DNA of 64,000 nt from Ectothiorhodospiraceae bacterium BW-2. Its GTDB lineage: Bacteria > Pseudomonadota > Gammaproteobacteria > Thiohalomonadales > Thiohalomonadaceae. This document shows, piece by piece, positions 1 to 64,000 of the stretch (its first letter is position 1; each line of letters begins with the position of its first letter). The notes beneath the pieces are model-generated. The model was not told where the DNA came from, did no database searches, and saw only the letters and a list, made by a program, of their open reading frames with translations. Made by a program: the position numbers and the translations under genes. The stretch lies in the NCBI GenBank assembly GCA_008375315.1, contig CP032507.1, forward strand, positions 2,221,001-2,285,000. Direction: 5' to 3'.

Positions 1-49
1 CAGCTCTCTTGACCATGCTTTGAGATTTTGATTCGAAAAGGAATGTTTA

Positions 50-571
50 ATGACATCAGAAAAATTTATGGCCTTTCTACAATCAACCAAGCAGTCAAAA
101 CCGTGCATTGATTGGGATGCTAAAAAGTCTAAGTGGCTCAAGCAGGTTGATACATTATATTGTTTGATTCAGGAAAGTTTTTCAAGCTTTGAAAAAGAGG
201 TTTCTTTGAAGCGCTCGACAATAGATATTAATGAAGAATTTGTTGGGTGTTATGAGACCGAACGGCTAACACTTGAGCTACCGAGTGCAGAAGTTACCTT
301 TACACCTAAAGGCTTAAATGTCATTGGTGCGCAGGGTCGTGTCGATATAGAGGGGCCTGCGGGCAAGGTTAAACTTGTTTTAGTACCTAAATCGGCTTCT
401 AAAGCAAAAATACAGATTGATTTTGAGTCTGAATCATCTGAAGAGTTAAATGAAAACTCAGCACTGGAAGATATTGTTTGGAAAATTGCCACGCCTGCGC
501 CAAATATTCGTTTTATCGATTTGACTCAAGAAAATTTGCTGGATGCCATTATGGAAGTTGTTAATGGCTAA
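50..571 (+). CDS. Conserved hypothetical protein, partner of the downstream HEPN gene
   Basis: 173-residue soluble protein with no signal peptide or membrane segment. The N-terminal half (to about residue 60) is helical and lysine-rich; the middle looks beta-rich (LTLELPSAEVTFTPKGLNV); the C-terminus carries WKIATPAPNIRFIDLT and then a short helix. I know this C-terminal pattern only from uncharacterised proteins. It overlaps the next gene by 8 bases, so the two are probably translated together. A purine-rich AAAAGGAAT lies just before the start. It could be an antitoxin or a scaffold for the HEPN protein; that is inferred from position only. Confidence 0.7.
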   Translation: MTSEKFMAFLQSTKQSKPCIDWDAKKSKWLKQVDTLYCLIQESFSSFEKEVSLKRSTIDINEEFVGCYETERLTLELPSAEVTFTPKGLNVIGAQGRVDIEGPAGKVKLVLVPKSASKAKIQIDFESESSEELNENSALEDIVWKIATPAPNIRFIDLTQENLLDAIMEVVNG

Positions 572-1088
572 ACATTTGCTTCGCTCGAATGAACATCAAT
601 CTCTTGACGATATTGTGGCTTTTCGTTTAGATATGGTTGATGGGGTTACGCTTTTGTATCAAAGTGTATCTCAATATGAGCGCTTTCGATTAATGAACAG
701 ACAGGAACTACAGGCGCAAAAGCAAGCACGCTTAATGGAGTTGGGTTATCAAACTACTTTTTCAGTATTGTCAGCGATCGAGGCAGTTTTAAAGTTAGAC
801 TATGATCAGAGAGTCATAAATCGTTTAAAAGACCCTTTGAGCAGAGAGTTTCGGAAACTGCATAAATCAAAAGGGCATCGTATTTTATTGGAGGATGACA
901 TTTTAGCTAACTGGCAGTTGCATTATCAGAATGCAGCTAGTGTTATTCAACCGCTGATTAAAGCATTCAGGTTTCGACATTGGTTAGCGCATGGTCGTTA
1001 TTGGCAACCCAAGTTTCAGCACTATGACTTTGATGATGTTTATATCCTTGCAGATGCCGTTTTAACTCAATTTCCGTTAAAAAATTAA
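564..1088 (+). CDS. HEPN-domain protein (putative ribonuclease toxin)
   Basis: About 174 residues starting at the ATG at 564, inside the end of the preceding gene; a longer in-frame start at 543 would overlap more and is less likely. The all-helical protein ends with RHWLAHGRYW, which fits the HEPN RX4H signature (R, polar residue, three residues, H) that forms the RNase active site in HEPN toxins. A conserved-looking tail (YDFDDVYILADAVL) follows. HEPN proteins often act as toxins or abortive-infection effectors beside an antitoxin. The tight overlap with the 173-residue gene suggests a two-gene module. RNase activity is inferred from the motif alone. Confidence 0.65.
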   Translation: MAKHLLRSNEHQSLDDIVAFRLDMVDGVTLLYQSVSQYERFRLMNRQELQAQKQARLMELGYQTTFSVLSAIEAVLKLDYDQRVINRLKDPLSREFRKLHKSKGHRILLEDDILANWQLHYQNAASVIQPLIKAFRFRHWLAHGRYWQPKFQHYDFDDVYILADAVLTQFPLKN

Positions 1089-1278
1089 GATTAACCTTAT
1101 GAAAATAATAACTATCTGTAGATCTAATCAATGATTACTCGGTTAACCCTAAAACAGTTCAAGATTCATAAAGAGAGTGTCATAAAATTTAGCCCACTCT
1201 CCATTCATTCTCGATCCCAGTACTGGGGCTAGTGAGGGGAGTTGATCAAACGATGAGCGAGGCTTAGGTTTTTAAAAA

Positions 1279-1710
1279 ATGCCAAAGCGCCACAGTGCCA
1301 ACCCAACTAGACGATTGATCGCCCAACAAGATATTAGCAAAGAAATGATTGAAGTCATCTTCAATCATGCCAAATATATTAGCAGTGGGCATCACAAACG
1401 CTATCCGGCGAACTATGGCTTCAAGGTCACAAACCCAAGACTGCTTTGTGATATAGACCGAGTGATTAAACTCGAAGAAGCGGAGGTTTTATCAAAAAAC
1501 GGCATAAAACATGGCATGTTTAGCACACCATTATTAAATGGTATGCCAAAATATATCTGGAGTGTATCGGATAACAGTGAGGTTTATGAATCAAAAACAG
1601 ATCCAAATACGCCTTGGTTATATCATGGTTATCCGCTTACAGAAGAAGACAGTATGTGTCTTTACATATTCGAAAACTGGAGAATACGAAGTGCAAGCAT
1701 GGAAAATTGA
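1279..1710 (+). CDS. Conserved hypothetical protein, first gene of a two-gene unit
   Basis: 143-residue basic protein without membrane segments. Recognisable blocks are FNHAKYISSGHHKRYPANYGF near residues 30-50 (given in part), PKYIWSV near 90 and WLYHGYPLTEED near 115. It ends in a helix with ENWRIR. I recall similar proteins only as uncharacterised. It lies upstream of, and overlaps by 20 bases, a gene with a degenerate IrrE-like domain, so the two probably form one operon. A TA or regulatory role is possible but unproven. No strong ribosome site is visible before the ATG. Confidence 0.6.
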   Translation: MPKRHSANPTRRLIAQQDISKEMIEVIFNHAKYISSGHHKRYPANYGFKVTNPRLLCDIDRVIKLEEAEVLSKNGIKHGMFSTPLLNGMPKYIWSVSDNSEVYESKTDPNTPWLYHGYPLTEEDSMCLYIFENWRIRSASMEN

Positions 1711-2992
1711 TGCCGAGTGGGAAATGCTTGATAAGGGTACTGCTCAAGAAATCGCCTGCTACGCTAAATTGGGTATTTATGCAAATAATCTATGCCTTAC
1801 CCAAGGATACGATGCGCTTCAACAAACCCTAAGAGAACAACCTTATCTTTCAGCCTATCATTTAGCAGAATGGCTTGCATGGAATTGGTGGCGTTTGTGT
1901 TGGGAGCCAAAAGCCGATAAAGCGGATAAGTTGGGCTGGGCAATGTCACATAAAATTACCAATATTGGTAACGGCTATATCTGGCCAAATCTGACTATGT
2001 TCTCAGATGGTTATCGCACAGCACTAATTAGCAAACCGAGTTCTTCAACAACACAAACCGCGTTTCGCTATCTAACCGATAGCAGTCAAATCATTACCTC
2101 CCGGGCATGGGAAAATGGAGTAGATGATTTTATTGACAAGGTAATTCAGCGTCTTCATGTAAATGGTGACTATCAATCTAACCTAGAAAGCATTTGGCTA
2201 GGCGTGTGTGAAGAAAGAAACGACCCCAAACAAACATCATACCGCAAGTTCGAAGCGCTGTTAGGTTATGACCCTGATGAAGCCCCGGAATTAGAGATTC
2301 AAAAACTAATAGAAGGGCAGACTACATTAGGTCAAAATGCGACAGAAGAGCTTGCCGTAAACTATCAAAACCGAGCATTACCTAGTGTCACCGAATTGCA
2401 AGCAATACTGCAAAAAAATGGCACAGAAATAAAAATTACCGATCAAGTTCGAGTTGAAATAAAAGACTTAAATCGAACGGAAATGGCTGCATGGGAAATT
2501 GGCGTCAATATGGCCAAACAGGTAAGATATCAACTTGATAAAAATGAACCGCTCATAACAAATCAAGTTTTAACAGAGCTGGCAGGTGTCAAGTCAGATA
2601 CATTAAATAGTGAATGCCATAATCCACTAGATTTACCCTATAAACTTACGCTAGAAAATCAAAAAAGTTATGTGTTACTGCGCGCCAAAAGAGACACTGC
2701 AAAACGATTTGAACTTTCAAGATTATTGGCCGATTCACTCTTTTGCCAGCAAGATAATTTGGCGTTAGCTACGAGAACCTATACCTACCGCCAGAAACTT
2801 CAGCGAGCGTTTGCCGCTGAATTATTGTGTCCAGCAGAACAATTAGTAAATGAAATGAGAAATGACTACTCGGATGAAAACCAAACGAGTGTTGCGGATA
2901 CCTTTGGTGTTTCCCCGCTTACGGTAAAAACGATTCTGACGAACCATGGCTATATCGAGCGCGACTTTGACTCCATACTGAGCGTTGCATGA
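1691..2992 (+). CDS. ImmA/IrrE-like protein with lost HExxH metal site
   Basis: About 433 residues from GTG 1691, which has GGAG at 1679-1682; an upstream in-frame ATG at 1538 and a later ATG at 1724 are alternatives. The N-terminal third has a tryptophan-rich block (AEWLAWNWWRLCWEP). The C-terminal quarter matches the shape of IrrE-type peptidases: RFELSRLLAD (2705-2734) stands where RFTxAHELGH is expected, followed by RAFAAELLCPAEQL, the usual segment after the metal site. Both zinc histidines and the glutamate are replaced, so it should not be a peptidase. A short helix-turn-helix-like tail (SVADTFGVSPLTVKTIL) ends the protein. Likely a binding or regulatory protein in a pair with the upstream gene. 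Confidence 0.6.
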   Translation: MQAWKIDAEWEMLDKGTAQEIACYAKLGIYANNLCLTQGYDALQQTLREQPYLSAYHLAEWLAWNWWRLCWEPKADKADKLGWAMSHKITNIGNGYIWPNLTMFSDGYRTALISKPSSSTTQTAFRYLTDSSQIITSRAWENGVDDFIDKVIQRLHVNGDYQSNLESIWLGVCEERNDPKQTSYRKFEALLGYDPDEAPELEIQKLIEGQTTLGQNATEELAVNYQNRALPSVTELQAILQKNGTEIKITDQVRVEIKDLNRTEMAAWEIGVNMAKQVRYQLDKNEPLITNQVLTELAGVKSDTLNSECHNPLDLPYKLTLENQKSYVLLRAKRDTAKRFELSRLLADSLFCQQDNLALATRTYTYRQKLQRAFAAELLCPAEQLVNEMRNDYSDENQTSVADTFGVSPLTVKTILTNHGYIERDFDSILSVA

Positions 2993-2998
2993 AAAAAC

Positions 2999-3130
2999 CT
3001 ACAATGTTCCAATTTGCGTGTTGGGATACCAACAATGGTCACCGTCTTCACAAATGACCTCCCACTGATCACCTCGGGAAGTTATATGGTAAAGTGCGCC
3101 GTCAGATTGGATTTTGACTGGTCTAGTCAT
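2999..3130 (-). pseudogene. REP-associated tyrosine transposase (RAYT) N-terminal fragment
   Basis: Read on the minus strand, a 43-codon frame starts MTRPVKIQSDGALYHITSRG, which is the N-terminus of Y1/RAYT transposases (MARPLRIExPGALYHVTSRG). It stops after EDGDHC and lacks the HUH and tyrosine catalytic region. It is a relic in the gap before gmd. A second relic of the same family lies at 15945-16052. Confidence 0.7.
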
Positions 3131-3216
3131 AAAGTTTTTGTAACCAATATGATACTTTATTTTTAGACTTAACCCCGTTATCTCTACTCAATTTTATAGT
3201 AAGGGAATATACAATT

Positions 3217-4335
3217 ATGACCAAAAAAGCATTAATCACCGGCATCACCGGTCAAGACGGCTCCTATCTCGCCGAATTTCTACTCGAAAAAGGCTACGAA
3301 GTCCACGGCATCAAGCGCCGCGCTTCCAGCTTTAATACCCAACGGGTCGATCACATCTACCAAGACCCGCACGAACCGAATCCGAAGCTGAAACTGCACT
3401 ACGGCGACCTCTCCGATACCTCTAATCTCACCCGCATCCTTAGCGAAGTGCAACCGGACGAAGTCTATAATCTTGCGGCGCAGTCGCATGTAGCGGTATC
3501 GTTCGAATCACCGGAATACACCGCTGATGTCACTGGATTAGGCACGCTGCGCCTGCTGGAGTCGATTCGCTTTTTAGGGTTAGAGCAGAAGACCCGTTTT
3601 TATCAAGCAAGCACTTCAGAGCTGTTTGGTTTAGTACAAGAGGTACCCCAGCGCGAGACCACGCCATTCTATCCGCGTAGTCCTTATGCCGTAGCAAAGC
3701 TCTATAGCTACTGGATAACGGTTAACTATCGCGAAGCCTACGGCATGTACGCCTGCAACGGTATTCTGTTTAACCACGAATCGCCACGCAGGGGTGAGAC
3801 CTTTGTTACCCGTAAAATTACCCGCAGCCTCGCCAATATTGCCCAAGGGTTAGAGAAGAAGCTCTATCTGGGCAATATGAATGCCCTGCGCGACTGGGGA
3901 CATGCGAAAGATTATGTGCGCATGCAGTGGATGATGTTACAGCAGGATCAGCCGCAAGATTTTGTGATTGCCACCGGAGTGCAGTACTCAGTACGCCAAT
4001 TTGTCGAAATGAGTGCGCAACAGCTGGGGATTACCTTGGCGTTTACGGGTGAAGGTGTGAACGAAATCGCGACCGTCACTGCGATTGCGGGAGATAATGC
4101 CCCGGCATTAAAAGTGGGCGATACCATTGTTGCGGTCGATCCGCGCTACTTCCGTCCGACTGAAGTCGAGACCCTGCTCGGCGATCCGGCTAAGGCTAAC
4201 TCGGAACTCGGTTGGGTGCCGGAAATTACGCTACAGCAGATGGTGGAGGAGATGGTGGCGTATGATTTGGATCAGGCCAAACGTCATGCGCTATTAAAGC
4301 ATCATGGTTATGAAGTGGCGGTAACTAAGGAGTGA
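3217..4335 (+). CDS. gmd: GDP-mannose 4,6-dehydratase
   Basis: Converts GDP-D-mannose to GDP-4-keto-6-deoxymannose, the first step toward GDP-L-fucose and related sugars, in the cytoplasm. The 372-residue length is normal. An N-terminal Rossmann motif ([10 protein letters not shown]) binds NADP. The catalytic triad region is visible as STSELFG and [10 protein letters not shown] (YxxxK). [17 protein letters not shown] is the typical family block. An insertion-like stretch near residues 270-305 ([16 protein letters not shown]) occurs in several bacterial homologues. It is followed after 6 bases by a small membrane protein and then fcl, so the three are probably one transcript. Confidence 0.97.
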
Positions 4336-4341
4336 TAACCC

Positions 4342-4581
4342 ATGAGTACACTAACTTTTGATACGCATCAGTTTGTAAAAAAGTTACAGGCGGTTGGCTT
4401 TTCAGAAGAACAGGCTGAGCTCTTTGCATCAGAACAGAAAAGACTTATTGAAGAGCAGTTAGTTAGTAAAGAACACTTTGATATGAAACTCAAAGAGTTG
4501 GAGTATTCGTTAACGATTAAGTTAGGATTAATGTTGGCTGCCTCAATGGCACTTATTGTGGGTATTCTGAAAATAGCATGA
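4342..4581 (+). CDS. Small coiled-coil membrane protein (DUF1640-like)
   Basis: 79 residues. The first half has the pattern [21 protein letters not shown] seen in DUF1640/CCDC90-type proteins; a short charged coiled-coil follows, and the last 20 residues form one membrane helix ([16 protein letters not shown]). It sits between gmd and fcl and overlaps fcl by 4 bases, so the genes are coupled. No link to fucose synthesis is known to me. Larger proteins of the same general plan occur at 7312. Confidence 0.75.
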
Positions 4582-5537
4582 TACAATTGAGTGACAGAGT
4601 TTATATTGCGGGCCATCGTGGCTTAGTCGGTTCGGCAATCGTCCGTCAGTTACAACAGCGCGGTTTCACCAATCTGGTTACCCGAAGCCATAACGAACTC
4701 GACCTTACCAATCAACAGGCGGTAAACGACTTTTTTGCGACGGAACGACCCGATTATGTCATATTAGCAGCCGCTAAGGTGGGTGGGATTCATGCGAATA
4801 ACACCTATCCGGCGGAGTTTATCTATCAAAATTTGATGATAGAGGCTAATGTGATTCATGCGGCCTATACCCATCAGGTTAAACGGCTACTCTTTTTAGG
4901 TAGTACTTGTATCTATCCGCGAGCGGTGCAGCAGCCGATGCAGGAGCAGGCGCTGTTAACTGATACGCTAGAGCCGACTAATGAGCCCTATGCGATAGCA
5001 AAAATTGCCGGAATTAAGCTGTGTGAAAGTTATAACCGGCAGTATGGTACCGATTACCGCTCGGTGATGCCGACCAATCTTTATGGCATAAATGATAATT
5101 TTCATCCCGAAAATTCGCATGTCATTCCGGCTCTAATGCGCCGTTTTCATGAGGCGAAGCTGCAAAATCAGCCGGAGGTGGTGGTGTGGGGTAGTGGCAA
5201 ACCGATGCGGGAGTTTCTCTGTGTCGATGATATGGCGGCGGCGTCACTGTTTGTGCTGGAGCTAGATGAGGCAACTTATCAGGCGAATACCGAGCCGATG
5301 TTATCGCATATTAATGTCGGGACGGGTAAGGATATTACCATTCGGGAGTTAGCCGAGACGATGGCCGAGGTTGTGGGATATAAGGGGCAGGTTGTATTTG
5401 ATAGCTCTAAGCCTGATGGACCACCGCGAAAACTGATTGATGTGAGTCGATTAACGGCGATGGGGTGGCGGTATCAGATAGAGTTGAAGCAGGGATTAGC
5501 CCAGACCTATGCTTGGTATCTACAAAGTGTAGATTAA
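4578..5537 (+). CDS. fcl: GDP-L-fucose synthase
   Basis: NADPH-dependent epimerase/reductase that turns GDP-4-keto-6-deoxymannose into GDP-L-fucose. 319 residues, normal length. [11 protein letters not shown] is the nucleotide-binding loop; LGSTCIYP supplies the catalytic Ser/Cys and [13 protein letters not shown] the YxxxK pair; [21 protein letters not shown] is diagnostic. With gmd it gives a complete GDP-fucose pathway for surface glycan synthesis. Its last 31 bases are copied at 7260-7290. Confidence 0.97.
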
Positions 5538-5689
5538 GTTCTGACTAAGGGCTATCCGATGAACAAAACCAAAGTTGATGATATGTTAATTGAGATGATC
5601 TCGCCGCAGATTAAGGAGATTGAAGAGCGCTTTAGTCGCGGTGAGGGGGTAAATCGGGATGATATTAACACGCTGCTGTTAAAATCGCA
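5507..5689 (+). repeat. Left copy of 183-bp direct repeat (fcl 3' end plus start of next gene)
   Basis: This stretch spans the last codons of fcl and the first 44 codons of the next reading frame. A copy of identical length with about 8 mismatches is at 7260-7442. The pair brackets the Fic gene and a nucleotidyltransferase fragment. Confidence 0.9.
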
Positions 5690-5774
5690 CACCGAATCTA
5701 TGTTGATGGAATATGGCGGTAATGCGGCCATTTTGATAGACATGAACGATTGCTTGCGTGCCGTTTGCTATTGA
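5559..5774 (+). pseudogene. Truncated copy of the coiled-coil gene at 7312
   Basis: The first 44 codons match the start of the 150-residue protein at 7312 almost exactly (MNKTKVDDMLIEMISPQIKE). After codon 44 the frame runs into unrelated sequence and stops. It lacks the coiled-coil and membrane helix, so it is taken as a relic left where the Fic segment joined the fcl end. Confidence 0.8.
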
Positions 5775-5820
5775 TATAGTTATATTATTTGCATAAAACT
5801 TAGCGGACAAAGAAGCGGAC

Positions 5821-7035
5821 ATGAACAGTGATGCCGGTAATATGCCTCTGGATCGAGGAGAGTCGGTTTCGTTAATGGAGCCGATGAGGTTATCAGCTAC
5901 TTCACGCTATAGAACCGATCTGATCGATCTGGCTATGGAGTTGGCAGCACAAGCATCTGGTTTACGCCGTAGCTTGGCCGATAGCACGCTAGCCGCTCTG
6001 GCTGACCTACTGCGATCAATGAACTGCTACTACAGCAATCTCATTGAAGGACACGACACCCATCCGATTGATATTGATCGTGCGCTAAAAAACGACTACA
6101 GCACTAATCCGGAAAAGCGTAATCTGCAAATCGAAGCGCTAGCGCATATCGCAGTGCAACAGTGGATTGATAATGGGGGGGTTAATGGACGGGCTTTAAC
6201 CGTGTCAGGTTTAAGCGAAATACATCAACGCTTTTGTGAGCGCCTGCCTGAGCCACTATTGTGGATCGAAAATAGCGATAACAACGAACGGTTACCGGTT
6301 ATTCCGGGTGCGCTGCGCCAAAAAGATGTTCGGGTTGGTCAACATATTGCGATTAGCCCCGGAGCTATTCCGCGGTTTTTGCAGCAGTTTGAGCGAACTT
6401 ACCATGCTCTTGGTAAAGCCGAGACGATTATCGCCGCAGCGGCCGCACACCATCGCCTGCTGTGGATACATCCGTTTCTTGATGGTAATGGTCGTGTTGC
6501 ACGCTTAATGTCTCATGCTGTATTGCAGGAGAGTTTGGAATCAGGGGGGATATGGTCGATTGCGCGTGGGTTGGCGCGCAAGGTAGAGAGTTATAAATAC
6601 CATTTAGCTCAGTGTGATAATCGCCGCCGCAATGATCTTGATGGTCGTGGTCATTTGAGTGAAGAGAGCCTTGCTGCGTTTAGTCGTTTTTTTCTTGAGA
6701 CTGCGCTGGATCAGATTAAATTTATGGAGCAGTTACTACAGCCTGAGCAGATGCGCGAACGAATTTTACGCTGGGCAGAAGAGTCAACTCGTGCGGGGCA
6801 GCTTCCTCAACATAGTAGGCGGGTTATTGAGGCACTGCTATATCGGGGATCGTTACCTCGTGGTGAAGTTGCCGGCTTGATGGGAAGCAGTGATCGCCAT
6901 GCGCGTCGCATGGTTGCTAGTTTGATTAAAGCGGGTATTATGGTTAGCGAGACACCAAGAAAACCGTTACAGTTTGCCTTTCCTGCTCAGCTAGCTCCCT
7001 ATTGGTTGCCTGGGTTGTTTCCTGAGCATCATTAA
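5821..7035 (+). CDS. Fic-family AMPylating protein
   Basis: 404-residue Fido-domain protein. The core motif HPFLDGNGRVAR (from about residue 217) matches HPFx[D/E]GNGRxxR, used to transfer AMP from ATP to a target hydroxyl. An upstream SNLIEG (about residues 72-77) matches the inhibitory helix motif [S/T]xxxE[G/N] in the N-terminal, class II position, so activity should be self-restrained. The last 70 residues resemble a winged-helix domain (RRVIEALLYRGSLPRGEVAGLMG). Target unknown. It lies alone between two copies of a 183-bp repeat, apparently as a mobile cassette. Confidence 0.93.
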   Translation: MNSDAGNMPLDRGESVSLMEPMRLSATSRYRTDLIDLAMELAAQASGLRRSLADSTLAALADLLRSMNCYYSNLIEGHDTHPIDIDRALKNDYSTNPEKRNLQIEALAHIAVQQWIDNGGVNGRALTVSGLSEIHQRFCERLPEPLLWIENSDNNERLPVIPGALRQKDVRVGQHIAISPGAIPRFLQQFERTYHALGKAETIIAAAAAHHRLLWIHPFLDGNGRVARLMSHAVLQESLESGGIWSIARGLARKVESYKYHLAQCDNRRRNDLDGRGHLSEESLAAFSRFFLETALDQIKFMEQLLQPEQMRERILRWAEESTRAGQLPQHSRRVIEALLYRGSLPRGEVAGLMGSSDRHARRMVASLIKAGIMVSETPRKPLQFAFPAQLAPYWLPGLFPEHH

Positions 7036-7146
7036 GAGTTTTGATCGGCCTTGTTCATCGTTTCGTCATCTGGCGATTGGGCAAAGCATAGCGTGCCCAA
7101 CCCCTAACGGACTGATGAAAGCATTGAAAGCATGAACAGGGCCAAA

Positions 7147-7257
7147 ATGCGTTTAAATTAAAACCAGCGTCAAACGATCAAACAAGCCGCAATTGAGTGT
7201 TTTAATGAGCGAGCTGTTGTGCGTCTGTTTGGGTCAAAGCTGAATGACGGTAAGCGG
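7147..7257 (+). pseudogene. MntA-like nucleotidyltransferase fragment
   Basis: Translates as MRLN, a stop, then NQRQTIKQAAIECFNERAVV followed by RLFGSKLNDGKR, the same as the first 38 codons of the mntA gene at 7811 with substitutions and a nonsense codon. It ends abruptly against the second copy of the fcl tail. It is one of three copies of this gene within 2 kb. Confidence 0.8.
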
Positions 7258-7259
7258 AT

Positions 7260-7442
7260 CTATGCGTGGTATCTACAAAATGTAGATTAAGTTCTGACTA
7301 AAGGCTATACGATGAACAAAACTAAAGTGGATGATATGTTAATTGAGATGATCTCGCCGCAGATTAAGGAGATTGAAGAGCGCTTTAGTCGCGGTGAGGG
7401 GTTAAATCGGGATGATATTAACACACTGCTGTTAAAATCGCA
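7260..7442 (+). repeat. Right copy of 183-bp direct repeat
   Basis: Begins with the codons for the end of fcl (AWYLQNVD and stop) out of context, then continues as the start of the gene at 7312. It differs from 5507-5689 at about 8 of 183 positions. Recombination between the two would remove the Fic segment and leave an intact fcl-7312 arrangement. Confidence 0.9.
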
Positions 7443-7764
7443 GTACAACCATATTAATCATTTGGATGAAAAATTAGATGAGGTCGCGGCTGACATTGCT
7501 AGCCTTAAAGACGAGTTTAATGATTTAAAAGGTGAGTTTGGTGATTTGAAAAGTGATTTCAATAGTTTACGGGGAGAGTTTAAGCTTCTCGAAGCAAATG
7601 TGAATAATCGCTTGGATCTGTTTGAAAAAAATATGGATGTGTTTGAAAAAAACATCGAGCTCAAAATCAGCCAAGCCATCAACACCAATATGCGCTGGTC
7701 GATTGGGATTATTGCCTTAATTGTCACCGTGCTGAAATTGGCAGATATGTTTATAGCGAAGTAG
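7312..7764 (+). CDS. Coiled-coil protein with C-terminal membrane anchor
   Basis: 150 residues. The first 40 residues are acidic and helical. Residues about 50-115 form a heptad coiled-coil with repeats of the type LKDEFNDLKGEFGDLKSDF. The last 25 residues are a membrane helix (WSIGIIALIVTVLKLADMFI). The plan resembles DUF1640-type anchors. It sits 46 bases upstream of the mntA/hepT module but has no known functional link to it. Function not recognised. Confidence 0.75.
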   Translation: MNKTKVDDMLIEMISPQIKEIEERFSRGEGLNRDDINTLLLKSQYNHINHLDEKLDEVAADIASLKDEFNDLKGEFGDLKSDFNSLRGEFKLLEANVNNRLDLFEKNMDVFEKNIELKISQAINTNMRWSIGIIALIVTVLKLADMFIAK

Positions 7765-7810
7765 GGGGTTGTTATCAGTTGATAGCAGTTGTGAGCGGGG
7801 TTGCTATAAA

Positions 7811-8116
7811 ATGCGTTTAAGTCAAAAACAACGGGCAGTTATCAAACAGGCGGCAATAGATTGTTTTAGTCAGCGGGCTGTTGTGCGTCTGTTTGGATCG
7901 AGGCTGGATGACAGTAAGCGCGGCGGCGATATCGATCTGCTTATTGAGACAGATATAAGTCAGCCGGATGAGTTGGTTAAAGCTAAAAATCGGTTTTTGG
8001 CTCAACTCTATCGTGAGCTAGGGGAGCAGAAAATCGACATTTTAGTCGATTATCCTAATCGGGAAAATCGACCGGCAATCTATTCGGTTGCGTACGAAAA
8101 AGGGGTTGCATTGTAG
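7811..8116 (+). CDS. mntA: MntA-type nucleotidyltransferase antitoxin
   Basis: Minimal nucleotidyltransferase of 101 residues starting at ATG 7811. The motif GSRLDDSKRGGDIDLLIE is the GSx(9-10)DxD active site of MNT proteins. In the well-studied MntA/HepT system this protein neutralises HepT by adding AMP to a tyrosine beside the HEPN active site. Its stop codon overlaps the GTG of hepT by one base. A degenerate copy is at 8823 and a fragment at 7147. Confidence 0.92.
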   Translation: MRLSQKQRAVIKQAAIDCFSQRAVVRLFGSRLDDSKRGGDIDLLIETDISQPDELVKAKNRFLAQLYRELGEQKIDILVDYPNRENRPAIYSVAYEKGVAL

Positions 8117-8601
8117 TGAACGAGCGCGAGAGCAAACTGGTTACAAGTTGGCAGCAGTGTCAGCGGCACTTGCACTATGTAAATTATGCATTAACCGAGC
8201 TAAAGCTAATGTTGCCTCTCCAAGCAGATCAGTTAGATACGATGGATGATGATGCAATACAGGCGTGGGATCAGTTTATTTTACGCTTTACTAAATTACA
8301 GGATAGTATAGGAGGAACGCTGTTTAATGCACTCTTACGCTATCTGCAAGAACCCTATGAACATCGACCGATGATCGATAAATTGAACCGTTTGGAACAG
8401 TTAGGATTTGTCGATAATGTAACTCGGTGGCAAGAAGTTCGTGCCTTACGAAATCAGTTTTCACATGACTATCCTGAAGATAATTATATTAAAGCGAGTT
8501 ATCTTAATGAAGCCGTTGCCACAATAGCCTATCTGGCCGGCATACTGGATAACATTGCATCAATTATTGAATCGATAGAACAACAGGGTAAGAGTGTATG
8601 A
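8116..8601 (+). CDS. hepT: HepT-type HEPN toxin
   Basis: 161-residue helical protein starting at GTG 8116. The sequence RNQFSHDY carries the RX4HXY motif of HepT RNases; the tyrosine is the residue modified by MntA in characterised pairs. Together with the preceding gene it forms a complete and apparently intact MntA/HepT module. A truncated copy with a stop at codon 28 follows at 9036. Confidence 0.92.
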   Translation: MNERESKLVTSWQQCQRHLHYVNYALTELKLMLPLQADQLDTMDDDAIQAWDQFILRFTKLQDSIGGTLFNALLRYLQEPYEHRPMIDKLNRLEQLGFVDNVTRWQEVRALRNQFSHDYPEDNYIKASYLNEAVATIAYLAGILDNIASIIESIEQQGKSV

Positions 8602-8822
8602 CCGAGGATTATAAAGTATTTACTCTGGATGCTGATTACAGCACCACCCGCTTGGTCACCTAAACTCGCTATTTATTGATTATTTCAGCATTACATAATC
8701 CAGACTACTTTTCTAAAGTGACACTGTTTTTCTCTGGAGTCGGTTGGCCTGACGGTCAAGATTTGGGATCAGACACTATTGCAGCGCATTTGCAATAATT
8801 GTGAATGATGCGCCTGTTGGTC

Positions 8823-9036
8823 GTCAGCGGGCTGTTGTGCGTCTGTTTGGCTCGCGGCTGGATGACAGTAAGCGCGGCGGCGATATCGATCTGCTTATTG
8901 AGACAGATATAAGTCAACCTGATGAGTTGGTTAAAGCCAAAAATCGGTTTTTGGCTCAACTCTATCGTGAGCTAGGGGAGCAGAAAATCGACCGGCAATC
9001 TATTCGATTGCGTACGAAAAAGGGGTTACATTGTAG
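8823..9036 (+). pseudogene. Second, decayed copy of mntA
   Basis: Nearly identical to 7873-8116 of the intact gene, but it lacks the first codons and has a 34-base deletion. The deletion lies exactly between two copies of AAAATCGAC present in the intact gene, so it probably arose by slippage or short-repeat recombination. It shifts the frame and removes the C-terminus. The GSxRLDD...DID motif is still readable. Confidence 0.88.
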
Positions 9037-9210
9037 TGAACGAGCGTGAGAGCAAACTTCTTACAAGTTGGCAGCAGTGTCAGCGGCACTTGCACTATGT
9101 AAATTACGCATTAACTTAATTGAAACTAATGTTATTTCTGCATGCAGATCAGCTTGATACGATGGATGATGATGCAATACAGGCGTGGGATCGGTTTATT
9201 TTACGCTTTA
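9036..9210 (+). pseudogene. Second, decayed copy of hepT
   Basis: Starts with the same GTG-initiated frame as hepT (MNERESKLLTSWQQCQRHLH) but has a TAA where codon 28 should be, then continues recognisably to FILRF before it is cut off. The part encoding RX4HXY is absent. It follows the decayed mntA in the same order, so the pair is a dead duplicate of the module upstream. Confidence 0.88.
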
Positions 9211-9243
9211 TTGATTTTGGTGTTAGCCAAAGGAGTTATGTGA

Positions 9244-9477
9244 GTGGAACATATCGTCAATATTCATATTGAGGCTTTGGATGACGGATTCGGTTATTTA
9301 GCTACTTCAGATGAGATACAGGGTTTAGTTGCACAAGGACAAACCGTGGAGGAGACTTTAACTATTGCGCGTGATGTGGTTAAACAGTTATTGCAAGCCC
9401 GGACAGAGCGGAATAGTCAGCTACCATTGCAAAAGATAAGCAGTTCTTTTGATTACCCGCTGCTGATTGGTGGATAG
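9244..9477 (+). CDS. HicB-like antitoxin, orphan
   Basis: 77-residue protein from GTG 9244, with AAGGAG about 9 bases upstream. The fold pattern IHIEALDDGFGYLATSDEIQGLVAQG then EETLTIARDVVKQLL matches the partial RNase H-like fold of HicB/DUF1902 antitoxins. No HicA gene is adjacent: upstream is the hepT relic, downstream a transposon-end sequence. It therefore looks like an orphaned antitoxin. Confidence 0.75.
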   Translation: MEHIVNIHIEALDDGFGYLATSDEIQGLVAQGQTVEETLTIARDVVKQLLQARTERNSQLPLQKISSSFDYPLLIGG

Positions 9478-9508
9478 AAATTAGGGTGGCTTTCCTCAAT
9501 ACGTTAAT

Positions 9509-9528
9509 GCAAGACCTGACACCGTTTG
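9509..9528 (+). repeat. GCAAGACCTGACA transposon-end-like sequence
   Basis: The 20-mer GCAAGACCTGACACCGTTTG recurs with one change near 12838 and at 13951. Its reverse complement forms the left end of the small element at 12721-12852. Here it lies just before the ATPase gene start. Similar sequences flank RAYT-type transposase genes in other gammaproteobacteria, from memory. Confidence 0.6.
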
Positions 9529-9535
9529 TAAGTTG

Positions 9536-10364
9536 ATGGCGAATAAATCAGTGATAAAAGGTCACATTCAATCGATCTCAATAGAGGGATTCCGGAGCAT
9601 TCTTCAGGTTGAGCAACTTCAACTCGGTAATTTGAGTGTGCTGATTGGGGCAAATGGTGCGGGTAAATCCAATTTTATTCGGTTGTTTGAGTTAATCAGT
9701 TGGATGTTGAAAGGGAAAAAGTTACAGGAGTTTGTGATTACCCATGGCGGTGGGGATGATCAGTTTTTTATGGGGGCAAGAAAAACTCCCCGTATTCGGA
9801 TTGAGATATCTATCCAGACAAATAAGGGAGATAATGACTACCGCTTTGCATTAACACATCTGCCTGCTGGTGATAGTGTCTTGCTAACCGAAGAGGCCTA
9901 TCGTTACTCAGATAGCCAAAAACGGACTACCGCCCGCTGGACAGAACTTGCCAGTGCAAGCAAAGAGGCGCAGCTGCCAGATCAGGTGAACTCAACCGCA
10001 AAAATAGTTGTCCATTTGCTACGCAACTGCGCAACCTATCAGTTTCATGATACCTCGGCACAAGCCTCTATACATAAGCGTTGGGATGTGAACGATTTTA
10101 GCTGGCTGCGTAGTGATGGCGGTAACCTTGCTGCAGTGCTTCTACACCTGCAAGAGTGTGATCCCATGCGATATCGTCTGATTACCCGTCAGATAGAGCG
10201 CGTTCTTCCTACTTTTGATGACTTCGTACTCGTACCCGTTGCTGGTAGAGTCGAGCTGCGTTGGAAAAGTCGCCAAAGTGACAAAACTTTTGGTGCCCAC
10301 TTAACTTCCGACGGCTCTTTGCGGCTTTTCTGCCTGCTTACGCTGCTTAATCTTCCCACAGATC
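9536..10364 (+). pseudogene. AAA/SMC-like ATPase, 5' segment (IS-interrupted)
   Basis: The first 276 residues of an ABC/RecF-type ATPase. GANGAGKS is the Walker A loop near residue 40, and SDGSLRL near residue 262 looks like the signature motif. The gene is cut at codon Asp-Gln by the IS3-like element at 10365. Deleting the IS and one GATC copy joins LLNLPTD to QLPDVIFIDEPELG in frame. The restored protein has about 373 residues and pairs with a DUF4276 gene, an arrangement that resembles a split OLD-type ATPase/Toprim nuclease. A defence role is inference. Confidence 0.85.
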
Positions 10365-10444
10365 CCCTGAGTGTCAAGATACCCTGAGACCACCCCTGAT
10401 GAGAAATGAATGTAGAATCAGGGGGGCAACAGAGGAGATACACG

Positions 10445-10849
10445 ATGCCCAAAGATACTACCGTTTTACCCTCCAACGAGGTTACCGACCCCGATGAAGA
10501 GAAGCGCTCCTACCGCAAATTTAGTGAGGAAGAGAAGCTTCGGATCCTAGCAGAAGCAGAGCAGTGCAAGGAGCCGGGTCAGCTAGGCGAGCTGCTGCGC
10601 AAAGAGCAGATCTACAGCTCCCATCTGACCAAATGGCGCCGACAACTGCAAGCACAGGGGCAGGCTGGCCTGAAAGGGAAACAGAGTGGTCGCAAACCGA
10701 GCCTAGACAAGCGAGATAAGGAGATAGAGCGTTTAAAGAAGGAAATTCAGCGTCTTAGCCAACGGTTACAGCAGACCGAAGGGGTGATTGCGCTCCAAAA
10801 AAAAGCCTTCAGCTTATTGGAGCAGATGAACACAGAGATAAGCTTATGA
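10445..10849 (+). CDS. IS3-type transposase OrfA (copy 1)
   Basis: 134 residues from ATG 10445, with GGAG 7 bases upstream. It has an N-terminal helix-turn-helix (YRKFSEEEKLRILAEAEQC, then IYSSHLTKWRRQ) that should bind the IS ends, and a C-terminal leucine-zipper coiled-coil (EIERLKKEIQRLSQRLQQTE). Its stop overlaps the OrfB start as ATGA, so the two products are probably coupled rather than made by the usual frameshift. Identical in copy 2. Confidence 0.9.
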   Translation: MPKDTTVLPSNEVTDPDEEKRSYRKFSEEEKLRILAEAEQCKEPGQLGELLRKEQIYSSHLTKWRRQLQAQGQAGLKGKQSGRKPSLDKRDKEIERLKKEIQRLSQRLQQTEGVIALQKKAFSLLEQMNTEISL

Positions 10850-11895
10850 GATTAGTTGAAAAAGAGTGCCCCAGTTCGGTGAGCATAAGAGCCGCTTGCG
10901 ATAGCCTAGCGCTCTCGCGTGCAGGCTACTACCGCCGACAGGCTCCGGTTGTCTCCCCCCGAGCGAGCCTTCCAAGACCCGTCGCAGCCAATGCGCTGAG
11001 TGAGGCAGAGAGGCAAGCCGTTCTGGGGCTTTTGAACAGCGAACGATTCTATGACCAACCTCCGGCAGAGATCTATGCTAGCCTGCTGGATGAAGGGAAA
11101 TATTACTGTTCAATCAGTACGATGTATCGGATCCTTCGTGCTAATCAACAGACGGGAGAGCGGCGAGCTCAAAAACCGGCCAAATCACACGCTATCCCCC
11201 GATTACGGGCGACCCGCCCGAATGAGGTTTGGACATGGGATATCACTAAGCTTCCCACCACAGAGCAGGGTAACTTCTTGAATCTCTATGTGGTGATGGA
11301 TCTCTACAGCCGTTTTATTGTGGCTTGGATGGTCTCAAGGAAGGAGAATAGTGAGCTCTCCAAGCTGTTAATCAGTGACGCAGCGGCTCGCTATCGGGTC
11401 GCGCTCAGTGGCTTAACACTGCATCAGGATAGAGGTGTGCCGATGACCGCCAGAGGCTATCTCGACTTGATGGCCGAACTGGGGATCACCTGCTCCCACA
11501 GCCGTCCACGAGTCAGTAACGACAATCCGTTTAGCGAGAGTCAATTTAAAACACTCAAGCAACAACCCGATTATCCTCAACGATTTACAGGAGTTGACCA
11601 TGCCAGAATATGGTTTAGTGACTATGTTGACTGGTACTGTTTCCACCACCACCATCGAGGGATTGCGTGGTTCACTCCAGAGCAGGTATTTACCGGTCGT
11701 TACAAGGAGGTTAGCGAGCAGCGTGAACAGGCGCTGAAGCAGGCCTATCAGCAGCATCCGAAACGCTTTATTCATGGTGAGCCCAAGGTTAAGCAACCCC
11801 CTACTGAGGTATGGATTAACCCCGCTCTACCGGAGGAGGGGGTGGGGTCGCTGGAGGTCAACTATCCAACCCTGAATAGAGCGAAGGAGAGATGA
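10846..11895 (+). CDS. IS3-type transposase OrfB, DDE integrase core (copy 1)
   Basis: 349 residues with an rve-type DDE domain. WTWDITKLPT gives the first Asp, LTLHQDRGVPMT the second, and SRPRVSNDNPFSESQFKTLK the Glu region. An HTH_21-like segment precedes the core (YYCSISTMYRILRAN). It catalyses cut/paste or copy-out transposition with OrfA. The gene is intact and identical to the copy at 21503, which suggests recent movement. Confidence 0.93.
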   Translation: MRLVEKECPSSVSIRAACDSLALSRAGYYRRQAPVVSPRASLPRPVAANALSEAERQAVLGLLNSERFYDQPPAEIYASLLDEGKYYCSISTMYRILRANQQTGERRAQKPAKSHAIPRLRATRPNEVWTWDITKLPTTEQGNFLNLYVVMDLYSRFIVAWMVSRKENSELSKLLISDAAARYRVALSGLTLHQDRGVPMTARGYLDLMAELGITCSHSRPRVSNDNPFSESQFKTLKQQPDYPQRFTGVDHARIWFSDYVDWYCFHHHHRGIAWFTPEQVFTGRYKEVSEQREQALKQAYQQHPKRFIHGEPKVKQPPTEVWINPALPEEGVGSLEVNYPTLNRAKER

Positions 11896-11960
11896 GTGAC
11901 GGTGCCGCTAGTGGGTCTATCGTCGATGGCTTTAGCCGGTTGTGGTGGCTGAATGACAGA

Positions 11961-12027
11961 GCGTTATCCATAGCCCGCCCCCCGGAGACCCCCTTATTAT
12001 CGTAGGGGGGCGGGCTGTGGGTAACGC
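11961..12027 (+). other. 23-bp RNA stem-loop in IS3-like tail
   Basis: Bases 11961-11983 pair with 12005-12027 around a 21-base loop. The stem core AGCCCGCCCCCC/GGGGGGCGGGCT is perfect. The three non-Watson-Crick positions are all U-G on the sense strand, which would be A-C mismatches on the other strand. It may be a transcription block or a structured RNA. The same structure is in copy 2. Confidence 0.75.
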
Positions 12028-12257
12028 GGTGCAGGAGGGAGGTTCCTAGATTAGGGGTTGCAGTTCGCCTTGCAGCTCCCCCTTGCTGAAGGGCTTGGCT
12101 CTTGCGGCAAAGGGCCATGAGGGTCATGTTCGCTCCTTGTTGCGTCATGACTCAACATAGGCGAAATTTGCCGGTGAGGGCAGTGGCAATCACCGGCTAG
12201 ATTTAGAGCTTTATTTTTTTAACAACTGGTCTCAAATTACTTGACAGCTTCCGGATC

Positions 12258-12550
12258 AGTTGCCCGATGTGATCTTCATTGACGAACCCGAATTAGGGCT
12301 GCATCCATCGGCAATTACCCTGATTGCAGCGATGATTCGTCGACTTGCTGCAAAGCGTCAGCTTTTTATCGCTACCCAGTCGCCGGCGTTGGTGGACTGC
12401 TTTGAACTGGAAAATATCATAGTTGCCGACCTTTATGATGGTGCGACTACATTACGCTCTTTAACTAGTGCTGACTATCAACGCTGGCTGGAGCAAGACT
12501 ATCTCAACTCCGAAATTTGGCTAAAAGAGCCATTAGTTCGCAATCAGTGA
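12258..12550 (+). pseudogene. AAA/SMC-like ATPase, 3' segment
   Basis: Continues the ATPase begun at 9536. VIFIDEPELGLHP is the Walker B/D-loop, and ATQSPALVD is the switch region, with Gln in place of the usual His. The C-terminus RWLEQDYLNSEIWL is intact and its stop overlaps the GTG of the DUF4276 gene. The frame is restored when the IS and one GATC are removed. On its own the segment lacks Walker A. Confidence 0.85.
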
Positions 12551-12720
12551 AGCGTATTTGTGTTATTTGTGAAGGGATAACTGAAAGTCTGTTTGTGCAA
12601 AATGTGCTTTATCACCACCTTTTTGCACAAGGCGTTGTGGTTTATCCTTCCATTTTACAGGCTCGATCAGGTCGCCACCGTGGTGGCAGAGTAACGATGG
12701 AACGGTTAGTAACCGCGAAT
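12547..12720 (+). pseudogene. DUF4276 (Toprim-like) gene, truncated
   Basis: Starts at GTG 12547, overlapping the ATPase stop. KRICVICEGITESLFVQNVL is the DUF4276 N-terminus (CEGxTE is the acidic Toprim-like motif), and YPSILQARSGRHRGGRV follows as in family members. At about residue 58 the sequence runs into the inverted-repeat element at 12721, and the rest of the gene (normally about 200 residues) is missing. In intact systems it partners an ATPase like the one just upstream. Confidence 0.8.
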
Positions 12721-12852
12721 AGTGTCAGGTCTTGCGTTACCACATTATTTTCATTTAGGGTTTATCTCGAATGCGGCCTTTCAACGGTCAGCCGCGCAGT
12801 AAAAGAACATGAAGCAAAGTAATTGCAATGCGTTAATGCAAGACCTGACACT
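12721..12852 (+). mobile_element. 132-bp MITE-like element with AGTGTCAGGTCTTGC ends
   Basis: The left end AGTGTCAGGTCTTGC is perfectly inverted at the right end (12838-12852), with partial matching beyond. There is no open frame inside; a GC-rich inner inverted repeat (GCGGCC...GGTCAGCCGC) suggests a hairpin. No target duplication is clear. It truncates the DUF4276 gene. Its ends recur singly at 9509 and 13951. Likely a non-autonomous element related to RAYT/IS200-type transposons; the family assignment is inference. Confidence 0.65.
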
Positions 12853-13123
12853 GTTTGCTGTATGGATAAAGTATTTGTAACTACACCAGGGGTGAGATAG
12901 TAAAAAAATCTAAAAAAGTGCTTGACAGGGTTTTTCTTCAAAAACTACAGCACCACGCGGTTAGTAACATAAACACCACCAGTAGTTGAGAACAAGCTGA
13001 AGATAAGTTTGAAACGGTGCATTTTTTAGGAGCAGATGGTGAAATGTGTGTAAATAGGTATTATGTCCCCGTATTTCATCCAGTAATTTCTAATTCTAAT
13101 GTATGTCGATACAGGAGAGCGCA

Positions 13124-13375
13124 ATGCAAATAGCGATTGAATTACCCAGTGATTTTGTTAATTTCCAAGGCACCAACGAAACCCGACAAGAAATCATAAC
13201 TTCCTACGCACTTTGGCTTGTTCAGCAGGGCCGAGTGACATTGTCCAGGGCGGCGGAGTTAGCGGGAGTCGATCTTTACGACTTTATGCTTACCTGCAAG
13301 CGGAACAAGGTGCCGGTAATCGATATCAGCCGCGACGAGTTAATCGCGGAACTATCGGAGTTCGGCTCAAGGTGA
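13124..13375 (+). CDS. UPF0175-family antitoxin
   Basis: 83 residues from ATG 13124, with AGGAG 6 bases upstream; a longer frame from 13103 is less likely. The segment IITSYALWLVQQGRVTLSRA and then AAELAGVDLYDFM is the typical UPF0175 helix-turn-helix. Its TGA overlaps the GTG of the DUF3368 gene by two bases, the usual arrangement of this TA pair. It probably neutralises the PIN protein and represses the operon. Confidence 0.88.
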   Translation: MQIAIELPSDFVNFQGTNETRQEIITSYALWLVQQGRVTLSRAAELAGVDLYDFMLTCKRNKVPVIDISRDELIAELSEFGSR

Positions 13376-13863
13376 TTCTTGTTGCCGACTCATCCGCGCT
13401 GGTCGCATTGGCTGCCTGCGACAGCCTTTCGTTGCTGGATGAAATTTTTGGTCAGGTTATCGTGCCAGAGGCGGTTTTTCATGAGGTCGTTCGTGCAGAT
13501 AAATTCCAATCCAATCGATTGAAGAATTACCTGCATGACAAGATTCGCAAAGTAGAAATGAATCGGTTTGTCTATCTCGATGCCTTCGCAGATGCGGGTG
13601 AAACTGAGGCCATGCTGCTCTACAAAGAAGTCGCCGCAGACTACCTGCTCATTGATGACAAACGCGGTCGCAAAATTGCAAGCATCAATCAGATCAGAAC
13701 CATCGGATCACTCGGCGTGTTGCTGCAAGCCAAGCGAATCGGTCTGGTCACTCATATTGCCCCACTTGTGCAGCAAATTACCGAAAGCCCAATTTTTATC
13801 AGTGAGGGTTTGGTAGCAACGGTGCTTGAATTGGCTGGAGAATACAGTAACCGTAATTCCTGA
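13372..13863 (+). CDS. DUF3368 PIN-domain nuclease toxin
   Basis: 163 residues from GTG 13372. ILVADSSALVALAACD holds the first PIN acidic residue, DAGETEAMLL the Glu/Asp pair, and YLLIDDKRGRKIA the DD of the third site, so the metal-binding residues appear present. PIN toxins of this type cleave RNA. It is translationally coupled to the UPF0175 antitoxin. A transposon-end repeat follows 90 bases downstream. Confidence 0.88.
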   Translation: MILVADSSALVALAACDSLSLLDEIFGQVIVPEAVFHEVVRADKFQSNRLKNYLHDKIRKVEMNRFVYLDAFADAGETEAMLLYKEVAADYLLIDDKRGRKIASINQIRTIGSLGVLLQAKRIGLVTHIAPLVQQITESPIFISEGLVATVLELAGEYSNRNS

Positions 13864-13950
13864 GCATGTTCGGTTTAGGAATAAACAAGTAACGGACAAC
13901 GAAATTTTTTTGAAACAAGATAATGTGATCACTGTTGAGAATTTTCTAAG

Positions 13951-13970
13951 GCAAGACCTGACACTGTTTG
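13951..13970 (+). repeat. GCAAGACCTGACA transposon-end-like sequence
   Basis: Third separate occurrence of the 20-mer seen at 9509 and within 12838-12857. It lies about 60 bases before the next ATPase gene, so each copy marks a junction between accessory modules. Confidence 0.6.
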
Positions 13971-14031
13971 CCTGTACCCCACAGCAGGATTTTAAAGAGA
14001 GCATCCAGATAATTATCACAAACGATAACCG

Positions 14032-14922
14032 ATGATAAAAAGCTGTTCATTCACTAATTTCGCGGCATTGCCAAGCGCTATTTGGCAATTCTCGTCGGGT
14101 GTTAATGTCATTGTGGGCGAAAACGGCTTGGGAAAATCTCACCTACTCAAAGCAATCTATGCCCTACTAAAGATCAATGAAGAGACGCAGTTAACTAAGA
14201 ACACGCTGGAAAAGAGATATGCTGAAAAACTGGTCGCTGTGATGCGTCCAGAGAGCTTGGGGCGCTTGGTTAAACGAAAACAGGGAAGAGGGCGTTGTGA
14301 GATTGCGCTAACGATGCATAATAGTCGTGGTAATGTAGCTATCGCATTTGCAAGTAACGCAAAAAGTCAGGTAGATATCGTAACACTGCCATCAGAAGAG
14401 TTAGATCATCCTACGGTATTTCTTCCAAAGCGCGAATTGATCACGCTATCTCCCTGGTTTGTGCCGCTATACGATAACTACCATCTCGAATTTGAGGAGA
14501 CTTGGCGTGATACGGTCTCTCTGTTAGGCAATCCTGCGCTAAAAGGATCCCGTGAAAAAATCGCCGCAGCATTGCTGACACCATTAGAGGAAGCGATGGG
14601 CGGAAAAGTGGTGGTTGATCAAGCCAGCGGCCGGTTTTATCTTCATATTACTGGCGAAGGTCGAATGGAGATTGGTTTAGTCGCCGAAGGGTTACGCAAA
14701 TTGGCGATGCTGGCACGGTTAATCAGTACGGGTACATTGTTAGGGCAAGGGTATCTATTCTGGGATAAGCCAGAGACCAATTTAAATCCGCGACTTATTA
14801 AATCGATTGCAGAAGTGATTGTGGCACTTGCCCATAATGGCGTGCAGATATTTATCGCCAGCCACTCGCTATTTTTATTACGCGAGATTGATATGAGTTT
14901 TGTGTCTTGCTTGGTGATATGA
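14032..14922 (+). pseudogene. AAA ATPase (AAA_21-like), 3'-truncated
   Basis: 296 residues. GENGLGKSHLL near residue 30 is Walker A; YLFWDKPETNLNP is Walker B with Lys where Glu is usual; ASHSLFLLREID is the switch-His region. Family members continue for roughly another 100-150 residues after this point. Here the frame ends within a few codons (SFVSCLVI), so a deletion has probably joined it to the next module. Loss of the catalytic Glu together with truncation suggests it is non-functional. Possibly part of an abortive-infection operon. Confidence 0.7.
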
Positions 14923-14954
14923 TGATCCTGTATTGATGTTTAAGGAGTCAAGCG

Positions 14955-15137
14955 ATGAGAAAAGATGAATTCGATCTAATGGCTAAAGTCAGCGATGAAA
15001 TTGTGGCTAAAGCGCGCACAGATAAAGCCTTTGCTAAACAGTTTCTTCGCGAGTTGGGTTTGGTTGATCCAAAGGGGCAGCTTACTAAACCTTATCGAAT
15101 GATAAGCTATGTTAAAACTGCGCAGATTCAACCTTGA
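14955..15137 (+). CDS. Small hypothetical protein, likely antitoxin of the next gene
   Basis: 60-residue charged helical protein preceded by AAGGAG. KARTDKAFAKQFLRELGLVDPKGQLT is the clearest part (quoted only from residue 19 to about 44). It lies 54 bases upstream of the ADP-ribosyltransferase-like gene. From memory, short proteins of this kind often precede that toxin family; a role as antitoxin is inference. Confidence 0.5.
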   Translation: MRKDEFDLMAKVSDEIVAKARTDKAFAKQFLRELGLVDPKGQLTKPYRMISYVKTAQIQP

Positions 15138-15191
15138 AGTGCATAATTCTCCCCGAATGATTTTCCATAAAAAAGAATCCTTCGCTTAAGC

Positions 15192-15808
15192 GTGAATTGT
15201 GAACTTTATTTACCGCAGCATGGGCTAGCCATAGGTTTTACGCCTGTGATCGTAATATCGCGGAAGAATTGCTTGCTGAAAATCCAACCTTTCATACCAG
15301 TGAGAACGCATATGATTGGTTGGGGCATGGCATGTATTTTTGGGAAAATAACCTCACACGAGCTCAGCTTTATGCCCAAAGCTTGGTTAGGCGAAGAAAA
15401 ATTCAACAGCCTTATGTGATTGGTGCAGTTTTGAAGTTGGGTTATTGCTTTGATCTGATAGATTCATTTTCATTGCAAACACTAAAACACGATTATGAAG
15501 CTTTAAAGGTTTTGACGGAGTTATCTGGTGACCCTCTACCTGAAAACAGTCCTGCTTCTTCAACAGACCGAGATAATCTTTACCGTCATTTAGACTGCGC
15601 TGTTATTGAGTATATGCACGCAACTAGGGTTAAAGCAGATTTAAGACCTTATGATTCTGTGCGTGGTGCTTTTTGGGAAGGAGGTGAGTTATATCCCACA
15701 GCAGGCTTTAAAGAAAAAAACCATATTCAATTGTGCATACGTAACGCTAACTGCATCAAAGGTTATTTTAGGCCGCTTGCCTTGAATGACCGTTTTAACA
15801 ATGTTTAA
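15192..15808 (+). pseudogene. DUF3990-like / ADP-ribosyltransferase-type toxin, frameshifted
   Basis: The main frame contains NAYDWLGHGMYFWENN, RAQLYAQSLV and GAFWEGGELYP, blocks of a toxin-like family with an ADP-ribosyltransferase-type fold. The N-terminus needs two frames: GTG 15192 gives CELYLPQHGLAIGF, and FYACDRNIAEELLAENP continues one base off. One T missing from the run at 15235-15238 explains the break. The gene is therefore scored as broken, unless it is rescued from the internal TTG at 15269. Substrate unknown. Confidence 0.6.
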
Positions 15809-15944
15809 CTTATGGGATCGACTGGGTACCCAATGCATCTAATTAGAGAAAGACTGGATCTGGTCTCAAATTATTAAATGGAAAACCTTAATCATCACCC
15901 CCCGTTCCCTGTGATTTCCTGTACCCTCAATAATATTCAGAAAT

Positions 15945-16052
15945 TCAATGAGTGCGGTCGCCATCATCTTCAAAAATTGCCTTCTGCCGATCGCCACGGG
16001 AGGTAATATGGTAAAGTGCCCCTTCAAATTCAATTCGTACGGGTCTGGTCGT
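15945..16052 (-). pseudogene. RAYT transposase N-terminal fragment
   Basis: On the minus strand, ACG in place of the start is followed by TRPVRIEFEGALYHITSRGD and then RQKAIFEDDGDR. This is a clear RAYT N-terminus, closer to consensus than the relic at 2999. A frame slip after DR leads to LIEFLNII and the match ends. No catalytic region remains. The rest of the 15809-16337 gap is AT-rich and shows no gene. Confidence 0.75.
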
Positions 16053-16337
16053 GTGGAGTAGTATAGATGACTAATGCTTCGATTCCAGACTTAGCTCTGT
16101 TGTCGAAAGTTATCATGAAGTGGCAAGACGAAATGAGATTTATGAGAGATAAGGTTTTTTTAATACTAATGTTTTTATCTATGCGCTAAAAAGCCAAAAA
16201 GATAAAAAAAGGTATATAAAATAGAATATTCTCTTGAAATTAAACTCGAAAGAGATTGTTGTTTCAGGGCAAGTTATAAATGAGTTGTATTTTAATTTCT
16301 TTTATTATGGATGTTGAATTTTTTAGTGTTTGACTAT

Positions 16338-17285
16338 ATGGAATTACCCTTGATATCAGTTATTGTTCCTGTGTATAATGTTGAATCATATTTACCAGCA
16401 TGTTTAGATAGTATTGTATGCCAGACTTATTTCAATATTGAGGTTTTGCTTATTGATGATGGATCAACAGACAACAGCTCTCTAATCTGTGATGAATATA
16501 GTGGTAGGTATTCATTTGTTAGAGCTTTCCATAAAAAAAATGAAGGTGTCTCAATAGCTAGAAATTTTGGGATTGAGCAAGCCAGAGGAGAATATATTGG
16601 TTTTGTTGATGGTGACGATTATATTGAGAAAAATATGTATACTTCGTTACTGGAACCCATGAAGAATGATAATGATATTGATGTCTCTGTTTGTGGTTTC
16701 TATATAAATAAAGAAAATGGTTGTCGTCAGTTTGATAATGAAATAATAATGGATGCAGAAACTGGGTTAATTGAATTGTTTGAGTTAAATGGGTTTCAAG
16801 GATTTGTTTTTAATAAACTTTTTAGGAGTTCTTTGATTAAGGAAAATAATATTTTGTTTTCAGATGATATATATATATGCGAGGATCAGTTGTTTTGTTA
16901 TAAATATTTCTCTTGTTCGAAGAAGATAATATACCTGAATAGGTTTTATTATAATTATCGATTAAGGCATAATAGCGCATTGTCATCTTTGTTTAATTTA
17001 AGGCATATGTCAGTAATACCAGCTTTTAATTATATGCTCCAACATTCTAAATATTCGATTAAAATAAAAAATAAAGCCAGTACACAGTATCTTGTGTTAT
17101 TGTTACATTTGTTTAGAAAGATTTCCGCATCAAATGGTAATAAATTTTCAAAAGAAAAAGAGTGTGTTTTTAATGAGATAAGAAGTAACTTTGAATGGGG
17201 TTTTTTTATTTCGAACACTCCATTTAAGTTTAAAATTGCATTGGTTGTTTTTTTTTTAATTCCTTATTTTTTTCGCTATTTCTGA
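16338..17285 (+). CDS. Glycosyltransferase family 2
   Basis: 315 residues from ATG 16338; an in-frame ATG at 16311 would add nine residues. ISVIVPVYNVESYLPACLDS is the GT2 N-terminus, LIDDGSTDNS binds the nucleotide sugar, and GFVDGDDYI carries the DxD-type metal motif; EDQLFCYKYF holds the likely catalytic acid. A hydrophobic C-terminus may touch the membrane. First gene of an AT-rich three-gene block that also contains a polymerase, so it probably builds a polysaccharide repeat unit. The sugar is unknown. Confidence 0.9.
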   Translation: MELPLISVIVPVYNVESYLPACLDSIVCQTYFNIEVLLIDDGSTDNSSLICDEYSGRYSFVRAFHKKNEGVSIARNFGIEQARGEYIGFVDGDDYIEKNMYTSLLEPMKNDNDIDVSVCGFYINKENGCRQFDNEIIMDAETGLIELFELNGFQGFVFNKLFRSSLIKENNILFSDDIYICEDQLFCYKYFSCSKKIIYLNRFYYNYRLRHNSALSSLFNLRHMSVIPAFNYMLQHSKYSIKIKNKASTQYLVLLLHLFRKISASNGNKFSKEKECVFNEIRSNFEWGFFISNTPFKFKIALVVFFLIPYFFRYF

Positions 17286-17289
17286 AAAG

Positions 17290-18057
17290 ATGAAAAATTG
17301 TTTTTTTTCTATTGTTACTGTTTGTCTGAACTCTGAGAGGACTATTCGTAATACGGTAAAATCTGTTTTATGCCAAGAGTTTTTTGATTTTGAGTATGTT
17401 GTTTTAGATGGTGGATCTAGTGATGCTACCTTGAATATAATATCAAGCTATGAACAAGAATTTAAAGATAAGGGAATCAGGTTTTATTATTGTTCCGGAA
17501 AGGATAATGGTGTGTATGATGCCATGAATAAATCATTAGATTATTGTTGTGGTGAATGGCTGCTGTATCTTAACGCCGATGATTCTTTCTATTCATGTGA
17601 TATCTTGTGTAAAGTGTATGATTATATAAAAAATGATTACCATAATGATGTTGATGTTTATTACGGGGATGTTCTTGCTTTTGATGTTAATAATGTGTCT
17701 CAATATCAAAAAGCTAAAAATATTACTAATATACTGAAGTCTATGCCTTTTTGTCATCAGTCAGTATTTGTTAAAACTAAACTGCAGAAGAAATATTTAT
17801 TTGATTTGGATTTCGCAATTGGAGCCGACTATAATTTTTTTCTAAATTTATATTTGGATGGGGCAAAGTTTAATTATATGCAGTTAGTTATCTCGTGTTT
17901 TTCACTAAATGGGTTGTCTATGCAAAGTAAATTTGTTTTGTATGATGAGTTTTTGAGGGTTAAACACAAAAATAATGTTGTGGATCAATACTCGCTACTT
18001 GTTAAAATCAAAAGGCGTATTAGGTTTCTTTTGTTTTCCTTAAGCAGTTTGAAATGA
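17290..18057 (+). CDS. Glycosyltransferase family 2, WcaE-like
   Basis: 255 residues. FSIVTVCLNSERTIRNTVKS and then YVVLDGGSSDATLNII match the WcaE-type GT2 subgroup; SGKDNGVYDAMNKSLDYCCG and YLNADD (metal motif) are characteristic. It lies 4 bases after the previous gene and 26 before the polymerase gene. It probably adds one sugar of the same repeat unit. Codon use is strongly AT-biased like its neighbours, unlike the GC-richer glycosyltransferases at 28-32 kb. Confidence 0.9.
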   Translation: MKNCFFSIVTVCLNSERTIRNTVKSVLCQEFFDFEYVVLDGGSSDATLNIISSYEQEFKDKGIRFYYCSGKDNGVYDAMNKSLDYCCGEWLLYLNADDSFYSCDILCKVYDYIKNDYHNDVDVYYGDVLAFDVNNVSQYQKAKNITNILKSMPFCHQSVFVKTKLQKKYLFDLDFAIGADYNFFLNLYLDGAKFNYMQLVISCFSLNGLSMQSKFVLYDEFLRVKHKNNVVDQYSLLVKIKRRIRFLLFSLSSLK

Positions 18058-18083
18058 TTTTTTGCATTTTATGAAATTATGTC

Positions 18084-19244
18084 ATGATTAAAAAACTAGG
18101 AGTTTTTTATTTTTTATTTGTGTATATGATATTTTCGTTATCATCTAGTTTTTATCTTTCTGGTGGAGGTATTAATGCTGGTATTTTTCCTCAATTATAT
18201 TATTTTAAGCATGGGTTAATCGCTATATCAGCGTTTATTGCGCTATTTTTTGTATTTTATTTTTCCAAAATACATTGGAATAAAATATTGCTGATTACAA
18301 TTCCATTTTCATCGTATATTTTTTTCGATGGGGGAGTGTTTTTTATTCAGTATCTCATTTTTCTATTCTCAATTATTTTTTTTGCAAGTGTTTATTCTGT
18401 TGGTTTTTTTTGTTTTCGCAATGCTGTCTATCTTGCGCTAATATTTGTTATAGTACCTGTGGTTGATTATTATTTTAATAATGGTTGGTTTTTGTATAAT
18501 ACTTATTATCTTAGAGAAAGGTTGTTATTAGGGTATTTTCATCCAAAAGAAGCGGGGTATCTTTTTTTGATTATAACTCTTGTTTTCTTGTTGGGTTCAA
18601 AAATAAAAGGCATTAGTTATTTTTTGTTTTTAGGCTCGGTTTCTTTTGTTTTTTACCTTATTCAGTCTCGAAATGCTATTTTGTTTCTTGTTAATTTTTT
18701 GGCATTTGATTTTGCAATAAAAAAATTCGGTTTTAAAACTACATTTTTAGTTTTCATTTTGTTTTACTTGATTTTTCCTTTTATGTTTGTTTTTGTTTTT
18801 TTTGATGAGGTTGATCGTTTATTGAGCTTTAGATTAAGTATTTGGCTAAGTAATTTAGATATATCTTTTTTCGGTGATATAGGTGCGTTGTTTTTTGAAA
18901 GTTCTAGCTTGGGTATAGAATCAAAAAGATTTAATATCGATAATTTTTATTTAGAATTTCTTCTTAAAAGTGGTTTAATTTATTTTCTGTTGCTTGTTTT
19001 TTTTATTATTTATATTGGTTTTGCTCTGGAAAAGATAAAAATAAACAATTATTATGTCGTTTCGCTATATTTTTCTTTTCTTCTTTATTGTTTTTTTGAT
19101 GCTGGAATGATGTCGACTGGTAATTTTTTTCATATATTTATGTGGTCGATATTTTATTATTCATTAAGTAAGAGAAAAAGAGATCAAGAAAATGATGAAT
19201 TATTGGTCTTTTATCGTAAATATCCACTAATATATAAACTTTGA
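18084..19244 (+). CDS. Wzy-like O-antigen/EPS polymerase
   Basis: 386-residue integral membrane protein with about ten hydrophobic segments and very high Phe content. LLLGYFHPKEAGYLFL and a large loop with SRNAIL and FESSSLGIESKRFNIDN resemble the loops of Wzy-type polymerases. It would join lipid-linked repeat units on the periplasmic face. Sequence conservation in this family is low, so the call rests on topology and on its place after two glycosyltransferases. Confidence 0.75.
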   Translation: MIKKLGVFYFLFVYMIFSLSSSFYLSGGGINAGIFPQLYYFKHGLIAISAFIALFFVFYFSKIHWNKILLITIPFSSYIFFDGGVFFIQYLIFLFSIIFFASVYSVGFFCFRNAVYLALIFVIVPVVDYYFNNGWFLYNTYYLRERLLLGYFHPKEAGYLFLIITLVFLLGSKIKGISYFLFLGSVSFVFYLIQSRNAILFLVNFLAFDFAIKKFGFKTTFLVFILFYLIFPFMFVFVFFDEVDRLLSFRLSIWLSNLDISFFGDIGALFFESSSLGIESKRFNIDNFYLEFLLKSGLIYFLLLVFFIIYIGFALEKIKINNYYVVSLYFSFLLYCFFDAGMMSTGNFFHIFMWSIFYYSLSKRKRDQENDELLVFYRKYPLIYKL

Positions 19245-19382
19245 ATTTTTGTTTTTGAGTTGTTGGGTATTTTTATCTAATCTAATAAATCCAATACCTT
19301 CGCCAAAAAAATGAGGAGGGCGAGGGGCTAAGGTGATAAGCTTAAGTGACGAAACAACAAGCGAACACCGGAGCCCCAGCCC

Positions 19383-19616
19383 ATGCCAGACATTATGCTA
19401 CTTTTAACCTGTTTAAGCTACGAGTTAGGAAAAACAAATCAGCGTCGTTTAGTTCGAATCGCTGAAGCGATGCTGTCGATGACAGGCCGAGTCACCATGT
19501 TGGGACTTTCGCGCTGGAGCGGTCGAGGGGGGAGCTATCGTACACTTCAGCGTTTTTTTCATAGCACGATTAATTGGCCGCAACTGAATTGGTCGCTGTT
19601 TCACGTATTACGGTGA
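19383..19616 (+). pseudogene. DDE transposase N-terminal fragment (IS4/IS701-like)
   Basis: 77 codons starting MPDIMLLLTCLSYELGKTNQ. RLVRIAEAMLSMTGRVTMLG then RWSGRGGSYRTLQRFF is the N-terminal segment of a DDE transposase family. All catalytic residues are missing: the frame stops where it meets the 36-bp sequence that recurs at 27203. A TIR-like purine-rich stretch precedes it. Confidence 0.7.
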
Positions 19617-19950
19617 CAGTTTACTAAATCCGACATTCCGCATACATTTCCAAGATTTGGCAATTTAATAAAATTTTGATTTTAAATAAAGAATAATATT
19701 AAGCAAAATTCATGCCTGTATTTGATGTTCTGCATACAAAATTTTCACTTGAGTATTTAGCCAACGCCCAGATTTGGTGAATTTTAATATAGCATCAGGT
19801 GTAGAATTGTATGTCAGTCCATGTAGAAACAGGTACCCCATTACATCCCAACCATTACGAAACGTAACCGTTCAGTCCCCCCCCTGTTGCCAAGTCAAAT
19901 GTAATATGATTGAATAGCACATACGCAACTCACTGACCCACGGACAACGA

Positions 19951-21144
19951 ATGCAACTCACCGATCACGATCTAAAGCAACTCGATAAGGAGAAGCTGGA
20001 CAGCCTTCCTGAAGAGTCGCTACGCTCGTTATCGGCTAAATTGCTCACTGATCTAAAAGAAGCCAGAGAACAGCTCGGTCAAAATCCACAAAACAGCTCC
20101 CGTCCGTCAGGAGCGATGCCTCCATGGTTTAGTAACGACACAGATAAGGATGAAGCCAATGAAGAAGAATCAGATTCATCCGATGCCAACGAGCCAATGC
20201 TGAAAGAGAGCGAGTCAGCTCAACATGACAGCGATGATCCTGACCCTAGCAAAGATACACCTTCTGATGCAGAAGACAAAACAACGGAACCCACTGGAAA
20301 GGATGAGCCACCCCCAAGAAATCCGGGTCGTCAACCGGGTAGTCAAGGCTATGGCCGTCAACAAGTTTTACCGACTGACAAAATAGAACATCACTTTGTG
20401 GACCACTGCCACTGTTGCGGCAAAAAGATGAACGAGACTGAGTTCCAAAGTCAGGCGTATACCGCCTATTATGAAATAGATATTCTGATTCAGACTGATA
20501 GCAGAGCAGGATTAACGCTCCAACAAACCAAGCATATGTGCTATGAGAGTCAGTGCAGTTGTGGCCATACCAGTCAATACCGCCCGTTTGTTGAAGAGGC
20601 AAATGAAACTTGGCAGGTGGCTATCAAAGAGCGACACCTGGTCGGTCCCACTCTGGCATCGATGATCATTTTTCTGGCGGTTCGGATGCGGTTATCCCGT
20701 CGTCGTGTTGTTGAGTTTTTTCAGACATGGTTTGGCCTGAAGCTCTCTGTTGGCCTCATTCAGCAGACGATAACTGAAGGCGCCCGCTGCCTTGAACCGG
20801 TCGAGGAAGAGATTATCGAGTCGGTGGTCAAATCAGAACTGCTCCATATTGATGAAACTTCATGGCCTCAGGCAGCTCAGAAGCTCTGGCTATGGGTTGT
20901 GGTTGGCATGAGCGCTACATGGTATACCATTGGTACACGCGGACGGTCGGCGATTGAGCGCATTTTGTTCAGCGACCGGTTTGACGGCTGGTTGATGAGT
21001 GATGGCTGGCACATCTATCGTGAGTACTATAAGCGACTTCGTTGCTTGGCGCATTTGGAAAGGAAAGCGATAGGATTGGCACAAAGTCTTGATCCGGATG
21101 CCGCAAAATTTGGCAAAAAAGCGGTTGAATTTCTGGAGTGGGTC
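19951..21144 (+). pseudogene. IS66-type transposase, 5' segment
   Basis: About 398 codons. It has an N-terminal leader with a coiled-coil (LSAKLLTDLKEAREQLGQN), a low-complexity acidic linker (about residues 60-125), a zinc finger (HHFVDHCHCCGKKM, then CSCGHTSQY), and the start of the DDE core (ELLHIDETSWP; GWLMSDGWHIY). It is cut at codon Val in LEWV by the IS3-like element. With that element and one GGTC removed it continues in frame as FDTVYWARQQ at 23038. Confidence 0.88.
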
Positions 21145-21502
21145 CGGAAGCTGTCAAGTAATTTGAGACCAGTTGTTAAAAAAATAAAGCTCTAAATCTA
21201 GCCGGTGATTGCCACTGCCCTCACCGGCAAATTTCGCCTATGTTGAGTCATGACGCAACAAGGAGCGAACATGACCCTCATGGCCCTTTGCCGCAAGAGC
21301 CAAGCCCTTCAGCAAGGGGGAGCTGCAAGGCGAACTGCAACCCCTAATCTAGGAACCTCCCTCCTGCACCGCGTTACCCACAGCCCGCCCCCCTACGATA
21401 ATAAGGGGGTCTCCGGGGGGCGGGCTATGGATAACGCTCTGTCATTCAGCCACCACAACCGGCTAAAGCCATCGACGATAGACCCACTAGCGGCACCGTC
21501 AC

Positions 21503-22552
21503 TCATCTCTCCTTCGCTCTATTCAGGGTTGGATAGTTGACCTCCAGCGACCCCACCCCCTCCTCCGGTAGAGCGGGGTTAATCCATACCTCAGTAGGGG
21601 GTTGCTTAACCTTGGGCTCACCATGAATAAAGCGTTTCGGATGCTGCTGATAGGCCTGCTTCAGCGCCTGTTCACGCTGCTCGCTAACCTCCTTGTAACG
21701 ACCGGTAAATACCTGCTCTGGAGTGAACCACGCAATCCCTCGATGGTGGTGGTGGAAACAGTACCAGTCAACATAGTCACTAAACCATATTCTGGCATGG
21801 TCAACTCCTGTAAATCGTTGAGGATAATCGGGTTGTTGCTTGAGTGTTTTAAATTGACTCTCGCTAAACGGATTGTCGTTACTGACTCGTGGACGGCTGT
21901 GGGAGCAGGTGATCCCCAGTTCGGCCATCAAGTCGAGATAGCCTCTGGCGGTCATCGGCACACCTCTATCCTGATGCAGTGTTAAGCCACTGAGCGCGAC
22001 CCGATAGCGAGCCGCTGCGTCACTGATTAACAGCTTGGAGAGCTCACTATTCTCCTTCCTTGAGACCATCCAAGCCACAATAAAACGGCTGTAGAGATCC
22101 ATCACCACATAGAGATTCAAGAAGTTACCCTGCTCTGTGGTGGGAAGCTTAGTGATATCCCATGTCCAAACCTCATTCGGGCGGGTCGCCCGTAATCGGG
22201 GGATAGCGTGTGATTTGGCCGGTTTTTGAGCTCGCCGCTCTCCCGTCTGTTGATTAGCACGAAGGATCCGATACATCGTACTGATTGAACAGTAATATTT
22301 CCCTTCATCCAGCAGGCTAGCATAGATCTCTGCCGGAGGTTGGTCATAGAATCGTTCGCTGTTCAAAAGCCCCAGAACGGCTTGCCTCTCTGCCTCACTC
22401 AGCGCATTGGCTGCGACGGGTCTTGGAAGGCTCGCTCGGGGGGAGACAACCGGAGCCTGTCGGCGGTAGTAGCCTGCACGCGAGAGCGCTAGGCTATCGC
22501 AAGCGGCTCTTATGCTCACCGAACTGGGGCACTCTTTTTCAACTAATCTCAT
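21503..22552 (-). CDS. IS3-type transposase OrfB (copy 2)
   Basis: 349 residues, the same protein as at 10846-11895: rve DDE core with WTWDITKLPT, LTLHQDRGV and the NDNPFSESQFK region. Intact, on the minus strand within the nested element. Its 3' side carries the same 358-base non-coding tail, here at 21145-21502. Confidence 0.93.
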   Translation of the reverse strand: MRLVEKECPSSVSIRAACDSLALSRAGYYRRQAPVVSPRASLPRPVAANALSEAERQAVLGLLNSERFYDQPPAEIYASLLDEGKYYCSISTMYRILRANQQTGERRAQKPAKSHAIPRLRATRPNEVWTWDITKLPTTEQGNFLNLYVVMDLYSRFIVAWMVSRKENSELSKLLISDAAARYRVALSGLTLHQDRGVPMTARGYLDLMAELGITCSHSRPRVSNDNPFSESQFKTLKQQPDYPQRFTGVDHARIWFSDYVDWYCFHHHHRGIAWFTPEQVFTGRYKEVSEQREQALKQAYQQHPKRFIHGEPKVKQPPTEVWINPALPEEGVGSLEVNYPTLNRAKER

Positions 22553-22953
22553 AAGCTTATCTCTGTGTTCATCTGCTCCAATAAGCTGAAGGCTTTTTTT
22601 TGGAGCGCAATCACCCCTTCGGTCTGCTGTAACCGTTGGCTAAGACGCTGAATTTCCTTCTTTAAACGCTCTATCTCCTTATCTCGCTTGTCTAGGCTCG
22701 GTTTGCGACCACTCTGTTTCCCTTTCAGGCCAGCCTGCCCCTGTGCTTGCAGTTGTCGGCGCCATTTGGTCAGATGGGAGCTGTAGATCTGCTCTTTGCG
22801 CAGCAGCTCGCCTAGCTGACCCGGCTCCTTGCACTGCTCTGCTTCTGCTAGGATCCGAAGCTTCTCTTCCTCACTAAATTTGCGGTAGGAGCGCTTCTCT
22901 TCATCGGGGTCGGTAACCTCGTTGGAGGGTAAAACGGTAGTATCTTTGGGCAT
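22549..22953 (-). CDS. IS3-type transposase OrfA (copy 2)
   Basis: 134 residues, the same protein as at 10445-10849, with helix-turn-helix and leucine-zipper segments. The overlap with OrfB (ATGA) is the same. A GGAG ribosome site precedes the ATG on the minus strand. Confidence 0.9.
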   Translation of the reverse strand: MPKDTTVLPSNEVTDPDEEKRSYRKFSEEEKLRILAEAEQCKEPGQLGELLRKEQIYSSHLTKWRRQLQAQGQAGLKGKQSGRKPSLDKRDKEIERLKKEIQRLSQRLQQTEGVIALQKKAFSLLEQMNTEISL

Positions 22954-23037
22954 CGTGTATCTCCTCTGTTGCCCCCCTGATTCTACATTCATTTCTCATC
23001 AGGGGTGGTCTCAGGGTATCTTGACACTCAGGGGGTC

Positions 23038-23466
23038 TTTGATACCGTCTATTGGGCTCGACAACAAGAGAATATTCCAATAGAAACGCTCTGGTCGCAA
23101 CATTATCTCAGCCACATCAAACCGTTTGTGCAGCTATGCTTCGACTATTTTGATAGTCCGCATAAGAAAGCACGCGCGTTTGCTCGTGAGTTTAGTTATG
23201 ACGATGATAGCATTCTAGCCATACTCGATTTTCCTCACCTGCCACTGACGAATAATAGAGCCGAGCAAGCATTGCGGCATTGGGTGATTTTTCGGCGACT
23301 CTCTTATGGTACCCGAAACGCACAGGGGTCAAGGACATTATGTTTGTTGGCTAGCGTCGTCGATACCTGTCACCAGCGAAAAGCTGATGCCTGGTCATTT
23401 ATTGCACAAACGATTGCTTGCCGCAGAAAAGGGGCGGCCGTGCCCTCTCTGCCTGGGGCGGTTTAG
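23038..23466 (+). pseudogene. IS66-type transposase, 3' segment
   Basis: Completes the protein begun at 19951. It includes FPHLPLTNNRAEQALRHWVI, which carries the DDE Glu, then SYGTRNAQGSRTLCLLASVVDTC and a basic tail. The whole restored transposase would have about 540 residues. Not functional while split. Confidence 0.88.
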
Positions 23467-23509
23467 TTATCTTGATAACAGGGGGGTATCTGAACGGTTA
23501 CTACGAAAC

Positions 23510-25106
23510 CAAAACCCTAGACCATTTGGGTCTAGTATCCGCCATGATTGATGAATTAGGGTTGGTTGAGCAAATAGATGCCCTACTACCTAAAGATGAA
23601 GAGAAACAAACTATTTCCCACGGACAGGCTGTTAAAGCAATGATTTTGAACGGATTAGGGTTTGCTCATCGCGCACTCTATCTCACGCCTCTTTTTTTTC
23701 GGGATAAACCTGTCGATAGATTAATCGGAGAAGGAGTTACTGCTGATCAAATTAATGACGATGCTCTGGGGCGAGCCTTAGACGCTGTATATAACTATGG
23801 CATTGACTCACTCTATGGACAATTAGCTGTTAAAAGCGTTCATACACTCGGCTTAACGGGAGGTATCTACCACATGGATAGTAGTAGCTTTCATACTGAT
23901 GGCAGATATAATAGCGAATGTCCTCCCCAAGAGGGTAGTGATATTATACATGTCACGAAAGGTTATAGTCGCGATCATCGTCCTGATTTAAATCAGGTTG
24001 TTTTACAATTAATTTGTGAAAATAAGTCGGGTATTCCGGTGCTCATGCAACCTCTCAGTGGTAACAGTAATGATAAGATTAACTTTAGGGATACAGTGAC
24101 TAAGCATATAGCCCAATTAAAAAAGGACGTTGGGTTGGAATATTTAGTTGCCGATAGCGCGTTTTATACTCGAGAAACGCTCGAGTTAAGCCAAGATTTA
24201 TTCTGGATATCTCGCGTTCCGGAGACATTGTCATTAGCTCTTTATTTTATTGAGTCACATGCTCCTTCTTTGATGGTGGATTTTAATCAAATGTCAATGA
24301 TTGATTTGCCTTGTCAGTACGGAGATATTGATCAACGCTGGTTATTAGTCTATTCTCCTGAGGCGAGACAACGTTCGCTTAAAACTTGCAAAAAGCAGTT
24401 TCAGAAAGTAAGCGACAAAGAGATGAGAAATATTAACGCATTATTTCGTCAGGAATTTGCCTGTCAAGCCGATGCTGAGCAGTCCGTTGAAAAACTTCAA
24501 AAACAGCTAAAGCTGACGGAACTGACTGATATTGAATATAAAGAAGTCGCTCGTTATAGCAAAAAGGGGCGTCCGGCAAAGAATGCCAAACCTGATAAGA
24601 TAGTCATTCAAGTTTCCGCTATATTATCATCTGACTCATCTCTATTTCAGAAAAAGATACAACAAAAAAGTTGCTTTATTATTGCCACCAATCAACTTGA
24701 TTCTAATGAATTGCCGAATTCTAAGCTGTTGAAGATTTATAAAGAAGAGCAAAAAGTAGAGCGTGGATTTCGGTTTCTAAAAGATCCATTATTTATGGCA
24801 ACAACATTCTTTGTTAAATCTGAGGAAAGACTGATGGCAATCACAATGATTATGACTTTATGTCTTATGATTTATGCCGCTTTGGAGCATCGGATTAGAC
24901 AAGCTCTTAGCCAATTTGATGAGTTTTTTCCTGACCAAGTCGGTGGGTTGACTAATAAACCGACAGCACGCTGGGTATTTCTCTATTTTAAAGGCATTCA
25001 TGTTTTAGTCATTCGGAAATGTGAAGAGATGATACTGAACCTAAATGAGCACCAAAAAAAGTTACTGCTTTTGCTTGGAAAACGGTATATTGATGTTTAT
25101 TCCTGA
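23510..25106 (+). pseudogene. IS1634-type transposase, copy A, main part
   Basis: The start (MSVHVETGTPLHPNHYET) is at 19811-19863, on the far side of the IS66-type insertion; this segment carries the rest: DDE residues around YHMDSSSFHTDG, YLVADSAFY and KVERGFRFLKDP. Fused to IS66 sequence it now reads through from unrelated upstream codons. One residue differs from copy B (KEEQ against KEQQ). Confidence 0.9.
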
Positions 25107-25161
25107 TGTCCAAGTTTATGTGCGGAATGTCGGCTAAATACACTAATAATGCCGTTAAAAT

Positions 25162-25260
25162 TTAGCCGGAGTTACGGCACATATTATTCAACGCGGCAAT
25201 AACCGCTAGGTTATCTTTGCTTGTTATACCGCAAAAAAATACCATGAGATGAGTCTCTAA
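25162..25260 (+). pseudogene. RAYT transposase fragment (HIIQRGNNR type)
   Basis: Reads LAGVTAHIIQRGNNR, then a TAG in place of the expected Gln codon, then VIFACYTAKKYHE. HIIQRGNNRQ is diagnostic of a second RAYT subfamily, different from the SRGD type at 2999 and 15945. Only about 32 codons remain. Confidence 0.7.
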
Positions 25261-25452
25261 TGAGCCAGGCAACAGCCTAGGATTATGATAGCCCCTGGAA
25301 AGAGGCGCTGGAGTACTATTTTACCGATTTTCTACAACTTCTATTTCCGCAAGTTTATCAACTGATAGACTGGACCAAAGCGCCGGTTTTTTTTGGACAA
25401 AGAGCTACAAAAAATTACCGGTACAGCGGTCGATCTTCGACAACTGTCTTGA
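25260..25452 (+). pseudogene. Rpn/YhgA-like gene, 5' relic
   Basis: Frame from ATG 25260 with a stop at codon 7. DYDSPWKEALEYYFTDFLQL and LLFPQVYQLIDW match the N-terminus of the Rpn/YhgA-like (PD-(D/E)XK nuclease) family. A slip in the T-run near 25388 then leads to LDKELQKITGTAVDL, also typical. The C-terminal half is found 0.8 kb away at 26226-26560, beyond a TA module. Confidence 0.65.
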
Positions 25453-25482
25453 CGAGTGTATCCGAATGAATACAATATAACC

Positions 25483-25782
25483 ATGAATGTATTTGAAAAA
25501 TCAGATGAGTTCGATGCTTGGTTATCTAAGTTGAAAGATCATGTCGGGAAAGCTCAGATTGCACTGAGACTGGATCGTGCTGCTAAAGGCAATTTTGGCG
25601 ATTGCGAGCCAGTCGGCGGCGGTGTTTCTGAGATGCGTATTCATTACGGTCCCGGTTATCGTGTGTATTTCACGCGACGCGGCACTGTGTTGTACTTGCT
25701 GTTGCTGGGCGGCGATAAATCGACCCAGAAACGCGATATCAAACGCGCTATTTCTATGGCGAACGTACTACCGGAGGATTGA
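25483..25782 (+). CDS. RelE/ParE-family (HigB-like) toxin
   Basis: 99 residues from ATG 25483. EFDAWLSKLKDHVGKAQIAL, then GDCEPVGGGVSEMRIHYGPG and YRVYFTRRG are the typical blocks of the 'addiction module killer' group of RelE/ParE toxins, which act on ribosome-bound mRNA or gyrase. The HigA-type antitoxin follows after 4 bases. It lies inside the split Rpn/YhgA-like gene, so it probably arrived as a cassette. Confidence 0.9.
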   Translation: MNVFEKSDEFDAWLSKLKDHVGKAQIALRLDRAAKGNFGDCEPVGGGVSEMRIHYGPGYRVYFTRRGTVLYLLLLGGDKSTQKRDIKRAISMANVLPED

Positions 25783-25786
25783 CACC

Positions 25787-26077
25787 ATGACCCGATTCAC
25801 CCCTTTTGATGTTGCAGACTATCTCGATGACGAGGAAACAATTTCTGCCTACTTGACGGCAGCCCTCGCAGACCCCGATCCTGATGCCTTTCTGGTTGCG
25901 GTGAAAACCGTTGCGCGGGCGCGCGGAATGTCACAGTTGGCAAGGGATTCCGGCTTAGGGAGAGAGAGTTTGTACAAAGCCTTGTCGCCTGGTGCGAAAC
26001 CTCGCTATGAGACGGTAATGAAAGTTATCCGTGCATTGGGTGTGAAGCTGCATGCGGATATTGCGCCTGCGCCCTGA
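25787..26077 (+). CDS. HigA-like helix-turn-helix antitoxin
   Basis: 96 residues from ATG 25787, with GGAGG upstream. FDVADYLDDEETISAYLTAA then RARGMSQLARDSGLGRESLYK is the helix-turn-helix of the addiction-module antidote family. Toxin first and antitoxin second is the normal order for this group. It should bind and inhibit the upstream toxin and repress the operon. Confidence 0.9.
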   Translation: MTRFTPFDVADYLDDEETISAYLTAALADPDPDAFLVAVKTVARARGMSQLARDSGLGRESLYKALSPGAKPRYETVMKVIRALGVKLHADIAPAP

Positions 26078-26166
26078 ATAAATCTCCGAACAATAAAAGG
26101 GGTCGCAACCGAATTAAATTTTGTTACAATTTCACCGTCCCCTTGACTCAACGACAGTGAAAGCCC

Positions 26167-26560
26167 ATGCTCGGAAAATCGAAAATCAATTTAGCCGGAG
26201 TTGCGGCTCATATTATCCAACTCGGCAATAACCGCCAAAACTACCGCATTCGGGATCGATACGGTAAAGATGTCGTGAGTTTAACGGTACTGAGTGATAG
26301 CTCCCCGGCTTTTAAACCGGATCGATTTCAATTCTCATTAGCCGGGTGTGAAATCGACTTCCGCTTTCCGGTGGTTAAACTACTCGATTGGCGCGAGCGG
26401 CTGTAATGAGCTGTTAAACAGCGCTAACCCCTTTGCCCTGCTTGTCGCGGCACAGCTTCAGGTCAAACTAATCCCCGATCCGACACAGCGGCTAAATGTG
26501 AAAAACCAACTGAATACCGGAGAGATAGTGGCTGGTATGGATTTCTACGCGGAGCAGTGA
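26167..26560 (+). pseudogene. Chimera of RAYT N-terminus and Rpn/YhgA-like 3' half
   Basis: The frame starts KSKINLAGVAAHIIQLGNNRQ, a RAYT N-terminus, and after about 23 codons continues as YRIRDRYGKDVVSLTVLSD, GCEIDFRFPVVKLLDW, the C-terminal half of an Rpn/YhgA-like protein. A one-base slip at the ERL stop (26404) is needed to continue with NELLNSANPFALLVAAQLQ. The junction suggests a deletion fused two relics. Not expected to be functional. Confidence 0.7.
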
Positions 26561-26563
26561 GAA

Positions 26564-26598
26564 ACTGCCCACTGCCCACTGCCCACTGCCCACTGCCC
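26564..26598 (+). repeat. Five tandem copies of ACTGCCC
   Basis: Perfect 7-base unit repeated five times just after the Rpn/YhgA-like relic, in non-coding sequence. Such short arrays change length by slippage and may mark strains. Confidence 0.95.
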
Positions 26599-26678
26599 AG
26601 CAGTGCAAACCCAAAATCAGTCAAAGTGATCGGTGCTTATCGCTACGAATTTTATGCAACAACCACTGGAATAGACCC

Positions 26679-26948
26679 ATGCCTACGATTAGTATGTTCT
26701 ACGGTATCATTATTCGTATGATGTTTATGGATACGCAACAACACAATTTGCCGCATATTCATGTTGAATATCAGGATGATAGTGCAGTCATTGCAATACC
26801 CGATGGCGAGCTGATTGAAGGATATCTACCCTCCAAAAAGCTGAAACTGGTTCAGGCGTGGATTACCATTCATGAAGAGGAGTTAATGGCCGATTGGGCT
26901 TTGGCGGTTAACGGTGAACCCATCTTTAAAATTGAGCCACTACGCTAG
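26679..26948 (+). CDS. DUF4160 protein (TA-like pair)
   Basis: 89 residues. MPTISMFYGIIIRMMFMDTQ and HNLPHIHVEYQD are the hallmarks of DUF4160, with conserved His residues, followed by KLVQAWITIHEEELMADW. DUF4160 genes usually precede a DUF2442 gene, as here 10 bases downstream. The pair behaves like a TA locus in its distribution; the activity is not established to my knowledge. Confidence 0.92.
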   Translation: MPTISMFYGIIIRMMFMDTQQHNLPHIHVEYQDDSAVIAIPDGELIEGYLPSKKLKLVQAWITIHEEELMADWALAVNGEPIFKIEPLR

Positions 26949-26958
26949 GTATGTCATC

Positions 26959-27213
26959 ATGATTCGGGTGATTTCCGCCACTGCTATAGCTGATTTCAGA
27001 CTCCATCTCACTTTTAATAATGGTGAGCAACGCGAATTTGATATGCGCCCCTATCTTGACTATCCTGTGTTTGAACCATTGAAAAATCCTGGCTTTTTTG
27101 CGTTGGCAAAAGTTGATTACGGCACCGTTACCTGGCCGGGAGAAATCGATATTGCTCCGGAGACGCTATTTTATAAAGGTATTAGCTCGGTTGGTCGTGC
27201 ATTATTACGGTGA
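26959..27213 (+). CDS. DUF2442 protein (TA-like pair)
   Basis: 84 residues from ATG 26959. FRLHLTFNNGEQREFDMRPY, then FALAKVDYGTVTWPGEIDIA is the DUF2442 pattern. The expected C-terminus is replaced: after PETLFYKGISSVGRALL the frame ends in the 36-bp repeat at 27203, so the last residues may not be native. Confidence 0.88.
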   Translation: MIRVISATAIADFRLHLTFNNGEQREFDMRPYLDYPVFEPLKNPGFFALAKVDYGTVTWPGEIDIAPETLFYKGISSVGRALLR

Positions 27214-27238
27214 CGGTTTACTAAATACACTAATAATG
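27203..27238 (+). repeat. 36-bp repeat TATTACGGTGAC...TAATAATG
   Basis: The same sequence with one change is found at 19606-19629 continuing at 25140-25151, where the IS1634-type element has split it. Both copies truncate a preceding gene. It may be the end of an unidentified mobile element. Confidence 0.8.
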
Positions 27239-27286
27239 TCGTGGACCTTGTTCATCGTTCCGTCAGGCTTGCGGTTTCTATGATTT

Positions 27287-27329
27287 CCCCCCTCCAACCT
27301 CCCCCAGCTGGGGAGGGTTGGGGGGGAGG
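27287..27329 (+). repeat. REP-like GC-rich palindrome
   Basis: CCCCCCTCCAACCT...GGGAGGGTTGGGGGGG forms an imperfect hairpin about the centre CAGCTG. It resembles the CTCCC/GGGAG palindromes scattered in many gammaproteobacteria. The rest of 27214-27460 shows no gene. Confidence 0.7.
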
Positions 27330-27460
27330 CAAAAATGGCGCTAGAGCAGGGAGTAACGGTATTACAGCGGCGTGGCGAGCTTATCGAAACTATTGCTGCT
27401 TAGCCGTTATCTCTCTTAAAGCGATTGATAAGTTGTTAGTGACTTTTTTAGGGTTTGGTT

Positions 27461-27688
27461 ATGATAAATTATTCTGGATATATAACAGTAGAATCAGGTA
27501 AACGGTCGGGCAAGCCATGTATTCGAGGCTTAAGAATAACAGTAAATGATGTGCTAAACATGCTTGCTGATGGAATGTCTTATGATGAAATTATTGACGA
27601 TTTTCCACAGCTAACAAAAGAAGATATTCTTGCTTGTTTAGCTTTTTTGGCGGATAGAGAAAACTCACTTGCCAGAATTGTCATATGA
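27461..27688 (+). CDS. DUF433 antitoxin
   Basis: 75 residues from ATG 27461. GYITVESGKRSGKPCIRGLR is the DUF433 signature, followed by a small helix-turn-helix (TVNDVLNMLADGMSYDEIID). Its end overlaps the DUF5615 gene by 4 bases. DUF433/DUF5615 pairs are treated as VapBC-like TA modules, with this protein as antitoxin. Confidence 0.93.
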   Translation: MINYSGYITVESGKRSGKPCIRGLRITVNDVLNMLADGMSYDEIIDDFPQLTKEDILACLAFLADRENSLARIVI

Positions 27689-28017
27689 AGCTTTTGTTCG
27701 ATAATAACTTGTCTCCAAAATTACTTAACTATTTAGGTGACATTTTTCCAGACGCTAACCATGTTATGTTTGAAAATCTTGATGATAAGGATGATGAAAT
27801 GGTGTGGGAATATGCAAAAGCCCATAATTATACCATAGTGAGCAAGGATTCTGACTTTAAGGATATCCGTTTACTGAAAGGGTTTCCTCCTAAAGTAATA
27901 TGGATAAGAACAGGTAATTGTAAAGTTAAGTCGCTTGAGAAAATTATACGGAATAATTTTATTCTTATTTCTGAGCTGCACAATAATTCGAAAATAGGCA
28001 TGATCGAGATTGGTTAA
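27685..28017 (+). CDS. DUF5615 PIN-like toxin
   Basis: 110 residues. KLLFDNNLSPKLLNYLGDIF has the first acidic residue, FENLDDKDDEMVWEYAKAHN the central ones, and IVSKDSDFKDI the last, in keeping with a PIN-like (Mut7-C related) nuclease fold. Coupled to the DUF433 gene. AT-richer than its neighbours. Confidence 0.93.
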   Translation: MKLLFDNNLSPKLLNYLGDIFPDANHVMFENLDDKDDEMVWEYAKAHNYTIVSKDSDFKDIRLLKGFPPKVIWIRTGNCKVKSLEKIIRNNFILISELHNNSKIGMIEIG

Positions 28018-28155
28018 AATTTAAAGGGCATCCAGTGCGCCGAGATAAATCGGTGAGAAATTGGCGGTCATGCCGACTGTTGTTGAAAGGCCGTTGCATC
28101 TCGATTGCATCCGTTCAACGAAAGCGTCGTCATTGAGGTAAATTTGACTCCCTGT

Positions 28156-28177
28156 CGGGTTACGCTACGCTAACCCG
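28156..28177 (+). repeat. Palindrome CGGGTTA-N8-TAACCCG
   Basis: Perfect 7-bp inverted repeat around CGCTACGC. A half copy (GGCTACGCTAACCCGAC) is at about 56853, at the end of the flippase gene. The surrounding gap 28018-28338 shows no gene; a weak match to the 8770-8810 region (CAGCGCA...ACAAT) is also present. Confidence 0.7.
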
Positions 28178-28338
28178 ATGTGACTTTGCCCAACCGCTTT
28201 TAACTCTCTTGCCCCGATTCAGGCCCCGACACTGTCGCAGCGCACTTACAATCGTGATAGCAGCGAGCTGTAACCGTTTTCTCCGATCCTCCGATTGGGT
28301 CAGTAATATAGTGCGTAACTATTTGTGATATAAAGACA

Positions 28339-29418
28339 TTGAAACTTACCCTCGATTCGACCATCTTCACCCTGCAGCGAGCAGGTGGGATCTCAACCTA
28401 CTGGTACGAGCTGTTAAAACGGCTGGATAGCGAAACCACGCCCTTTATCCATTTTCAGCAGCCGAACAGTAACATTCTCGCGCCCCTGCTTAACCATGCT
28501 ATAAGGCACGAGAGATCACTCCTGCCCGGTTTACTACTGCGCTATCTCCCCTTTAAAACAACTTTAACCACGCCGACACTATTCCATAGCAGTTACTATC
28601 GCTACAGTCGCCAAAAAGGGGTAGCAAATATTACTACCGTACACGACTTTACCTATGAATATTTTAATCACGGGTTAAAAAAGCAGATCCACTCCTGGCA
28701 GAAATCTCAGGCAGTACGCCACTCTGCCGGCGTGATCTGTGTCTCGGAGAATACCCGGCGTGATCTGCTTCAATTCTATCCCGATATTGATCCGAACCGG
28801 GTTAGTGTGATTCATAACGGCGTGAGTGAGGAGTTCTATCCCCTACCACCGGAACAGCCACCTTCCGCACAACTCTCAGAACGACCGACTGAACCGTTCC
28901 TGCTTTTCGTCGGTGATCGCAGTGGTTACAAAAATTTTCCGGTAGCGCTTGAACTACTGCATCAATTTCGTAACTTATCACTGGTGGTTGTGGGCGGACG
29001 GGAGTGGACATTGTCAGAACTACAGGCGATTACTCCACTTCAGGAGCGGGTCGTGCGCTTTAGCGGTTTGGGAATGGCCGATTTAAACTGGCTCTATAAC
29101 CGGGCTTTTGCACTAATCTACCCCTCACTGTACGAAGGGTTTGGTATCCCCGTGCTGGAAGCGATGCGTGCCGGTTGCCCAGTGGTGGCGTTTAACGGCT
29201 CCTCTATTCCCGAAGTGGCAGGAGAGGCCGGATTACTAGTCGATGAGGCAACGGCCGAAGCGTTTAGTGCCAAAATCGTGTTACTGCATCACACTGATAC
29301 CCGCCGGCAGCAGATTGAGGCTGGTCTACGGCAGGCAGCTAAATTCTCCTGGGATCACTGTTTTAACCAGACTCACGCATTCTATCGTGAGATTTGGCAA
29401 CAACAGTTCGGAGGGTAG
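28339..29418 (+). CDS. Glycosyltransferase family 4 (GT-B)
   Basis: 359 residues starting at TTG 28339. KLTLDSTIFTLQRAGGISTY is the N-terminal acceptor loop; the second Rossmann half contains FVGDRSGYKNF and the donor-binding YPSLYEGFGIPVLEAMRAGC with the conserved E-x7-E pattern (about residues 274-282). It would transfer a sugar from a nucleotide donor in the cytoplasm. First gene of a four-gene run of glycan genes with tight spacing. Donor unknown; GDP-mannose or GDP-fucose are possible from context. Confidence 0.9.
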   Translation: MKLTLDSTIFTLQRAGGISTYWYELLKRLDSETTPFIHFQQPNSNILAPLLNHAIRHERSLLPGLLLRYLPFKTTLTTPTLFHSSYYRYSRQKGVANITTVHDFTYEYFNHGLKKQIHSWQKSQAVRHSAGVICVSENTRRDLLQFYPDIDPNRVSVIHNGVSEEFYPLPPEQPPSAQLSERPTEPFLLFVGDRSGYKNFPVALELLHQFRNLSLVVVGGREWTLSELQAITPLQERVVRFSGLGMADLNWLYNRAFALIYPSLYEGFGIPVLEAMRAGCPVVAFNGSSIPEVAGEAGLLVDEATAEAFSAKIVLLHHTDTRRQQIEAGLRQAAKFSWDHCFNQTHAFYREIWQQQFGG

Positions 29419-29422
29419 CCGC

Positions 29423-30388
29423 ATGAAGATCGTCATTACCGGCGGTTCCGGTTTTATGGGCACCAATTTAACCGCTTTCTTTACCCAGCAGGGTGAAGCC
29501 GTGTTAAATCTCGATATTGCTGCGCCAAGAGACGGAACGCAGCGAGCCTACTGGCAACAGTGTGACATCTGTGAGCCGCGACAGCTAGAGCAGAGTCTGA
29601 CTGAATTTAATCCCGACTACCTTATCCATCTGGCCGCGTGTACTGATCTGAATGAGCAGGCTGGTATGGGCTACTACCGGGCAAATATTGAAGGCGTTGA
29701 AGCGCTGGTTAACTGCTGTAGCCGGTTAACTAACCTGAAGCGGGTGATTTTTGCCACTTCAATGCTGGTGAACCGGGTCGGTTATATTCCGGAATCAGAA
29801 AATGACTATAACCCGACCACCAACTATGGTCGTAGCAAGGTTTTGAGCGAGCAGATTATTCAGCATCACAGTGCGACTTTACCCCCCTACTGCACTATCC
29901 GCCCGACCTCCATTTGGGGCGAATGGTTTGGTGAGCCCTATCGCTACTTTTTCGATTTTGTCCTCTCAGGCCGCTTTTTTCATCCGGGGGATCGCGCCTG
30001 TACGAAAACCTACGGCTATATTGGCAACAGTATCTACCAAATCAACCAACTACTACATGCGCCCGTTGAACAGATTGATCGCCAACTCTTCTATCTGGGG
30101 GATCGACCGCCGATTCCGATTTCAGAGTGGGCGGATGAGATTGCCGCGATTGCCAAAGTGCATCAACCGATTAAGCTACCCTTTGTGCTGTTTCAGGGAT
30201 TAGCTAAAATAGGTGATGGCTTGCACCGGCTGAAGCTACCGTTTCCGATGAGCTCTTTTCGTTTAACCAATATGACAACCGATAATATCTTACCGCTTGA
30301 TAATACTTACCGCGTCTGTGGTGAACCGCCCTATTCACGCCGGGAGGGGGTTGAGCGCACCCTGCAGTGGTTAAGACGGCATGGTTAA
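29423..30388 (+). CDS. NAD-dependent epimerase/dehydratase
   Basis: 321 residues from ATG 29423. TGGSGFMGTNL is the nucleotide-binding loop, HLAACTDLNE the second conserved block, FATSMLVN the Ser/Thr position and YGRSKVLSEQ the YxxxK pair. It belongs to the extended SDR sugar-nucleotide enzymes, but the substrate is not evident. It starts 4 bases after the glycosyltransferase stop and overlaps the next gene by 8 bases. Confidence 0.87.
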   Translation: MKIVITGGSGFMGTNLTAFFTQQGEAVLNLDIAAPRDGTQRAYWQQCDICEPRQLEQSLTEFNPDYLIHLAACTDLNEQAGMGYYRANIEGVEALVNCCSRLTNLKRVIFATSMLVNRVGYIPESENDYNPTTNYGRSKVLSEQIIQHHSATLPPYCTIRPTSIWGEWFGEPYRYFFDFVLSGRFFHPGDRACTKTYGYIGNSIYQINQLLHAPVEQIDRQLFYLGDRPPIPISEWADEIAAIAKVHQPIKLPFVLFQGLAKIGDGLHRLKLPFPMSSFRLTNMTTDNILPLDNTYRVCGEPPYSRREGVERTLQWLRRHG

Positions 30389-31136
30389 TCGTACGCCTAA
30401 AGTTTCAATTATTACCGCAGTCTATAACCGCAGGGAGACAATTGGTGATGCGGTTAACTCACTTCGCCGGCAGGACTACCCTGATTGGGAGCAGATTATT
30501 ATTGATGGCGCGTCGACTGATGGTACTTTGCAGCGGCTAGAGTCGGTTGCTGACAGCCGTACCCGAATTGTCAGTGAGCCGGATCAAGGGATTTATGATG
30601 CGTTAAATAAGGGCTTAAAACGGGCAGATGGTGAGATTATCGGCCTGCTCCACTCCGATGATATGTTTGCTGATAGTGGCGTTATCAGTCGGGTAGTACA
30701 GTGTTTTTTAACTCAGGCTGTTGACGGGGTCTATGGCGATCTCGACTATGTAGCTAAATCTGATCCGAACCGCATTATCCGCCGCTGGCGTAGTGGTGAG
30801 TACCAGCAAAAACGGCTTAAGCGCGGCTGGATGCCACCCCATCCGACCCTATTTTTACGCCGGCAGGTGATTGAACAGTGGGGGGGCTATAACACTGACT
30901 ACCGTATCGCCGCCGATTATGAAGCGATGCTACGCTATCTGGTGCAGGGGCAGATTTCGCTCGCTTACCTGCCGCAGGTGTTGGTTAAAATGCGCTTAGG
31001 CGGTGAGAGCAACCGCTCACTAGAGCGTATCTGGCGCAAATCGTCAGAAGATTACCGCGCACTGCAGACGCATCAAGTCGGTGGTGTGGGGACGCTGCTG
31101 TTAAAAAATTTCTCCAAGTTAGGGCAGTTTTTTTAG
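30381..31136 (+). CDS. Glycosyltransferase family 2, WcaE-like
   Basis: 251 residues. KVSIITAVYNRRETIGDAVN, IIDGASTDGTLQRLE, SEPDQGIYDALNKGLKRADG and LLHSDDMF are the WcaE-type motifs, with the DD metal site. WMPPHPTLFLRR follows as in family members. Overlaps the epimerase gene; followed after 4 bases by another GT2. Confidence 0.92.
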   Translation: MVNRTPKVSIITAVYNRRETIGDAVNSLRRQDYPDWEQIIIDGASTDGTLQRLESVADSRTRIVSEPDQGIYDALNKGLKRADGEIIGLLHSDDMFADSGVISRVVQCFLTQAVDGVYGDLDYVAKSDPNRIIRRWRSGEYQQKRLKRGWMPPHPTLFLRRQVIEQWGGYNTDYRIAADYEAMLRYLVQGQISLAYLPQVLVKMRLGGESNRSLERIWRKSSEDYRALQTHQVGGVGTLLLKNFSKLGQFF

Positions 31137-31140
31137 CACA

Positions 31141-32043
31141 ATGGCACAGCAACAGTCGCTAGCGGCCAAGGTGGTTGCTATCGTGGTGCTCTATTACCCT
31201 AAACGGCAGGAGCTGGAGCCACTGCTACAACAGCTGCAACAGCAGTGTGCTCAAATTGTTATCGCTAATAACACCCCTGAACCGTTTATTACCGAAGAGT
31301 GGTTACCTGAACCGTGTGTGCCGGTTAAGTGTTTTAATTTTGGTGAGAACATCGGTATTGCCAAAGCACAATCGATCGGCATGGCGTGGGCGTTTGATAA
31401 CGCTGCGGCCGATTTTGTGCTGCTGATGGATCAGGATAGTTCGATTCAAACCGATATGGTGCAGCGCCTGTTGCACAGCTATGGATGGCTGACAGAGCGC
31501 TCAATTAAAGTGGGCGTCATAGGACCGCAGCCGGTTGATCGCGATAGCGGTAAAGAGCTTTCGCTGCGTTTAAGCCGGCGTAAACGGATAGGCAATAGTG
31601 CACTTTTTCTGCTCAGAGAGATTATCTCATCCGGAATGCTAATACCTAAAGCAACCTATCAAAATAGTCCGGCGATGCGCGATGAATTTTTTATCGATTT
31701 TGTCGATTTTGAGTATTGTTGGCGTTTGCAGGATGCCGGCTTTAGCGTCGTTAAAGACACCAGTGTACTATTAGAGCACAAAATCGGACAGGGACGAACA
31801 CGGATGTTAGGCTTGTTCATCTTTGATCTGTCAGAACCGATTAGGCACTATTATCAATTCAGAAATTTGATCTATCTCTGTTTTAAGGACGGGCGCTTTA
31901 ACTATACGATACTATTTTTAATTAAATTATTGATACGCCAGCTGTTTATTATCATTGGGGCAGCAGAATCGGGAGCAAGGTGGACCTTTATGAAAAGAGG
32001 GATTAAAGATGCCATGAAAGGTTCCTTAGGTAAGTATCGCTGA
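31141..32043 (+). CDS. Glycosyltransferase family 2, rhamnosyltransferase-like
   Basis: 300 residues. VVAIVVLYYPKRQELEPLLQ, NFGENIGIAKAQSIGM and VLLMDQDSS match the rhamnosyltransferase (RfbF/Cps) subgroup, and FIDFVDFEYCWRLQDAGF carries the ED-like acid region. Its hydrophobic C-terminus (ILFLIKLLIRQLFIIIGA) may associate with the membrane. Last gene of this glycan run. Confidence 0.9.
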   Translation: MAQQQSLAAKVVAIVVLYYPKRQELEPLLQQLQQQCAQIVIANNTPEPFITEEWLPEPCVPVKCFNFGENIGIAKAQSIGMAWAFDNAAADFVLLMDQDSSIQTDMVQRLLHSYGWLTERSIKVGVIGPQPVDRDSGKELSLRLSRRKRIGNSALFLLREIISSGMLIPKATYQNSPAMRDEFFIDFVDFEYCWRLQDAGFSVVKDTSVLLEHKIGQGRTRMLGLFIFDLSEPIRHYYQFRNLIYLCFKDGRFNYTILFLIKLLIRQLFIIIGAAESGARWTFMKRGIKDAMKGSLGKYR

Positions 32044-32066
32044 ATCAATACAGAGGAGCAGCAGCT

Positions 32067-32618
32067 ATGGTACTCGCACAGCGACAAGATTTGCCCTGTT
32101 ATCGGGTGAGCGATTATGAGCAGTGGCAGGGAGATTGGGAGTTAATTGATGGTATTCCCTATGCCATGAGTCCGGCGCCCAATATTGCCCATCAATTAAT
32201 TAGTGCCAATATTCACGGGCAGTTATTTCAGCGATTAGCGCACTGCTGCCATTGTAAACCGCTGTTACCGGTTGATTGGAAAATTGATGACGAAACGGTG
32301 GTTCAGCCCGATAATTTAGTCGTCTGTGGTAAGGTATCGGGACAGTACCTGACCAAAACGCCGGTAATCATATTTGAGATTCTCTCAAAATCGACTGCGC
32401 GTAAAGATCAGAGGCTTAAATTTGAGCTCTATCAGCAAGAGGGGGTGAGTTACTATATTATGGTTAACCCCGAAAGCGGCATTGCTAAACTATTCCGGCG
32501 TAATCGTGACGGCTGGCTGATTAAAGAGGGCGATTTCAGCCACGAAACTTATCCATTTAAACTACCGCAAGGGTGTGATTTTGAGTTTAATTTTGCTGCA
32601 ATCTGGCCGGAGTCGTAA
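32067..32618 (+). CDS. Uma2-family (DUF820) nuclease-fold protein
   Basis: 183 residues. YRVSDYEQWQGDWELIDGIP, VVQPDNLVVCG and PVIIFEILSKSTARKDQRLK are the DUF820 blocks; the Asp and Glu-x-Leu line up with a PD-(D/E)XK core. The family is abundant in cyanobacteria and in some gammaproteobacteria; its function is unproven. Its stop overlaps gspE by one base, so it could be co-transcribed with the secretion operon by accident of insertion. Confidence 0.88.
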   Translation: MVLAQRQDLPCYRVSDYEQWQGDWELIDGIPYAMSPAPNIAHQLISANIHGQLFQRLAHCCHCKPLLPVDWKIDDETVVQPDNLVVCGKVSGQYLTKTPVIIFEILSKSTARKDQRLKFELYQQEGVSYYIMVNPESGIAKLFRRNRDGWLIKEGDFSHETYPFKLPQGCDFEFNFAAIWPES

Positions 32619-34324
32619 TGACCGTCGAGAGTAACGACTCATCGCAAAACAGTTTTACCACCCTGCGGTTAGGTGAAATTTTATTACAGCGCCAGCGTGT
32701 GACTGAGGCGGAAATTGAACGCGCCCTGACACTGCAACAGAGCATCGGCGGGCGTATTGGTAGCCTGTTAATGCGGATTGGGGCGCTATCCGAAGAGAAC
32801 CTGCTCGAAGCGCTCGCGCTACAGCTACAGATGCCGCTGCTCAACAGTAGCGACCTGCCTGACGATTATGAGTCACTGCTACAGACCCTGGAGCAGAGCG
32901 GAATTATGCTCGACTGGTGGCTGGATCAGGAGGCGCTAATCTGGCTGACTGAATCACAGACCCTGCGCTGTAGCGCTAAGGAGATTCTCGATACCACTCT
33001 GCATGAGGTAGTCGAACGCATCGCCCGGGAGCAGTTTAACCAGGCCCGGATAGAGTGGTGTCTGCTGCGTAGCCATGAGTTAGAGTATCTGCTTAACCGG
33101 CTGGCGCGTCTGGCTGAAGATGGTGATGCGCTTGGCGGCAGCTCATTAAGAGAGCTGGCGGAAGAGGCGCCGGTCATCGAATTTGTCAATAATTTAATGG
33201 CGCAGGCGGTGGATCAACGCGCCTCCGATATTCATATTGAGCCGGAGAAGCTACAGGTACAGATTCGGTTTCGGGTCGATGGTGTACTCTACCGCCGGCT
33301 GACCCTGCCGCCGGAGCGGTTTCGGGCGATTGCTTCACGAATTAAACTGGTCTCAGGTATGGATATTGCCGAACAGCGTCTGCCGCAGGATGGGCGGTTA
33401 GAGACCCGTGTCGGCGGCGAAGAGATCGATATTCGCGTCTCGGCACTGCCCGGTGTCTATGGCGAGTCACTGGTACTGCGGCTGTTACCGAAAGAGAAAC
33501 AGCGCTTTAGTCTCGATACTTTAGGCCTTTCGGCCGAGGGAGTGAGTCATCTTAGCCAACTGGCGCATGAGCCGCACGGTATTGTGCTGGTGACCGGTCC
33601 GACCGGTTCGGGTAAATCGACCACGCTCTACTCACTCTTAGAGGCGACTAACCGCGGCGATCGTAAAATTATTACCGTAGAAGATCCGGTTGAGTACCGT
33701 CTGCCCGGCATTACCCAAATTCAGACCCAAGAGGAGATCGGCCTTAGCTTTGCCGCTACCCTGCGTTCGATTTTAAGACAAGACCCCGATGTAGTGATGA
33801 TTGGTGAGATTCGTGATCGCGAAACGGCAGAAATTGCGATTCAGGCCTCACTCACCGGCCACTTAGTGCTATCAACGCTACACACTAACGATGCAGTGAG
33901 TGCCTTTACCCGTTTAATCGACATGGGGGTAGAGCCGTTTTTAGTCGCCACCCCGGTTCGGTCGGTGATTGCGCAAAGATTGGTACGGCGGCTCTGTAGT
34001 GAGTGTGCCGAAGCGGCAGAACCTCTCGATGAAGTGGTAGCGCAGATTGCGCCGTGGCTGAATCAGTTACCTCAGCTCAAATGGCGTCAGGCCAACGGCT
34101 GTGGCCACTGCCACGGTACCGGCTATCGCGGACGGATCGGGATCCATGAGCGGGTTAATGTGACCCACGAAATGCAGCATCTGATTCTGCAGGGAGCGAC
34201 CCCGACAGCGATGCAGGCGCTGGCAATAGAGCAGGGGAGTCTGACACTGCGCCAAGATGGGCTGCTGAAAGCGGCACAGGGGATTACCTCGGTTGAAGAG
34301 GTACTGCGGGTGACCGGAGTTTAA
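32618..34324 (+). CDS. gspE: Type II secretion ATPase GspE
   Basis: 568 residues. It has an N-terminal GSPII_E_N domain (TLRLGEILLQRQRVTEAEIE), then the ATPase: GPTGSGKSTTLYSLLE is Walker A (about residue 327), PDVVMIGEIRD is Walker B (about 391), and HLVLSTLHTNDA the His box. The zinc motif is CSEC and CGHCHGTGYRGRIG. It powers pseudopilus assembly at the inner membrane through GspL and GspF. First gene of an uninterrupted eleven-gene operon. Confidence 0.97.
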   Translation: MTVESNDSSQNSFTTLRLGEILLQRQRVTEAEIERALTLQQSIGGRIGSLLMRIGALSEENLLEALALQLQMPLLNSSDLPDDYESLLQTLEQSGIMLDWWLDQEALIWLTESQTLRCSAKEILDTTLHEVVERIAREQFNQARIEWCLLRSHELEYLLNRLARLAEDGDALGGSSLRELAEEAPVIEFVNNLMAQAVDQRASDIHIEPEKLQVQIRFRVDGVLYRRLTLPPERFRAIASRIKLVSGMDIAEQRLPQDGRLETRVGGEEIDIRVSALPGVYGESLVLRLLPKEKQRFSLDTLGLSAEGVSHLSQLAHEPHGIVLVTGPTGSGKSTTLYSLLEATNRGDRKIITVEDPVEYRLPGITQIQTQEEIGLSFAATLRSILRQDPDVVMIGEIRDRETAEIAIQASLTGHLVLSTLHTNDAVSAFTRLIDMGVEPFLVATPVRSVIAQRLVRRLCSECAEAAEPLDEVVAQIAPWLNQLPQLKWRQANGCGHCHGTGYRGRIGIHERVNVTHEMQHLILQGATPTAMQALAIEQGSLTLRQDGLLKAAQGITSVEEVLRVTGV

Positions 34325-34325
34325 G

Positions 34326-35528
34326 ATGCGCTATCGTTACCGCGCACTGGGCAGCAGTGGTGAGCTGATTACCGGCGAAATTGAGAGCCAGACCGCCCGC
34401 GCTGCCGGACGCCAGCTACTTAAACAGGGGCTAACGCTGTTAGCGCTCGACGAGATAACTCAGCAGAGCACGGCGCTAGGGCAGCGCCATAAAGCGATTA
34501 AAGCGGAAGAGTCGCGGCTGGCGCTGCATCAATTAGTGACGCTGTTAAAGGCAGGCGTGACACTGGATGAGGCGGTTAATTCACTGGCCGAATCGCTCGC
34601 TACCCCCGCACTGTGCCACGCATTTAGTCAGATGGGAACGCTGCTGCGGCGCGGCGAGCCGTTTTCCAAAGCATTAAGCGATTCCGCGCTTAAACTCCCT
34701 CCCTATCTGTATCAGTTAGCTGAAGCGGGGGAGCTGACCGGGAATCTGGCCGAAGCGCTGGCTGAAGGGGTAGAGCAGATGAGTTATGATCACCAAATCG
34801 CTACCGAGATGCGTAATGCGTTGATCTATCCATCAATATTAATCGTCTCCGGCATTGGCGCAGTGGTGTTGATTTTTATAATGGTGGTGCCCAAATTTGC
34901 CAATCTGCTCGAAAAGTCGCAAGGTGAGATTCCGTTTCTGGCCGAAGCGGTACTACAGACCGGGCTGCTGTTTAATCAGTATAGTGATCTTATTTTGGCC
35001 TTAGCGCTTATCGCTGTGATGGGTGCGGCAGCGGCACTGGGGCGCGCTGAAATTCGACTATGGCTACTTAACCGACTGATGGGTCTGCCGCTGATTGGCT
35101 CTTGGTTACGCGAGGCCGATAGCGGTCGTTGGGCGGCGATGATGGCAACCCTGCTCAGTAGCCGAGTGGAGCTGATAGAGGCGTTAGAGCTGTCGCGCCG
35201 CAGTGTGGTGGGCAGCCGGTTACGCGCGAATCTGTCACAGGTGACTAAAAGCGTTAAGGGGGGCGGTAAACTGGCTGATGCGCTTAAAGAGAGCGGCGCG
35301 ATTAGTGCGACCGGTTATGGCCTGGTAAGGGTCGGTGAGCGTAGCGGTGAGCTGGCAACCATGTTACGATCATTAGCCACCCTCTACAGTGAGAGTGGCC
35401 GTAACCGTATGAAGCGCTTTTTAACCCTGCTGGAGCCGATAGCGATTTTAACCATCGGGGCGGTGATTGGACTCATTATGACGGGGATTATTTTGGCGAT
35501 TACCAGCGTGAATGATATTTCGATTTAG
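34326..35528 (+). CDS. gspF: Type II secretion platform protein GspF
   Basis: 400 residues, the usual length. Two repeated T2SSF domains (LALHQLVTLLKAGVTLDEAV and WAAMMATLLSSRVELIEALE) and three membrane segments (YPSILIVSGIGAVVLIFIMV; DLILALALIAVMGAAAAL; AILTIGAVIGLIMTGIILAI). GERSGELATMLRSLA is conserved. It connects GspE and GspL to the pseudopilus. One base separates it from gspE. Confidence 0.97.
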   Translation: MRYRYRALGSSGELITGEIESQTARAAGRQLLKQGLTLLALDEITQQSTALGQRHKAIKAEESRLALHQLVTLLKAGVTLDEAVNSLAESLATPALCHAFSQMGTLLRRGEPFSKALSDSALKLPPYLYQLAEAGELTGNLAEALAEGVEQMSYDHQIATEMRNALIYPSILIVSGIGAVVLIFIMVVPKFANLLEKSQGEIPFLAEAVLQTGLLFNQYSDLILALALIAVMGAAAALGRAEIRLWLLNRLMGLPLIGSWLREADSGRWAAMMATLLSSRVELIEALELSRRSVVGSRLRANLSQVTKSVKGGGKLADALKESGAISATGYGLVRVGERSGELATMLRSLATLYSESGRNRMKRFLTLLEPIAILTIGAVIGLIMTGIILAITSVNDISI

Positions 35529-35540
35529 GTGTGTGATTGA

Positions 35541-36011
35541 ATGGATAAAACAGCAGTGAAGATGAACCGAACCCGCTTAGTTAAGCTGCATCAACGCGGC
35601 TTTACCCTGCTGGAGATGCTGGTAGTAATGGTGATTATCGGCCTGTTAGCCGGCTTAGTCGGACCGCGTCTGTTTGGTAAGGTCGATAGCTCTAAAGTGA
35701 AGACCGCAGAGACCCAAATTAAGATGCTGCGCGGTGCGTTAGAGACACTACGCCTCGATATGAGTCGCTTTCCGACAGAACAGGAGGGGTTAGCGATTCT
35801 TTATAGCAGACCGTCCGATAGCCGGGCGGCTTCAATGTGGCAAGGACCCTATCTGGATGAAGCTGTTCCCCCCGATCCTTGGGGTAATGCCTATCAATAC
35901 AGCTTCCCCGGAGCCGAAGGTCAGCCGTTTGCGCTCTACTCATTTGGTGCGGATGGGGCGAGAGGCGGGGAGGGCTACAATGCCGATTTGGGTTATCTGC
36001 CGCCGGATTAG
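35541..36011 (+). CDS. gspG: Major pseudopilin GspG
   Basis: 156 residues with a prepilin leader cut at G/FTLLEMLVVMVIIG, where Glu5 is present. The C-terminal block DPWGNAYQYSFPG and SFGADGARGGEGYNADLG is the GspG calcium-site region. It builds the main body of the pseudopilus after processing by GspO, which is not in this window. MDKTAVKMN before the leader is slightly long; ATG 35562 is an alternative start. Confidence 0.97.
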   Translation: MDKTAVKMNRTRLVKLHQRGFTLLEMLVVMVIIGLLAGLVGPRLFGKVDSSKVKTAETQIKMLRGALETLRLDMSRFPTEQEGLAILYSRPSDSRAASMWQGPYLDEAVPPDPWGNAYQYSFPGAEGQPFALYSFGADGARGGEGYNADLGYLPPD

Positions 36012-36029
36012 AGGTCAGGTCACAGCTTA

Positions 36030-36407
36030 ATGGCGCTACGCAACGGATTTACCTTGCTGGAGCTGCTGATTGTCTTGGTGTTGCTTGGGTTAATTTCAGG
36101 TTTAGCGATTCCCCGTCTGAATAGCCTCTATGAGAGTGGCGTAGCCCGTTACGAGCTGGAAGAGATTATGCAGCAGATTGCCGGTTTAGGTGTAAAAGCT
36201 TACCAACAACAACAAACTATTGCACTCGGTATTGACAACGATATGTTACCGTTTCAGCTGCCTGATGCGTGGCAAATAACGACAGAAAACCCCGTTATCT
36301 ATCAGCAAAATGGTGTCTGTCGCGGTGGGACAGTGGCCTTAAATAAACAGAACCGTCACTACCGTTTGGCTCTGAATCCTCCCTATTGTCGGCCTGTATT
36401 ACAGTGA
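36030..36407 (+). CDS. gspH: Minor pseudopilin GspH
   Basis: 125 residues. Prepilin site G/FTLLELLIVLVLLGLISG with Glu5. The rest is short and poorly conserved, as is normal for GspH. It sits between gspG and gspI and overlaps gspI by 4 bases. It would be part of the pseudopilus base or tip complex. Confidence 0.85.
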   Translation: MALRNGFTLLELLIVLVLLGLISGLAIPRLNSLYESGVARYELEEIMQQIAGLGVKAYQQQQTIALGIDNDMLPFQLPDAWQITTENPVIYQQNGVCRGGTVALNKQNRHYRLALNPPYCRPVLQ

Positions 36408-36823
36408 AACAGGCGGGTTTTACGGTTCTGGAGGTGCTGGTGGCACTGGTCATTGTCAGCAGCAGCGGTATGGCACTGTTAAGTTGGATGAATAGTAGCA
36501 CCATGGCGCTTGAACGAGCTGAACAATATCTAACGGAAGAGCTGATGATCGCTAATGCAACCGACTATATCCGTCTGATTAACCCGATGGCACAACCCGA
36601 AGGGGAGTACAACTATGGTGAAGAGTGGTTCAGCTGGCAGGCAAAAGCCGTTACCGCGGAGCGGCAAGGAGTGAGTTATCCTAATGGTCGTGGCTACTAT
36701 ACACTACAGATGTTTAAAGTTACCGTAGAGCTCTATTGGCAGAGTGAGTTTTTGTACGATTTTGAGTTGTATCAGGTCGGCTACCGCCAAGATATTTTCC
36801 CTTCTGCTGAACCCTTTTTCTGA
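36404..36823 (+). CDS. gspI: Minor pseudopilin GspI
   Basis: 139 residues from GTG 36404, overlapping gspH as GTGA; a start at 36386 is also open but less likely. Prepilin site G/FTVLEVLVALVIVS with Glu5. It forms the tip complex with GspJ and GspK. It overlaps gspJ by one base. Confidence 0.88.
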   Translation: MKQAGFTVLEVLVALVIVSSSGMALLSWMNSSTMALERAEQYLTEELMIANATDYIRLINPMAQPEGEYNYGEEWFSWQAKAVTAERQGVSYPNGRGYYTLQMFKVTVELYWQSEFLYDFELYQVGYRQDIFPSAEPFF

Positions 36824-37446
36824 TGCCAAAAGCATCTCAGTGCAATAGAGCTTCAGGTTTTACCCTGCTGGAAGTGCTGGTCGTACTCATTTTGGTTTCG
36901 TTACTGTCCGCGTTGCTACTGTGGGGTGTAACTTATACCCTTAAACTAAAAACCGGATATAGTCGTCTGTTGGAGCAGAGTCACCAAACCCGGTTACTTA
37001 ACCATTGGTTGCGTAGTGCTATTTCTGGGCTCTATCCGGCCAGCCGGCCACAAAACCGGCCTTTTAAGGGGGATAAACAGAGTTTTAGCGGCCAGAGCCT
37101 GACATCGTTACACGGTTTAAACGGGGTACCGACTTTTTTTGAGTTACAGTTGCAGCAGCAGCGTCAAACGCGGTTAGTATATCGCTATGAACAGGCGGAT
37201 GGCAGTGAAGCAGAGTGGCTATTAGCAACATACGACACAAGACGAAGTCGTATTATCTATCTTGATGAGAGCCTGAATCCCCATTCACAATGGCCACCAA
37301 GCAGCGATTTAACCCACACACTGCCGCAAGCAATTGCCATCACTATATTGACCGATCCGCCGGTACACTGGCTGGTGGCGCTCAAAAACCGTAAAACCCC
37401 CAAACGCGAACTCTCCGAAATTTTAAAGCAGATGGAGTTTATGTAG
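36823..37446 (+). CDS. gspJ: Minor pseudopilin GspJ
   Basis: 207 residues, usual length. Prepilin site G/FTLLEVLVVLILVSLLSA with Glu5, then a globular domain with FFELQLQQQRQTRLVYRYEQ as the expected beta segment. It should sit at the pseudopilus tip with GspI and GspK. Confidence 0.92.
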   Translation: MPKASQCNRASGFTLLEVLVVLILVSLLSALLLWGVTYTLKLKTGYSRLLEQSHQTRLLNHWLRSAISGLYPASRPQNRPFKGDKQSFSGQSLTSLHGLNGVPTFFELQLQQQRQTRLVYRYEQADGSEAEWLLATYDTRRSRIIYLDESLNPHSQWPPSSDLTHTLPQAIAITILTDPPVHWLVALKNRKTPKRELSEILKQMEFM

Positions 37447-37456
37447 AGGGAAACCG

Positions 37457-38536
37457 ATGCAAAAATGTTGTCATTGTCGTCAAAACGGTTTTGTGTTGGT
37501 GATGACGCTATGGGTGCTGGCGTTTATGACTATAGGCGCCGGCTATTTAGCCCACTGGAGCCAACAGCTCATCGGACAGCTACAACAGGGGCAGGCGGAT
37601 ATACAGCAGCGGCTGGATATGGCGGGAACAGAGGCTTGGATCGACTACATTTTAGCCACAGGTGGAAAAAGTCCGTTGGGGGTGAGTCTCGATTCGGCAG
37701 AGAGAGATCGTCCGCCCAAGAGTAACGATCCGCTGGCCAGTCGGGTAGTGATGCCGGAGCGTTATTTAACGCTGGATGATCAACCCTACCAAGGGTTAGG
37801 CGAGATACGCTTCTCTTTACAGGATAAAAGTGGCTTAATTCCCTTACAAATGAATACCTTATTACAACAGTTTTTAGCACAAAAACAGGTGCCATTGGAT
37901 GAGCAGATGCCACTGTTAGCTAAATTAGCCGATTATAGCGATGAAGATGAACTGTATCGTATTAATGGCGCTGAAGCAGAAGAGTACCAAAGAGAGGGGC
38001 TAACTCCTCCGCCTAATCGTTCGATTCAGACACCTCAGGAGTTGATGGCGATACTAAACTGGAGCGACTATCCGGCACTGTTCGAGCCTCCATCGCTGCT
38101 ACGGATGGCTAAATCACTCTATCCGGCGATGAATTATAACCTTAATACTACTCCTGAAGTGGTGATGCAGACCTGGCCCGGAGCTACTGCCGAAAGTGCC
38201 AAACGCTTAACTGAATTAAGGCAGCAACAATTTTTTACCGGTGCACATCGTTTTACTCCCCTTGTGGAGCTAAAAGCGTTAGATACGATGCAGATCCGAA
38301 CCATGCCGTCAGAGGCGTTGCGCTTAACTCTCTGGACGGAGGGGGGAGACACCACCCGCGAAACTCATATACAATTAACCCCTTTTGCAGACCAGGATGC
38401 CCCGATTCGCTATGACTATACCCTTAATATTGCCGCAGATGAACGACCCCAAGGTGAGATTAAGCCGTTACAGCTGTTAGAACATGATGCGCCCGATGCA
38501 GCGTCAGTTTTCCGAGATGATGCCCGCTTTAACTAA
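37457..38536 (+). CDS. gspK: Minor pseudopilin GspK
   Basis: 359 residues. Leader site G/FVLVMTLWVLAFMTIGAG, with no Glu at position 5, as is normal for GspK. The large domain contains DKSGLIPLQMNTLL, LLAKLADYSDEDELYRINGA and NLNTTPEVVM, conserved in GspK. It caps the pseudopilus. The end overlaps the start of gspL by about 20 bases. Confidence 0.95.
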   Translation: MQKCCHCRQNGFVLVMTLWVLAFMTIGAGYLAHWSQQLIGQLQQGQADIQQRLDMAGTEAWIDYILATGGKSPLGVSLDSAERDRPPKSNDPLASRVVMPERYLTLDDQPYQGLGEIRFSLQDKSGLIPLQMNTLLQQFLAQKQVPLDEQMPLLAKLADYSDEDELYRINGAEAEEYQREGLTPPPNRSIQTPQELMAILNWSDYPALFEPPSLLRMAKSLYPAMNYNLNTTPEVVMQTWPGATAESAKRLTELRQQQFFTGAHRFTPLVELKALDTMQIRTMPSEALRLTLWTEGGDTTRETHIQLTPFADQDAPIRYDYTLNIAADERPQGEIKPLQLLEHDAPDAASVFRDDARFN

Positions 38537-39512
38537 AGCTATGTGGCCACGCAAACAGGCTGTGATAGCCCGGTGCCAGTGCATATACGCCACCTTTGAT
38601 GCTGCACCACTGCCGCGCAATGAGCGAAATGCAGCACTCAGGCTCCATCTGCAACGGATAACCCCCTACCCTTCTGCGGAAACAGCGTATCAAATTGTAT
38701 GGCAACAGCAGTTAGCTCAAATTTGGATCTGGAATAGTAAACAGGAGGAGACCGGCCGCACCGCTGTGGTTGAGTCGCGTTACTACGCTCCACCTGAATC
38801 GCAACTTCCGCAATGGCGCTTAGTTAGCTGCGTACAAGGGGTTGAGGCGCAGTATTGGTCAGAAGAAAGATTGCTGGCAAGTCAGTGGTTTAGCATACTG
38901 CCGACCGAACAGCAGTGGCGCTACTTCTGTCGCAGTACCGGATTTAAAGCGGCGACACTGCCACAAATAAGCGTGTCGGAACATGCGCAGCTCACTAAAC
39001 CGTGGGGTAAAACTTTTCGGTTACAACAGAGTGAACTGAACCACCGCTTGCTATCCCGAGTAGGATGGGTTGGCGCGTGGTCTCTTATCGCGCTGTTTAG
39101 CTGGCAGACGAGTCAATGGTGGCAGGAGGCCGAACAGCTTGAGCTACTGGAGCAGCAGAACCGTCAGCGGGCACAGCAGCTGGAGAGGCCGTTACGCGAT
39201 AAACAGAGTGCTGAAACCGCCCGACAGCAGCTACAGCAACTGGTGCGCTACATCCCTGAACATAGCCAACTGCAATTGATGATGCAGGTATTACAGGTAT
39301 CACAGCAGCTAGCTCCTGACTCACTGTATAACTGGAACTACCACCCCCGGCAACTTACCTTTACGCTCAACAGCGATATTGATCCGCTTACTCTGATCCA
39401 ACACTATCAACAACTTCCATGGGTGGGTGAGGTTCGAAGTCGCCCTGCCGCACGACAGGGTGAGTTAATGATTGAGATCCGTTTTGCTGCTCAAAACGGA
39501 GCGGCGTCGTGA
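38517..39512 (+). CDS. gspL: Inner-membrane protein GspL, divergent
   Basis: About 331 residues from ATG 38517 (or 38520). The cytoplasmic part is short compared with classical GspL (about 400) and has an unusual N-terminus (RCQCIYATFDAAPLPRNERN). A single membrane helix (VGWVGAWSLIALFSW) near residue 185 is followed by a Gln-rich coiled-coil and the periplasmic GspL_C domain. It recruits GspE to the platform. The call rests mainly on operon position and topology. Confidence 0.82.
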   Translation: MMPALTKAMWPRKQAVIARCQCIYATFDAAPLPRNERNAALRLHLQRITPYPSAETAYQIVWQQQLAQIWIWNSKQEETGRTAVVESRYYAPPESQLPQWRLVSCVQGVEAQYWSEERLLASQWFSILPTEQQWRYFCRSTGFKAATLPQISVSEHAQLTKPWGKTFRLQQSELNHRLLSRVGWVGAWSLIALFSWQTSQWWQEAEQLELLEQQNRQRAQQLERPLRDKQSAETARQQLQQLVRYIPEHSQLQLMMQVLQVSQQLAPDSLYNWNYHPRQLTFTLNSDIDPLTLIQHYQQLPWVGEVRSRPAARQGELMIEIRFAAQNGAAS

Positions 39513-40093
39513 TAACACTGAACAGTCTCAGCTCCCGCCAACGATTGCAGCTTGGAACGGCAGTGGTGGGTATCCTGATTTTGCTCTATGGTCTGGATTG
39601 GATCTATCAGCAGCGGCAGCAGCTTGAGCAGAGCTATCAGCAGCAGCAGCGGCTGCAACAGAGTCAACTCGCGGTAGCCAATCAGAGTGATATATGGCAG
39701 CAGCGACTGGAGCAGGCCGATAGTGCGCTTACTCAATATAGAGCACTCTTTTGGCGGGCAGAGAGTGCCGGTATCGCTCAGGCAACCCTACAGAGCCGGA
39801 TTCAGCAGCAACTTGCCCAACTGCAACTACAGCGCAGCCAATATAACAGCGAAGTCTCGCCACTGCAGATAGAGGGGATAGCCGGCTGGCAAGTGACGAT
39901 TAGCCTTAGCGCCTCACTAAGCATGGCGCAACTTATAGAGCTGCTCTATTTTCTGGAGCAGAACCGGCAACCGCTACAAATTAAGCGGCTCGATATACAA
40001 GGCACAGGGAGTAACAACCGCTACCTGCAGCTCGATATAGTCGCGCTGGTGTTGCAAGCCGTACCCGATAAGAGCAGCGGGGTTAATCCGTGA
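39509..40093 (+). CDS. gspM: Inner-membrane protein GspM, divergent
   Basis: 194 residues from GTG 39509, overlapping gspL by 4 bases. One N-terminal membrane helix (LQLGTAVVGILILLYGLDWI), then a Gln-rich coiled-coil and a small periplasmic domain (WQVTISLSASLSMAQLIELL) of the GspM/PilO ferredoxin-like fold. It partners GspL. Confidence 0.85.
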   Translation: MITLNSLSSRQRLQLGTAVVGILILLYGLDWIYQQRQQLEQSYQQQQRLQQSQLAVANQSDIWQQRLEQADSALTQYRALFWRAESAGIAQATLQSRIQQQLAQLQLQRSQYNSEVSPLQIEGIAGWQVTISLSASLSMAQLIELLYFLEQNRQPLQIKRLDIQGTGSNNRYLQLDIVALVLQAVPDKSSGVNP

Positions 40094-40548
40094 AACAGTT
40101 ACTGCTGCTGTTAACCGCCGTGGTTATCGGTTGGGGGCTGGCGCAGCCGGAGCTGACAGAACCACTCAAATTACAAAACCATGCGCCCGATGCAACGGAT
40201 GCGTGGCAGCTACCGCAACACACCGATACTCAAAACGAAGTCGCCTACCAGTGGCTTAAACAGCACTATGTGGCAACCATGGCCGGAGAAAATGGATCAA
40301 CGACCGAAGCAGCACAACCGGTTTGGCAGCTTCATGGCCTGATTACCGTAGGCGGTAAGCCGGTAGCACTGTTACAAAACGAAGCGGGCAGCCTGGAGCG
40401 TTACCGGCAGGGTGAGATGCTGCAGCCGAGATTCAGGCTGGCGCACATTACCTCGCAAGGGGTAGAGATAGTCCCTGATGAAGCGGAACCCTACTGGCTC
40501 TATCTCTATCCGCTACCATCACAACCACACCATTCAGATTCAAACTAA
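40090..40548 (+). CDS. GspC/XpsN-like periplasmic connector, short
   Basis: 152 residues from GTG 40090. An N-terminal signal-anchor (LLLLLTAVVIGWGLAQP) and then one domain, VWQLHGLITVGGKPVALLQN then YRQGEMLQPRFRLAHI, which follows the pattern of the GspC homology region that touches the secretin. The PDZ domain of classical GspC is missing. Its place between gspM and gspD matches XpsN in Xanthomonas. No separate gspC is in the window. Confidence 0.75.
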   Translation: MKQLLLLLTAVVIGWGLAQPELTEPLKLQNHAPDATDAWQLPQHTDTQNEVAYQWLKQHYVATMAGENGSTTEAAQPVWQLHGLITVGGKPVALLQNEAGSLERYRQGEMLQPRFRLAHITSQGVEIVPDEAEPYWLYLYPLPSQPHHSDSN

Positions 40549-40561
40549 TCCGGGAGCCGCA

Positions 40562-42628
40562 ATGCCAAAATTGAGTAGAGCCCTCACCTGTCTGTTTTTT
40601 ATATTACCTGCTACAGCCCTGTTAACCGGTTGCCAGCTAATGACACCCAAGCAACCCGATAACCCCCTGAGCCAACTGCCACCACCATTGCGGGCTCCAC
40701 AAAGTCAGGATGAGCAGAACCTTACCCTGCAAGCCTCGTCTGAGCCAACCGCTCAACCGGTTAATGCGCTGCGGATAACCGATAACCCTAAAGCCCCCCG
40801 TGGCCCCACCTTGGCTATTGCCGAAACCACACAGCAGGCTCCCCCTCTGAGCGGTGAGCCGATTAGCCTCAATCTCGAAGGGGTGCCACTAGGTGCTTTT
40901 ATTAATGAGCTGTTTGGGCATCTGCTCAATCTTTCATTTGAGATAGCCCCCGCGATTCAGAACAAAACCGATCAGGTTACCCTGCGAGTGAGTGAGCCGA
41001 TGCCGCCGGCCAAGCTGTTTGTTCTGGCCGAGAGCCTGCTCAACCGTTACGGGGTTGAGATTGTGCGCCAGCCGGATCACTACCTGTTTCAGCCGGCCAC
41101 CACCACCAGCGGCACAACCATACCGCTGATTATCAGTGGTAGTACCCTGCCCGATGTACCGGCAGAGCACCGTCCCATTTTTCAGTTTGTAGAGCTGAAA
41201 AATGTGCGCAATACCGATGTGCGTAGCTGGTTAGGGCAGATATTTAGTGGTCAGGGGCTGGAGGTGCTGGAAAACGGCATGCGTAATACCATTATTTTAA
41301 AGGGGAATCGCGCCGTGGTGGCGCAGGCGCTGGAGGTGATTACCCTGCTGGATCAACCCATGATGAAGGGACAGTTTTCCAGCACCATTGAGCCCGCCTA
41401 TTTAACGGTCAGAGAGCTAACCGAAGCACTGAATAAGGTGCTACAGAGTCAGGGGTATGGGGTGAGTACCTCGCCGCCGGTAGGAAGCGTGTTACTGATT
41501 CCGCTCGAATCGACCCGCACGCTGCTGGTCTTTACCGCCAGTCAGCAACTGTTAGAGCATGTCCATCGCTGGGCAGAGAAACTCGATACCCCACCGCAAA
41601 ATATCGGCAGTGAGGAGCGTGACGGGCTCTACTACTACGCGGTCAAAAACAGCGTTGCTGAAGAGCTGGCTAAGATATTGGGCGGTATTGATACTCTGCC
41701 CGCAGCAGGTAGTGACAAACAGACGGCCGCCACATCCGGTTACAAACTGCTGGTTGATGAGCAGCGTAATGCGATTCTGTTTCAAGGCAAGGGGAGCGAA
41801 TGGGCTAAACTGTTGCCGGTACTGCAACAGATGGATAAGCCGGTACGGCAGGTGCTGGTTGAAGTGACTGTGGCCGAAGTGACGCTGACCGAGAGTGAAA
41901 AATTTGGTGTAGAGTGGCTGATGACCCATAGCGGCAGCGATGTGGCACAGAGCCTCTCGACCATGGGGGCGTTTGGTATCAGTGGTATGGGGGGGGTATC
42001 GTATGTGATGTCCCGCGCCGGCCAGACCCGGGCTCTGCTCAACGCCTTTGCCGAAAATCAGCGGGTCAATATTCTCTCAACCCCGCGGGTGATGGTCAAA
42101 AGTGGCAGTGAGGCGTCGATAGAGGTAGGGACTGAGGTACCGGTGGTCACCAGTCAATCGAGTGCCAGCGATTTAACTGCAGCAACCGGCAGCAGTGCCT
42201 CGATTTTGCAAAATATTCAGTATCGTAAGACGGGGGTGATGCTCAGTGTTAAACCCACTATCTACTCCAACCGCCAAATTGCGATGGAGATTAGTCAGGA
42301 GATTAGCTCAGCCCAAAGTAACCAGACCAGCAGTGTCGATAGCCCGACTATTCTCAGTCGCAATGTCAAAACATCGCTTAATTTACAAGATGGTGCCTCG
42401 GTGCTGATTGGTGGGCTGTTGTCGCAAGATAGCACAAAAGGGCAGGGCGGGGTGCCGACGCTGAGCGATGTGCCGCTGCTGGGGTGGCTGTTTGGTAGCC
42501 GTGGCAGCAGTACCACCCGCACCGAGATGCTGATTTTAATTGTGCCCTATGTACTCAATACCCCCGGTGAGCTGGAGAGACTGACCGATGAGCTGCGCCA
42601 GCGGTTTGGTCAGAGCCCTTCACCGTAG
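40562..42628 (+). CDS. gspD: Outer-membrane secretin GspD
   Basis: 688 residues from ATG 40562. A lipoprotein signal ends in LLTGC, so the mature N-terminus would be lipid-anchored. N0 (LEGVPLGAFINELFGHLLNL) and N1-N3 repeats precede the secretin core, in which VLVEVTVAEVTLTESEKFGV, RVNILSTPRVMVKSGSEASI and VGTEVPV...SVKPTI are typical. VLIGGLLSQDSTKGQGGVP is the conserved C-terminal hairpin. It forms the secretion channel. The last 94 bases are duplicated at 43322. Confidence 0.96.
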   Translation: MPKLSRALTCLFFILPATALLTGCQLMTPKQPDNPLSQLPPPLRAPQSQDEQNLTLQASSEPTAQPVNALRITDNPKAPRGPTLAIAETTQQAPPLSGEPISLNLEGVPLGAFINELFGHLLNLSFEIAPAIQNKTDQVTLRVSEPMPPAKLFVLAESLLNRYGVEIVRQPDHYLFQPATTTSGTTIPLIISGSTLPDVPAEHRPIFQFVELKNVRNTDVRSWLGQIFSGQGLEVLENGMRNTIILKGNRAVVAQALEVITLLDQPMMKGQFSSTIEPAYLTVRELTEALNKVLQSQGYGVSTSPPVGSVLLIPLESTRTLLVFTASQQLLEHVHRWAEKLDTPPQNIGSEERDGLYYYAVKNSVAEELAKILGGIDTLPAAGSDKQTAATSGYKLLVDEQRNAILFQGKGSEWAKLLPVLQQMDKPVRQVLVEVTVAEVTLTESEKFGVEWLMTHSGSDVAQSLSTMGAFGISGMGGVSYVMSRAGQTRALLNAFAENQRVNILSTPRVMVKSGSEASIEVGTEVPVVTSQSSASDLTAATGSSASILQNIQYRKTGVMLSVKPTIYSNRQIAMEISQEISSAQSNQTSSVDSPTILSRNVKTSLNLQDGASVLIGGLLSQDSTKGQGGVPTLSDVPLLGWLFGSRGSSTTRTEMLILIVPYVLNTPGELERLTDELRQRFGQSPSP

Positions 42629-42637
42629 TTATCGCTA

Positions 42638-43045
42638 TTAGTGTTGATAAATATAGAGTGAGACAGGTAGGTGAGCCTGATAGTGAGTAAAATCATTGTC
42701 GGTGGTGAATATCGCGGCGTGCAGTCGGTGGGCGACGGCGCAAATTAGGTAATCGGTGTGTGAGCCCTGAATACCCTTGGTGCGGCAGATATTAGAAAAA
42801 CGCGCAGCTTCAATGTAGTCGTTATCGATAACTGGTTGATTTTGTAAGTAACTAAGTTTTTCATTCAGCAGTTCAAACTGCTGCAAATTGCTGTAGCCCG
42901 ATAGAATCTCTTGCCGAATCGGGCCGATAATCAGAGCTCGTTGTTCGTCAATCAGGCAGATTAGCTGTTCAACCAGTGTCTTATGTCCTGACTGGCTGCG
43001 ACGAAAGGCAAAGGACCAGATAGGTGTGTCGACCAGTACCTTCAC
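42638..43045 (-). CDS. vapC: VapC PIN-domain ribonuclease toxin
   Basis: 135 residues. KVLVDTPIWSFAFRR has the first Asp, GPIRQEILSGY the Glu, and GSHTDYLICAVAHRL and FTTDNDFTHY the remaining Asp residues of the PIN site. It overlaps vapB by 4 bases. The pair lies between gspD and a copied gspD tail, on the opposite strand to the operon. Confidence 0.92.
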   Translation of the reverse strand: MKVLVDTPIWSFAFRRSQSGHKTLVEQLICLIDEQRALIIGPIRQEILSGYSNLQQFELLNEKLSYLQNQPVIDNDYIEAARFSNICRTKGIQGSHTDYLICAVAHRLHAAIFTTDNDFTHYQAHLPVSLYIYQH

Positions 43046-43239
43046 CGATGGCGATCCTGTTTGTAGTCGTACTCTTTATCCGGTTCTAAGGTACCGAAAA
43101 GTTCAACTATTTCAAGCTGCTTCCTGCGGTCGATAAACTCCTTGAGGGCTAAGTTAACGGTTGCCTTTTTGGTGGGTAGGCCACTGATTTGTAGTGCCGA
43201 CCGGAGTAACGCTTCATCAATAGCGAGATTGGTTGCCAT
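43042..43239 (-). CDS. vapB: VapB antitoxin
   Basis: 65 residues. MATNLAIDEALLRSALQISG and then TKKATVNLALKEFIDRRKQL is the VapB (DUF2191) ribbon-helix-helix type; LFGTLEPDKEYDYKQDR is the toxin-binding tail. TTTTCTCC on the plus strand just upstream reads as GGAGAAAA on the coding strand, a good ribosome site. Confidence 0.92.
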   Translation of the reverse strand: MATNLAIDEALLRSALQISGLPTKKATVNLALKEFIDRRKQLEIVELFGTLEPDKEYDYKQDRHR

Positions 43240-43321
43240 GTTGTTTTCTCCTTGATTGAACTGATGTCACACACTAAGATCACACAATGCATTGTGTCAA
43301 GGTGCTTGGGTAAATCATTTA

Positions 43322-43427
43322 CACCGAGATGCTGATTTTAATTGTGCCCTATGTACTTAATACCCCCGGTGAGCTGGAGAGTCTGACCGATGAGCTGCGC
43401 CAGCAGTTTGGGCAGCCGGAATTATGA
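43322..43427 (+). repeat. Duplicated 3' end of gspD
   Basis: Codes for TEMLILIVPYVLNTPGELES and on to a stop. Bases 43322-43415 match 42520-42613 with about four changes. It has no start and no upstream secretin part. With the real gspD end it brackets the VapBC module. Confidence 0.92.
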
Positions 43428-43564
43428 AGCGGAAATAACTACAGCGTGTGATATAGGCCACATTTTGAACGACAACAAAAAAAACAGGCGTGGCACTTGC
43501 TTAATCAGCGCTATTGAGGTAGATTCTTAACTGTTGAACAGACGCTTTGCAAAGCTTTTGGATA

Positions 43565-43601
43565 CCCAAAAGTTGTCTTCAACAATAATTTTGGGTTTTT
43601 T
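43565..43601 (+). terminator. Terminator/attenuator-like hairpin before the surface protein gene
   Basis: CCCAAAA (43565-43571) pairs with TTTTGGG (43589-43595), with an inner GTTG/CAAC pair, and is followed by six Ts. It ends only about 25 bases before the ATG at 43627. It may stop upstream transcripts or regulate this leader. Confidence 0.7.
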
Positions 43602-43626
43602 CAGTAATATTTATGGAGTTTTACTT

Positions 43627-43825
43627 ATGAAGAAGAAATTGTTAGCAGCCACCATCGGGCTTATTGTTAGCGGTGTGGCATCAAATGCGCTAGCGGCGAA
43701 TGGTGATATTGCGACAACTGCTGTGACCGTGGCGCCTGCGGAAAAGGTTCCCACAACTGCAACAGCTCTGGGATTTGTTTCCTACACTCTGGGTGCAAGC
43801 TATGTCAATAACGACACGATTACCT
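43627..43825 (+). pseudogene. Secreted surface-type protein, 5' segment
   Basis: Starts at ATG 43627 with GGAG upstream. MKKKLLAATIGLIVSGVASN then ALA/A is a clear Sec signal peptide. About 66 codons (to NNDTIT) are present before an IS enters at 43826. Removing the IS and one GATTACCT joins this to FTLSGNCTFDGSYY at 45530 in frame. The full protein would have about 558 residues. Confidence 0.85.
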
Positions 43826-45521
43826 CAGCAATTCAGAGTCACCGCCAAACCAGCATCACTACATAGCCTCGCTTTCTTGGCGACAATAACACCCCCTCTT
43901 CTCAACATTTCCTTGTTGAAAAGTCAGCTATTTCAAATTGTACAGCAGTGTTGAGTGAGCTTGTCTCCAGTGTGTAATGAGGGTTATCCCGAATTTCGGA
44001 GCGGGGATCTCCATCGTCTTTTAATTGATGAGTCGAATCTGGCAGGGGCGCCCGGTGAGTTGGGCTAATTTCGTTACCGACAGTTTTCGTTCAGTCATAA
44101 CGGCAATCATCTTTCCCCAGATGCGCTTTAAGGTCATCTTCCCCTGCATAACACTTTGAAATGTCTTGCTCAATACCAGTAACTGATTGATGATGTGAGC
44201 TATTTGCAAGCACTGGTAGTAATTCTTGGTCGCCAGATAACTCACCCGTGAAAATTTGTGCTCTAATGCATATCCATGATTTTTTTGGGTATTAAAGCCT
44301 TCGTTCTCTATTTTCCAGCGTAAGCGTCCGGTACGGCTCAATTCCGGTGCCGTATTCCAGTTGATGGGATAGGAGCTAATGTGAACGAACCGATTTTCAG
44401 TTATCTGCCCCTCTTTGTCGGTGGTTGTCTCTATGCATTCCAGCCAGTGTAGTTTCACGCCATGATAGTCAATATCGTTAATCCATATATAGTTTTGCTC
44501 AATGACATTATCCTGTTGCCGTATAATGATTTTTCGTTGATTGCCGGATGTTAACTGGCACAAGGATTTAACCTCTTCCCAAACAGATGGCAGATTGCCA
44601 TCCTTGAAGGTGACTATCCAGCCCCAACCATACTCTGAGCAAATTTCGAAGAATCCCTGATAAGGATAGAGTCCATCGGCAACCAGACAGACGGGTAGAC
44701 GCGGAAACGCCGATTTCAACTTTTTTGCTAGGCGTTTGAATGCCTTACGCTCACAATCCTGTTTGTCATAGTTGCCCTCTTCGGGGTTTTCCAGCCACTC
44801 TGTGGCAATGGAGATGGCGAAGCCGTTAGCGGTAATCAGTTTGGCCTCTAAAACCATGTTATGCCAGCTACTTTTACCGCTGCTGTAGTCTTTGTGCAGC
44901 GCCTGATCATGGGGACACTCTGTAAAACTATGAATCCCGCTCGCATCCACCGCGATGACAAACCATTCACCAAACAGCCGTTGATTGTGGAATATCTTCT
45001 TTTTCAACAGCGCCCTAACCATGGATTGAGTCAGTTTTTGCAGTTGATCCTCCGTGAGTTGTCGCATGATATTATCGACGGTATCCATATGAGGTAGCGG
45101 CATTTTGAACAACCGCTGGTAGTTTTTGCGAAAGCGTTTCTCTTCGCGCAGATTATTCATTTCATTACGAGAACCGGCTTTAAAGAGAAACATGGCAATG
45201 CAGGCCGTAATAAGAGCCGCCAAATCATAATTGGTAGATGTCCGGCACTCATCCAGCTCTCTCATCTGCTCAAAGAGAGCAGGAAAGAAGTGTGTGATGG
45301 TCAGGTGGAGTTGATAGACGACATCTTTGCGCTGTAATTTACGTTTATTCCGATTCTTTTTTTAGACCGGACGGATTGGTTCGAAGCTGATTTTCGTGCA
45401 GTTGACATGCGGTTACCTCTCAAAATTGAAGATATATGGCTATTTTTGCTGGAAAAAATAATTTTTTTGCCAATGTAAGTTTATGAAGTTAGTCGGTTAT
45501 GGAGCTGCCCCTGAATTGCTG
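43826..45521 (-). mobile_element. DDE-type insertion sequence (ISNCY/IS4-like), 1696 bp
   Basis: Inverted ends CAGCAATTCAGAG and CAGCAATTCAGGG, and an 8-base duplication GATTACCT at 43818-43825 and 45522-45529. It carries one transposase gene on the minus strand and interrupts the surface protein gene. The family is judged from the transposase sequence and is not certain. Confidence 0.9.
44021..45408 (-). CDS. DDE transposase, possibly made by -1 frameshift
   Basis: The main frame (44021-45265) has 414 residues, with DDE residues in FVIAVDASGIHS, CLVADGLYPYQG and RLRWKIENEGFNTQ. Conserved-looking protein continues upstream of its ATG (DVVYQLHLTITHFFPALFEQ) without a start in that frame. ATG 45408 gives MSTARKSASNQSVRSKK in the +1 frame up to a run of seven As (45363-45357). 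A -1 slip there would give one 460-residue protein. A single-base loss is the alternative explanation. Confidence 0.8.
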
Positions 45522-45529
45522 GATTACCT

Positions 45530-47004
45530 TTACCCTCTCTGGAAATTGTACTTTTGACGGTAGCTATTACTTGGCGTTTAATAATGCCAACAACGTGATT
45601 AGTTACAAAAATGCCAAGCAGCCATTTGATGTGCTCAGCTCAACCAGCACATCGATTACCTTCCGTGTTGCGGACGATACGGCTGAAAACGCAGTACCTG
45701 CTAGCGCACTTGCTGCGGGTAATGTCTACTATCTGACCAGTGGCACTGCCGACATGGACGGCAATGATGATAATGCTGTAGACACCGGGGCTCCAACCAT
45801 CAAGCTAACAGGTCTGACTGATGGGTCTAGCTGTAATCTGGCTGTAGGGGCCAAAACCAGTACCAATTTGGTGCTGGATAGCAATACCGGTGATGTGAAG
45901 TCTGTTAAGGTTGCAGAAGCTAAAAACCAGATCACCGCCACTGTGAATACAGCGACCGACTTTGATGGTGTCATTGATGTGCAGGCCACTCCGGGTAGTT
46001 CCAAATTTACCGGTGCAGCCACCACTGATACAGCTGTTATCAAAATTATCTCAGATGCCGGTTCGGTTATTACTGATGCGCTGGATATGGAGTTTACCAA
46101 TGGTAGCACCGATTATAAGTTAAAGGTGACCGTGAAGGGTGATATGACTAATATTACCAGCATCAGCGATGGAACTAATACCTATACTATCGATGCGGCC
46201 AATAATATGGCTTATATCGAGTACACTGAATCACAGCTTCATACATTAAATAATGCTACATTTGGTGATACCGATAATGAGCAGCTAGATATTACGCTGA
46301 CAGCTACGGTAAATGGAACCGCAGCACTGGAGACCCGTAATTTTACCGCTAGTGTAAACGTCATAGTTGGTACCGCTTCATTTAATAATGCAACCGATGT
46401 GGCAGCAGGTTCTTGGAGTAAAAATGGCTCAACCGCTTATATTCCAAGCTGGTTGACCAATGCTTCGACTGATACCACCAACTATCAGACCTATTTACGT
46501 ATTACCAACCCGACAAGCACTGCTGGTAAGGTCTATATTAAAGGGACTGCCGATGATGGAACCGCAACAGCTCAGTGTGATGTTTCTACATTGGCGGGCG
46601 TGACCGGCTTTACCAGTGGTATGTTGGGTGCCGGTGCTTCAACTAACATGATTACTGCTGAAGCACTGAATACTTGCCTGAGCTACACCGGTGCTTCCAA
46701 CAAGCGTCTGCGCCTTGATATTCAGGCGGAGTTTGGTACCGGCAACTACAACGGTAATGTGTTGCCGATTGTGAGTGTTACCAGTGGCGGTGCTTTGACT
46801 GGAACATTGACTATTCCTGCTACGGAGTTTGATAATAACGATAACGATGGTAGTACTGTAGGTATCGCAGACACAGCTCTGACCAACTCTTTGGCTGTGC
46901 CTGCAGGTACCTCTTCTACCACTTACACTACCGGTAAAGAGGGTGTCATTGCCCGCGTCTTTGTTCGTAGTCAGGATGGCAAAAACTTTGCCCCTGTCTA
47001 TTAA
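45530..47004 (+). pseudogene. Secreted surface-type protein, 3' segment
   Basis: About 491 codons, Thr-, Asn-, Ser- and Asp-rich, without membrane segments or Lys-rich regions, in the style of an S-layer or exported beta-rich protein. Paired repeats of the type VDTGAPTIKLTGLTDGSSC and YLRITNPTSTAGKVYIKGTA are visible, with few Cys. It ends VIARVFVRSQDGKNFAPVY. It lies directly downstream of the type II secretion operon and could be its substrate; this is inference. A terminator follows. Confidence 0.75.
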
Positions 47005-47047
47005 TGGCGCACCCGTAGCGGCTTAACTGCCACTATGGAGTCATAAC

Positions 47048-47072
47048 AAGGCACCTTCGGGTGCCTTTTTTT
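47048..47072 (+). terminator. Rho-independent terminator after the surface protein gene
   Basis: GGCACC, loop TTCG, GGTGCC, then seven Ts. It is a textbook intrinsic terminator 43 bases after the stop. Confidence 0.95.
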
Positions 47073-47161
47073 ACGCTTTTTAGAAATTCAGCCCGTTTTT
47101 ATTTCAGAGAAAATAGCAGTTTTGGCATACCATAGAGTCAATTTGACAGGAATTTTTGCAG

Positions 47162-47275
47162 ATGCTGTTTAACTCTGCACCCTTTTTTGCATTTTTGGGA
47201 CTGATTTGGCTGTTTTACCGGGTTTTGCCCCATCGTGGCCAAAATAGTTTATTACTTGCCGGCAGCTACCTTTTT
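47162..47275 (+). pseudogene. MBOAT O-acyltransferase (AlgI-like), 5' segment
   Basis: Reads MLFNSAPFFAFLGLIWLFYR and on to LLLAGSYLF, the AlgI/DltB-type N-terminus, before the IS1634-type element enters. Removing the IS and one CTTTTT joins SYLF to YGWWDFRFVALIFL at 49137 in frame, which matches AlgI-like proteins. The whole gene would encode about 477 residues. Confidence 0.9.
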
Positions 47276-49130
47276 CCGACATTCCGCATACATTTCCAAG
47301 ATTTGGCAATTTAATAAAATTTTGATTTTAAATAAAGAATATTAAGCAAAATTCATGCCTGTATTTGATGTTCTGCATACAAAATTTTCACTTGAGTATT
47401 TAGCCAACGCCCAGATTTGGTGAATTTTAATATAGCATCAGGTGTAGAATTGTATGTCAGTCCATGTAGAAACAGGTACCCCATTACATCCCAACCATTA
47501 CGAAACCAAAACCCTAGACCATTTGGGTCTAGTATCCGCCATGATTGATGAATTAGGGTTGGTTGAGCAAATAGATGCCCTACTACCTAAAGATGAAGAG
47601 AAACAAACTATTTCCCACGGACAGGCTGTTAAAGCAATGATTTTGAACGGATTAGGGTTTGCTCATCGCGCACTCTATCTCACGCCTCTTTTTTTTCGGG
47701 ATAAACCTGTCGATAGATTAATCGGAGAAGGAGTTACTGCTGATCAAATTAATGACGATGCTCTGGGGCGAGCCTTAGACGCTGTATATAACTATGGCAT
47801 TGACTCACTCTATGGACAATTAGCTGTTAAAAGCGTTCATACACTCGGCTTAACGGGAGGTATCTACCACATGGATAGTAGTAGCTTTCATACTGATGGC
47901 AGATATAATAGCGAATGTCCTCCCCAAGAGGGTAGTGATATTATACATGTCACGAAAGGTTATAGTCGCGATCATCGTCCTGATTTAAATCAGGTTGTTT
48001 TACAATTAATTTGTGAAAATAAGTCGGGTATTCCGGTGCTCATGCAACCTCTCAGTGGTAACAGTAATGATAAGATTAACTTTAGGGATACAGTGACTAA
48101 GCATATAGCCCAATTAAAAAAGGACGTTGGGTTGGAATATTTAGTTGCCGATAGCGCGTTTTATACTCGAGAAACGCTCGAGTTAAGCCAAGATTTATTC
48201 TGGATATCTCGCGTTCCGGAGACATTGTCATTAGCTCTTTATTTTATTGAGTCACATGCTCCTTCTTTGATGGTGGATTTTAATCAAATGTCAATGATTG
48301 ATTTGCCTTGTCAGTACGGAGATATTGATCAACGCTGGTTATTAGTCTATTCTCCTGAGGCGAGACAACGTTCGCTTAAAACTTGCAAAAAGCAGTTTCA
48401 GAAAGTAAGCGACAAAGAGATGAGAAATATTAACGCATTATTTCGTCAGGAATTTGCCTGTCAAGCCGATGCTGAGCAGTCCGTTGAAAAACTTCAAAAA
48501 CAGCTAAAGCTGACGGAACTGACTGATATTGAATATAAAGAAGTCGCTCGTTATAGCAAAAAGGGGCGTCCGGCAAAGAATGCCAAACCTGATAAGATAG
48601 TCATTCAAGTTTCCGCTATATTATCATCTGACTCATCTCTATTTCAGAAAAAGATACAACAAAAAAGTTGCTTTATTATTGCCACCAATCAACTTGATTC
48701 TAATGAATTGCCGAATTCTAAGCTGTTGAAGATTTATAAAGAACAGCAAAAAGTAGAGCGTGGATTTCGGTTTCTAAAAGATCCATTATTTATGGCAACA
48801 ACATTCTTTGTTAAATCTGAGGAAAGACTGATGGCAATCACAATGATTATGACTTTATGTCTTATGATTTATGCCGCTTTGGAGCATCGGATTAGACAAG
48901 CTCTTAGCCAATTTGATGAGTTTTTTCCTGACCAAGTCGGTGGGTTGACTAATAAACCGACAGCACGCTGGGTATTTCTCTATTTTAAAGGCATTCATGT
49001 TTTAGTCATTCGGAAATGTGAAGAGATGATACTGAACCTAAATGAGCACCAAAAAAAGTTACTGCTTTTGCTTGGAAAACGGTATATTGATGTTTATTCC
49101 TGATGTCCAAGTTTATGTGCGGAATGTCGG
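47276..49130 (+). mobile_element. IS1634-type element, copy B (1855 bp)
   Basis: Inverted ends CCGACATTCCGCA, with 6-base duplications CTTTTT at 47270-47275 and 49131-49136. It is an uninterrupted relative of copy A, differing by a 3-base indel near 47338 and a codon change. It splits the MBOAT gene. Confidence 0.93.
47454..49103 (+). CDS. IS1634-family transposase (copy B)
   Basis: 549 residues starting MSVHVETGTPLHPNHYETKT. DDE positions lie in GGIYHMDSSSFHTDG, YLVADSAFYTRE and EQQKVERGFRFLKDP; an insertion-type domain separates the second and third. The gene is complete and probably the active source for both copies. It belongs to the IS4-superfamily IS1634/IS1549 group. Confidence 0.92.
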   Translation: MSVHVETGTPLHPNHYETKTLDHLGLVSAMIDELGLVEQIDALLPKDEEKQTISHGQAVKAMILNGLGFAHRALYLTPLFFRDKPVDRLIGEGVTADQINDDALGRALDAVYNYGIDSLYGQLAVKSVHTLGLTGGIYHMDSSSFHTDGRYNSECPPQEGSDIIHVTKGYSRDHRPDLNQVVLQLICENKSGIPVLMQPLSGNSNDKINFRDTVTKHIAQLKKDVGLEYLVADSAFYTRETLELSQDLFWISRVPETLSLALYFIESHAPSLMVDFNQMSMIDLPCQYGDIDQRWLLVYSPEARQRSLKTCKKQFQKVSDKEMRNINALFRQEFACQADAEQSVEKLQKQLKLTELTDIEYKEVARYSKKGRPAKNAKPDKIVIQVSAILSSDSSLFQKKIQQKSCFIIATNQLDSNELPNSKLLKIYKEQQKVERGFRFLKDPLFMATTFFVKSEERLMAITMIMTLCLMIYAALEHRIRQALSQFDEFFPDQVGGLTNKPTARWVFLYFKGIHVLVIRKCEEMILNLNEHQKKLLLLLGKRYIDVYS

Positions 49131-49136
49131 CTTTTT

Positions 49137-50456
49137 TATGGTTGGTGGGATTTTCGTTTTGTTGCGCTGATTTTTCTGTCCACCCTCATCGACTATGTTG
49201 TGGCCCGGCGCATTTCGATTCATCGTCAACACCAGAAAAATAGAGCCTTCCGCTGGCTTTTAGTCTCTGTAGTTGTCAATTTGACCATTCTCGGTTTTTT
49301 TAAGTATTTCAATTTTTTTATCGACAGTTTTCTGGCTCTGTTTGCCTCATTAGGCCTGGTTCTGGAGACAACGACGCTGCAGATTATTTTACCAATAGGC
49401 ATTTCGTTTTACACCTTTCAAACCTTAAGTTATTCGATTGATGTCTGGCGAGGTCGGCAAACGGCCGAGCCTGACTTTATCAATTTTGCCCTGTTTGTCG
49501 CCTTTTTTCCGCAATTAATGGCAGGACCAATTGAACGAGCCAAAAAACTATTGCCGCAAATCCAGCTGCCGCGCACCGTTTCATCTGAAGACATCGGTTA
49601 TGGTAGCTGGTTGATTTTATGGGGTTTATTCAAAAAAGTCTGGATTGCGGATAACCTGGCCCGGTTCACCGGAGCTATATTTAACGCCAGTCCGGCTGAA
49701 GTGCATGGGGGGCTAATCTATCTGGCTTTATTTGCTTTTGTCCTTCAGCTCTACTGTGATTTTTCTGGTTATTCGGACATGGCGCGAGGTATTGCCCGGT
49801 TAATGGGCTTTCGTCTCTCCATCAATTTTAATTTACCCTATTTTGCCAGTTCGCCGGCAGAACTGTGGCGACGCTGGCATATCACCCTGTCGAACTGGTT
49901 TCGGGACTATCTCTATGCCAGTTTGCGCAAATTAACGCTCTTTAACTTAAACTGGAAGCTGTGGGCACTGTTACCCACCATGGCCTTGGTGGGTTTATGG
50001 CATGGGGCGAACTGGACTTTTGTGGTGTGGGGGTGTGTGTGGGGTATCATTTTAATTATTGACCGGATTGTTCATCCCCAAATTACTATAGGGGTCGATT
50101 CTCGTTCACACTTGGGGCGCTTACTCCACTATGGCGGTATTTTACTCACATTTCAGTTGTGGATGTTAAGCGGCCTGCTATTTTGCAGCCCATCACTGGC
50201 GAACTCTATGGAGTGGTCGCTACAGCTGCTGAATGATTTTAAAGTAGATGAGGCATTTTGGGCAAATTTTCTCGGTATTATTGGCTTTTCAACGCCACTG
50301 TTTATTATGCAGTTTGCCCAACACCGCACACATCAACTCGATCTGTTTTTAAGATCGCCTTTCGCGTTAAAGGTTGTGACTGTATTGATTTTATTGGTTC
50401 TAATGCTGAGTCTGAGTGAAGGTAACGGGCGTGAGTTCTTCTACTTTCAGTTTTAA
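49137..50456 (+). pseudogene. MBOAT O-acyltransferase (AlgI-like), 3' segment
   Basis: Carries nearly the whole membrane enzyme: about 9-10 hydrophobic helices, ILPIGISFYTFQTLSYSIDV, PQLMAGPIERAKKLLPQ, ELWRRWHITLSNWFRDYLYA and LVGLWHGANWTFVVWG (the catalytic His). It would pass acyl groups across the membrane for polysaccharide acylation together with the SGNH protein that follows. The N-terminal 38 codons are beyond the IS. A downstream start might still give a product lacking the first helix. Confidence 0.88.
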
Positions 50457-51501
50457 GCATATTTTAATCAGCTGGAAATTGCCGCTGACAGTTACGGCTT
50501 TGCTGTTTATACTTGAATTGGCTTTAAGAGGCAGTCAATGGGGCTGGACTGCCGTGTGGGATTGGTATCATTACAATCCTAATGGGTTTGCCTATAGTAA
50601 TCTGGTCATTGATGATGCATTAATGGGATGGCGAATTCGTCCGAATCTGGATGATTTTTTTAAGGGCAAAAAATTTCGAAGTAATAGCGATGGTTTGCGA
50701 GCAGACCGTGAATTCCCTTTGATTAAACCTGAAAAAAGATTGCGCATTGCTGTTGTGGGTCGCTCTTACAGTATGGGAGCAGGTGTTGCTAATGGTGAAG
50801 TCTGGACAGACCGGCTACAGCAACAATTCGATAGAGATAACCGCTCCATTGAGATGCTAAATTTTTCAGTTAGCGGTCACTCCTTAATGCAGTCAATTGC
50901 TAATCTTCGTCATCGGGTTATTAATTATGATCCAGACTGGATTATCTTAACTGTTTTACATGGGGAGTTGGAAAAAACAATGTTACCCGTTCAACCACTC
51001 TCTGAACGACGCAGGGGGATATGGAAACAGTGGAGACACTATTTATATCGTTTTTCGCTGGTTTACCATCTGTTTCGTGACGGAGGCTATCAATTACAAC
51101 AGTTTCTGCCAAAACAATGGCATCCTGATTCAATTGTAATGTTATCAGAAAATTCAGAATCTTATGGGTGGAATGCGTTGAACACACTCGCGCAATGGTT
51201 AAATCAGCAAGGCAAAAAGTTTTTTTGGTTTACTCCAAGGCAAGTATTTGAAAATAGAACTTTCGCTGAAGTGATGGAACAGCACTTTGTATTAAAAAAT
51301 TTTACTCAAAGTAGAACCATAACATTTATCGATACACTACCGATACTATATAACCAGTCGTTTTGGTATCACTCTTCCCCGCTTTTGAATAACCATCCGG
51401 ATGAAAGTTTGCATCAACGCTATGCTGATATTGTCTATCAGCAATTGTTGCCTCATCTGAATCGGTTAATGGTATCAAAAACTCAGAGTCATGCTGAATA
51501 A
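50431..51501 (+). CDS. SGNH/GDSL-like protein, partner of the MBOAT enzyme
   Basis: About 356 residues from GTG 50431 (AAGG upstream); GTG 50416 is also in frame. A signal-anchor helix (LPLTVTALLFILELAL) leads to a periplasmic SGNH domain. The nucleophile loop is VGRSYSMGAGV, with Arg where Asp of GDS is usual; HPDESLHQRYA supplies the late Asp-His. It would transfer acyl groups from the MBOAT protein to polysaccharide or remove them. Overlaps the next gene by 11 bases. Confidence 0.75.
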   Translation: MSSSTFSFKHILISWKLPLTVTALLFILELALRGSQWGWTAVWDWYHYNPNGFAYSNLVIDDALMGWRIRPNLDDFFKGKKFRSNSDGLRADREFPLIKPEKRLRIAVVGRSYSMGAGVANGEVWTDRLQQQFDRDNRSIEMLNFSVSGHSLMQSIANLRHRVINYDPDWIILTVLHGELEKTMLPVQPLSERRRGIWKQWRHYLYRFSLVYHLFRDGGYQLQQFLPKQWHPDSIVMLSENSESYGWNALNTLAQWLNQQGKKFFWFTPRQVFENRTFAEVMEQHFVLKNFTQSRTITFIDTLPILYNQSFWYHSSPLLNNHPDESLHQRYADIVYQQLLPHLNRLMVSKTQSHAE

Positions 51502-52336
51502 TTCGGTACCGGTGATTGCTGTGGGCGCATTGGGCGGCAGTGGTACTCGGGTTGTGGCGCAGATTCTGATCGATGCCGGTCTCTGGTTGGGAGATGATCT
51601 GAATGAGTCGCTGGATAACCTCACTTTTACCCGCTTACTAAAACGGCCAAAGTGGTATCAACAAGCCGATGCTAACGCCATTGAACAGCGGTTGAGGCTA
51701 TTTTGGCGCATCATGGCAGGGAACCGGCTAGCATTTGGTGAGCTGTGGCAAGGAGTTATGCTGAGCCAACACCCTGATGCGGCGCATTCTTTGCGCTGGT
51801 GCTTACGACTTGGGGCGCAATGGCTGGGTAGCTCTAATCTATACCCCCGTTGGGGTTGGAAAGAGCCCAATACCCATATCTATCTTGATGCACTGCTTCA
51901 TCACTTCCCCAACTTGCGCTATATTCACCTGATTCGCCACGGTGTCGATATGGCATTTTCTTCCAATCGGCAGCAGTTAATCAATTGGGGTAATCGTTTT
52001 GGTATTGAGTTAACCGGACAGGAGTCGAATCAAGAGTTAGCATCTAAGCAGTTGGATTATTGGATTGCATCAAATAAGCGGGTGGTGCAACTGGCGGAGC
52101 AGTTTCCGCAACAGGTGTTGCTGTTAACGCATCAGCAGCTCTGTTGTAATCCGCTTCAGTCAATTAATGCCTTACTCGATTTTTGCCAGTTGTCACCCGA
52201 ACCCGCTTTAAGAGAGCAACTGTATCAACTACCAAACCCCAAAGCAGCCGATAAGCGGTATTGTGCAGAAGATTTGCGGCTGTTTTTAGCGTCACAATTG
52301 GCACAGGTTGCTGAATTCGGTTTTGAAATTGGGTAG
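51491..52336 (+). CDS. Sulfotransferase-family protein
   Basis: 281 residues. VGALGGSGTRVVAQILIDAG is the 5'-PSB loop that binds PAPS; YPRWGWKEPNTHIYLDALLH and YIHLIRHGVDMAFS form the 3'-PB region with the conserved Arg and Ser. It would add sulfate to a sugar or other acceptor. A second gene of the same kind is at 54621 in the same cluster, which suggests a sulfated exopolysaccharide. Confidence 0.82.
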   Translation: MLNNSVPVIAVGALGGSGTRVVAQILIDAGLWLGDDLNESLDNLTFTRLLKRPKWYQQADANAIEQRLRLFWRIMAGNRLAFGELWQGVMLSQHPDAAHSLRWCLRLGAQWLGSSNLYPRWGWKEPNTHIYLDALLHHFPNLRYIHLIRHGVDMAFSSNRQQLINWGNRFGIELTGQESNQELASKQLDYWIASNKRVVQLAEQFPQQVLLLTHQQLCCNPLQSINALLDFCQLSPEPALREQLYQLPNPKAADKRYCAEDLRLFLASQLAQVAEFGFEIG

Positions 52337-52354
52337 AGAGACAGGTTGTCATAG

Positions 52355-53662
52355 ATGGTGAAGCGGATAGAGCTTATTAGCATGAGCAGATACTGGCCGA
52401 CTGTCGTGGCGCTGCTGCTGCCGATGGTGATCTACGCAGTGCTGCTGGGGCTATACAGCGTGAACGCCCCCTTTGGCGACGACTACGTCCTCTTTTTACG
52501 CCACCTGAACCTGCCCGATAGTGACCACCTTGCCCATCTGTTCGCGCAGCATAATGAGCATCGTTTGGCTTTTGTCTGCGGAGTAGGGGAGTTAAGTTAT
52601 CTGCTATCGGGGTCGGTTAATTTTATCGGCCTGATTCTGTTTGGTAATTTAGCACTGCTTGGCATAGCGTGGCGGCTGTGGCGCTACTTTCAGCGTTTTG
52701 CATTGCCAGCGGGGTACTTTGTGCCGGTGATGTTACTGCTGTTTATCCACCCGGCTTGGGAGAATATGACCTGGGCCACCGGTTCAATTCAAAACTACTT
52801 TGTACTGCTGTTCGCCATGCTGGCGTTATACTATTTTGCCGATCTGCCGCAACGGCTGAGTTGGGCTCTTTTTTGGGCAGTCGTGGCTCTGTTAACCAGT
52901 GGTTCCGGGCTGGTGTTGTTGCCACTAATGCTGTGCTGGTTGTTATTGGATCGGGGCGAAGCCCGCAGTTTTAGCCAGATTCGGATAGCGTTATCGGCTG
53001 AAAAAGGTCGGGCGATAGGGCTGTTGGTGGCGGTCACGACCGTGGTGCCGGTACTCTACTTTTATGATCACACCGTTCCACCTCATCACCAAAGTGCGTT
53101 TCAGATTAGCTTTAATCCACTGCAATTTATCGGCTATTTTCTGGCGCTGCTGGGTTCATTAGCCCCTGTTAAACCGTTTGCCATCGCCATTGGTGCCGGA
53201 TTACTGGGGCTGTTTGGCTATTTAACTCGGCAAAAAGTTTATCGCTCCGATCCGTTTCTCTATCTGTTGCTGCTGTTTGTGTTGGCCAATAACCTGCTGA
53301 TTACACTGGCCCGCTACTCGTTTGGGATTGATCAGGCTCTCAGTTTTCGCTATTCGGTAGTTTCGGTACTGTTTGTGGTGGTGAGTTATCTGCTGTTGCT
53401 GCGTCAGCAGTGGTTTTTGGCGCTACTGCAACAGCCTCTCTGGCGGCGACTGGGTTGGGGCGGTTTGTTATTGTATGCGCTGTTAGCGACGGGGCTGAAT
53501 CTCTACTTTCTCGAAAAACGGCAGCAGCAGTTATTGCAGAGTATTGCTTTAAGAGAGTCGGAAACTCCCGCTTTTGTGCTGCATAGTCAGTCGATTGCGC
53601 GGGATATTCTGAATCAGGCTGCACAGAAGGGAATTTATCGTATGGATAGCGTAACTCCTTAA
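52355..53662 (+). CDS. Polytopic membrane protein, GT39/GT83-like topology
   Basis: 435 residues with about ten hydrophobic segments. An early loop NAPFGDDYVLFLRHL carries adjacent acids, as in GT-C glycosyltransferases, and MTWATGSIQNYFVLLFAMLA is similar to membrane proteins of surface-glycan loci. ATG 52382 is an alternative start. Likely a GT-C enzyme or other envelope protein; not certain. Overlaps the next gene by one base. Confidence 0.6.
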   Translation: MVKRIELISMSRYWPTVVALLLPMVIYAVLLGLYSVNAPFGDDYVLFLRHLNLPDSDHLAHLFAQHNEHRLAFVCGVGELSYLLSGSVNFIGLILFGNLALLGIAWRLWRYFQRFALPAGYFVPVMLLLFIHPAWENMTWATGSIQNYFVLLFAMLALYYFADLPQRLSWALFWAVVALLTSGSGLVLLPLMLCWLLLDRGEARSFSQIRIALSAEKGRAIGLLVAVTTVVPVLYFYDHTVPPHHQSAFQISFNPLQFIGYFLALLGSLAPVKPFAIAIGAGLLGLFGYLTRQKVYRSDPFLYLLLLFVLANNLLITLARYSFGIDQALSFRYSVVSVLFVVVSYLLLLRQQWFLALLQQPLWRRLGWGGLLLYALLATGLNLYFLEKRQQQLLQSIALRESETPAFVLHSQSIARDILNQAAQKGIYRMDSVTP

Positions 53663-54612
53663 TGACGAACTTTTCCATGCCAGATGCAGCAGTTGTAATC
53701 TCAACCTATAACGGTGCAGCCTGGCTGGCTGCGCAGCTCGATTCGATTCTATCCCAGTCGTATCGACTCAACATTGTAGTGCGGGATGATGGCTCCTCAG
53801 ATCGTACTCTTAACACTATCCAAAATTATCAGCAAAACTATCCGCAACAGATACGATTACTGAAAGAGCAACAACAGCGGCTCGGGCCGATGCGCTCGTA
53901 TAGCTATCTGCTGGAACAGTGCGATGCGCCGTATCTCTTTTTAGCCGATCAAGACGATGTTTGGCACCCCAGTAAAGCCGTCTTACTGTTGGCTCAAATG
54001 CACCAATTAGAGCAGCAGTGGGGACAGAATATGCCGCTACTGGTTTTTTCTGATGCGCGAGTGATTGATGAGCAGGGGCGCGTGATGGCTGCCTCCTATT
54101 GGCAACATATTGGAATCTGGCCGGGTAAAACGAGTTTAAGTCTGGCCTATCTGCTTCAGCTTAACTTTATCCCCGGCTGTACCATGCTAATTAACCGTGC
54201 ATTGGCTAAACTTGCTCTGCCGGTTCCGGCTACCGCGATGATGCACGACTGGTGGTTACTCTTAGTGGCGGCGGCATTCGGCCAGATAGGTGTCGTGGAA
54301 CAACCCCTTATCGACTATCGCCAACATGGCGCTAATACGGTCGGGATTACAGATCGGGTTAAAATTCATAGCCGCTCAGACTGGCAGCTGTTTCGCCGCC
54401 GTCGTCGTCAGCTATTAGAGGAGAGTGCGGTACAGGCCGCTGCGTTTCTCACACGCTATCGGCAGCAACTTTCAGCTGCACAAAATAGTATGCTCTATCA
54501 CTACAGCCGGTTACCTAGCTACGCTTATCCGCGCCGGCTCTATACCCTGTTACGCTATAGATTGTTAAAAGAGCGCTGGATTAAGAGCCTGCGCCATCTG
54601 CTACTGATTTAG
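53662..54612 (+). CDS. Glycosyltransferase family 2
   Basis: 316 residues. AAVVISTYNGAAWLAAQLDS, VVRDDGSSDRTL and YLFLADQDDVWHPSK (DxD-like) match the dTDP-rhamnose/Gal-type GT2 subgroup; MMHDWWLLLVAAAFG has the late Asp. It would add a sugar to the repeat unit. Followed by a sulfotransferase after 8 bases. Confidence 0.92.
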   Translation: MTNFSMPDAAVVISTYNGAAWLAAQLDSILSQSYRLNIVVRDDGSSDRTLNTIQNYQQNYPQQIRLLKEQQQRLGPMRSYSYLLEQCDAPYLFLADQDDVWHPSKAVLLLAQMHQLEQQWGQNMPLLVFSDARVIDEQGRVMAASYWQHIGIWPGKTSLSLAYLLQLNFIPGCTMLINRALAKLALPVPATAMMHDWWLLLVAAAFGQIGVVEQPLIDYRQHGANTVGITDRVKIHSRSDWQLFRRRRRQLLEESAVQAAAFLTRYRQQLSAAQNSMLYHYSRLPSYAYPRRLYTLLRYRLLKERWIKSLRHLLLI

Positions 54613-54620
54613 GTAAGAAA

Positions 54621-55484
54621 ATGAGCCCCCCGGTTATTATTGTCGGCATGCACCGCTCCGGTACCTCGGTATTAACGCAACTACTGGCGCAGCAGGGGAT
54701 TTTTTGGGGAGTCAATCAGGATCACCATTTTGAGCCCCGGTTTTTTCAGCAACTCAATGATGCACTATTAAGCCAAACCGGTGGCCGCTGGGACTGGCCG
54801 GAGCAGGCCAGCCAGCTCTGGTGTGAACCTCAGTTGAAGGCACAGGCAGTCACTTACCTAAATCAGCTGTGGCACGCTCTGGCCGCGTGGCGATATTGGG
54901 GGGTAGGGTATGGCCTTAGCGGTCGGCGTCCCCGCTATTGGGGTTGGAAAGATCCACGCACAACCCTGTTGCTACCGCTGTGGTTACAACTCTTTCCTGA
55001 TGCTAAGATTATTCACCTGCAGCGTCATGGGGTCGATGTAGCCCATAGCTTGCTAAGACGAAATCAACAGGTGACCGGGCAGTTGCGGGCAGCTTCATAT
55101 CGTTCTGTCTGGCGGAGAACGGTTCGCCGCTTGCGCTGGTGGTTGCCGCAGCCGTGTCAGAATCGTTTTACCGAATCCTACCGCTGTCTGACTCTGGAGG
55201 GAGGTCTATCACTCTGGTCGCACTATATGGCACAGGCAGAGCAGTTTGAGCCGTTAGTTCCTGCTGAACAGTGGCTTAATCTTCGGTTTGAGTCGTTATG
55301 TGAGCAACCGGTGAATGAGCTACAACGCTGTTTTGAGTTTATCGGTATTGAAGTCTCCCGTTTAAAGTTACAACAATTAGCAACACAACTTCGGCCGGAA
55401 TTAGCTGGCCAATATCGTCGGCACTCCCATTTACAGCAGTTCGCTGAGCAGCAACAGATAGCGTTGCAGCGGTTTAATTACTAA
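54621..55484 (+). CDS. Sulfotransferase-family protein
   Basis: 287 residues. PVIIVGMHRSGTSVLTQLLA is the PAPS 5' loop; YWGWKDPRTTLLLPLWLQLF and AKIIHLQRHGVDVAHSLLRR the 3' region. WLNLRFESLCEQPVNELQRC follows as in the family. It shares plan and context with the gene at 51491 but little close identity, so it is not a recent duplicate. Confidence 0.87.
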   Translation: MSPPVIIVGMHRSGTSVLTQLLAQQGIFWGVNQDHHFEPRFFQQLNDALLSQTGGRWDWPEQASQLWCEPQLKAQAVTYLNQLWHALAAWRYWGVGYGLSGRRPRYWGWKDPRTTLLLPLWLQLFPDAKIIHLQRHGVDVAHSLLRRNQQVTGQLRAASYRSVWRRTVRRLRWWLPQPCQNRFTESYRCLTLEGGLSLWSHYMAQAEQFEPLVPAEQWLNLRFESLCEQPVNELQRCFEFIGIEVSRLKLQQLATQLRPELAGQYRRHSHLQQFAEQQQIALQRFNY

Positions 55485-55512
55485 CCTAAGCGGGTAAGAG
55501 TCGGGTTGTGTG

Positions 55513-56862
55513 ATGAAACGGTGCTCCTTTTTTATCTTGCGTTACGGTCAACACCACCCCAACGCCATAAAAATTATCGATAACCTCGCCTGGCTCTTTG
55601 TTGATAAAGTGCTACGCATGGGTGTCGGTCTGCTGGTCGGCGTATGGCTGGCGCGCTATTTAGGCCCGGAGCAGTTTGGCCTGCTGAACTATGCGCTGGC
55701 ACTACTGGCGCTCTTTAGCACTGTCGCTGCGGTGGGGCTTAATCCCATCGTAGTGCGTGAAAGTGTACATCAACCTGATGCGGCACCGGTTATTCTCGGA
55801 TCTGCGCTGCTGTTACGCCTTATCGCCGGCAGTATCGCGATTATGGCGATGAATCTGACGCTGTATGCACTACGCCCCGATGACCCTTTAGCACAAATAA
55901 GTGTGCTGATTCTGAGTATGACACTGCTGTTCAGAGCCAGCGAGGTGGTACGCTACTGGTTTGAATCACAAGTACAGCTTCGTTATTGGGTTTGGGTCGA
56001 AAACAGCCTCTTTCTGCTAATGTCAGGCGTAAAAGTCGTGCTTATTCTGCATGCGGCGCCATTTATCGCCTTTATTTGGGTTATTCTGATCGAGGCAGGT
56101 CTGTTAGCCATCGGGGTAGGGTGGATCTACTGGTGCCGGACGCAGACTATCGCTTGGCGCGTTCGCTATGCCCGACTAAAGCAGCTACTGCACGACTCAT
56201 GGCTGTTTATGTTTTCAGCCATGGCAATGGTGCTCTACACGCGGATTGATCAAATTATGCTCGGTGAGATGGTCGGTAACGATGCCGTAGGGCTCTATAG
56301 TGCCGCCACCCGTATCAGCGAGGCGTGGTACTTTATTCCGGTGATTATCGTCACCTCACTCTTTCCCGCTATCTTAAAGGCCAAACAGCGGAGTGAGTCG
56401 GCCTATTACCAGCGATTACAGCAGTTAATGGATCTGGTTATCTGGCTCTCGGTTGCGGTGGCGATAGCGGTGACACTGCTGTCGGACAGGCTGATAACGG
56501 GGCTGTTTGGTGAAGCGTATCAGGCCGCTGCCGGAGTCTTAGTGATCCACATCTGGGCATCGCTGTTAATGTCGTTAGGACTGGTTGGAGCGAAATGGTT
56601 TGTCGCCGAAAACCACGCGCTGTTCAATTTTCAGCGTACTGCTGTAGGGGTGGCGCTTAATGTGCTGCTAAACTGGCTGCTCATTCCTAAATACGGTATC
56701 GATGGTGCCGCTATAGCGACGCTCATCACCCATCTTTGGGTTAATTTGCTCTATGATGGGTTACAAAAAATGACTCGGCCGCTGTTTTGGCTCAAACTAG
56801 GTGGGTTAAATCCCCTTGCCGTGATAAGGCGTTTAGTGACCCTTGCGCTTTGGCTACGCTAA
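55513..56862 (+). CDS. wzx: Wzx-type polysaccharide flippase
   Basis: 449 residues from ATG 55513, with 12-14 membrane helices. MGVGLLVGVWLARYLGPEQF and GLLNYALALLALFSTVA are the start of the Polysacc_synt family, and LYTRIDQIMLGEMVGNDAVG is the central conserved block. It moves lipid-linked repeat units to the periplasm, where the Wzy-like protein could join them. Its end carries half of the CTAACCCG palindrome seen at 28156. Confidence 0.92.
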   Translation: MKRCSFFILRYGQHHPNAIKIIDNLAWLFVDKVLRMGVGLLVGVWLARYLGPEQFGLLNYALALLALFSTVAAVGLNPIVVRESVHQPDAAPVILGSALLLRLIAGSIAIMAMNLTLYALRPDDPLAQISVLILSMTLLFRASEVVRYWFESQVQLRYWVWVENSLFLLMSGVKVVLILHAAPFIAFIWVILIEAGLLAIGVGWIYWCRTQTIAWRVRYARLKQLLHDSWLFMFSAMAMVLYTRIDQIMLGEMVGNDAVGLYSAATRISEAWYFIPVIIVTSLFPAILKAKQRSESAYYQRLQQLMDLVIWLSVAVAIAVTLLSDRLITGLFGEAYQAAAGVLVIHIWASLLMSLGLVGAKWFVAENHALFNFQRTAVGVALNVLLNWLLIPKYGIDGAAIATLITHLWVNLLYDGLQKMTRPLFWLKLGGLNPLAVIRRLVTLALWLR

Positions 56863-57089
56863 CCCGACATGATTATGCCATGGTTTTTTTGAAAAATTGC
56901 CCGGCCGCTTGTCGGGCTGTGTAGCTAAGGCAGCGGGAATCACTGGCGGTTGAAAAAATCACTGGACAACATTGGGATGGGCCTGTTATTTTTGCTCGGG
57001 TTTGAACAAAAAAGAGAGCGGCCGCTAAAGTCGGCTTCAATTGTTATATGGATAGCGCATGAATTGTCCGGCTGAAGACGACACAGCAG

Positions 57090-57101
57090 GGCGGTAGCGT
57101 G
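57090..57101 (+). promoter_or_regulatory. ops-like element GGCGGTAGCGTG
   Basis: The 12-mer equals the core of the ops site that recruits RfaH to polysaccharide operons in enterobacteria. It lies 23 bases before the EPS regulator gene, in a 262-base leader without genes (56863-57124). No rfaH homologue is in the window. Confidence 0.65.
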
Positions 57102-57124
57102 GATAAAATCGGAAAAAATAAGTC

Positions 57125-57502
57125 ATGAATCGTAGCGTAGCAGATACTCCTCCCCTTTCCCGTCAGGCACGGTTACAGGCTGATACCTATTTTCGAGTAA
57201 TGCATCTGTTAGAGCAGCAGCCTGATCTGACGCAGAGAGAGTTAGCTCAGCATCTTGATGTCAGTGTCGGAGCGCTTAATTATTGCCTGAAAGCATTGAA
57301 AGAGAAGGGTTGGGTAAAGATGCAAAATTTTGCTCACTCTAAAAACAAGTTTGGCTATATCTATGTCCTGACACCAGCCGGTTTAGTCCATAAATCATCA
57401 TTAGCTAAAGCCTTTTTAAAGCGAAAAATTGCTGAATATGAAGCCTTAAGAGTAGAGATAGAGGCCTTAAAATCAGATATTGAATGGTGTGATAATCATT
57501 AA
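57125..57502 (+). CDS. EPS-associated MarR-family regulator
   Basis: 125 residues. ADTYFRVMHLLEQQPDLTQR then ELAQHLDVSVGALNYCLKAL is a winged-helix of the 'MarR family EPS-associated transcriptional regulator' type; GYIYVLTPAGLVHKSSL and a C-terminal coiled-coil follow. Members sit at the head of exopolysaccharide clusters. Here it precedes the nucleotide-sugar genes and follows an ops-like site. Confidence 0.93.
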   Translation: MNRSVADTPPLSRQARLQADTYFRVMHLLEQQPDLTQRELAQHLDVSVGALNYCLKALKEKGWVKMQNFAHSKNKFGYIYVLTPAGLVHKSSLAKAFLKRKIAEYEALRVEIEALKSDIEWCDNH

Positions 57503-57678
57503 ACGACGCGACTATTCGACCCGTTTGCGTCGCAGCACTGCCTGTTTGCCTTGAAAAATGTGATCGATACCATCTACGACGCAGCCAGACACGCAAAGGT
57601 GGTCGGGATTGCAAAAGTGACTCCCAAAAGCGGCGTGAGGTAGATGAGCGGATACCGGATTTATTTGGGAATGACCAC

Positions 57679-58338
57679 ATGAAAGTATTAGTGACGGGTG
57701 CGGCAGGTTTTATTGGTTCTGCGCTGACTTTACGGTTATTAGAGCGCGGTGATACGGTCGTTGGTATTGATAATCATAACGACTATTACGATCCAAAACT
57801 TAAACAAGATCGCCTGGCTCGGCAAATTGATCATATTAACTACACGCACATTCGTGGTGATATTGCTGATCGGCAAACTATGGAAACTCTGTTTACAGAA
57901 CAGAAACCACAGCGCGTCGTCAATCTGGCAGCCCAGGCAGGGGTGCGCTACTCACTTGAAAATCCGTTGGCTTATATCGACAGTAATTTGGTCGGTTTTG
58001 GTCATATCCTTGAGGGGTGTCGTCATAGACCAGCAACAGCCTATCCGGACTGGCAGAGTGATAATCCCGATTCCGGCACCAGCTATGCTCCATGGCGAAT
58101 CTATAATATTGGCAGTAATAACCCGGAATCTCTAAATACCTACATTGAAACGCTGGAGAATTTTTTGGGTAAAACAGCACAAAAAGAGCTGTTGCCACTG
58201 CAACCTGGCGATGTACCCGATACCTATGCCGATGTCGACGATCTGATTCGGGATATTGGTTACAAACCTGATACACCTTTAGAGCAGGGTATGTAGGCAT
58301 TTATTGAGTGGTTTAGAGCTTACTACTCAGAAAAATAG
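57679..58338 (+). pseudogene. UDP-glucuronate 4-epimerase, internally deleted
   Basis: TGAAGFIGSALTLRLLERGD, HNDYYDPKLKQDRL and NLAAQAGVRYSLENPLAYID are typical of the 335-residue epimerase. After GHILEGCRH about 130 residues are missing, including the catalytic Ser and YxxxK, and the sequence resumes at AYPDWQSDNPD. Near the end a TAG (58294-58296) interrupts EQGM-AFIEWFRAYYSEK. Two separate lesions make it inactive. Confidence 0.88.
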
Positions 58339-58353
58339 AAAACTTGTAAAAAT

Positions 58354-59126
58354 ATGAAAGCCGTTATTCTGGCGGGTGGATTGGGTACCCGCGTTGCCGA
58401 AGAGACCCATCTCAAACCTAAACCGATGATCGAAATTGGCGGCCGTCCGATCCTATGGCACATTATGAAAATTTACTCCGCCCACGGGGTCAACGACTTT
58501 ATCATCTGCTGTGGCTATATGGGCTATGTGATTAAAGGGTATTTTGCGAACTACTTTCTGCACATGTCCGATGTCACCTTCTGTATGCGCACCAACCAAA
58601 TGGAGGTGCATAATAAACGCGCCGAACCGTGGCGGGTGACGCTGATTGATACCGGCGATAACACCCTCACCGGTAGCCGGTTAAAACGGGTTGCCGACTA
58701 TGTACAAGACGAAGAGGCCTTTTGCTTTACCTATGGCGATGGTGTCGCAGATGTCGATATCACCGCACCCATCGCCTTTCATCAACAGCACGGTAAACAG
58801 GCTACGGTAACGGCCGTACAACCCCTTGGGCGTTATGGCGCACTGGTCAGAACGGGGAATAGCGTAAGCGGATTTCAGGAAAAACCCCAAGTGACGGAGC
58901 ATGGATTAACGGGGGATTTTTTGTACTGCATCCTGCGGTACTAAGCAAAATTCCCCATGAAAACTGCTCATGGGAAGGGGAGCCGCTGACCTAGCTGGCA
59001 GCTCAAAGCGAACTGGAGGCGTTTGAACGTCGGGGCTTTTGGCAACCGATGGATACCTTGCGTGATAAAAATCACCTTGAAGCGTTGTGGCAGAGTGGGC
59101 GTGCGCCGTGGAAGTGTTGGGAATGA
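58354..59126 (+). pseudogene. rfbF: Glucose-1-phosphate cytidylyltransferase, frameshifted
   Basis: KAVILAGGLGTRVAEETHLK, KPMIEIGGRPILWHIMKIYS and FCFTYGDGVADVDI are those of RfbF, which makes CDP-glucose. One base is missing near 58902; the other frame then gives WINGGFFVLHPAVLSKIP and later [18 protein letters not shown] with an in-frame TAG at 58992-58994. The reading frame ends as TGA overlapping the rfbG start. Broken by a frameshift and a nonsense codon. Confidence 0.9.
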
Positions 59127-60305
59127 AACTATTTAACAGCCTCTATGCTGGAAAAAGGGTATTAATTACCGGTCATACCGGCTTTAAGGGAAGTTGGCTA
59201 ACTTTATGGCTACAACAGCTCGGTGCCCGAGTTGTAACCGTTCACTCTCCCTCCTTAATCTCCCTCTCCCGGCGGGAGAGGGTTGGGGTGAGGGGTAAAA
59301 TTTAGCGGGGAGAGTGAACGGTTACCCCGAGTTTACGGTATCTCGCTGGAGCCTGAAACCGCCCCTAACCACTGCTCACTACTGGACTTAAATATAACTG
59401 CTGATTATCGCCTCGATATTCGCAACTACGACAGGTTAGCCAAAGCGGTCTCAGCGGCACAACCCGATATTGTGTTTCATCTGGCAGCGCAGCCACTGGT
59501 GCGGAGATCATATCGCCAACCACTGGAGACCTGGTCCACCAATGTCATGGGAACGGCAAATGTTTTAGAGGCGTGTCGCCATACGCCATCAGTGCAGGCA
59601 ATCGTTACGATAACCACCGATAAGTGTTATGCCAATCAGGAGTGGTCATGGGGTTATCGCGAAATTGACCAATTAGGCGGGCATGACCCCTATAGCGCAT
59701 CCAAAGCCGGTGCCGAATTAGTAGCTGCAAGTTACCGTTCCGCCTATTTTAACCAATCGGGTCAGCCCCTATTGGCCACAGCCCGTGCGGGTAATGTCAT
59801 TGGCGGTGGCGACTGGTCAGAAGATCGACTGATACCCGATCTGATTCGTGCCATTGCATCAAAACAGATACTGGAAATTCGCTCACCCCAAGCGACTCGC
59901 CCTTGGCAACATGTACTTGAGTCGTTAAGTGGTTATCTATTGTTGGGGCAGCAACTTTTAGAGGGCAAAGCCGGTTATACTGAAGCATGGAACTTTGGTC
60001 CTGAACCGGATGGTAATCGCAAAGTCATTGAAATATTAACCCATATGCAGCAGCATTGGTCAGCAGTAGAGTGGCAAACGGCAGAGCAACCCCAACCGCA
60101 CGAGGCGAACCTACTCTATCTTGATAGTGCCAAAGCGCGAACTAAACTGAACTGGCAACCGGTCTGGACATTAGAGCAGGCTCTGGAAAAGACAGTAGCG
60201 TGGTATCGAAATTGGATGGAAGAAGATTATATTTTGTCAAAGCAACAACTGAATGACTATATCCGTCAGGCTAATCAGAATAGAGCTGTCTGGATAACTG
60301 CATAA
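59123..60305 (+). pseudogene. rfbG: CDP-glucose 4,6-dehydratase, disrupted by a miniature element
   Basis: ATG 59123. RVLITGHTGFKGSWLTLWLQ is the NAD loop; HLAAQPLVRRSY, ITTDKCYANQEWSWGYRE and YSASKAGAELV (YxxxK) are typical. The 92-bp element at 59234-59325 and its 8-base duplication add 100 bases, which shifts the frame to a stop at 59303-59305. Without them GARV joins YGISLEPETAPN in frame. The enzyme makes CDP-4-keto-6-deoxyglucose from the RfbF product. The 3' part from 59334 is otherwise intact. Confidence 0.93.
59234..59325 (+). mobile_element. 92-bp IS66-ended MITE in rfbG
   Basis: Perfect 18-bp inverted ends GTAACCGTTCACTCTCCC, and an 8-base duplication CCCGAGTT (59226-59233 and 59326-59333). 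The outer 11 bases equal those of the IS66-type element at 19864. The interior is a CTCTCCCGGCGGGAGAG palindrome. Length, ends and duplication fit a non-autonomous element moved by that transposase. Confidence 0.9.
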
Positions 60306-60334
60306 ACCGAACAATTAATAGGGGAGTAAAATAA

Positions 60335-60541
60335 ATGTATGCAATTGAGTTTGAAACCGAAGTAAGCGATGGTGTGGTTAAAATTCCCGAAAATTACAAA
60401 TTAACAAAGAATCAGCATGTTAGAGTGGTTATTTTGCTTGAAAATCAAAACCAGGATGCAGAACTTCATGCACTATCGAATCACTCTGCCGGATTAGTAG
60501 AAGATTGGCTTGATTTAACTGAGGATGAGATATGGAGGTGA
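60335..60541 (+). CDS. Antitoxin of MazF-like pair
   Basis: 68 residues with GGGGAG upstream. MYAIEFETEVSDGVVKIPEN then HVRVVILLENQ resembles the short DUF2281/AbrB-like proteins that precede MazF-like toxins; SAGLVEDWLDLTEDEIW is a plausible toxin-binding tail. It overlaps the toxin gene by 10 bases. Confidence 0.72.
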   Translation: MYAIEFETEVSDGVVKIPENYKLTKNQHVRVVILLENQNQDAELHALSNHSAGLVEDWLDLTEDEIWR

Positions 60542-60855
60542 CATCGTCCGAAGTGGTTTTATGTGAATTCTATTTTTCAGATTTTAAGCAGAATAAATTG
60601 CGGCCTGTGGTTGTATTTAAAGATAACTTACCATTTGATGATTTTGTCGGTATGGCTGTGAGCAGCAGAGTTGATCGATTAAATGATGATGAAATTATTA
60701 TTGATGACTCTGATTTTATAGCAGGATTTTTAGTTAAACGCTCGAAAGTCATGGTAAGAAAAACATTTGTAATATCAAAGCAGGTTATTGTAAAAAATAT
60801 GGCACGCTTTCAGAGTCAGCTTTCAAGAAAATACAATACCATTAGAGCGCTTTAA
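60532..60855 (+). CDS. MazF/PemK-like toxin
   Basis: 107 residues. EVVLCEFYFSDFKQNKLRPV has the LRPVVV block of the PemK/MazF fold, and KRSKVMVRKTFVISKQVI the later strand. The group cleaves RNA at short motifs. Coupled to the upstream gene. AT-richer than the sugar genes on each side. Confidence 0.8.
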   Translation: MEVTSSEVVLCEFYFSDFKQNKLRPVVVFKDNLPFDDFVGMAVSSRVDRLNDDEIIIDDSDFIAGFLVKRSKVMVRKTFVISKQVIVKNMARFQSQLSRKYNTIRAL

Positions 60856-60867
60856 CGGAGTTCATCT

Positions 60868-62091
60868 ATGAACTGCCGCCACTGCCACACACCCCTACAA
60901 CATACATTTATCGATCTGGGCTTTGCGCCGCCCTCTAATGCCTATCTGACCCAATCCGATTTATCAAAACCCGAAAAATATTATCCGCTAAAAGTGATGG
61001 TGTGCAATCACTGCTGGCTAGTCCAAACCGAAGACTATACCCAAGCCGATGAACTGTTTAATGCCGAGTATGCGTACTTCTCCAGTACATCAACCGGCTG
61101 GTTGAAGCATGCTAAAGCGTATGCCGAAAAGATGACAACGCTACTCCAACTCAATCAGCAGAGTCTGGTGATTGAAGTGGCTTCGAATGACGGTTATTTA
61201 CTGAAAAATTTCGTTGAAAACAGCATACCCTGTCTCGGCATCGAACCGACAGATAGCACTGCCGATGCGGCTGAAAAGCTGGGTATACCGGTATTACGGC
61301 ACTTTTTTGGTGAAAAATTAGCCAAGCAGTTAGCCAACGAAGGTAAACAGGCTGATCTCATCGCCGGTAATAATGTCTATGCCCATGTGCCGGACATTAA
61401 TGACTTTACCAAGGGACTTAAAGCCGGATTAAAACCAACGGGCACGATTACACTGGAATTTCCGCATTTGATGCAACTGATTGCTCATAACCAGTTCGAT
61501 ACCATCTATCATGAGCACTTCTCCTACTTATCGTTACAAACCGTCAGTCAGATTTTTCAGAGTGTTGGATTACGCATTTGGGATGTCGAACAGTTATCAA
61601 CCCACGGTGGCAGCCTGAGAATCTATGGTTGCCACGATGAAGATAAGCGTGCAACGACAGCTGCGGTAAACGAACTGTTAGCACAAGAGATCCAAAGTAG
61701 CTTACAGCAAGTCACTACCTATACCCAATTTCAACAGAACGCAGATCGGGTAAAAAATGATCTACTACAGTTTCTAATTGAACAGAAAGGGGCGGGTAAA
61801 ACGGTTGCGGCTTATGGAGCTGCGGCAAAAGGCAATACCCTATTAAACTATGGTGGTGTAAAGCCCGATCGACTCCCGTTTGTCTGCGATGCAGCCCAAG
61901 CTAAACAGGGTAAATATATGCCAGGAAGCCACATACCCATTTTAGCGCCAGAGGCGATTCAGCAAGCAAAGCCCGATTTTATTCTGATTTTGCCGTGGAA
62001 CATTGCTCCGGAAGTACAAAAGCAGCTAACCTATATTCGTGAATGGGGTGGAAGGTTTGTAGTAGCCGTGCCAATGATACAGCAAAATTAA
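60868..62091 (+). CDS. Sugar C-methyltransferase (SAM-dependent)
   Basis: 407 residues. The N-terminal zinc-binding domain has CRHC and CNHC pairs; IEVASNDGYLLKNFVENSIP binds SAM, and YHEHFSYLSLQTVSQIFQS then STHGGSLRIYG with VAAYGAAAKGNTLLNYGG are the TylC3/NovU type blocks. It transfers methyl to C3 of a keto-sugar nucleotide. Placed after rfbFG it should act on a CDP-4-keto sugar, whose supply here is broken. Confidence 0.9.
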   Translation: MNCRHCHTPLQHTFIDLGFAPPSNAYLTQSDLSKPEKYYPLKVMVCNHCWLVQTEDYTQADELFNAEYAYFSSTSTGWLKHAKAYAEKMTTLLQLNQQSLVIEVASNDGYLLKNFVENSIPCLGIEPTDSTADAAEKLGIPVLRHFFGEKLAKQLANEGKQADLIAGNNVYAHVPDINDFTKGLKAGLKPTGTITLEFPHLMQLIAHNQFDTIYHEHFSYLSLQTVSQIFQSVGLRIWDVEQLSTHGGSLRIYGCHDEDKRATTAAVNELLAQEIQSSLQQVTTYTQFQQNADRVKNDLLQFLIEQKGAGKTVAAYGAAAKGNTLLNYGGVKPDRLPFVCDAAQAKQGKYMPGSHIPILAPEAIQQAKPDFILILPWNIAPEVQKQLTYIREWGGRFVVAVPMIQQN

Positions 62092-62114
62092 CAATCATCA
62101 GGAGAATAAGTGTC

Positions 62115-62324
62115 ATGCGACAATTTGCAGCTGTTATTGAACATTGCACAGAAACTAATTTATATATCGGTTATGTGCCAGGATTTGATGGCGCTCATTC
62201 GCAAGCAGAGACATTGGATGAGTTACACTCTAATTTACAGGAAGTGATCGAGATGCTTCTTGAAGAGGGAGAGCCAAAATTGTCAACTGATTTAATTGGC
62301 ATACAGAATATTGCCATTGCATAG
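62115..62324 (+). CDS. hicB: HicB antitoxin
   Basis: 69 residues from ATG 62115 with GGAG upstream; a longer open frame overlaps the methyltransferase gene and is rejected. RQFAAVIEHCTETNLYIGYV then PGFDGAHSQAETLDELHSNL is the HicB fold. HicA follows after 3 bases, so the order is B-A. Confidence 0.93.
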   Translation: MRQFAAVIEHCTETNLYIGYVPGFDGAHSQAETLDELHSNLQEVIEMLLEEGEPKLSTDLIGIQNIAIA

Positions 62325-62327
62325 ATT

Positions 62328-62552
62328 ATGGGAAATTTACCCGTATTAAAACCACAAGAGGTGATTGCTATTTTGCTAAAAATGGATTTTGTGGAGGTGA
62401 GGCAACGAGGTTCTCACAAACAGTTTCGCCATGCCGATGGTAGAACAACTACTGTTCCCATGCATAAAGGTCGGGACATTTCGCCGCTCCTGTTACGGAA
62501 AATTGCTGCGGACATAGGTCTGACCATGGCTGTTTTCATAGGTTCTAAATAA
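62328..62552 (+). CDS. hicA: HicA mRNA interferase toxin
   Basis: 74 residues. LKPQEVIAILLKMDFVEVRQ and RGSHKQFRHADG contain the catalytic His of the dsRBD-like HicA fold; VPMHKGRDISPLLLRKIAAD closes it. It cleaves mRNA when free of HicB. Intact and next to its antitoxin. Confidence 0.95.
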   Translation: MGNLPVLKPQEVIAILLKMDFVEVRQRGSHKQFRHADGRTTTVPMHKGRDISPLLLRKIAADIGLTMAVFIGSK

Positions 62553-62565
62553 CGAGTGCAGTAAT

Positions 62566-63021
62566 ATGGAGTGGTCAGAAGTTGTTGATAACCCGATGTT
62601 TGCCAACTTGCCGTTTAAGATAGAGTTAACTAGGTTCGGCAAAGTGCTTATGAGCCCAGCTTCGAATGAACATGGTTACATTCAAAGTCGATTGGTAACG
62701 CAGTTTGGGAAAAAAGAGAATGGCATTGTCATTACTGAATGCTCAATTCAAACCGCCGAAGGGGTAAAAGTAGCGGATGTGGCATGGTTATCCGATGATT
62801 TTGTCAAACAACATGGATTCACTACACCCTATCCAAAAGCACCGGAGTTGTGTGTTGAAATTATGCCGCCATCCAATTCGATGGTTGAAATGAACGAAAA
62901 AATCCAACTCTATCTGGCAACAGGGGCAGTAGAGGTTTGGGTTGTTCATGGTTTGGACAAAATTGAATGCCATAGCAAGAGTGGAATCATAGAGCAATCA
63001 AACATCTTTCCAAATTTATAA
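62566..63021 (+). CDS. Uma2-family (DUF820) protein, N-terminally short
   Basis: 151 residues. LTRFGKVLMSPASNEHGYIQ, VKVADVAWLSDDF and APELCVEIMPPSNSMVEMNE are the family blocks, with the Asp and Glu of a PD-(D/E)XK core. It is shorter than the Uma2 protein at 32067. The transposon end at 63031 lies 10 bases after the stop, so its C-terminus could have been trimmed. Confidence 0.85.
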   Translation: MEWSEVVDNPMFANLPFKIELTRFGKVLMSPASNEHGYIQSRLVTQFGKKENGIVITECSIQTAEGVKVADVAWLSDDFVKQHGFTTPYPKAPELCVEIMPPSNSMVEMNEKIQLYLATGAVEVWVVHGLDKIECHSKSGIIEQSNIFPNL

Positions 63022-63030
63022 CTAAATTTA

Positions 63031-64000
63031 GTAACTATTCAGGGGTGAATTTCCATAAACTCTGGCCACTTTCCATTGTAGAGCAGTCACAAAGCCTCAG
63101 CTGGGGATACCCCATTCTTCTGGCAGGTAGAGAGGTAGCTGCGAATTCTGGCAAACATCATAGCTCCCTCCTTTGAGCGGAAACATCCAGAGATTTTCTG
63201 CTGAACCTTGCTCATACGCAGATCGCGCTCTCCCTGATTGTTAGTAAAGGGCACTTCAAGCTCCACCATGAAGCGCAGGACATCCTCCTCGTACGCCAAC
63301 AGGCGTTCCAGTAAGTTTCTGGATTTAGAACGCTTTAACCGTCCTCGCTGCCCTTTTTTTCGTTGAGACTCATCCGGAGGGGGTGTTTCGTTCTCACCCC
63401 TCTTCAGTATTTGCCGGTATCGCTCCCTGTAGCCTTCGACTGCTGCCGTATTGAGTACTCCCCCCGCCATATTCACGGCATCATTGATCTCCAGCAATAA
63501 TGTTTGCATATCGTGAGCCCACTGAAACTTGTCCTGTTCCCAGGCTCGCTCCAGCTCTCTTATATGATGAGCATTACAGAGGACATGAATACACAGGAGT
63601 TGGTAGTAAGGTTTCCAGTGGTCATGGACCAAAATACCGGTATAGTTGGGAAGGACTCCCATATCCACAATAGCCTCCATGCCGCGTTTGTCATGAGGCA
63701 TCAGCCAAGTCAAGGTGGCACTGCAGACAACATGAAGCCACTTTCTTTTCCCGCCAATGTTGATTCCGGTCTCATCGGCATGGAGAAGGAGTGACTTGGT
63801 GAGTTCACTTTTAACCCAGGTTTCAAAGGGAGCGAGCATCTCGTATACCTGTTTATTGAAATTGTAGATGCTGCCCGCACTCAGCGGGATGCCGAATTGA
63901 TCTGTGAAGTGCTCCTCGATCCGATTGTAGGGTAGCAACTGAAAATTAGACATATAGACGGAGTGACTTTTAACCTCGGAACCATATTGGGTCTTGACCT
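63031..64000 (-). mobile_element. IS66-type element, right part outside the window
   Basis: The end GTAACTATTCAGGGG begins at 63031 and fits an IS66 terminus, differing from GTAACCGTTCAG of the element at 19864. It runs off the window. A transposase on the minus strand fills it. Confidence 0.75.
63087..64000 (-). CDS. IS66-family transposase, partial at window edge
   Basis: The C-terminal 300 residues of a transposase. VYMSNFQLLPYNRIEEHFTD, SLLLHADETGINIGGKRKWL (Asp), GILVHDHWKPYYQLLC (Asp), VPFTNNQGERDLRMSKVQQK (Glu) and CFRSKEGAMMFARIRSYLST are the IS66 core. The frame stays open to base 64000, so the 5' end lies outside. It is a different subgroup from the interrupted one at 19951. Confidence 0.93.
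   Translation of the reverse strand, partial: VKTQYGSEVKSHSVYMSNFQLLPYNRIEEHFTDQFGIPLSAGSIYNFNKQVYEMLAPFETWVKSELTKSLLLHADETGINIGGKRKWLHVVCSATLTWLMPHDKRGMEAIVDMGVLPNYTGILVHDHWKPYYQLLCIHVLCNAHHIRELERAWEQDKFQWAHDMQTLLLEINDAVNMAGGVLNTAAVEGYRERYRQILKRGENETPPPDESQRKKGQRGRLKRSKSRNLLERLLAYEEDVLRFMVELEVPFTNNQGERDLRMSKVQQKISGCFRSKEGAMMFARIRSYLSTCQKNGVSPAEAL

What the first reader, a model, noticed from the sequence alone, without database searches (positions are those of the whole stretch)
57090..57101. ops-like element ahead of the EPS regulator
GGCGGTAGCGTG equals the enterobacterial ops core that recruits RfaH. It lies in a long leader immediately before a MarR-type EPS regulator. An RfaH-type anti-termination control of this cluster would be expected.
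Basis: partly seen in the sequence, partly recalled or inferred. Interest (0 to 1): 0.5.

Follow-up and report, generated by a model that had tools for sequence, protein, structure and literature searches.

The report
RfaH landing site before polysaccharide regulator
A 12-letter DNA signal that in E. coli lets the helper protein RfaH board RNA polymerase really sits before a polysaccharide-cluster regulator gene here; the genome has an RfaH gene and more such signals, and the same arrangement recurs in dozens of other proteobacteria.

Summary
The genome encodes an RfaH over the curated cut-offs. It also holds further ops sites: five exact and two near ones in a block 77-120 kb upstream, and one before a pseudaminic-acid gene run (pseC, pseB, pseF).

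The leader is organised: sigma-70-like promoter, an operator-like palindrome near the predicted start, ops, then marR_EPS (TIGR04176). This recurs elsewhere. An ops with at most one mismatch lies within 500 nt upstream of marR_EPS in 13 of 45 and 30 of 79 genes from two largely separate sets. RfaH is present in 37 of 41 searched genomes with such an ops and 24 of 81 without. In eight RfaH genomes this locus holds the only exact ops.

Best reading: a MarR-repressed promoter followed by an RfaH loading site. Caveats: this RfaH lacks three of the four E. coli side chains that touch ops; genes downstream of this copy are decayed; nothing was measured. My searches of the paper library found no report of the marR_EPS-ops pairing. 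New variant of a known kind.

The parts
56963..56992 (+). sigma-70-like promoter: TGGACA, 18-nt spacer, TATTTT, with TG before the second hexamer
   Evidence: found by the promoter scan, one of 3 found where shuffles give 1.1 on average; the paralogous leaders mostly have GCGACA and TATACT at the same place relative to the palindrome (read by eye). Consensus match only.
56994..57007 (.). operator-like palindrome GCTCGGGTTTGAAC, one mismatch from GTTC-N6-GAAC, near the predicted transcription start
   Evidence: the seven paralogous leaders have GTTCGGCAATGAAC or close variants at the same place; in other genomes GTTC-N7-GAAC upstream of marR_EPS in 40 of 45, and the N6 or N7 form in 36 of 79
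57071..57087 (+). small inverted repeat GCTG (9-nt loop AAGACGACA) CAGC ending 2 nt before ops
   Evidence: fold; four pairs at this geometry in 23 of 42 distinct leaders; energy of the window copy is not unusual (z -0.94)
57090..57101 (+). ops element GGCGGTAGCGTG, proposed RfaH recruitment site
57125..57502 (+). MarR-family EPS-associated regulator (TIGR04176), intact, proposed autorepressor
   Evidence: 144.4 bits, cut-off 88
55510..56862 (+). wzx-like flippase, last gene before the leader
   Evidence: best model Wzx_EPS, E 2.2e-21, well under its curated cut-off
57679..58296 (+). nucleotide-sugar epimerase/dehydratase with an internal gap of about 118 residues (decayed)
   Evidence: two aligned stretches to 5u4q, residues 4-120 and 239-323
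58354..58944 (+). glucose-1-phosphate cytidylyltransferase, truncated
   Evidence: matches model positions 1-189 of 255
59472..60305 (+). CDP-glucose 4,6-dehydratase lacking its N-terminal part
   Evidence: matches model positions 81-351 of 352
60868..62091 (+). C-methyltransferase (Methyltransf_13/14)

Best explanation
A true ops element in the transcribed leader of an EPS-locus operon. Transcription starts at a sigma-70-like promoter beside an operator for the MarR_EPS protein, which is encoded by the first gene and represses its own promoter. When repression is lifted, RNA polymerase pauses about 90 nt later at ops, exposing it in the non-template strand. The genome's RfaH loads there, excludes NusG, and carries polymerase (and a ribosome) through the long, Rho-prone glycan genes. 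MarR_EPS gates initiation and RfaH gates elongation. Shown: sequences, layout, the RfaH gene, further ops sites, recurrence and co-occurrence across genomes. Inferred: binding, pausing, direction of regulation, and the benefit to the operon (the RfaH steps are those known from E. coli). For this copy the downstream glycan genes are partly decayed, so the switch may now drive little besides marR_EPS.
For: RfaH over the equivalog cut-offs. Of 45 marR_EPS upstream regions from other genomes, 10 have exact ops and 3 one mismatch; antisense 0 exact and 1 with one mismatch; shuffles average 0.045 regions at one mismatch and none exact. Second set: 23 exact and 7 with one mismatch of 79, antisense 0, downstream (400-900) 0 of 74, further upstream (-1500 to -1000) 1 exact and 1 with one mismatch of 74; with no motif given, GCGGTAGC is the top enriched 8-mer (45 of 79 against 1 of 74). 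RfaH with ops against without: 12 of 13 against 8 of 32; 25 of 28 against 16 of 49; pooled 37 of 41 against 24 of 81, p 1.3e-10. ops between -500 and +1200 of marR_EPS: 17 of 20 RfaH genomes, 1 of 25 others. In G143, G259, G202, G103, G321, G229, G173 and G268 the only exact ops of the genome is the one at this locus. The palindrome lies 125-437 nt before the model start of the gene with ops (n 12) and 23-142 nt without (n 30). A further ops precedes a pse gene run in the own genome.
Against: The own RfaH has N, Q and F at E. coli H20, R23 and R73; of the four direct contacts only K10 is kept. The tree-aware test had only 3-5 well-supported pairs and is not significant, so shared descent is not excluded as a source of part of the association. 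Four ops-bearing genomes show no RfaH: G212, L074, L123, L143. 24 RfaH genomes lack ops within 500 nt upstream, 8 in the first set and 16 in the second. The palindrome in its N6 or N7 form is missing from 43 of 79 upstream regions of the second set. Shine-Dalgarno strength does not differ between leaders with and without ops (p 0.18). The downstream epimerase is broken.
Confidence: 0.75

Rival explanations
1. Relic: the site was an RfaH target, but this copy no longer matters because the genes behind it have decayed; live control lies at the paralogous leaders and the pse gene run.
For: Internal gap in the epimerase, truncated cytidylyltransferase and dehydratase, transposase-like genes nearby (named by eye).
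Against: ops is perfect, marR_EPS is intact, the promoter and palindrome positions are kept, and a C-methyltransferase with its domains complete lies further down.
Confidence: 0.15
2. ops here is only a strong consensus pause used without RfaH, for example to time translation or MarR binding.
For: The central ops bases are not needed for pausing, only for RfaH (passages of PMC5995543), so pausing can exist alone; the own RfaH lacks three contact residues.
Against: Those central bases are kept exactly, and ops tracks RfaH presence.
Confidence: 0.06
3. The conserved block around ops is a DNA site for another regulator (a second MarR site or the inverted repeat), not an RfaH site.
For: An inverted repeat ends 1-2 nt before ops in 23 of 42 leaders.
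Against: ops occurs without marR_EPS before the pse gene run and after rfaH in several genomes; 19 of 42 leaders keep ops without four pairs at this geometry.
Confidence: 0.03
4. Chance match.
For: Some exact copies in this genome are inside coding sequence.
Against: Expected 0.0047 per window; recurrence at the same place in two sets.
Confidence: 0.01

Closest known systems
E. coli RfaH-ops control (JUMPstart leaders of capsule and O-antigen operons)
   Same: Identical 12-nt ops in a leader before glycan genes; RfaH gene elsewhere in the genome; E48 and R138 of the autoinhibition interface kept.
   Different: First gene is marR_EPS behind a palindrome-bearing promoter; the leader matches the JUMPstart model only at its two ends (Rfam RF01707 16.4 bits against 35); RfaH has N, Q and F at H20, R23 and R73.
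RfaH cluster CL4 of Wang et al. 2020 (PMC7593976; section 11 and passages read)
   Same: That paper notes that CL4 RfaH genes sit next to an HTH regulator; here rfaH directly follows marR_EPS in several genomes. That this HTH gene is marR_EPS is my inference.
   Different: In the window genome rfaH is unlinked. The parts of that paper that I read do not describe ops or an operator before the HTH gene.
MarR_EPS family TIGR04176
   Same: Family member over the cut-off, at a glycan locus.
   Different: The accession occurs in no paper of the library; two papers hold the family's name once each (listing, not opened).
UpxY/LoaP-type NusG paralogues
   Same: NusG paralogue devoted to long surface-glycan or metabolite operons (recalled, and passages of PMC7593976).
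   Different: The own RfaH scores below the cut-offs of both models (82.6 against 100; 59.6 against 125) and is not encoded at the target locus.

Membership tests
ops element (RfaH recruitment site) | 12-nt GGCGGTAGCGTG | tested here: met
ops element (RfaH recruitment site) | lies in a transcribed leader, downstream of a promoter and before the operon | tested here: inconclusive
   promoter-like hexamers 56963-56992 and matching paralogous leaders; no transcript data
ops element (RfaH recruitment site) | RfaH encoded in the same genome | tested here: met
ops element (RfaH recruitment site) | pausing and RfaH loading at the site | not testable with these tools
   needs in vitro transcription or a reporter
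RfaH (TIGR01955) | score over the equivalog cut-off | tested here: met
   165.3 against 144.5 bits
RfaH (TIGR01955) | ops-contacting side chains K10, H20, R23, R73 of E. coli RfaH | tested here: not met
   own RfaH K, N, Q, F; in the 25 RfaHs of ops-bearing genomes that I had in hand K10 25, H20 1, R23 15, R73 4
RfaH (TIGR01955) | interdomain salt bridge E48-R138 (autoinhibition) | tested here: met
   E and R in own RfaH; 24 and 25 of 25; residues only, not the bridge itself
RfaH (TIGR01955) | alpha-helical C-terminal hairpin in the free state | not tested
JUMPstart RNA (RF01707) | match at the gathering score | tested here: not met
   16.4 bits against 35; none at gathering in 18 sources, the window among them
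MarR_EPS (TIGR04176) | score over the equivalog cut-off | tested here: met
   144.4 against 88 bits
MarR_EPS (TIGR04176) | own promoter carries the palindrome (proposed here, not an established feature) | tested here: inconclusive
   one mismatch and 6-nt spacer in the window, GTTC-N6-GAAC in the seven paralogous leaders

The most novel reading that the evidence does not exclude
Two bold readings stay open. (1) The promoter-palindrome-ops module is a portable cassette: near-identical copies stand at seven places in a 43-kb block, and a diverged one is in the window, before marR_EPS copies or other cargo. One copy heads a same-strand run marR_EPS, small coiled-coil gene, DRT1a reverse transcriptase-nitrilase, PtuA-like ATPase. 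Surface-glycan and anti-phage modules would then share one RfaH/MarR switch. (2) ops is read by a second protein code: RfaHs with N/Q at 20 and mostly L/F at 73, with R70 and S71 nearly fixed, keep the same DNA word that E. coli RfaH reads with H20 and R73, so ops recognition would be older than R73.
Probability: 0.25. Interest if true: 0.75.

Novelty: new variant of a known kind. Interest (0 to 1): 0.5.

Why it matters
Detailed RfaH recruitment is known only for E. coli; the 2020 survey says so in the section I read. The marR_EPS-ops pairing gives many genomes in which a target site of RfaH can be named from sequence alone, eight of them with one single exact ops, at this locus. It also shows the same DNA word kept beside RfaHs that lack E. 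coli contact residues, which makes it testable how ops recognition arose, and it points to a two-step (initiation and elongation) control of exopolysaccharide loci.

Tried and rejected
Genome-wide counting of ops with one mismatch: uninformative, 52 against 54 in the reversed control. JUMPstart as family: rejected. RNA hairpin before ops as a conserved pause hairpin: 23 of 42 leaders have 4 pairs with a 9-nt loop, against a mean of 10.7 and at most 17 in 2000 permutations of the 3' arms, but RNAalifold finds no better energy than with shuffled columns and the window copy is not unusually stable. I keep it as a weak, possibly lineage-specific feature. One of the three folds (L125) was taken with wrong coordinates, missed the 5' arm, and is not used. 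Weak Shine-Dalgarno as a sign of RfaH-loaded ribosomes: no difference. A general -10 box upstream of the palindrome across genomes: no clear common position. Tree-aware association: direction consistent, too few supported pairs. In one search the genomes without ops were first a chosen 21, all lacking the GCGGTAG core; that gave 1 of 21 (p 1.2e-9), which flattered the association, so I searched the other 28, and the full figure is 16 of 49. RfaH presence was counted at 140 bits or more in the first set (18 of 45 genomes over the curated cut-off, and G268 and G173 just under it) and at about 95 bits or more in the second (the next lower scores, mostly NusG, are at most about 65); counting G160 and G367 of the first set too gives pooled p 5e-10. 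One ops-bearing genome without RfaH shows no NusG either, so it is probably incomplete (G401). The GCGGTAGC count of the second set includes chance cases, by eye a tRNA gene in L105. L118 is the same record as L070: it is in the 79 but not in the RfaH counts; L142 had no upstream DNA and L097 was not held. A search of phage records with the own RfaH gave four weak matches, three of them in Salmonella records, and was not pursued.

Full report
Observation. GGCGGTAGCGTG is at 57090-57101 on the + strand, once in the window, with 0.0047 copies expected. Twenty-three nucleotides later starts a 125-aa protein that scores 144.4 bits against TIGR04176 (MarR_EPS; cut-off 88).

The genome. The window is part of a 4.07-Mb contig. 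It has nusG (over the TIGR00922 cut-off), by eye beside ribosomal-protein, secE and tuf genes, and a second NusG-family gene at about 3014972-3015481 that passes both NCBIfam RfaH cut-offs. Eleven exact ops words occur. Five carry one common leader in a block 77-120 kb upstream of the window copy, and two more leaders there carry near-ops words (AGCGGTAGCGTG, GACGGTAGCGTA). Four of the seven head an intact or truncated marR_EPS; the other three head other sequence, one of them with a marR_EPS remnant about 2 kb further on. Another exact ops lies about 230 nt before pseC, at the head of a - strand run of genes that includes pseB and pseF; all three are over their equivalog cut-offs. Whether that run is one operon is not known. 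So RfaH here has candidate targets besides the window copy. Of the other four exact words three lie within open reading frames and one (625169) in a short frame that looks like part of a decayed gene.

Leader anatomy. The promoter scan finds TGGACA-18-TATTTT at 56963-56992. The paralogous leaders mostly have GCGACA and TATACT, and both types are followed at once by a palindrome: GTTCGGCAATGAAC or close variants in the paralogues, GCTCGGGTTTGAAC in the window. In 45 marR_EPS loci from other genomes (all over-cut-off hits of those two searches outside the own genome) the exact form GTTC-N7-GAAC occurs upstream in 40. In the second set it occurs in 18 of 79 and the 6-nt-spacer form in another 18, so 43 have neither. 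In the first set the palindrome is close to the gene where there is no ops (23-142 nt before the model start, median 35.5, n = 30) and far where ops is present (125-437 nt, median 257.5, n = 12). I read it as the autorepressor site; no binding was tested.

Recurrence of ops. First set: 10 of 45 exact and 3 of 45 with one mismatch within 500 nt upstream. Controls: antisense 0 exact and 1 with one mismatch; four stretches further upstream none at one mismatch or less; five stretches downstream 0-2 exact; shuffles 0.045 regions per 45 at one mismatch and none exact. The downstream exact ones include the words after rfaH described below. Second set, 80 named loci from GTDB contigs (the best 80 of 555), 79 with upstream DNA, one of them the same record as a first-set locus: 23 exact, 7 with one mismatch; antisense none; 400-900 nt downstream none of 74; 1000-1500 nt upstream 1 exact and 1 with one mismatch of 74. 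An 8-mer count that was told nothing about ops puts GCGGTAGC first (45 of 79 against 1 of 74).

Link with RfaH. First set: RfaH in 12 of 13 genomes with ops and in 8 of 32 without (p 4e-5). In five of those eight an exact ops lies 641-1058 nt after the start of the marR_EPS match, in four of them just after rfaH. Counting ops from -500 to +1200: 17 of 20 RfaH genomes, 1 of 25 others (p 1.7e-8). Second set: 25 of 28 with ops, 16 of 49 without (p 1.2e-6). Pooled: 37 of 41 and 24 of 81 (p 1.3e-10). In eight RfaH genomes (G143, G259, G202, G103, G321, G229, G173, G268) the only exact ops of the genome is the one at this locus; the RfaH scores of G173 and G268 lie just under the curated cut-off. 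Relatedness is not removed from these p-values: on well-supported branches only 3-5 independent pairs exist, consistent in direction but not significant.

The RfaH side. In E. coli RfaH the side chains K10, H20, R23 and R73 touch ops (PMC5995543, passages read). The own RfaH has K, N, Q and F. I had the RfaH sequence for 25 of the 38 RfaH-bearing genomes with ops before marR_EPS (the own one, 12 of the first set, 12 of the second). In these K10 is kept in 25, H20 in 1, R23 in 15, R73 in 4, and none has both H20 and R73, while R is found at position 70 (N in E. coli) in 24, and Q24 and T72 in 25. PMC7593976 (section 11 and passages read) says that R73 arose late. Either ops is read by another residue set in these proteins or binding is weaker; the exact keeping of the ops word argues for the former.

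What this copy drives. Behind marR_EPS come an epimerase lacking about 118 residues, a truncated cytidylyltransferase and an N-terminally cut CDP-glucose dehydratase, then an intact-looking C-methyltransferase. So the switch looks intact but its cargo is decaying. I put 0.15 on this copy being a relic.

What I could not support. The element is not a JUMPstart RNA by Rfam. A small inverted repeat ending 1-2 nt before ops recurs in 23 of 42 leaders, beyond permutation of its arms, but consensus folding does not back it. Shine-Dalgarno strength does not differ.

Literature. Searches for the EPS-associated MarR regulator, TIGR04176, RfaH with ops element and MarR, MarR with RfaH and exopolysaccharide, operon polarity suppressor with MarR family, and RfaH with betaproteobacteria and ops listed no paper that by title or abstract pairs this regulator with ops. 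Most of the listed papers were not opened, and subscription journals are mostly not in that library. PMC7593976 reports that one RfaH cluster lies next to an HTH regulator and does not hold the word MarR; nor does PMC13015549 (passages). Of PMC2864571 I saw passages on JUMPstart.

Verdict. It is a new variant of RfaH-ops control, joined to a MarR_EPS gene that is probably an autorepressor.

Noticed in passing
L019:353-4276 and 4335-5558 (genome about 2185353-2190558): DRT1a reverse transcriptase-nitrilase (1382 bits, PADLOC) and a PtuA-like ATPase lie in one same-strand run behind the ops-marR_EPS leader at 2184542: a possible RfaH-driven defence operon.
   Followed up: partly
L020:2493-4687; window 9533-10387 and 14032-14922: NsnA and NsnB homologues, a HEC-01A-like and a HEC-02-like protein among the glycan genes and transposase-like genes: the glycan region may double as a defence island.
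   Followed up: no
genome 2158300-2201460 (L017-L019): About 100 bp of promoter, palindrome and ops is repeated seven times; in three places it heads something other than marR_EPS. Duplicated or mobile leader module.
   Followed up: partly
window 59223-59312: By eye: a MITE/REP-like insert with inverted ends (GTAACCGTTCACTCTCCC ... GGGAGAGTGAACGGTTAC) where the CDP-glucose dehydratase gene is broken.
   Followed up: no
L086, L096, L111, L113, L122, L129, L130, L136, L150, L152 (upstream of marR_EPS): Variant word TGCGGTAGCCTG at the ops place; 7 of these 10 genomes have an RfaH: perhaps an ops dialect.
   Followed up: partly
L066, L067, L068 (G160, G367, G300): Small genomes with a low-scoring RfaH-like gene (78-102 bits) about 0.2-1.2 kb before marR_EPS and no ops upstream; perhaps an ops-independent form acting in cis.
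   Followed up: no
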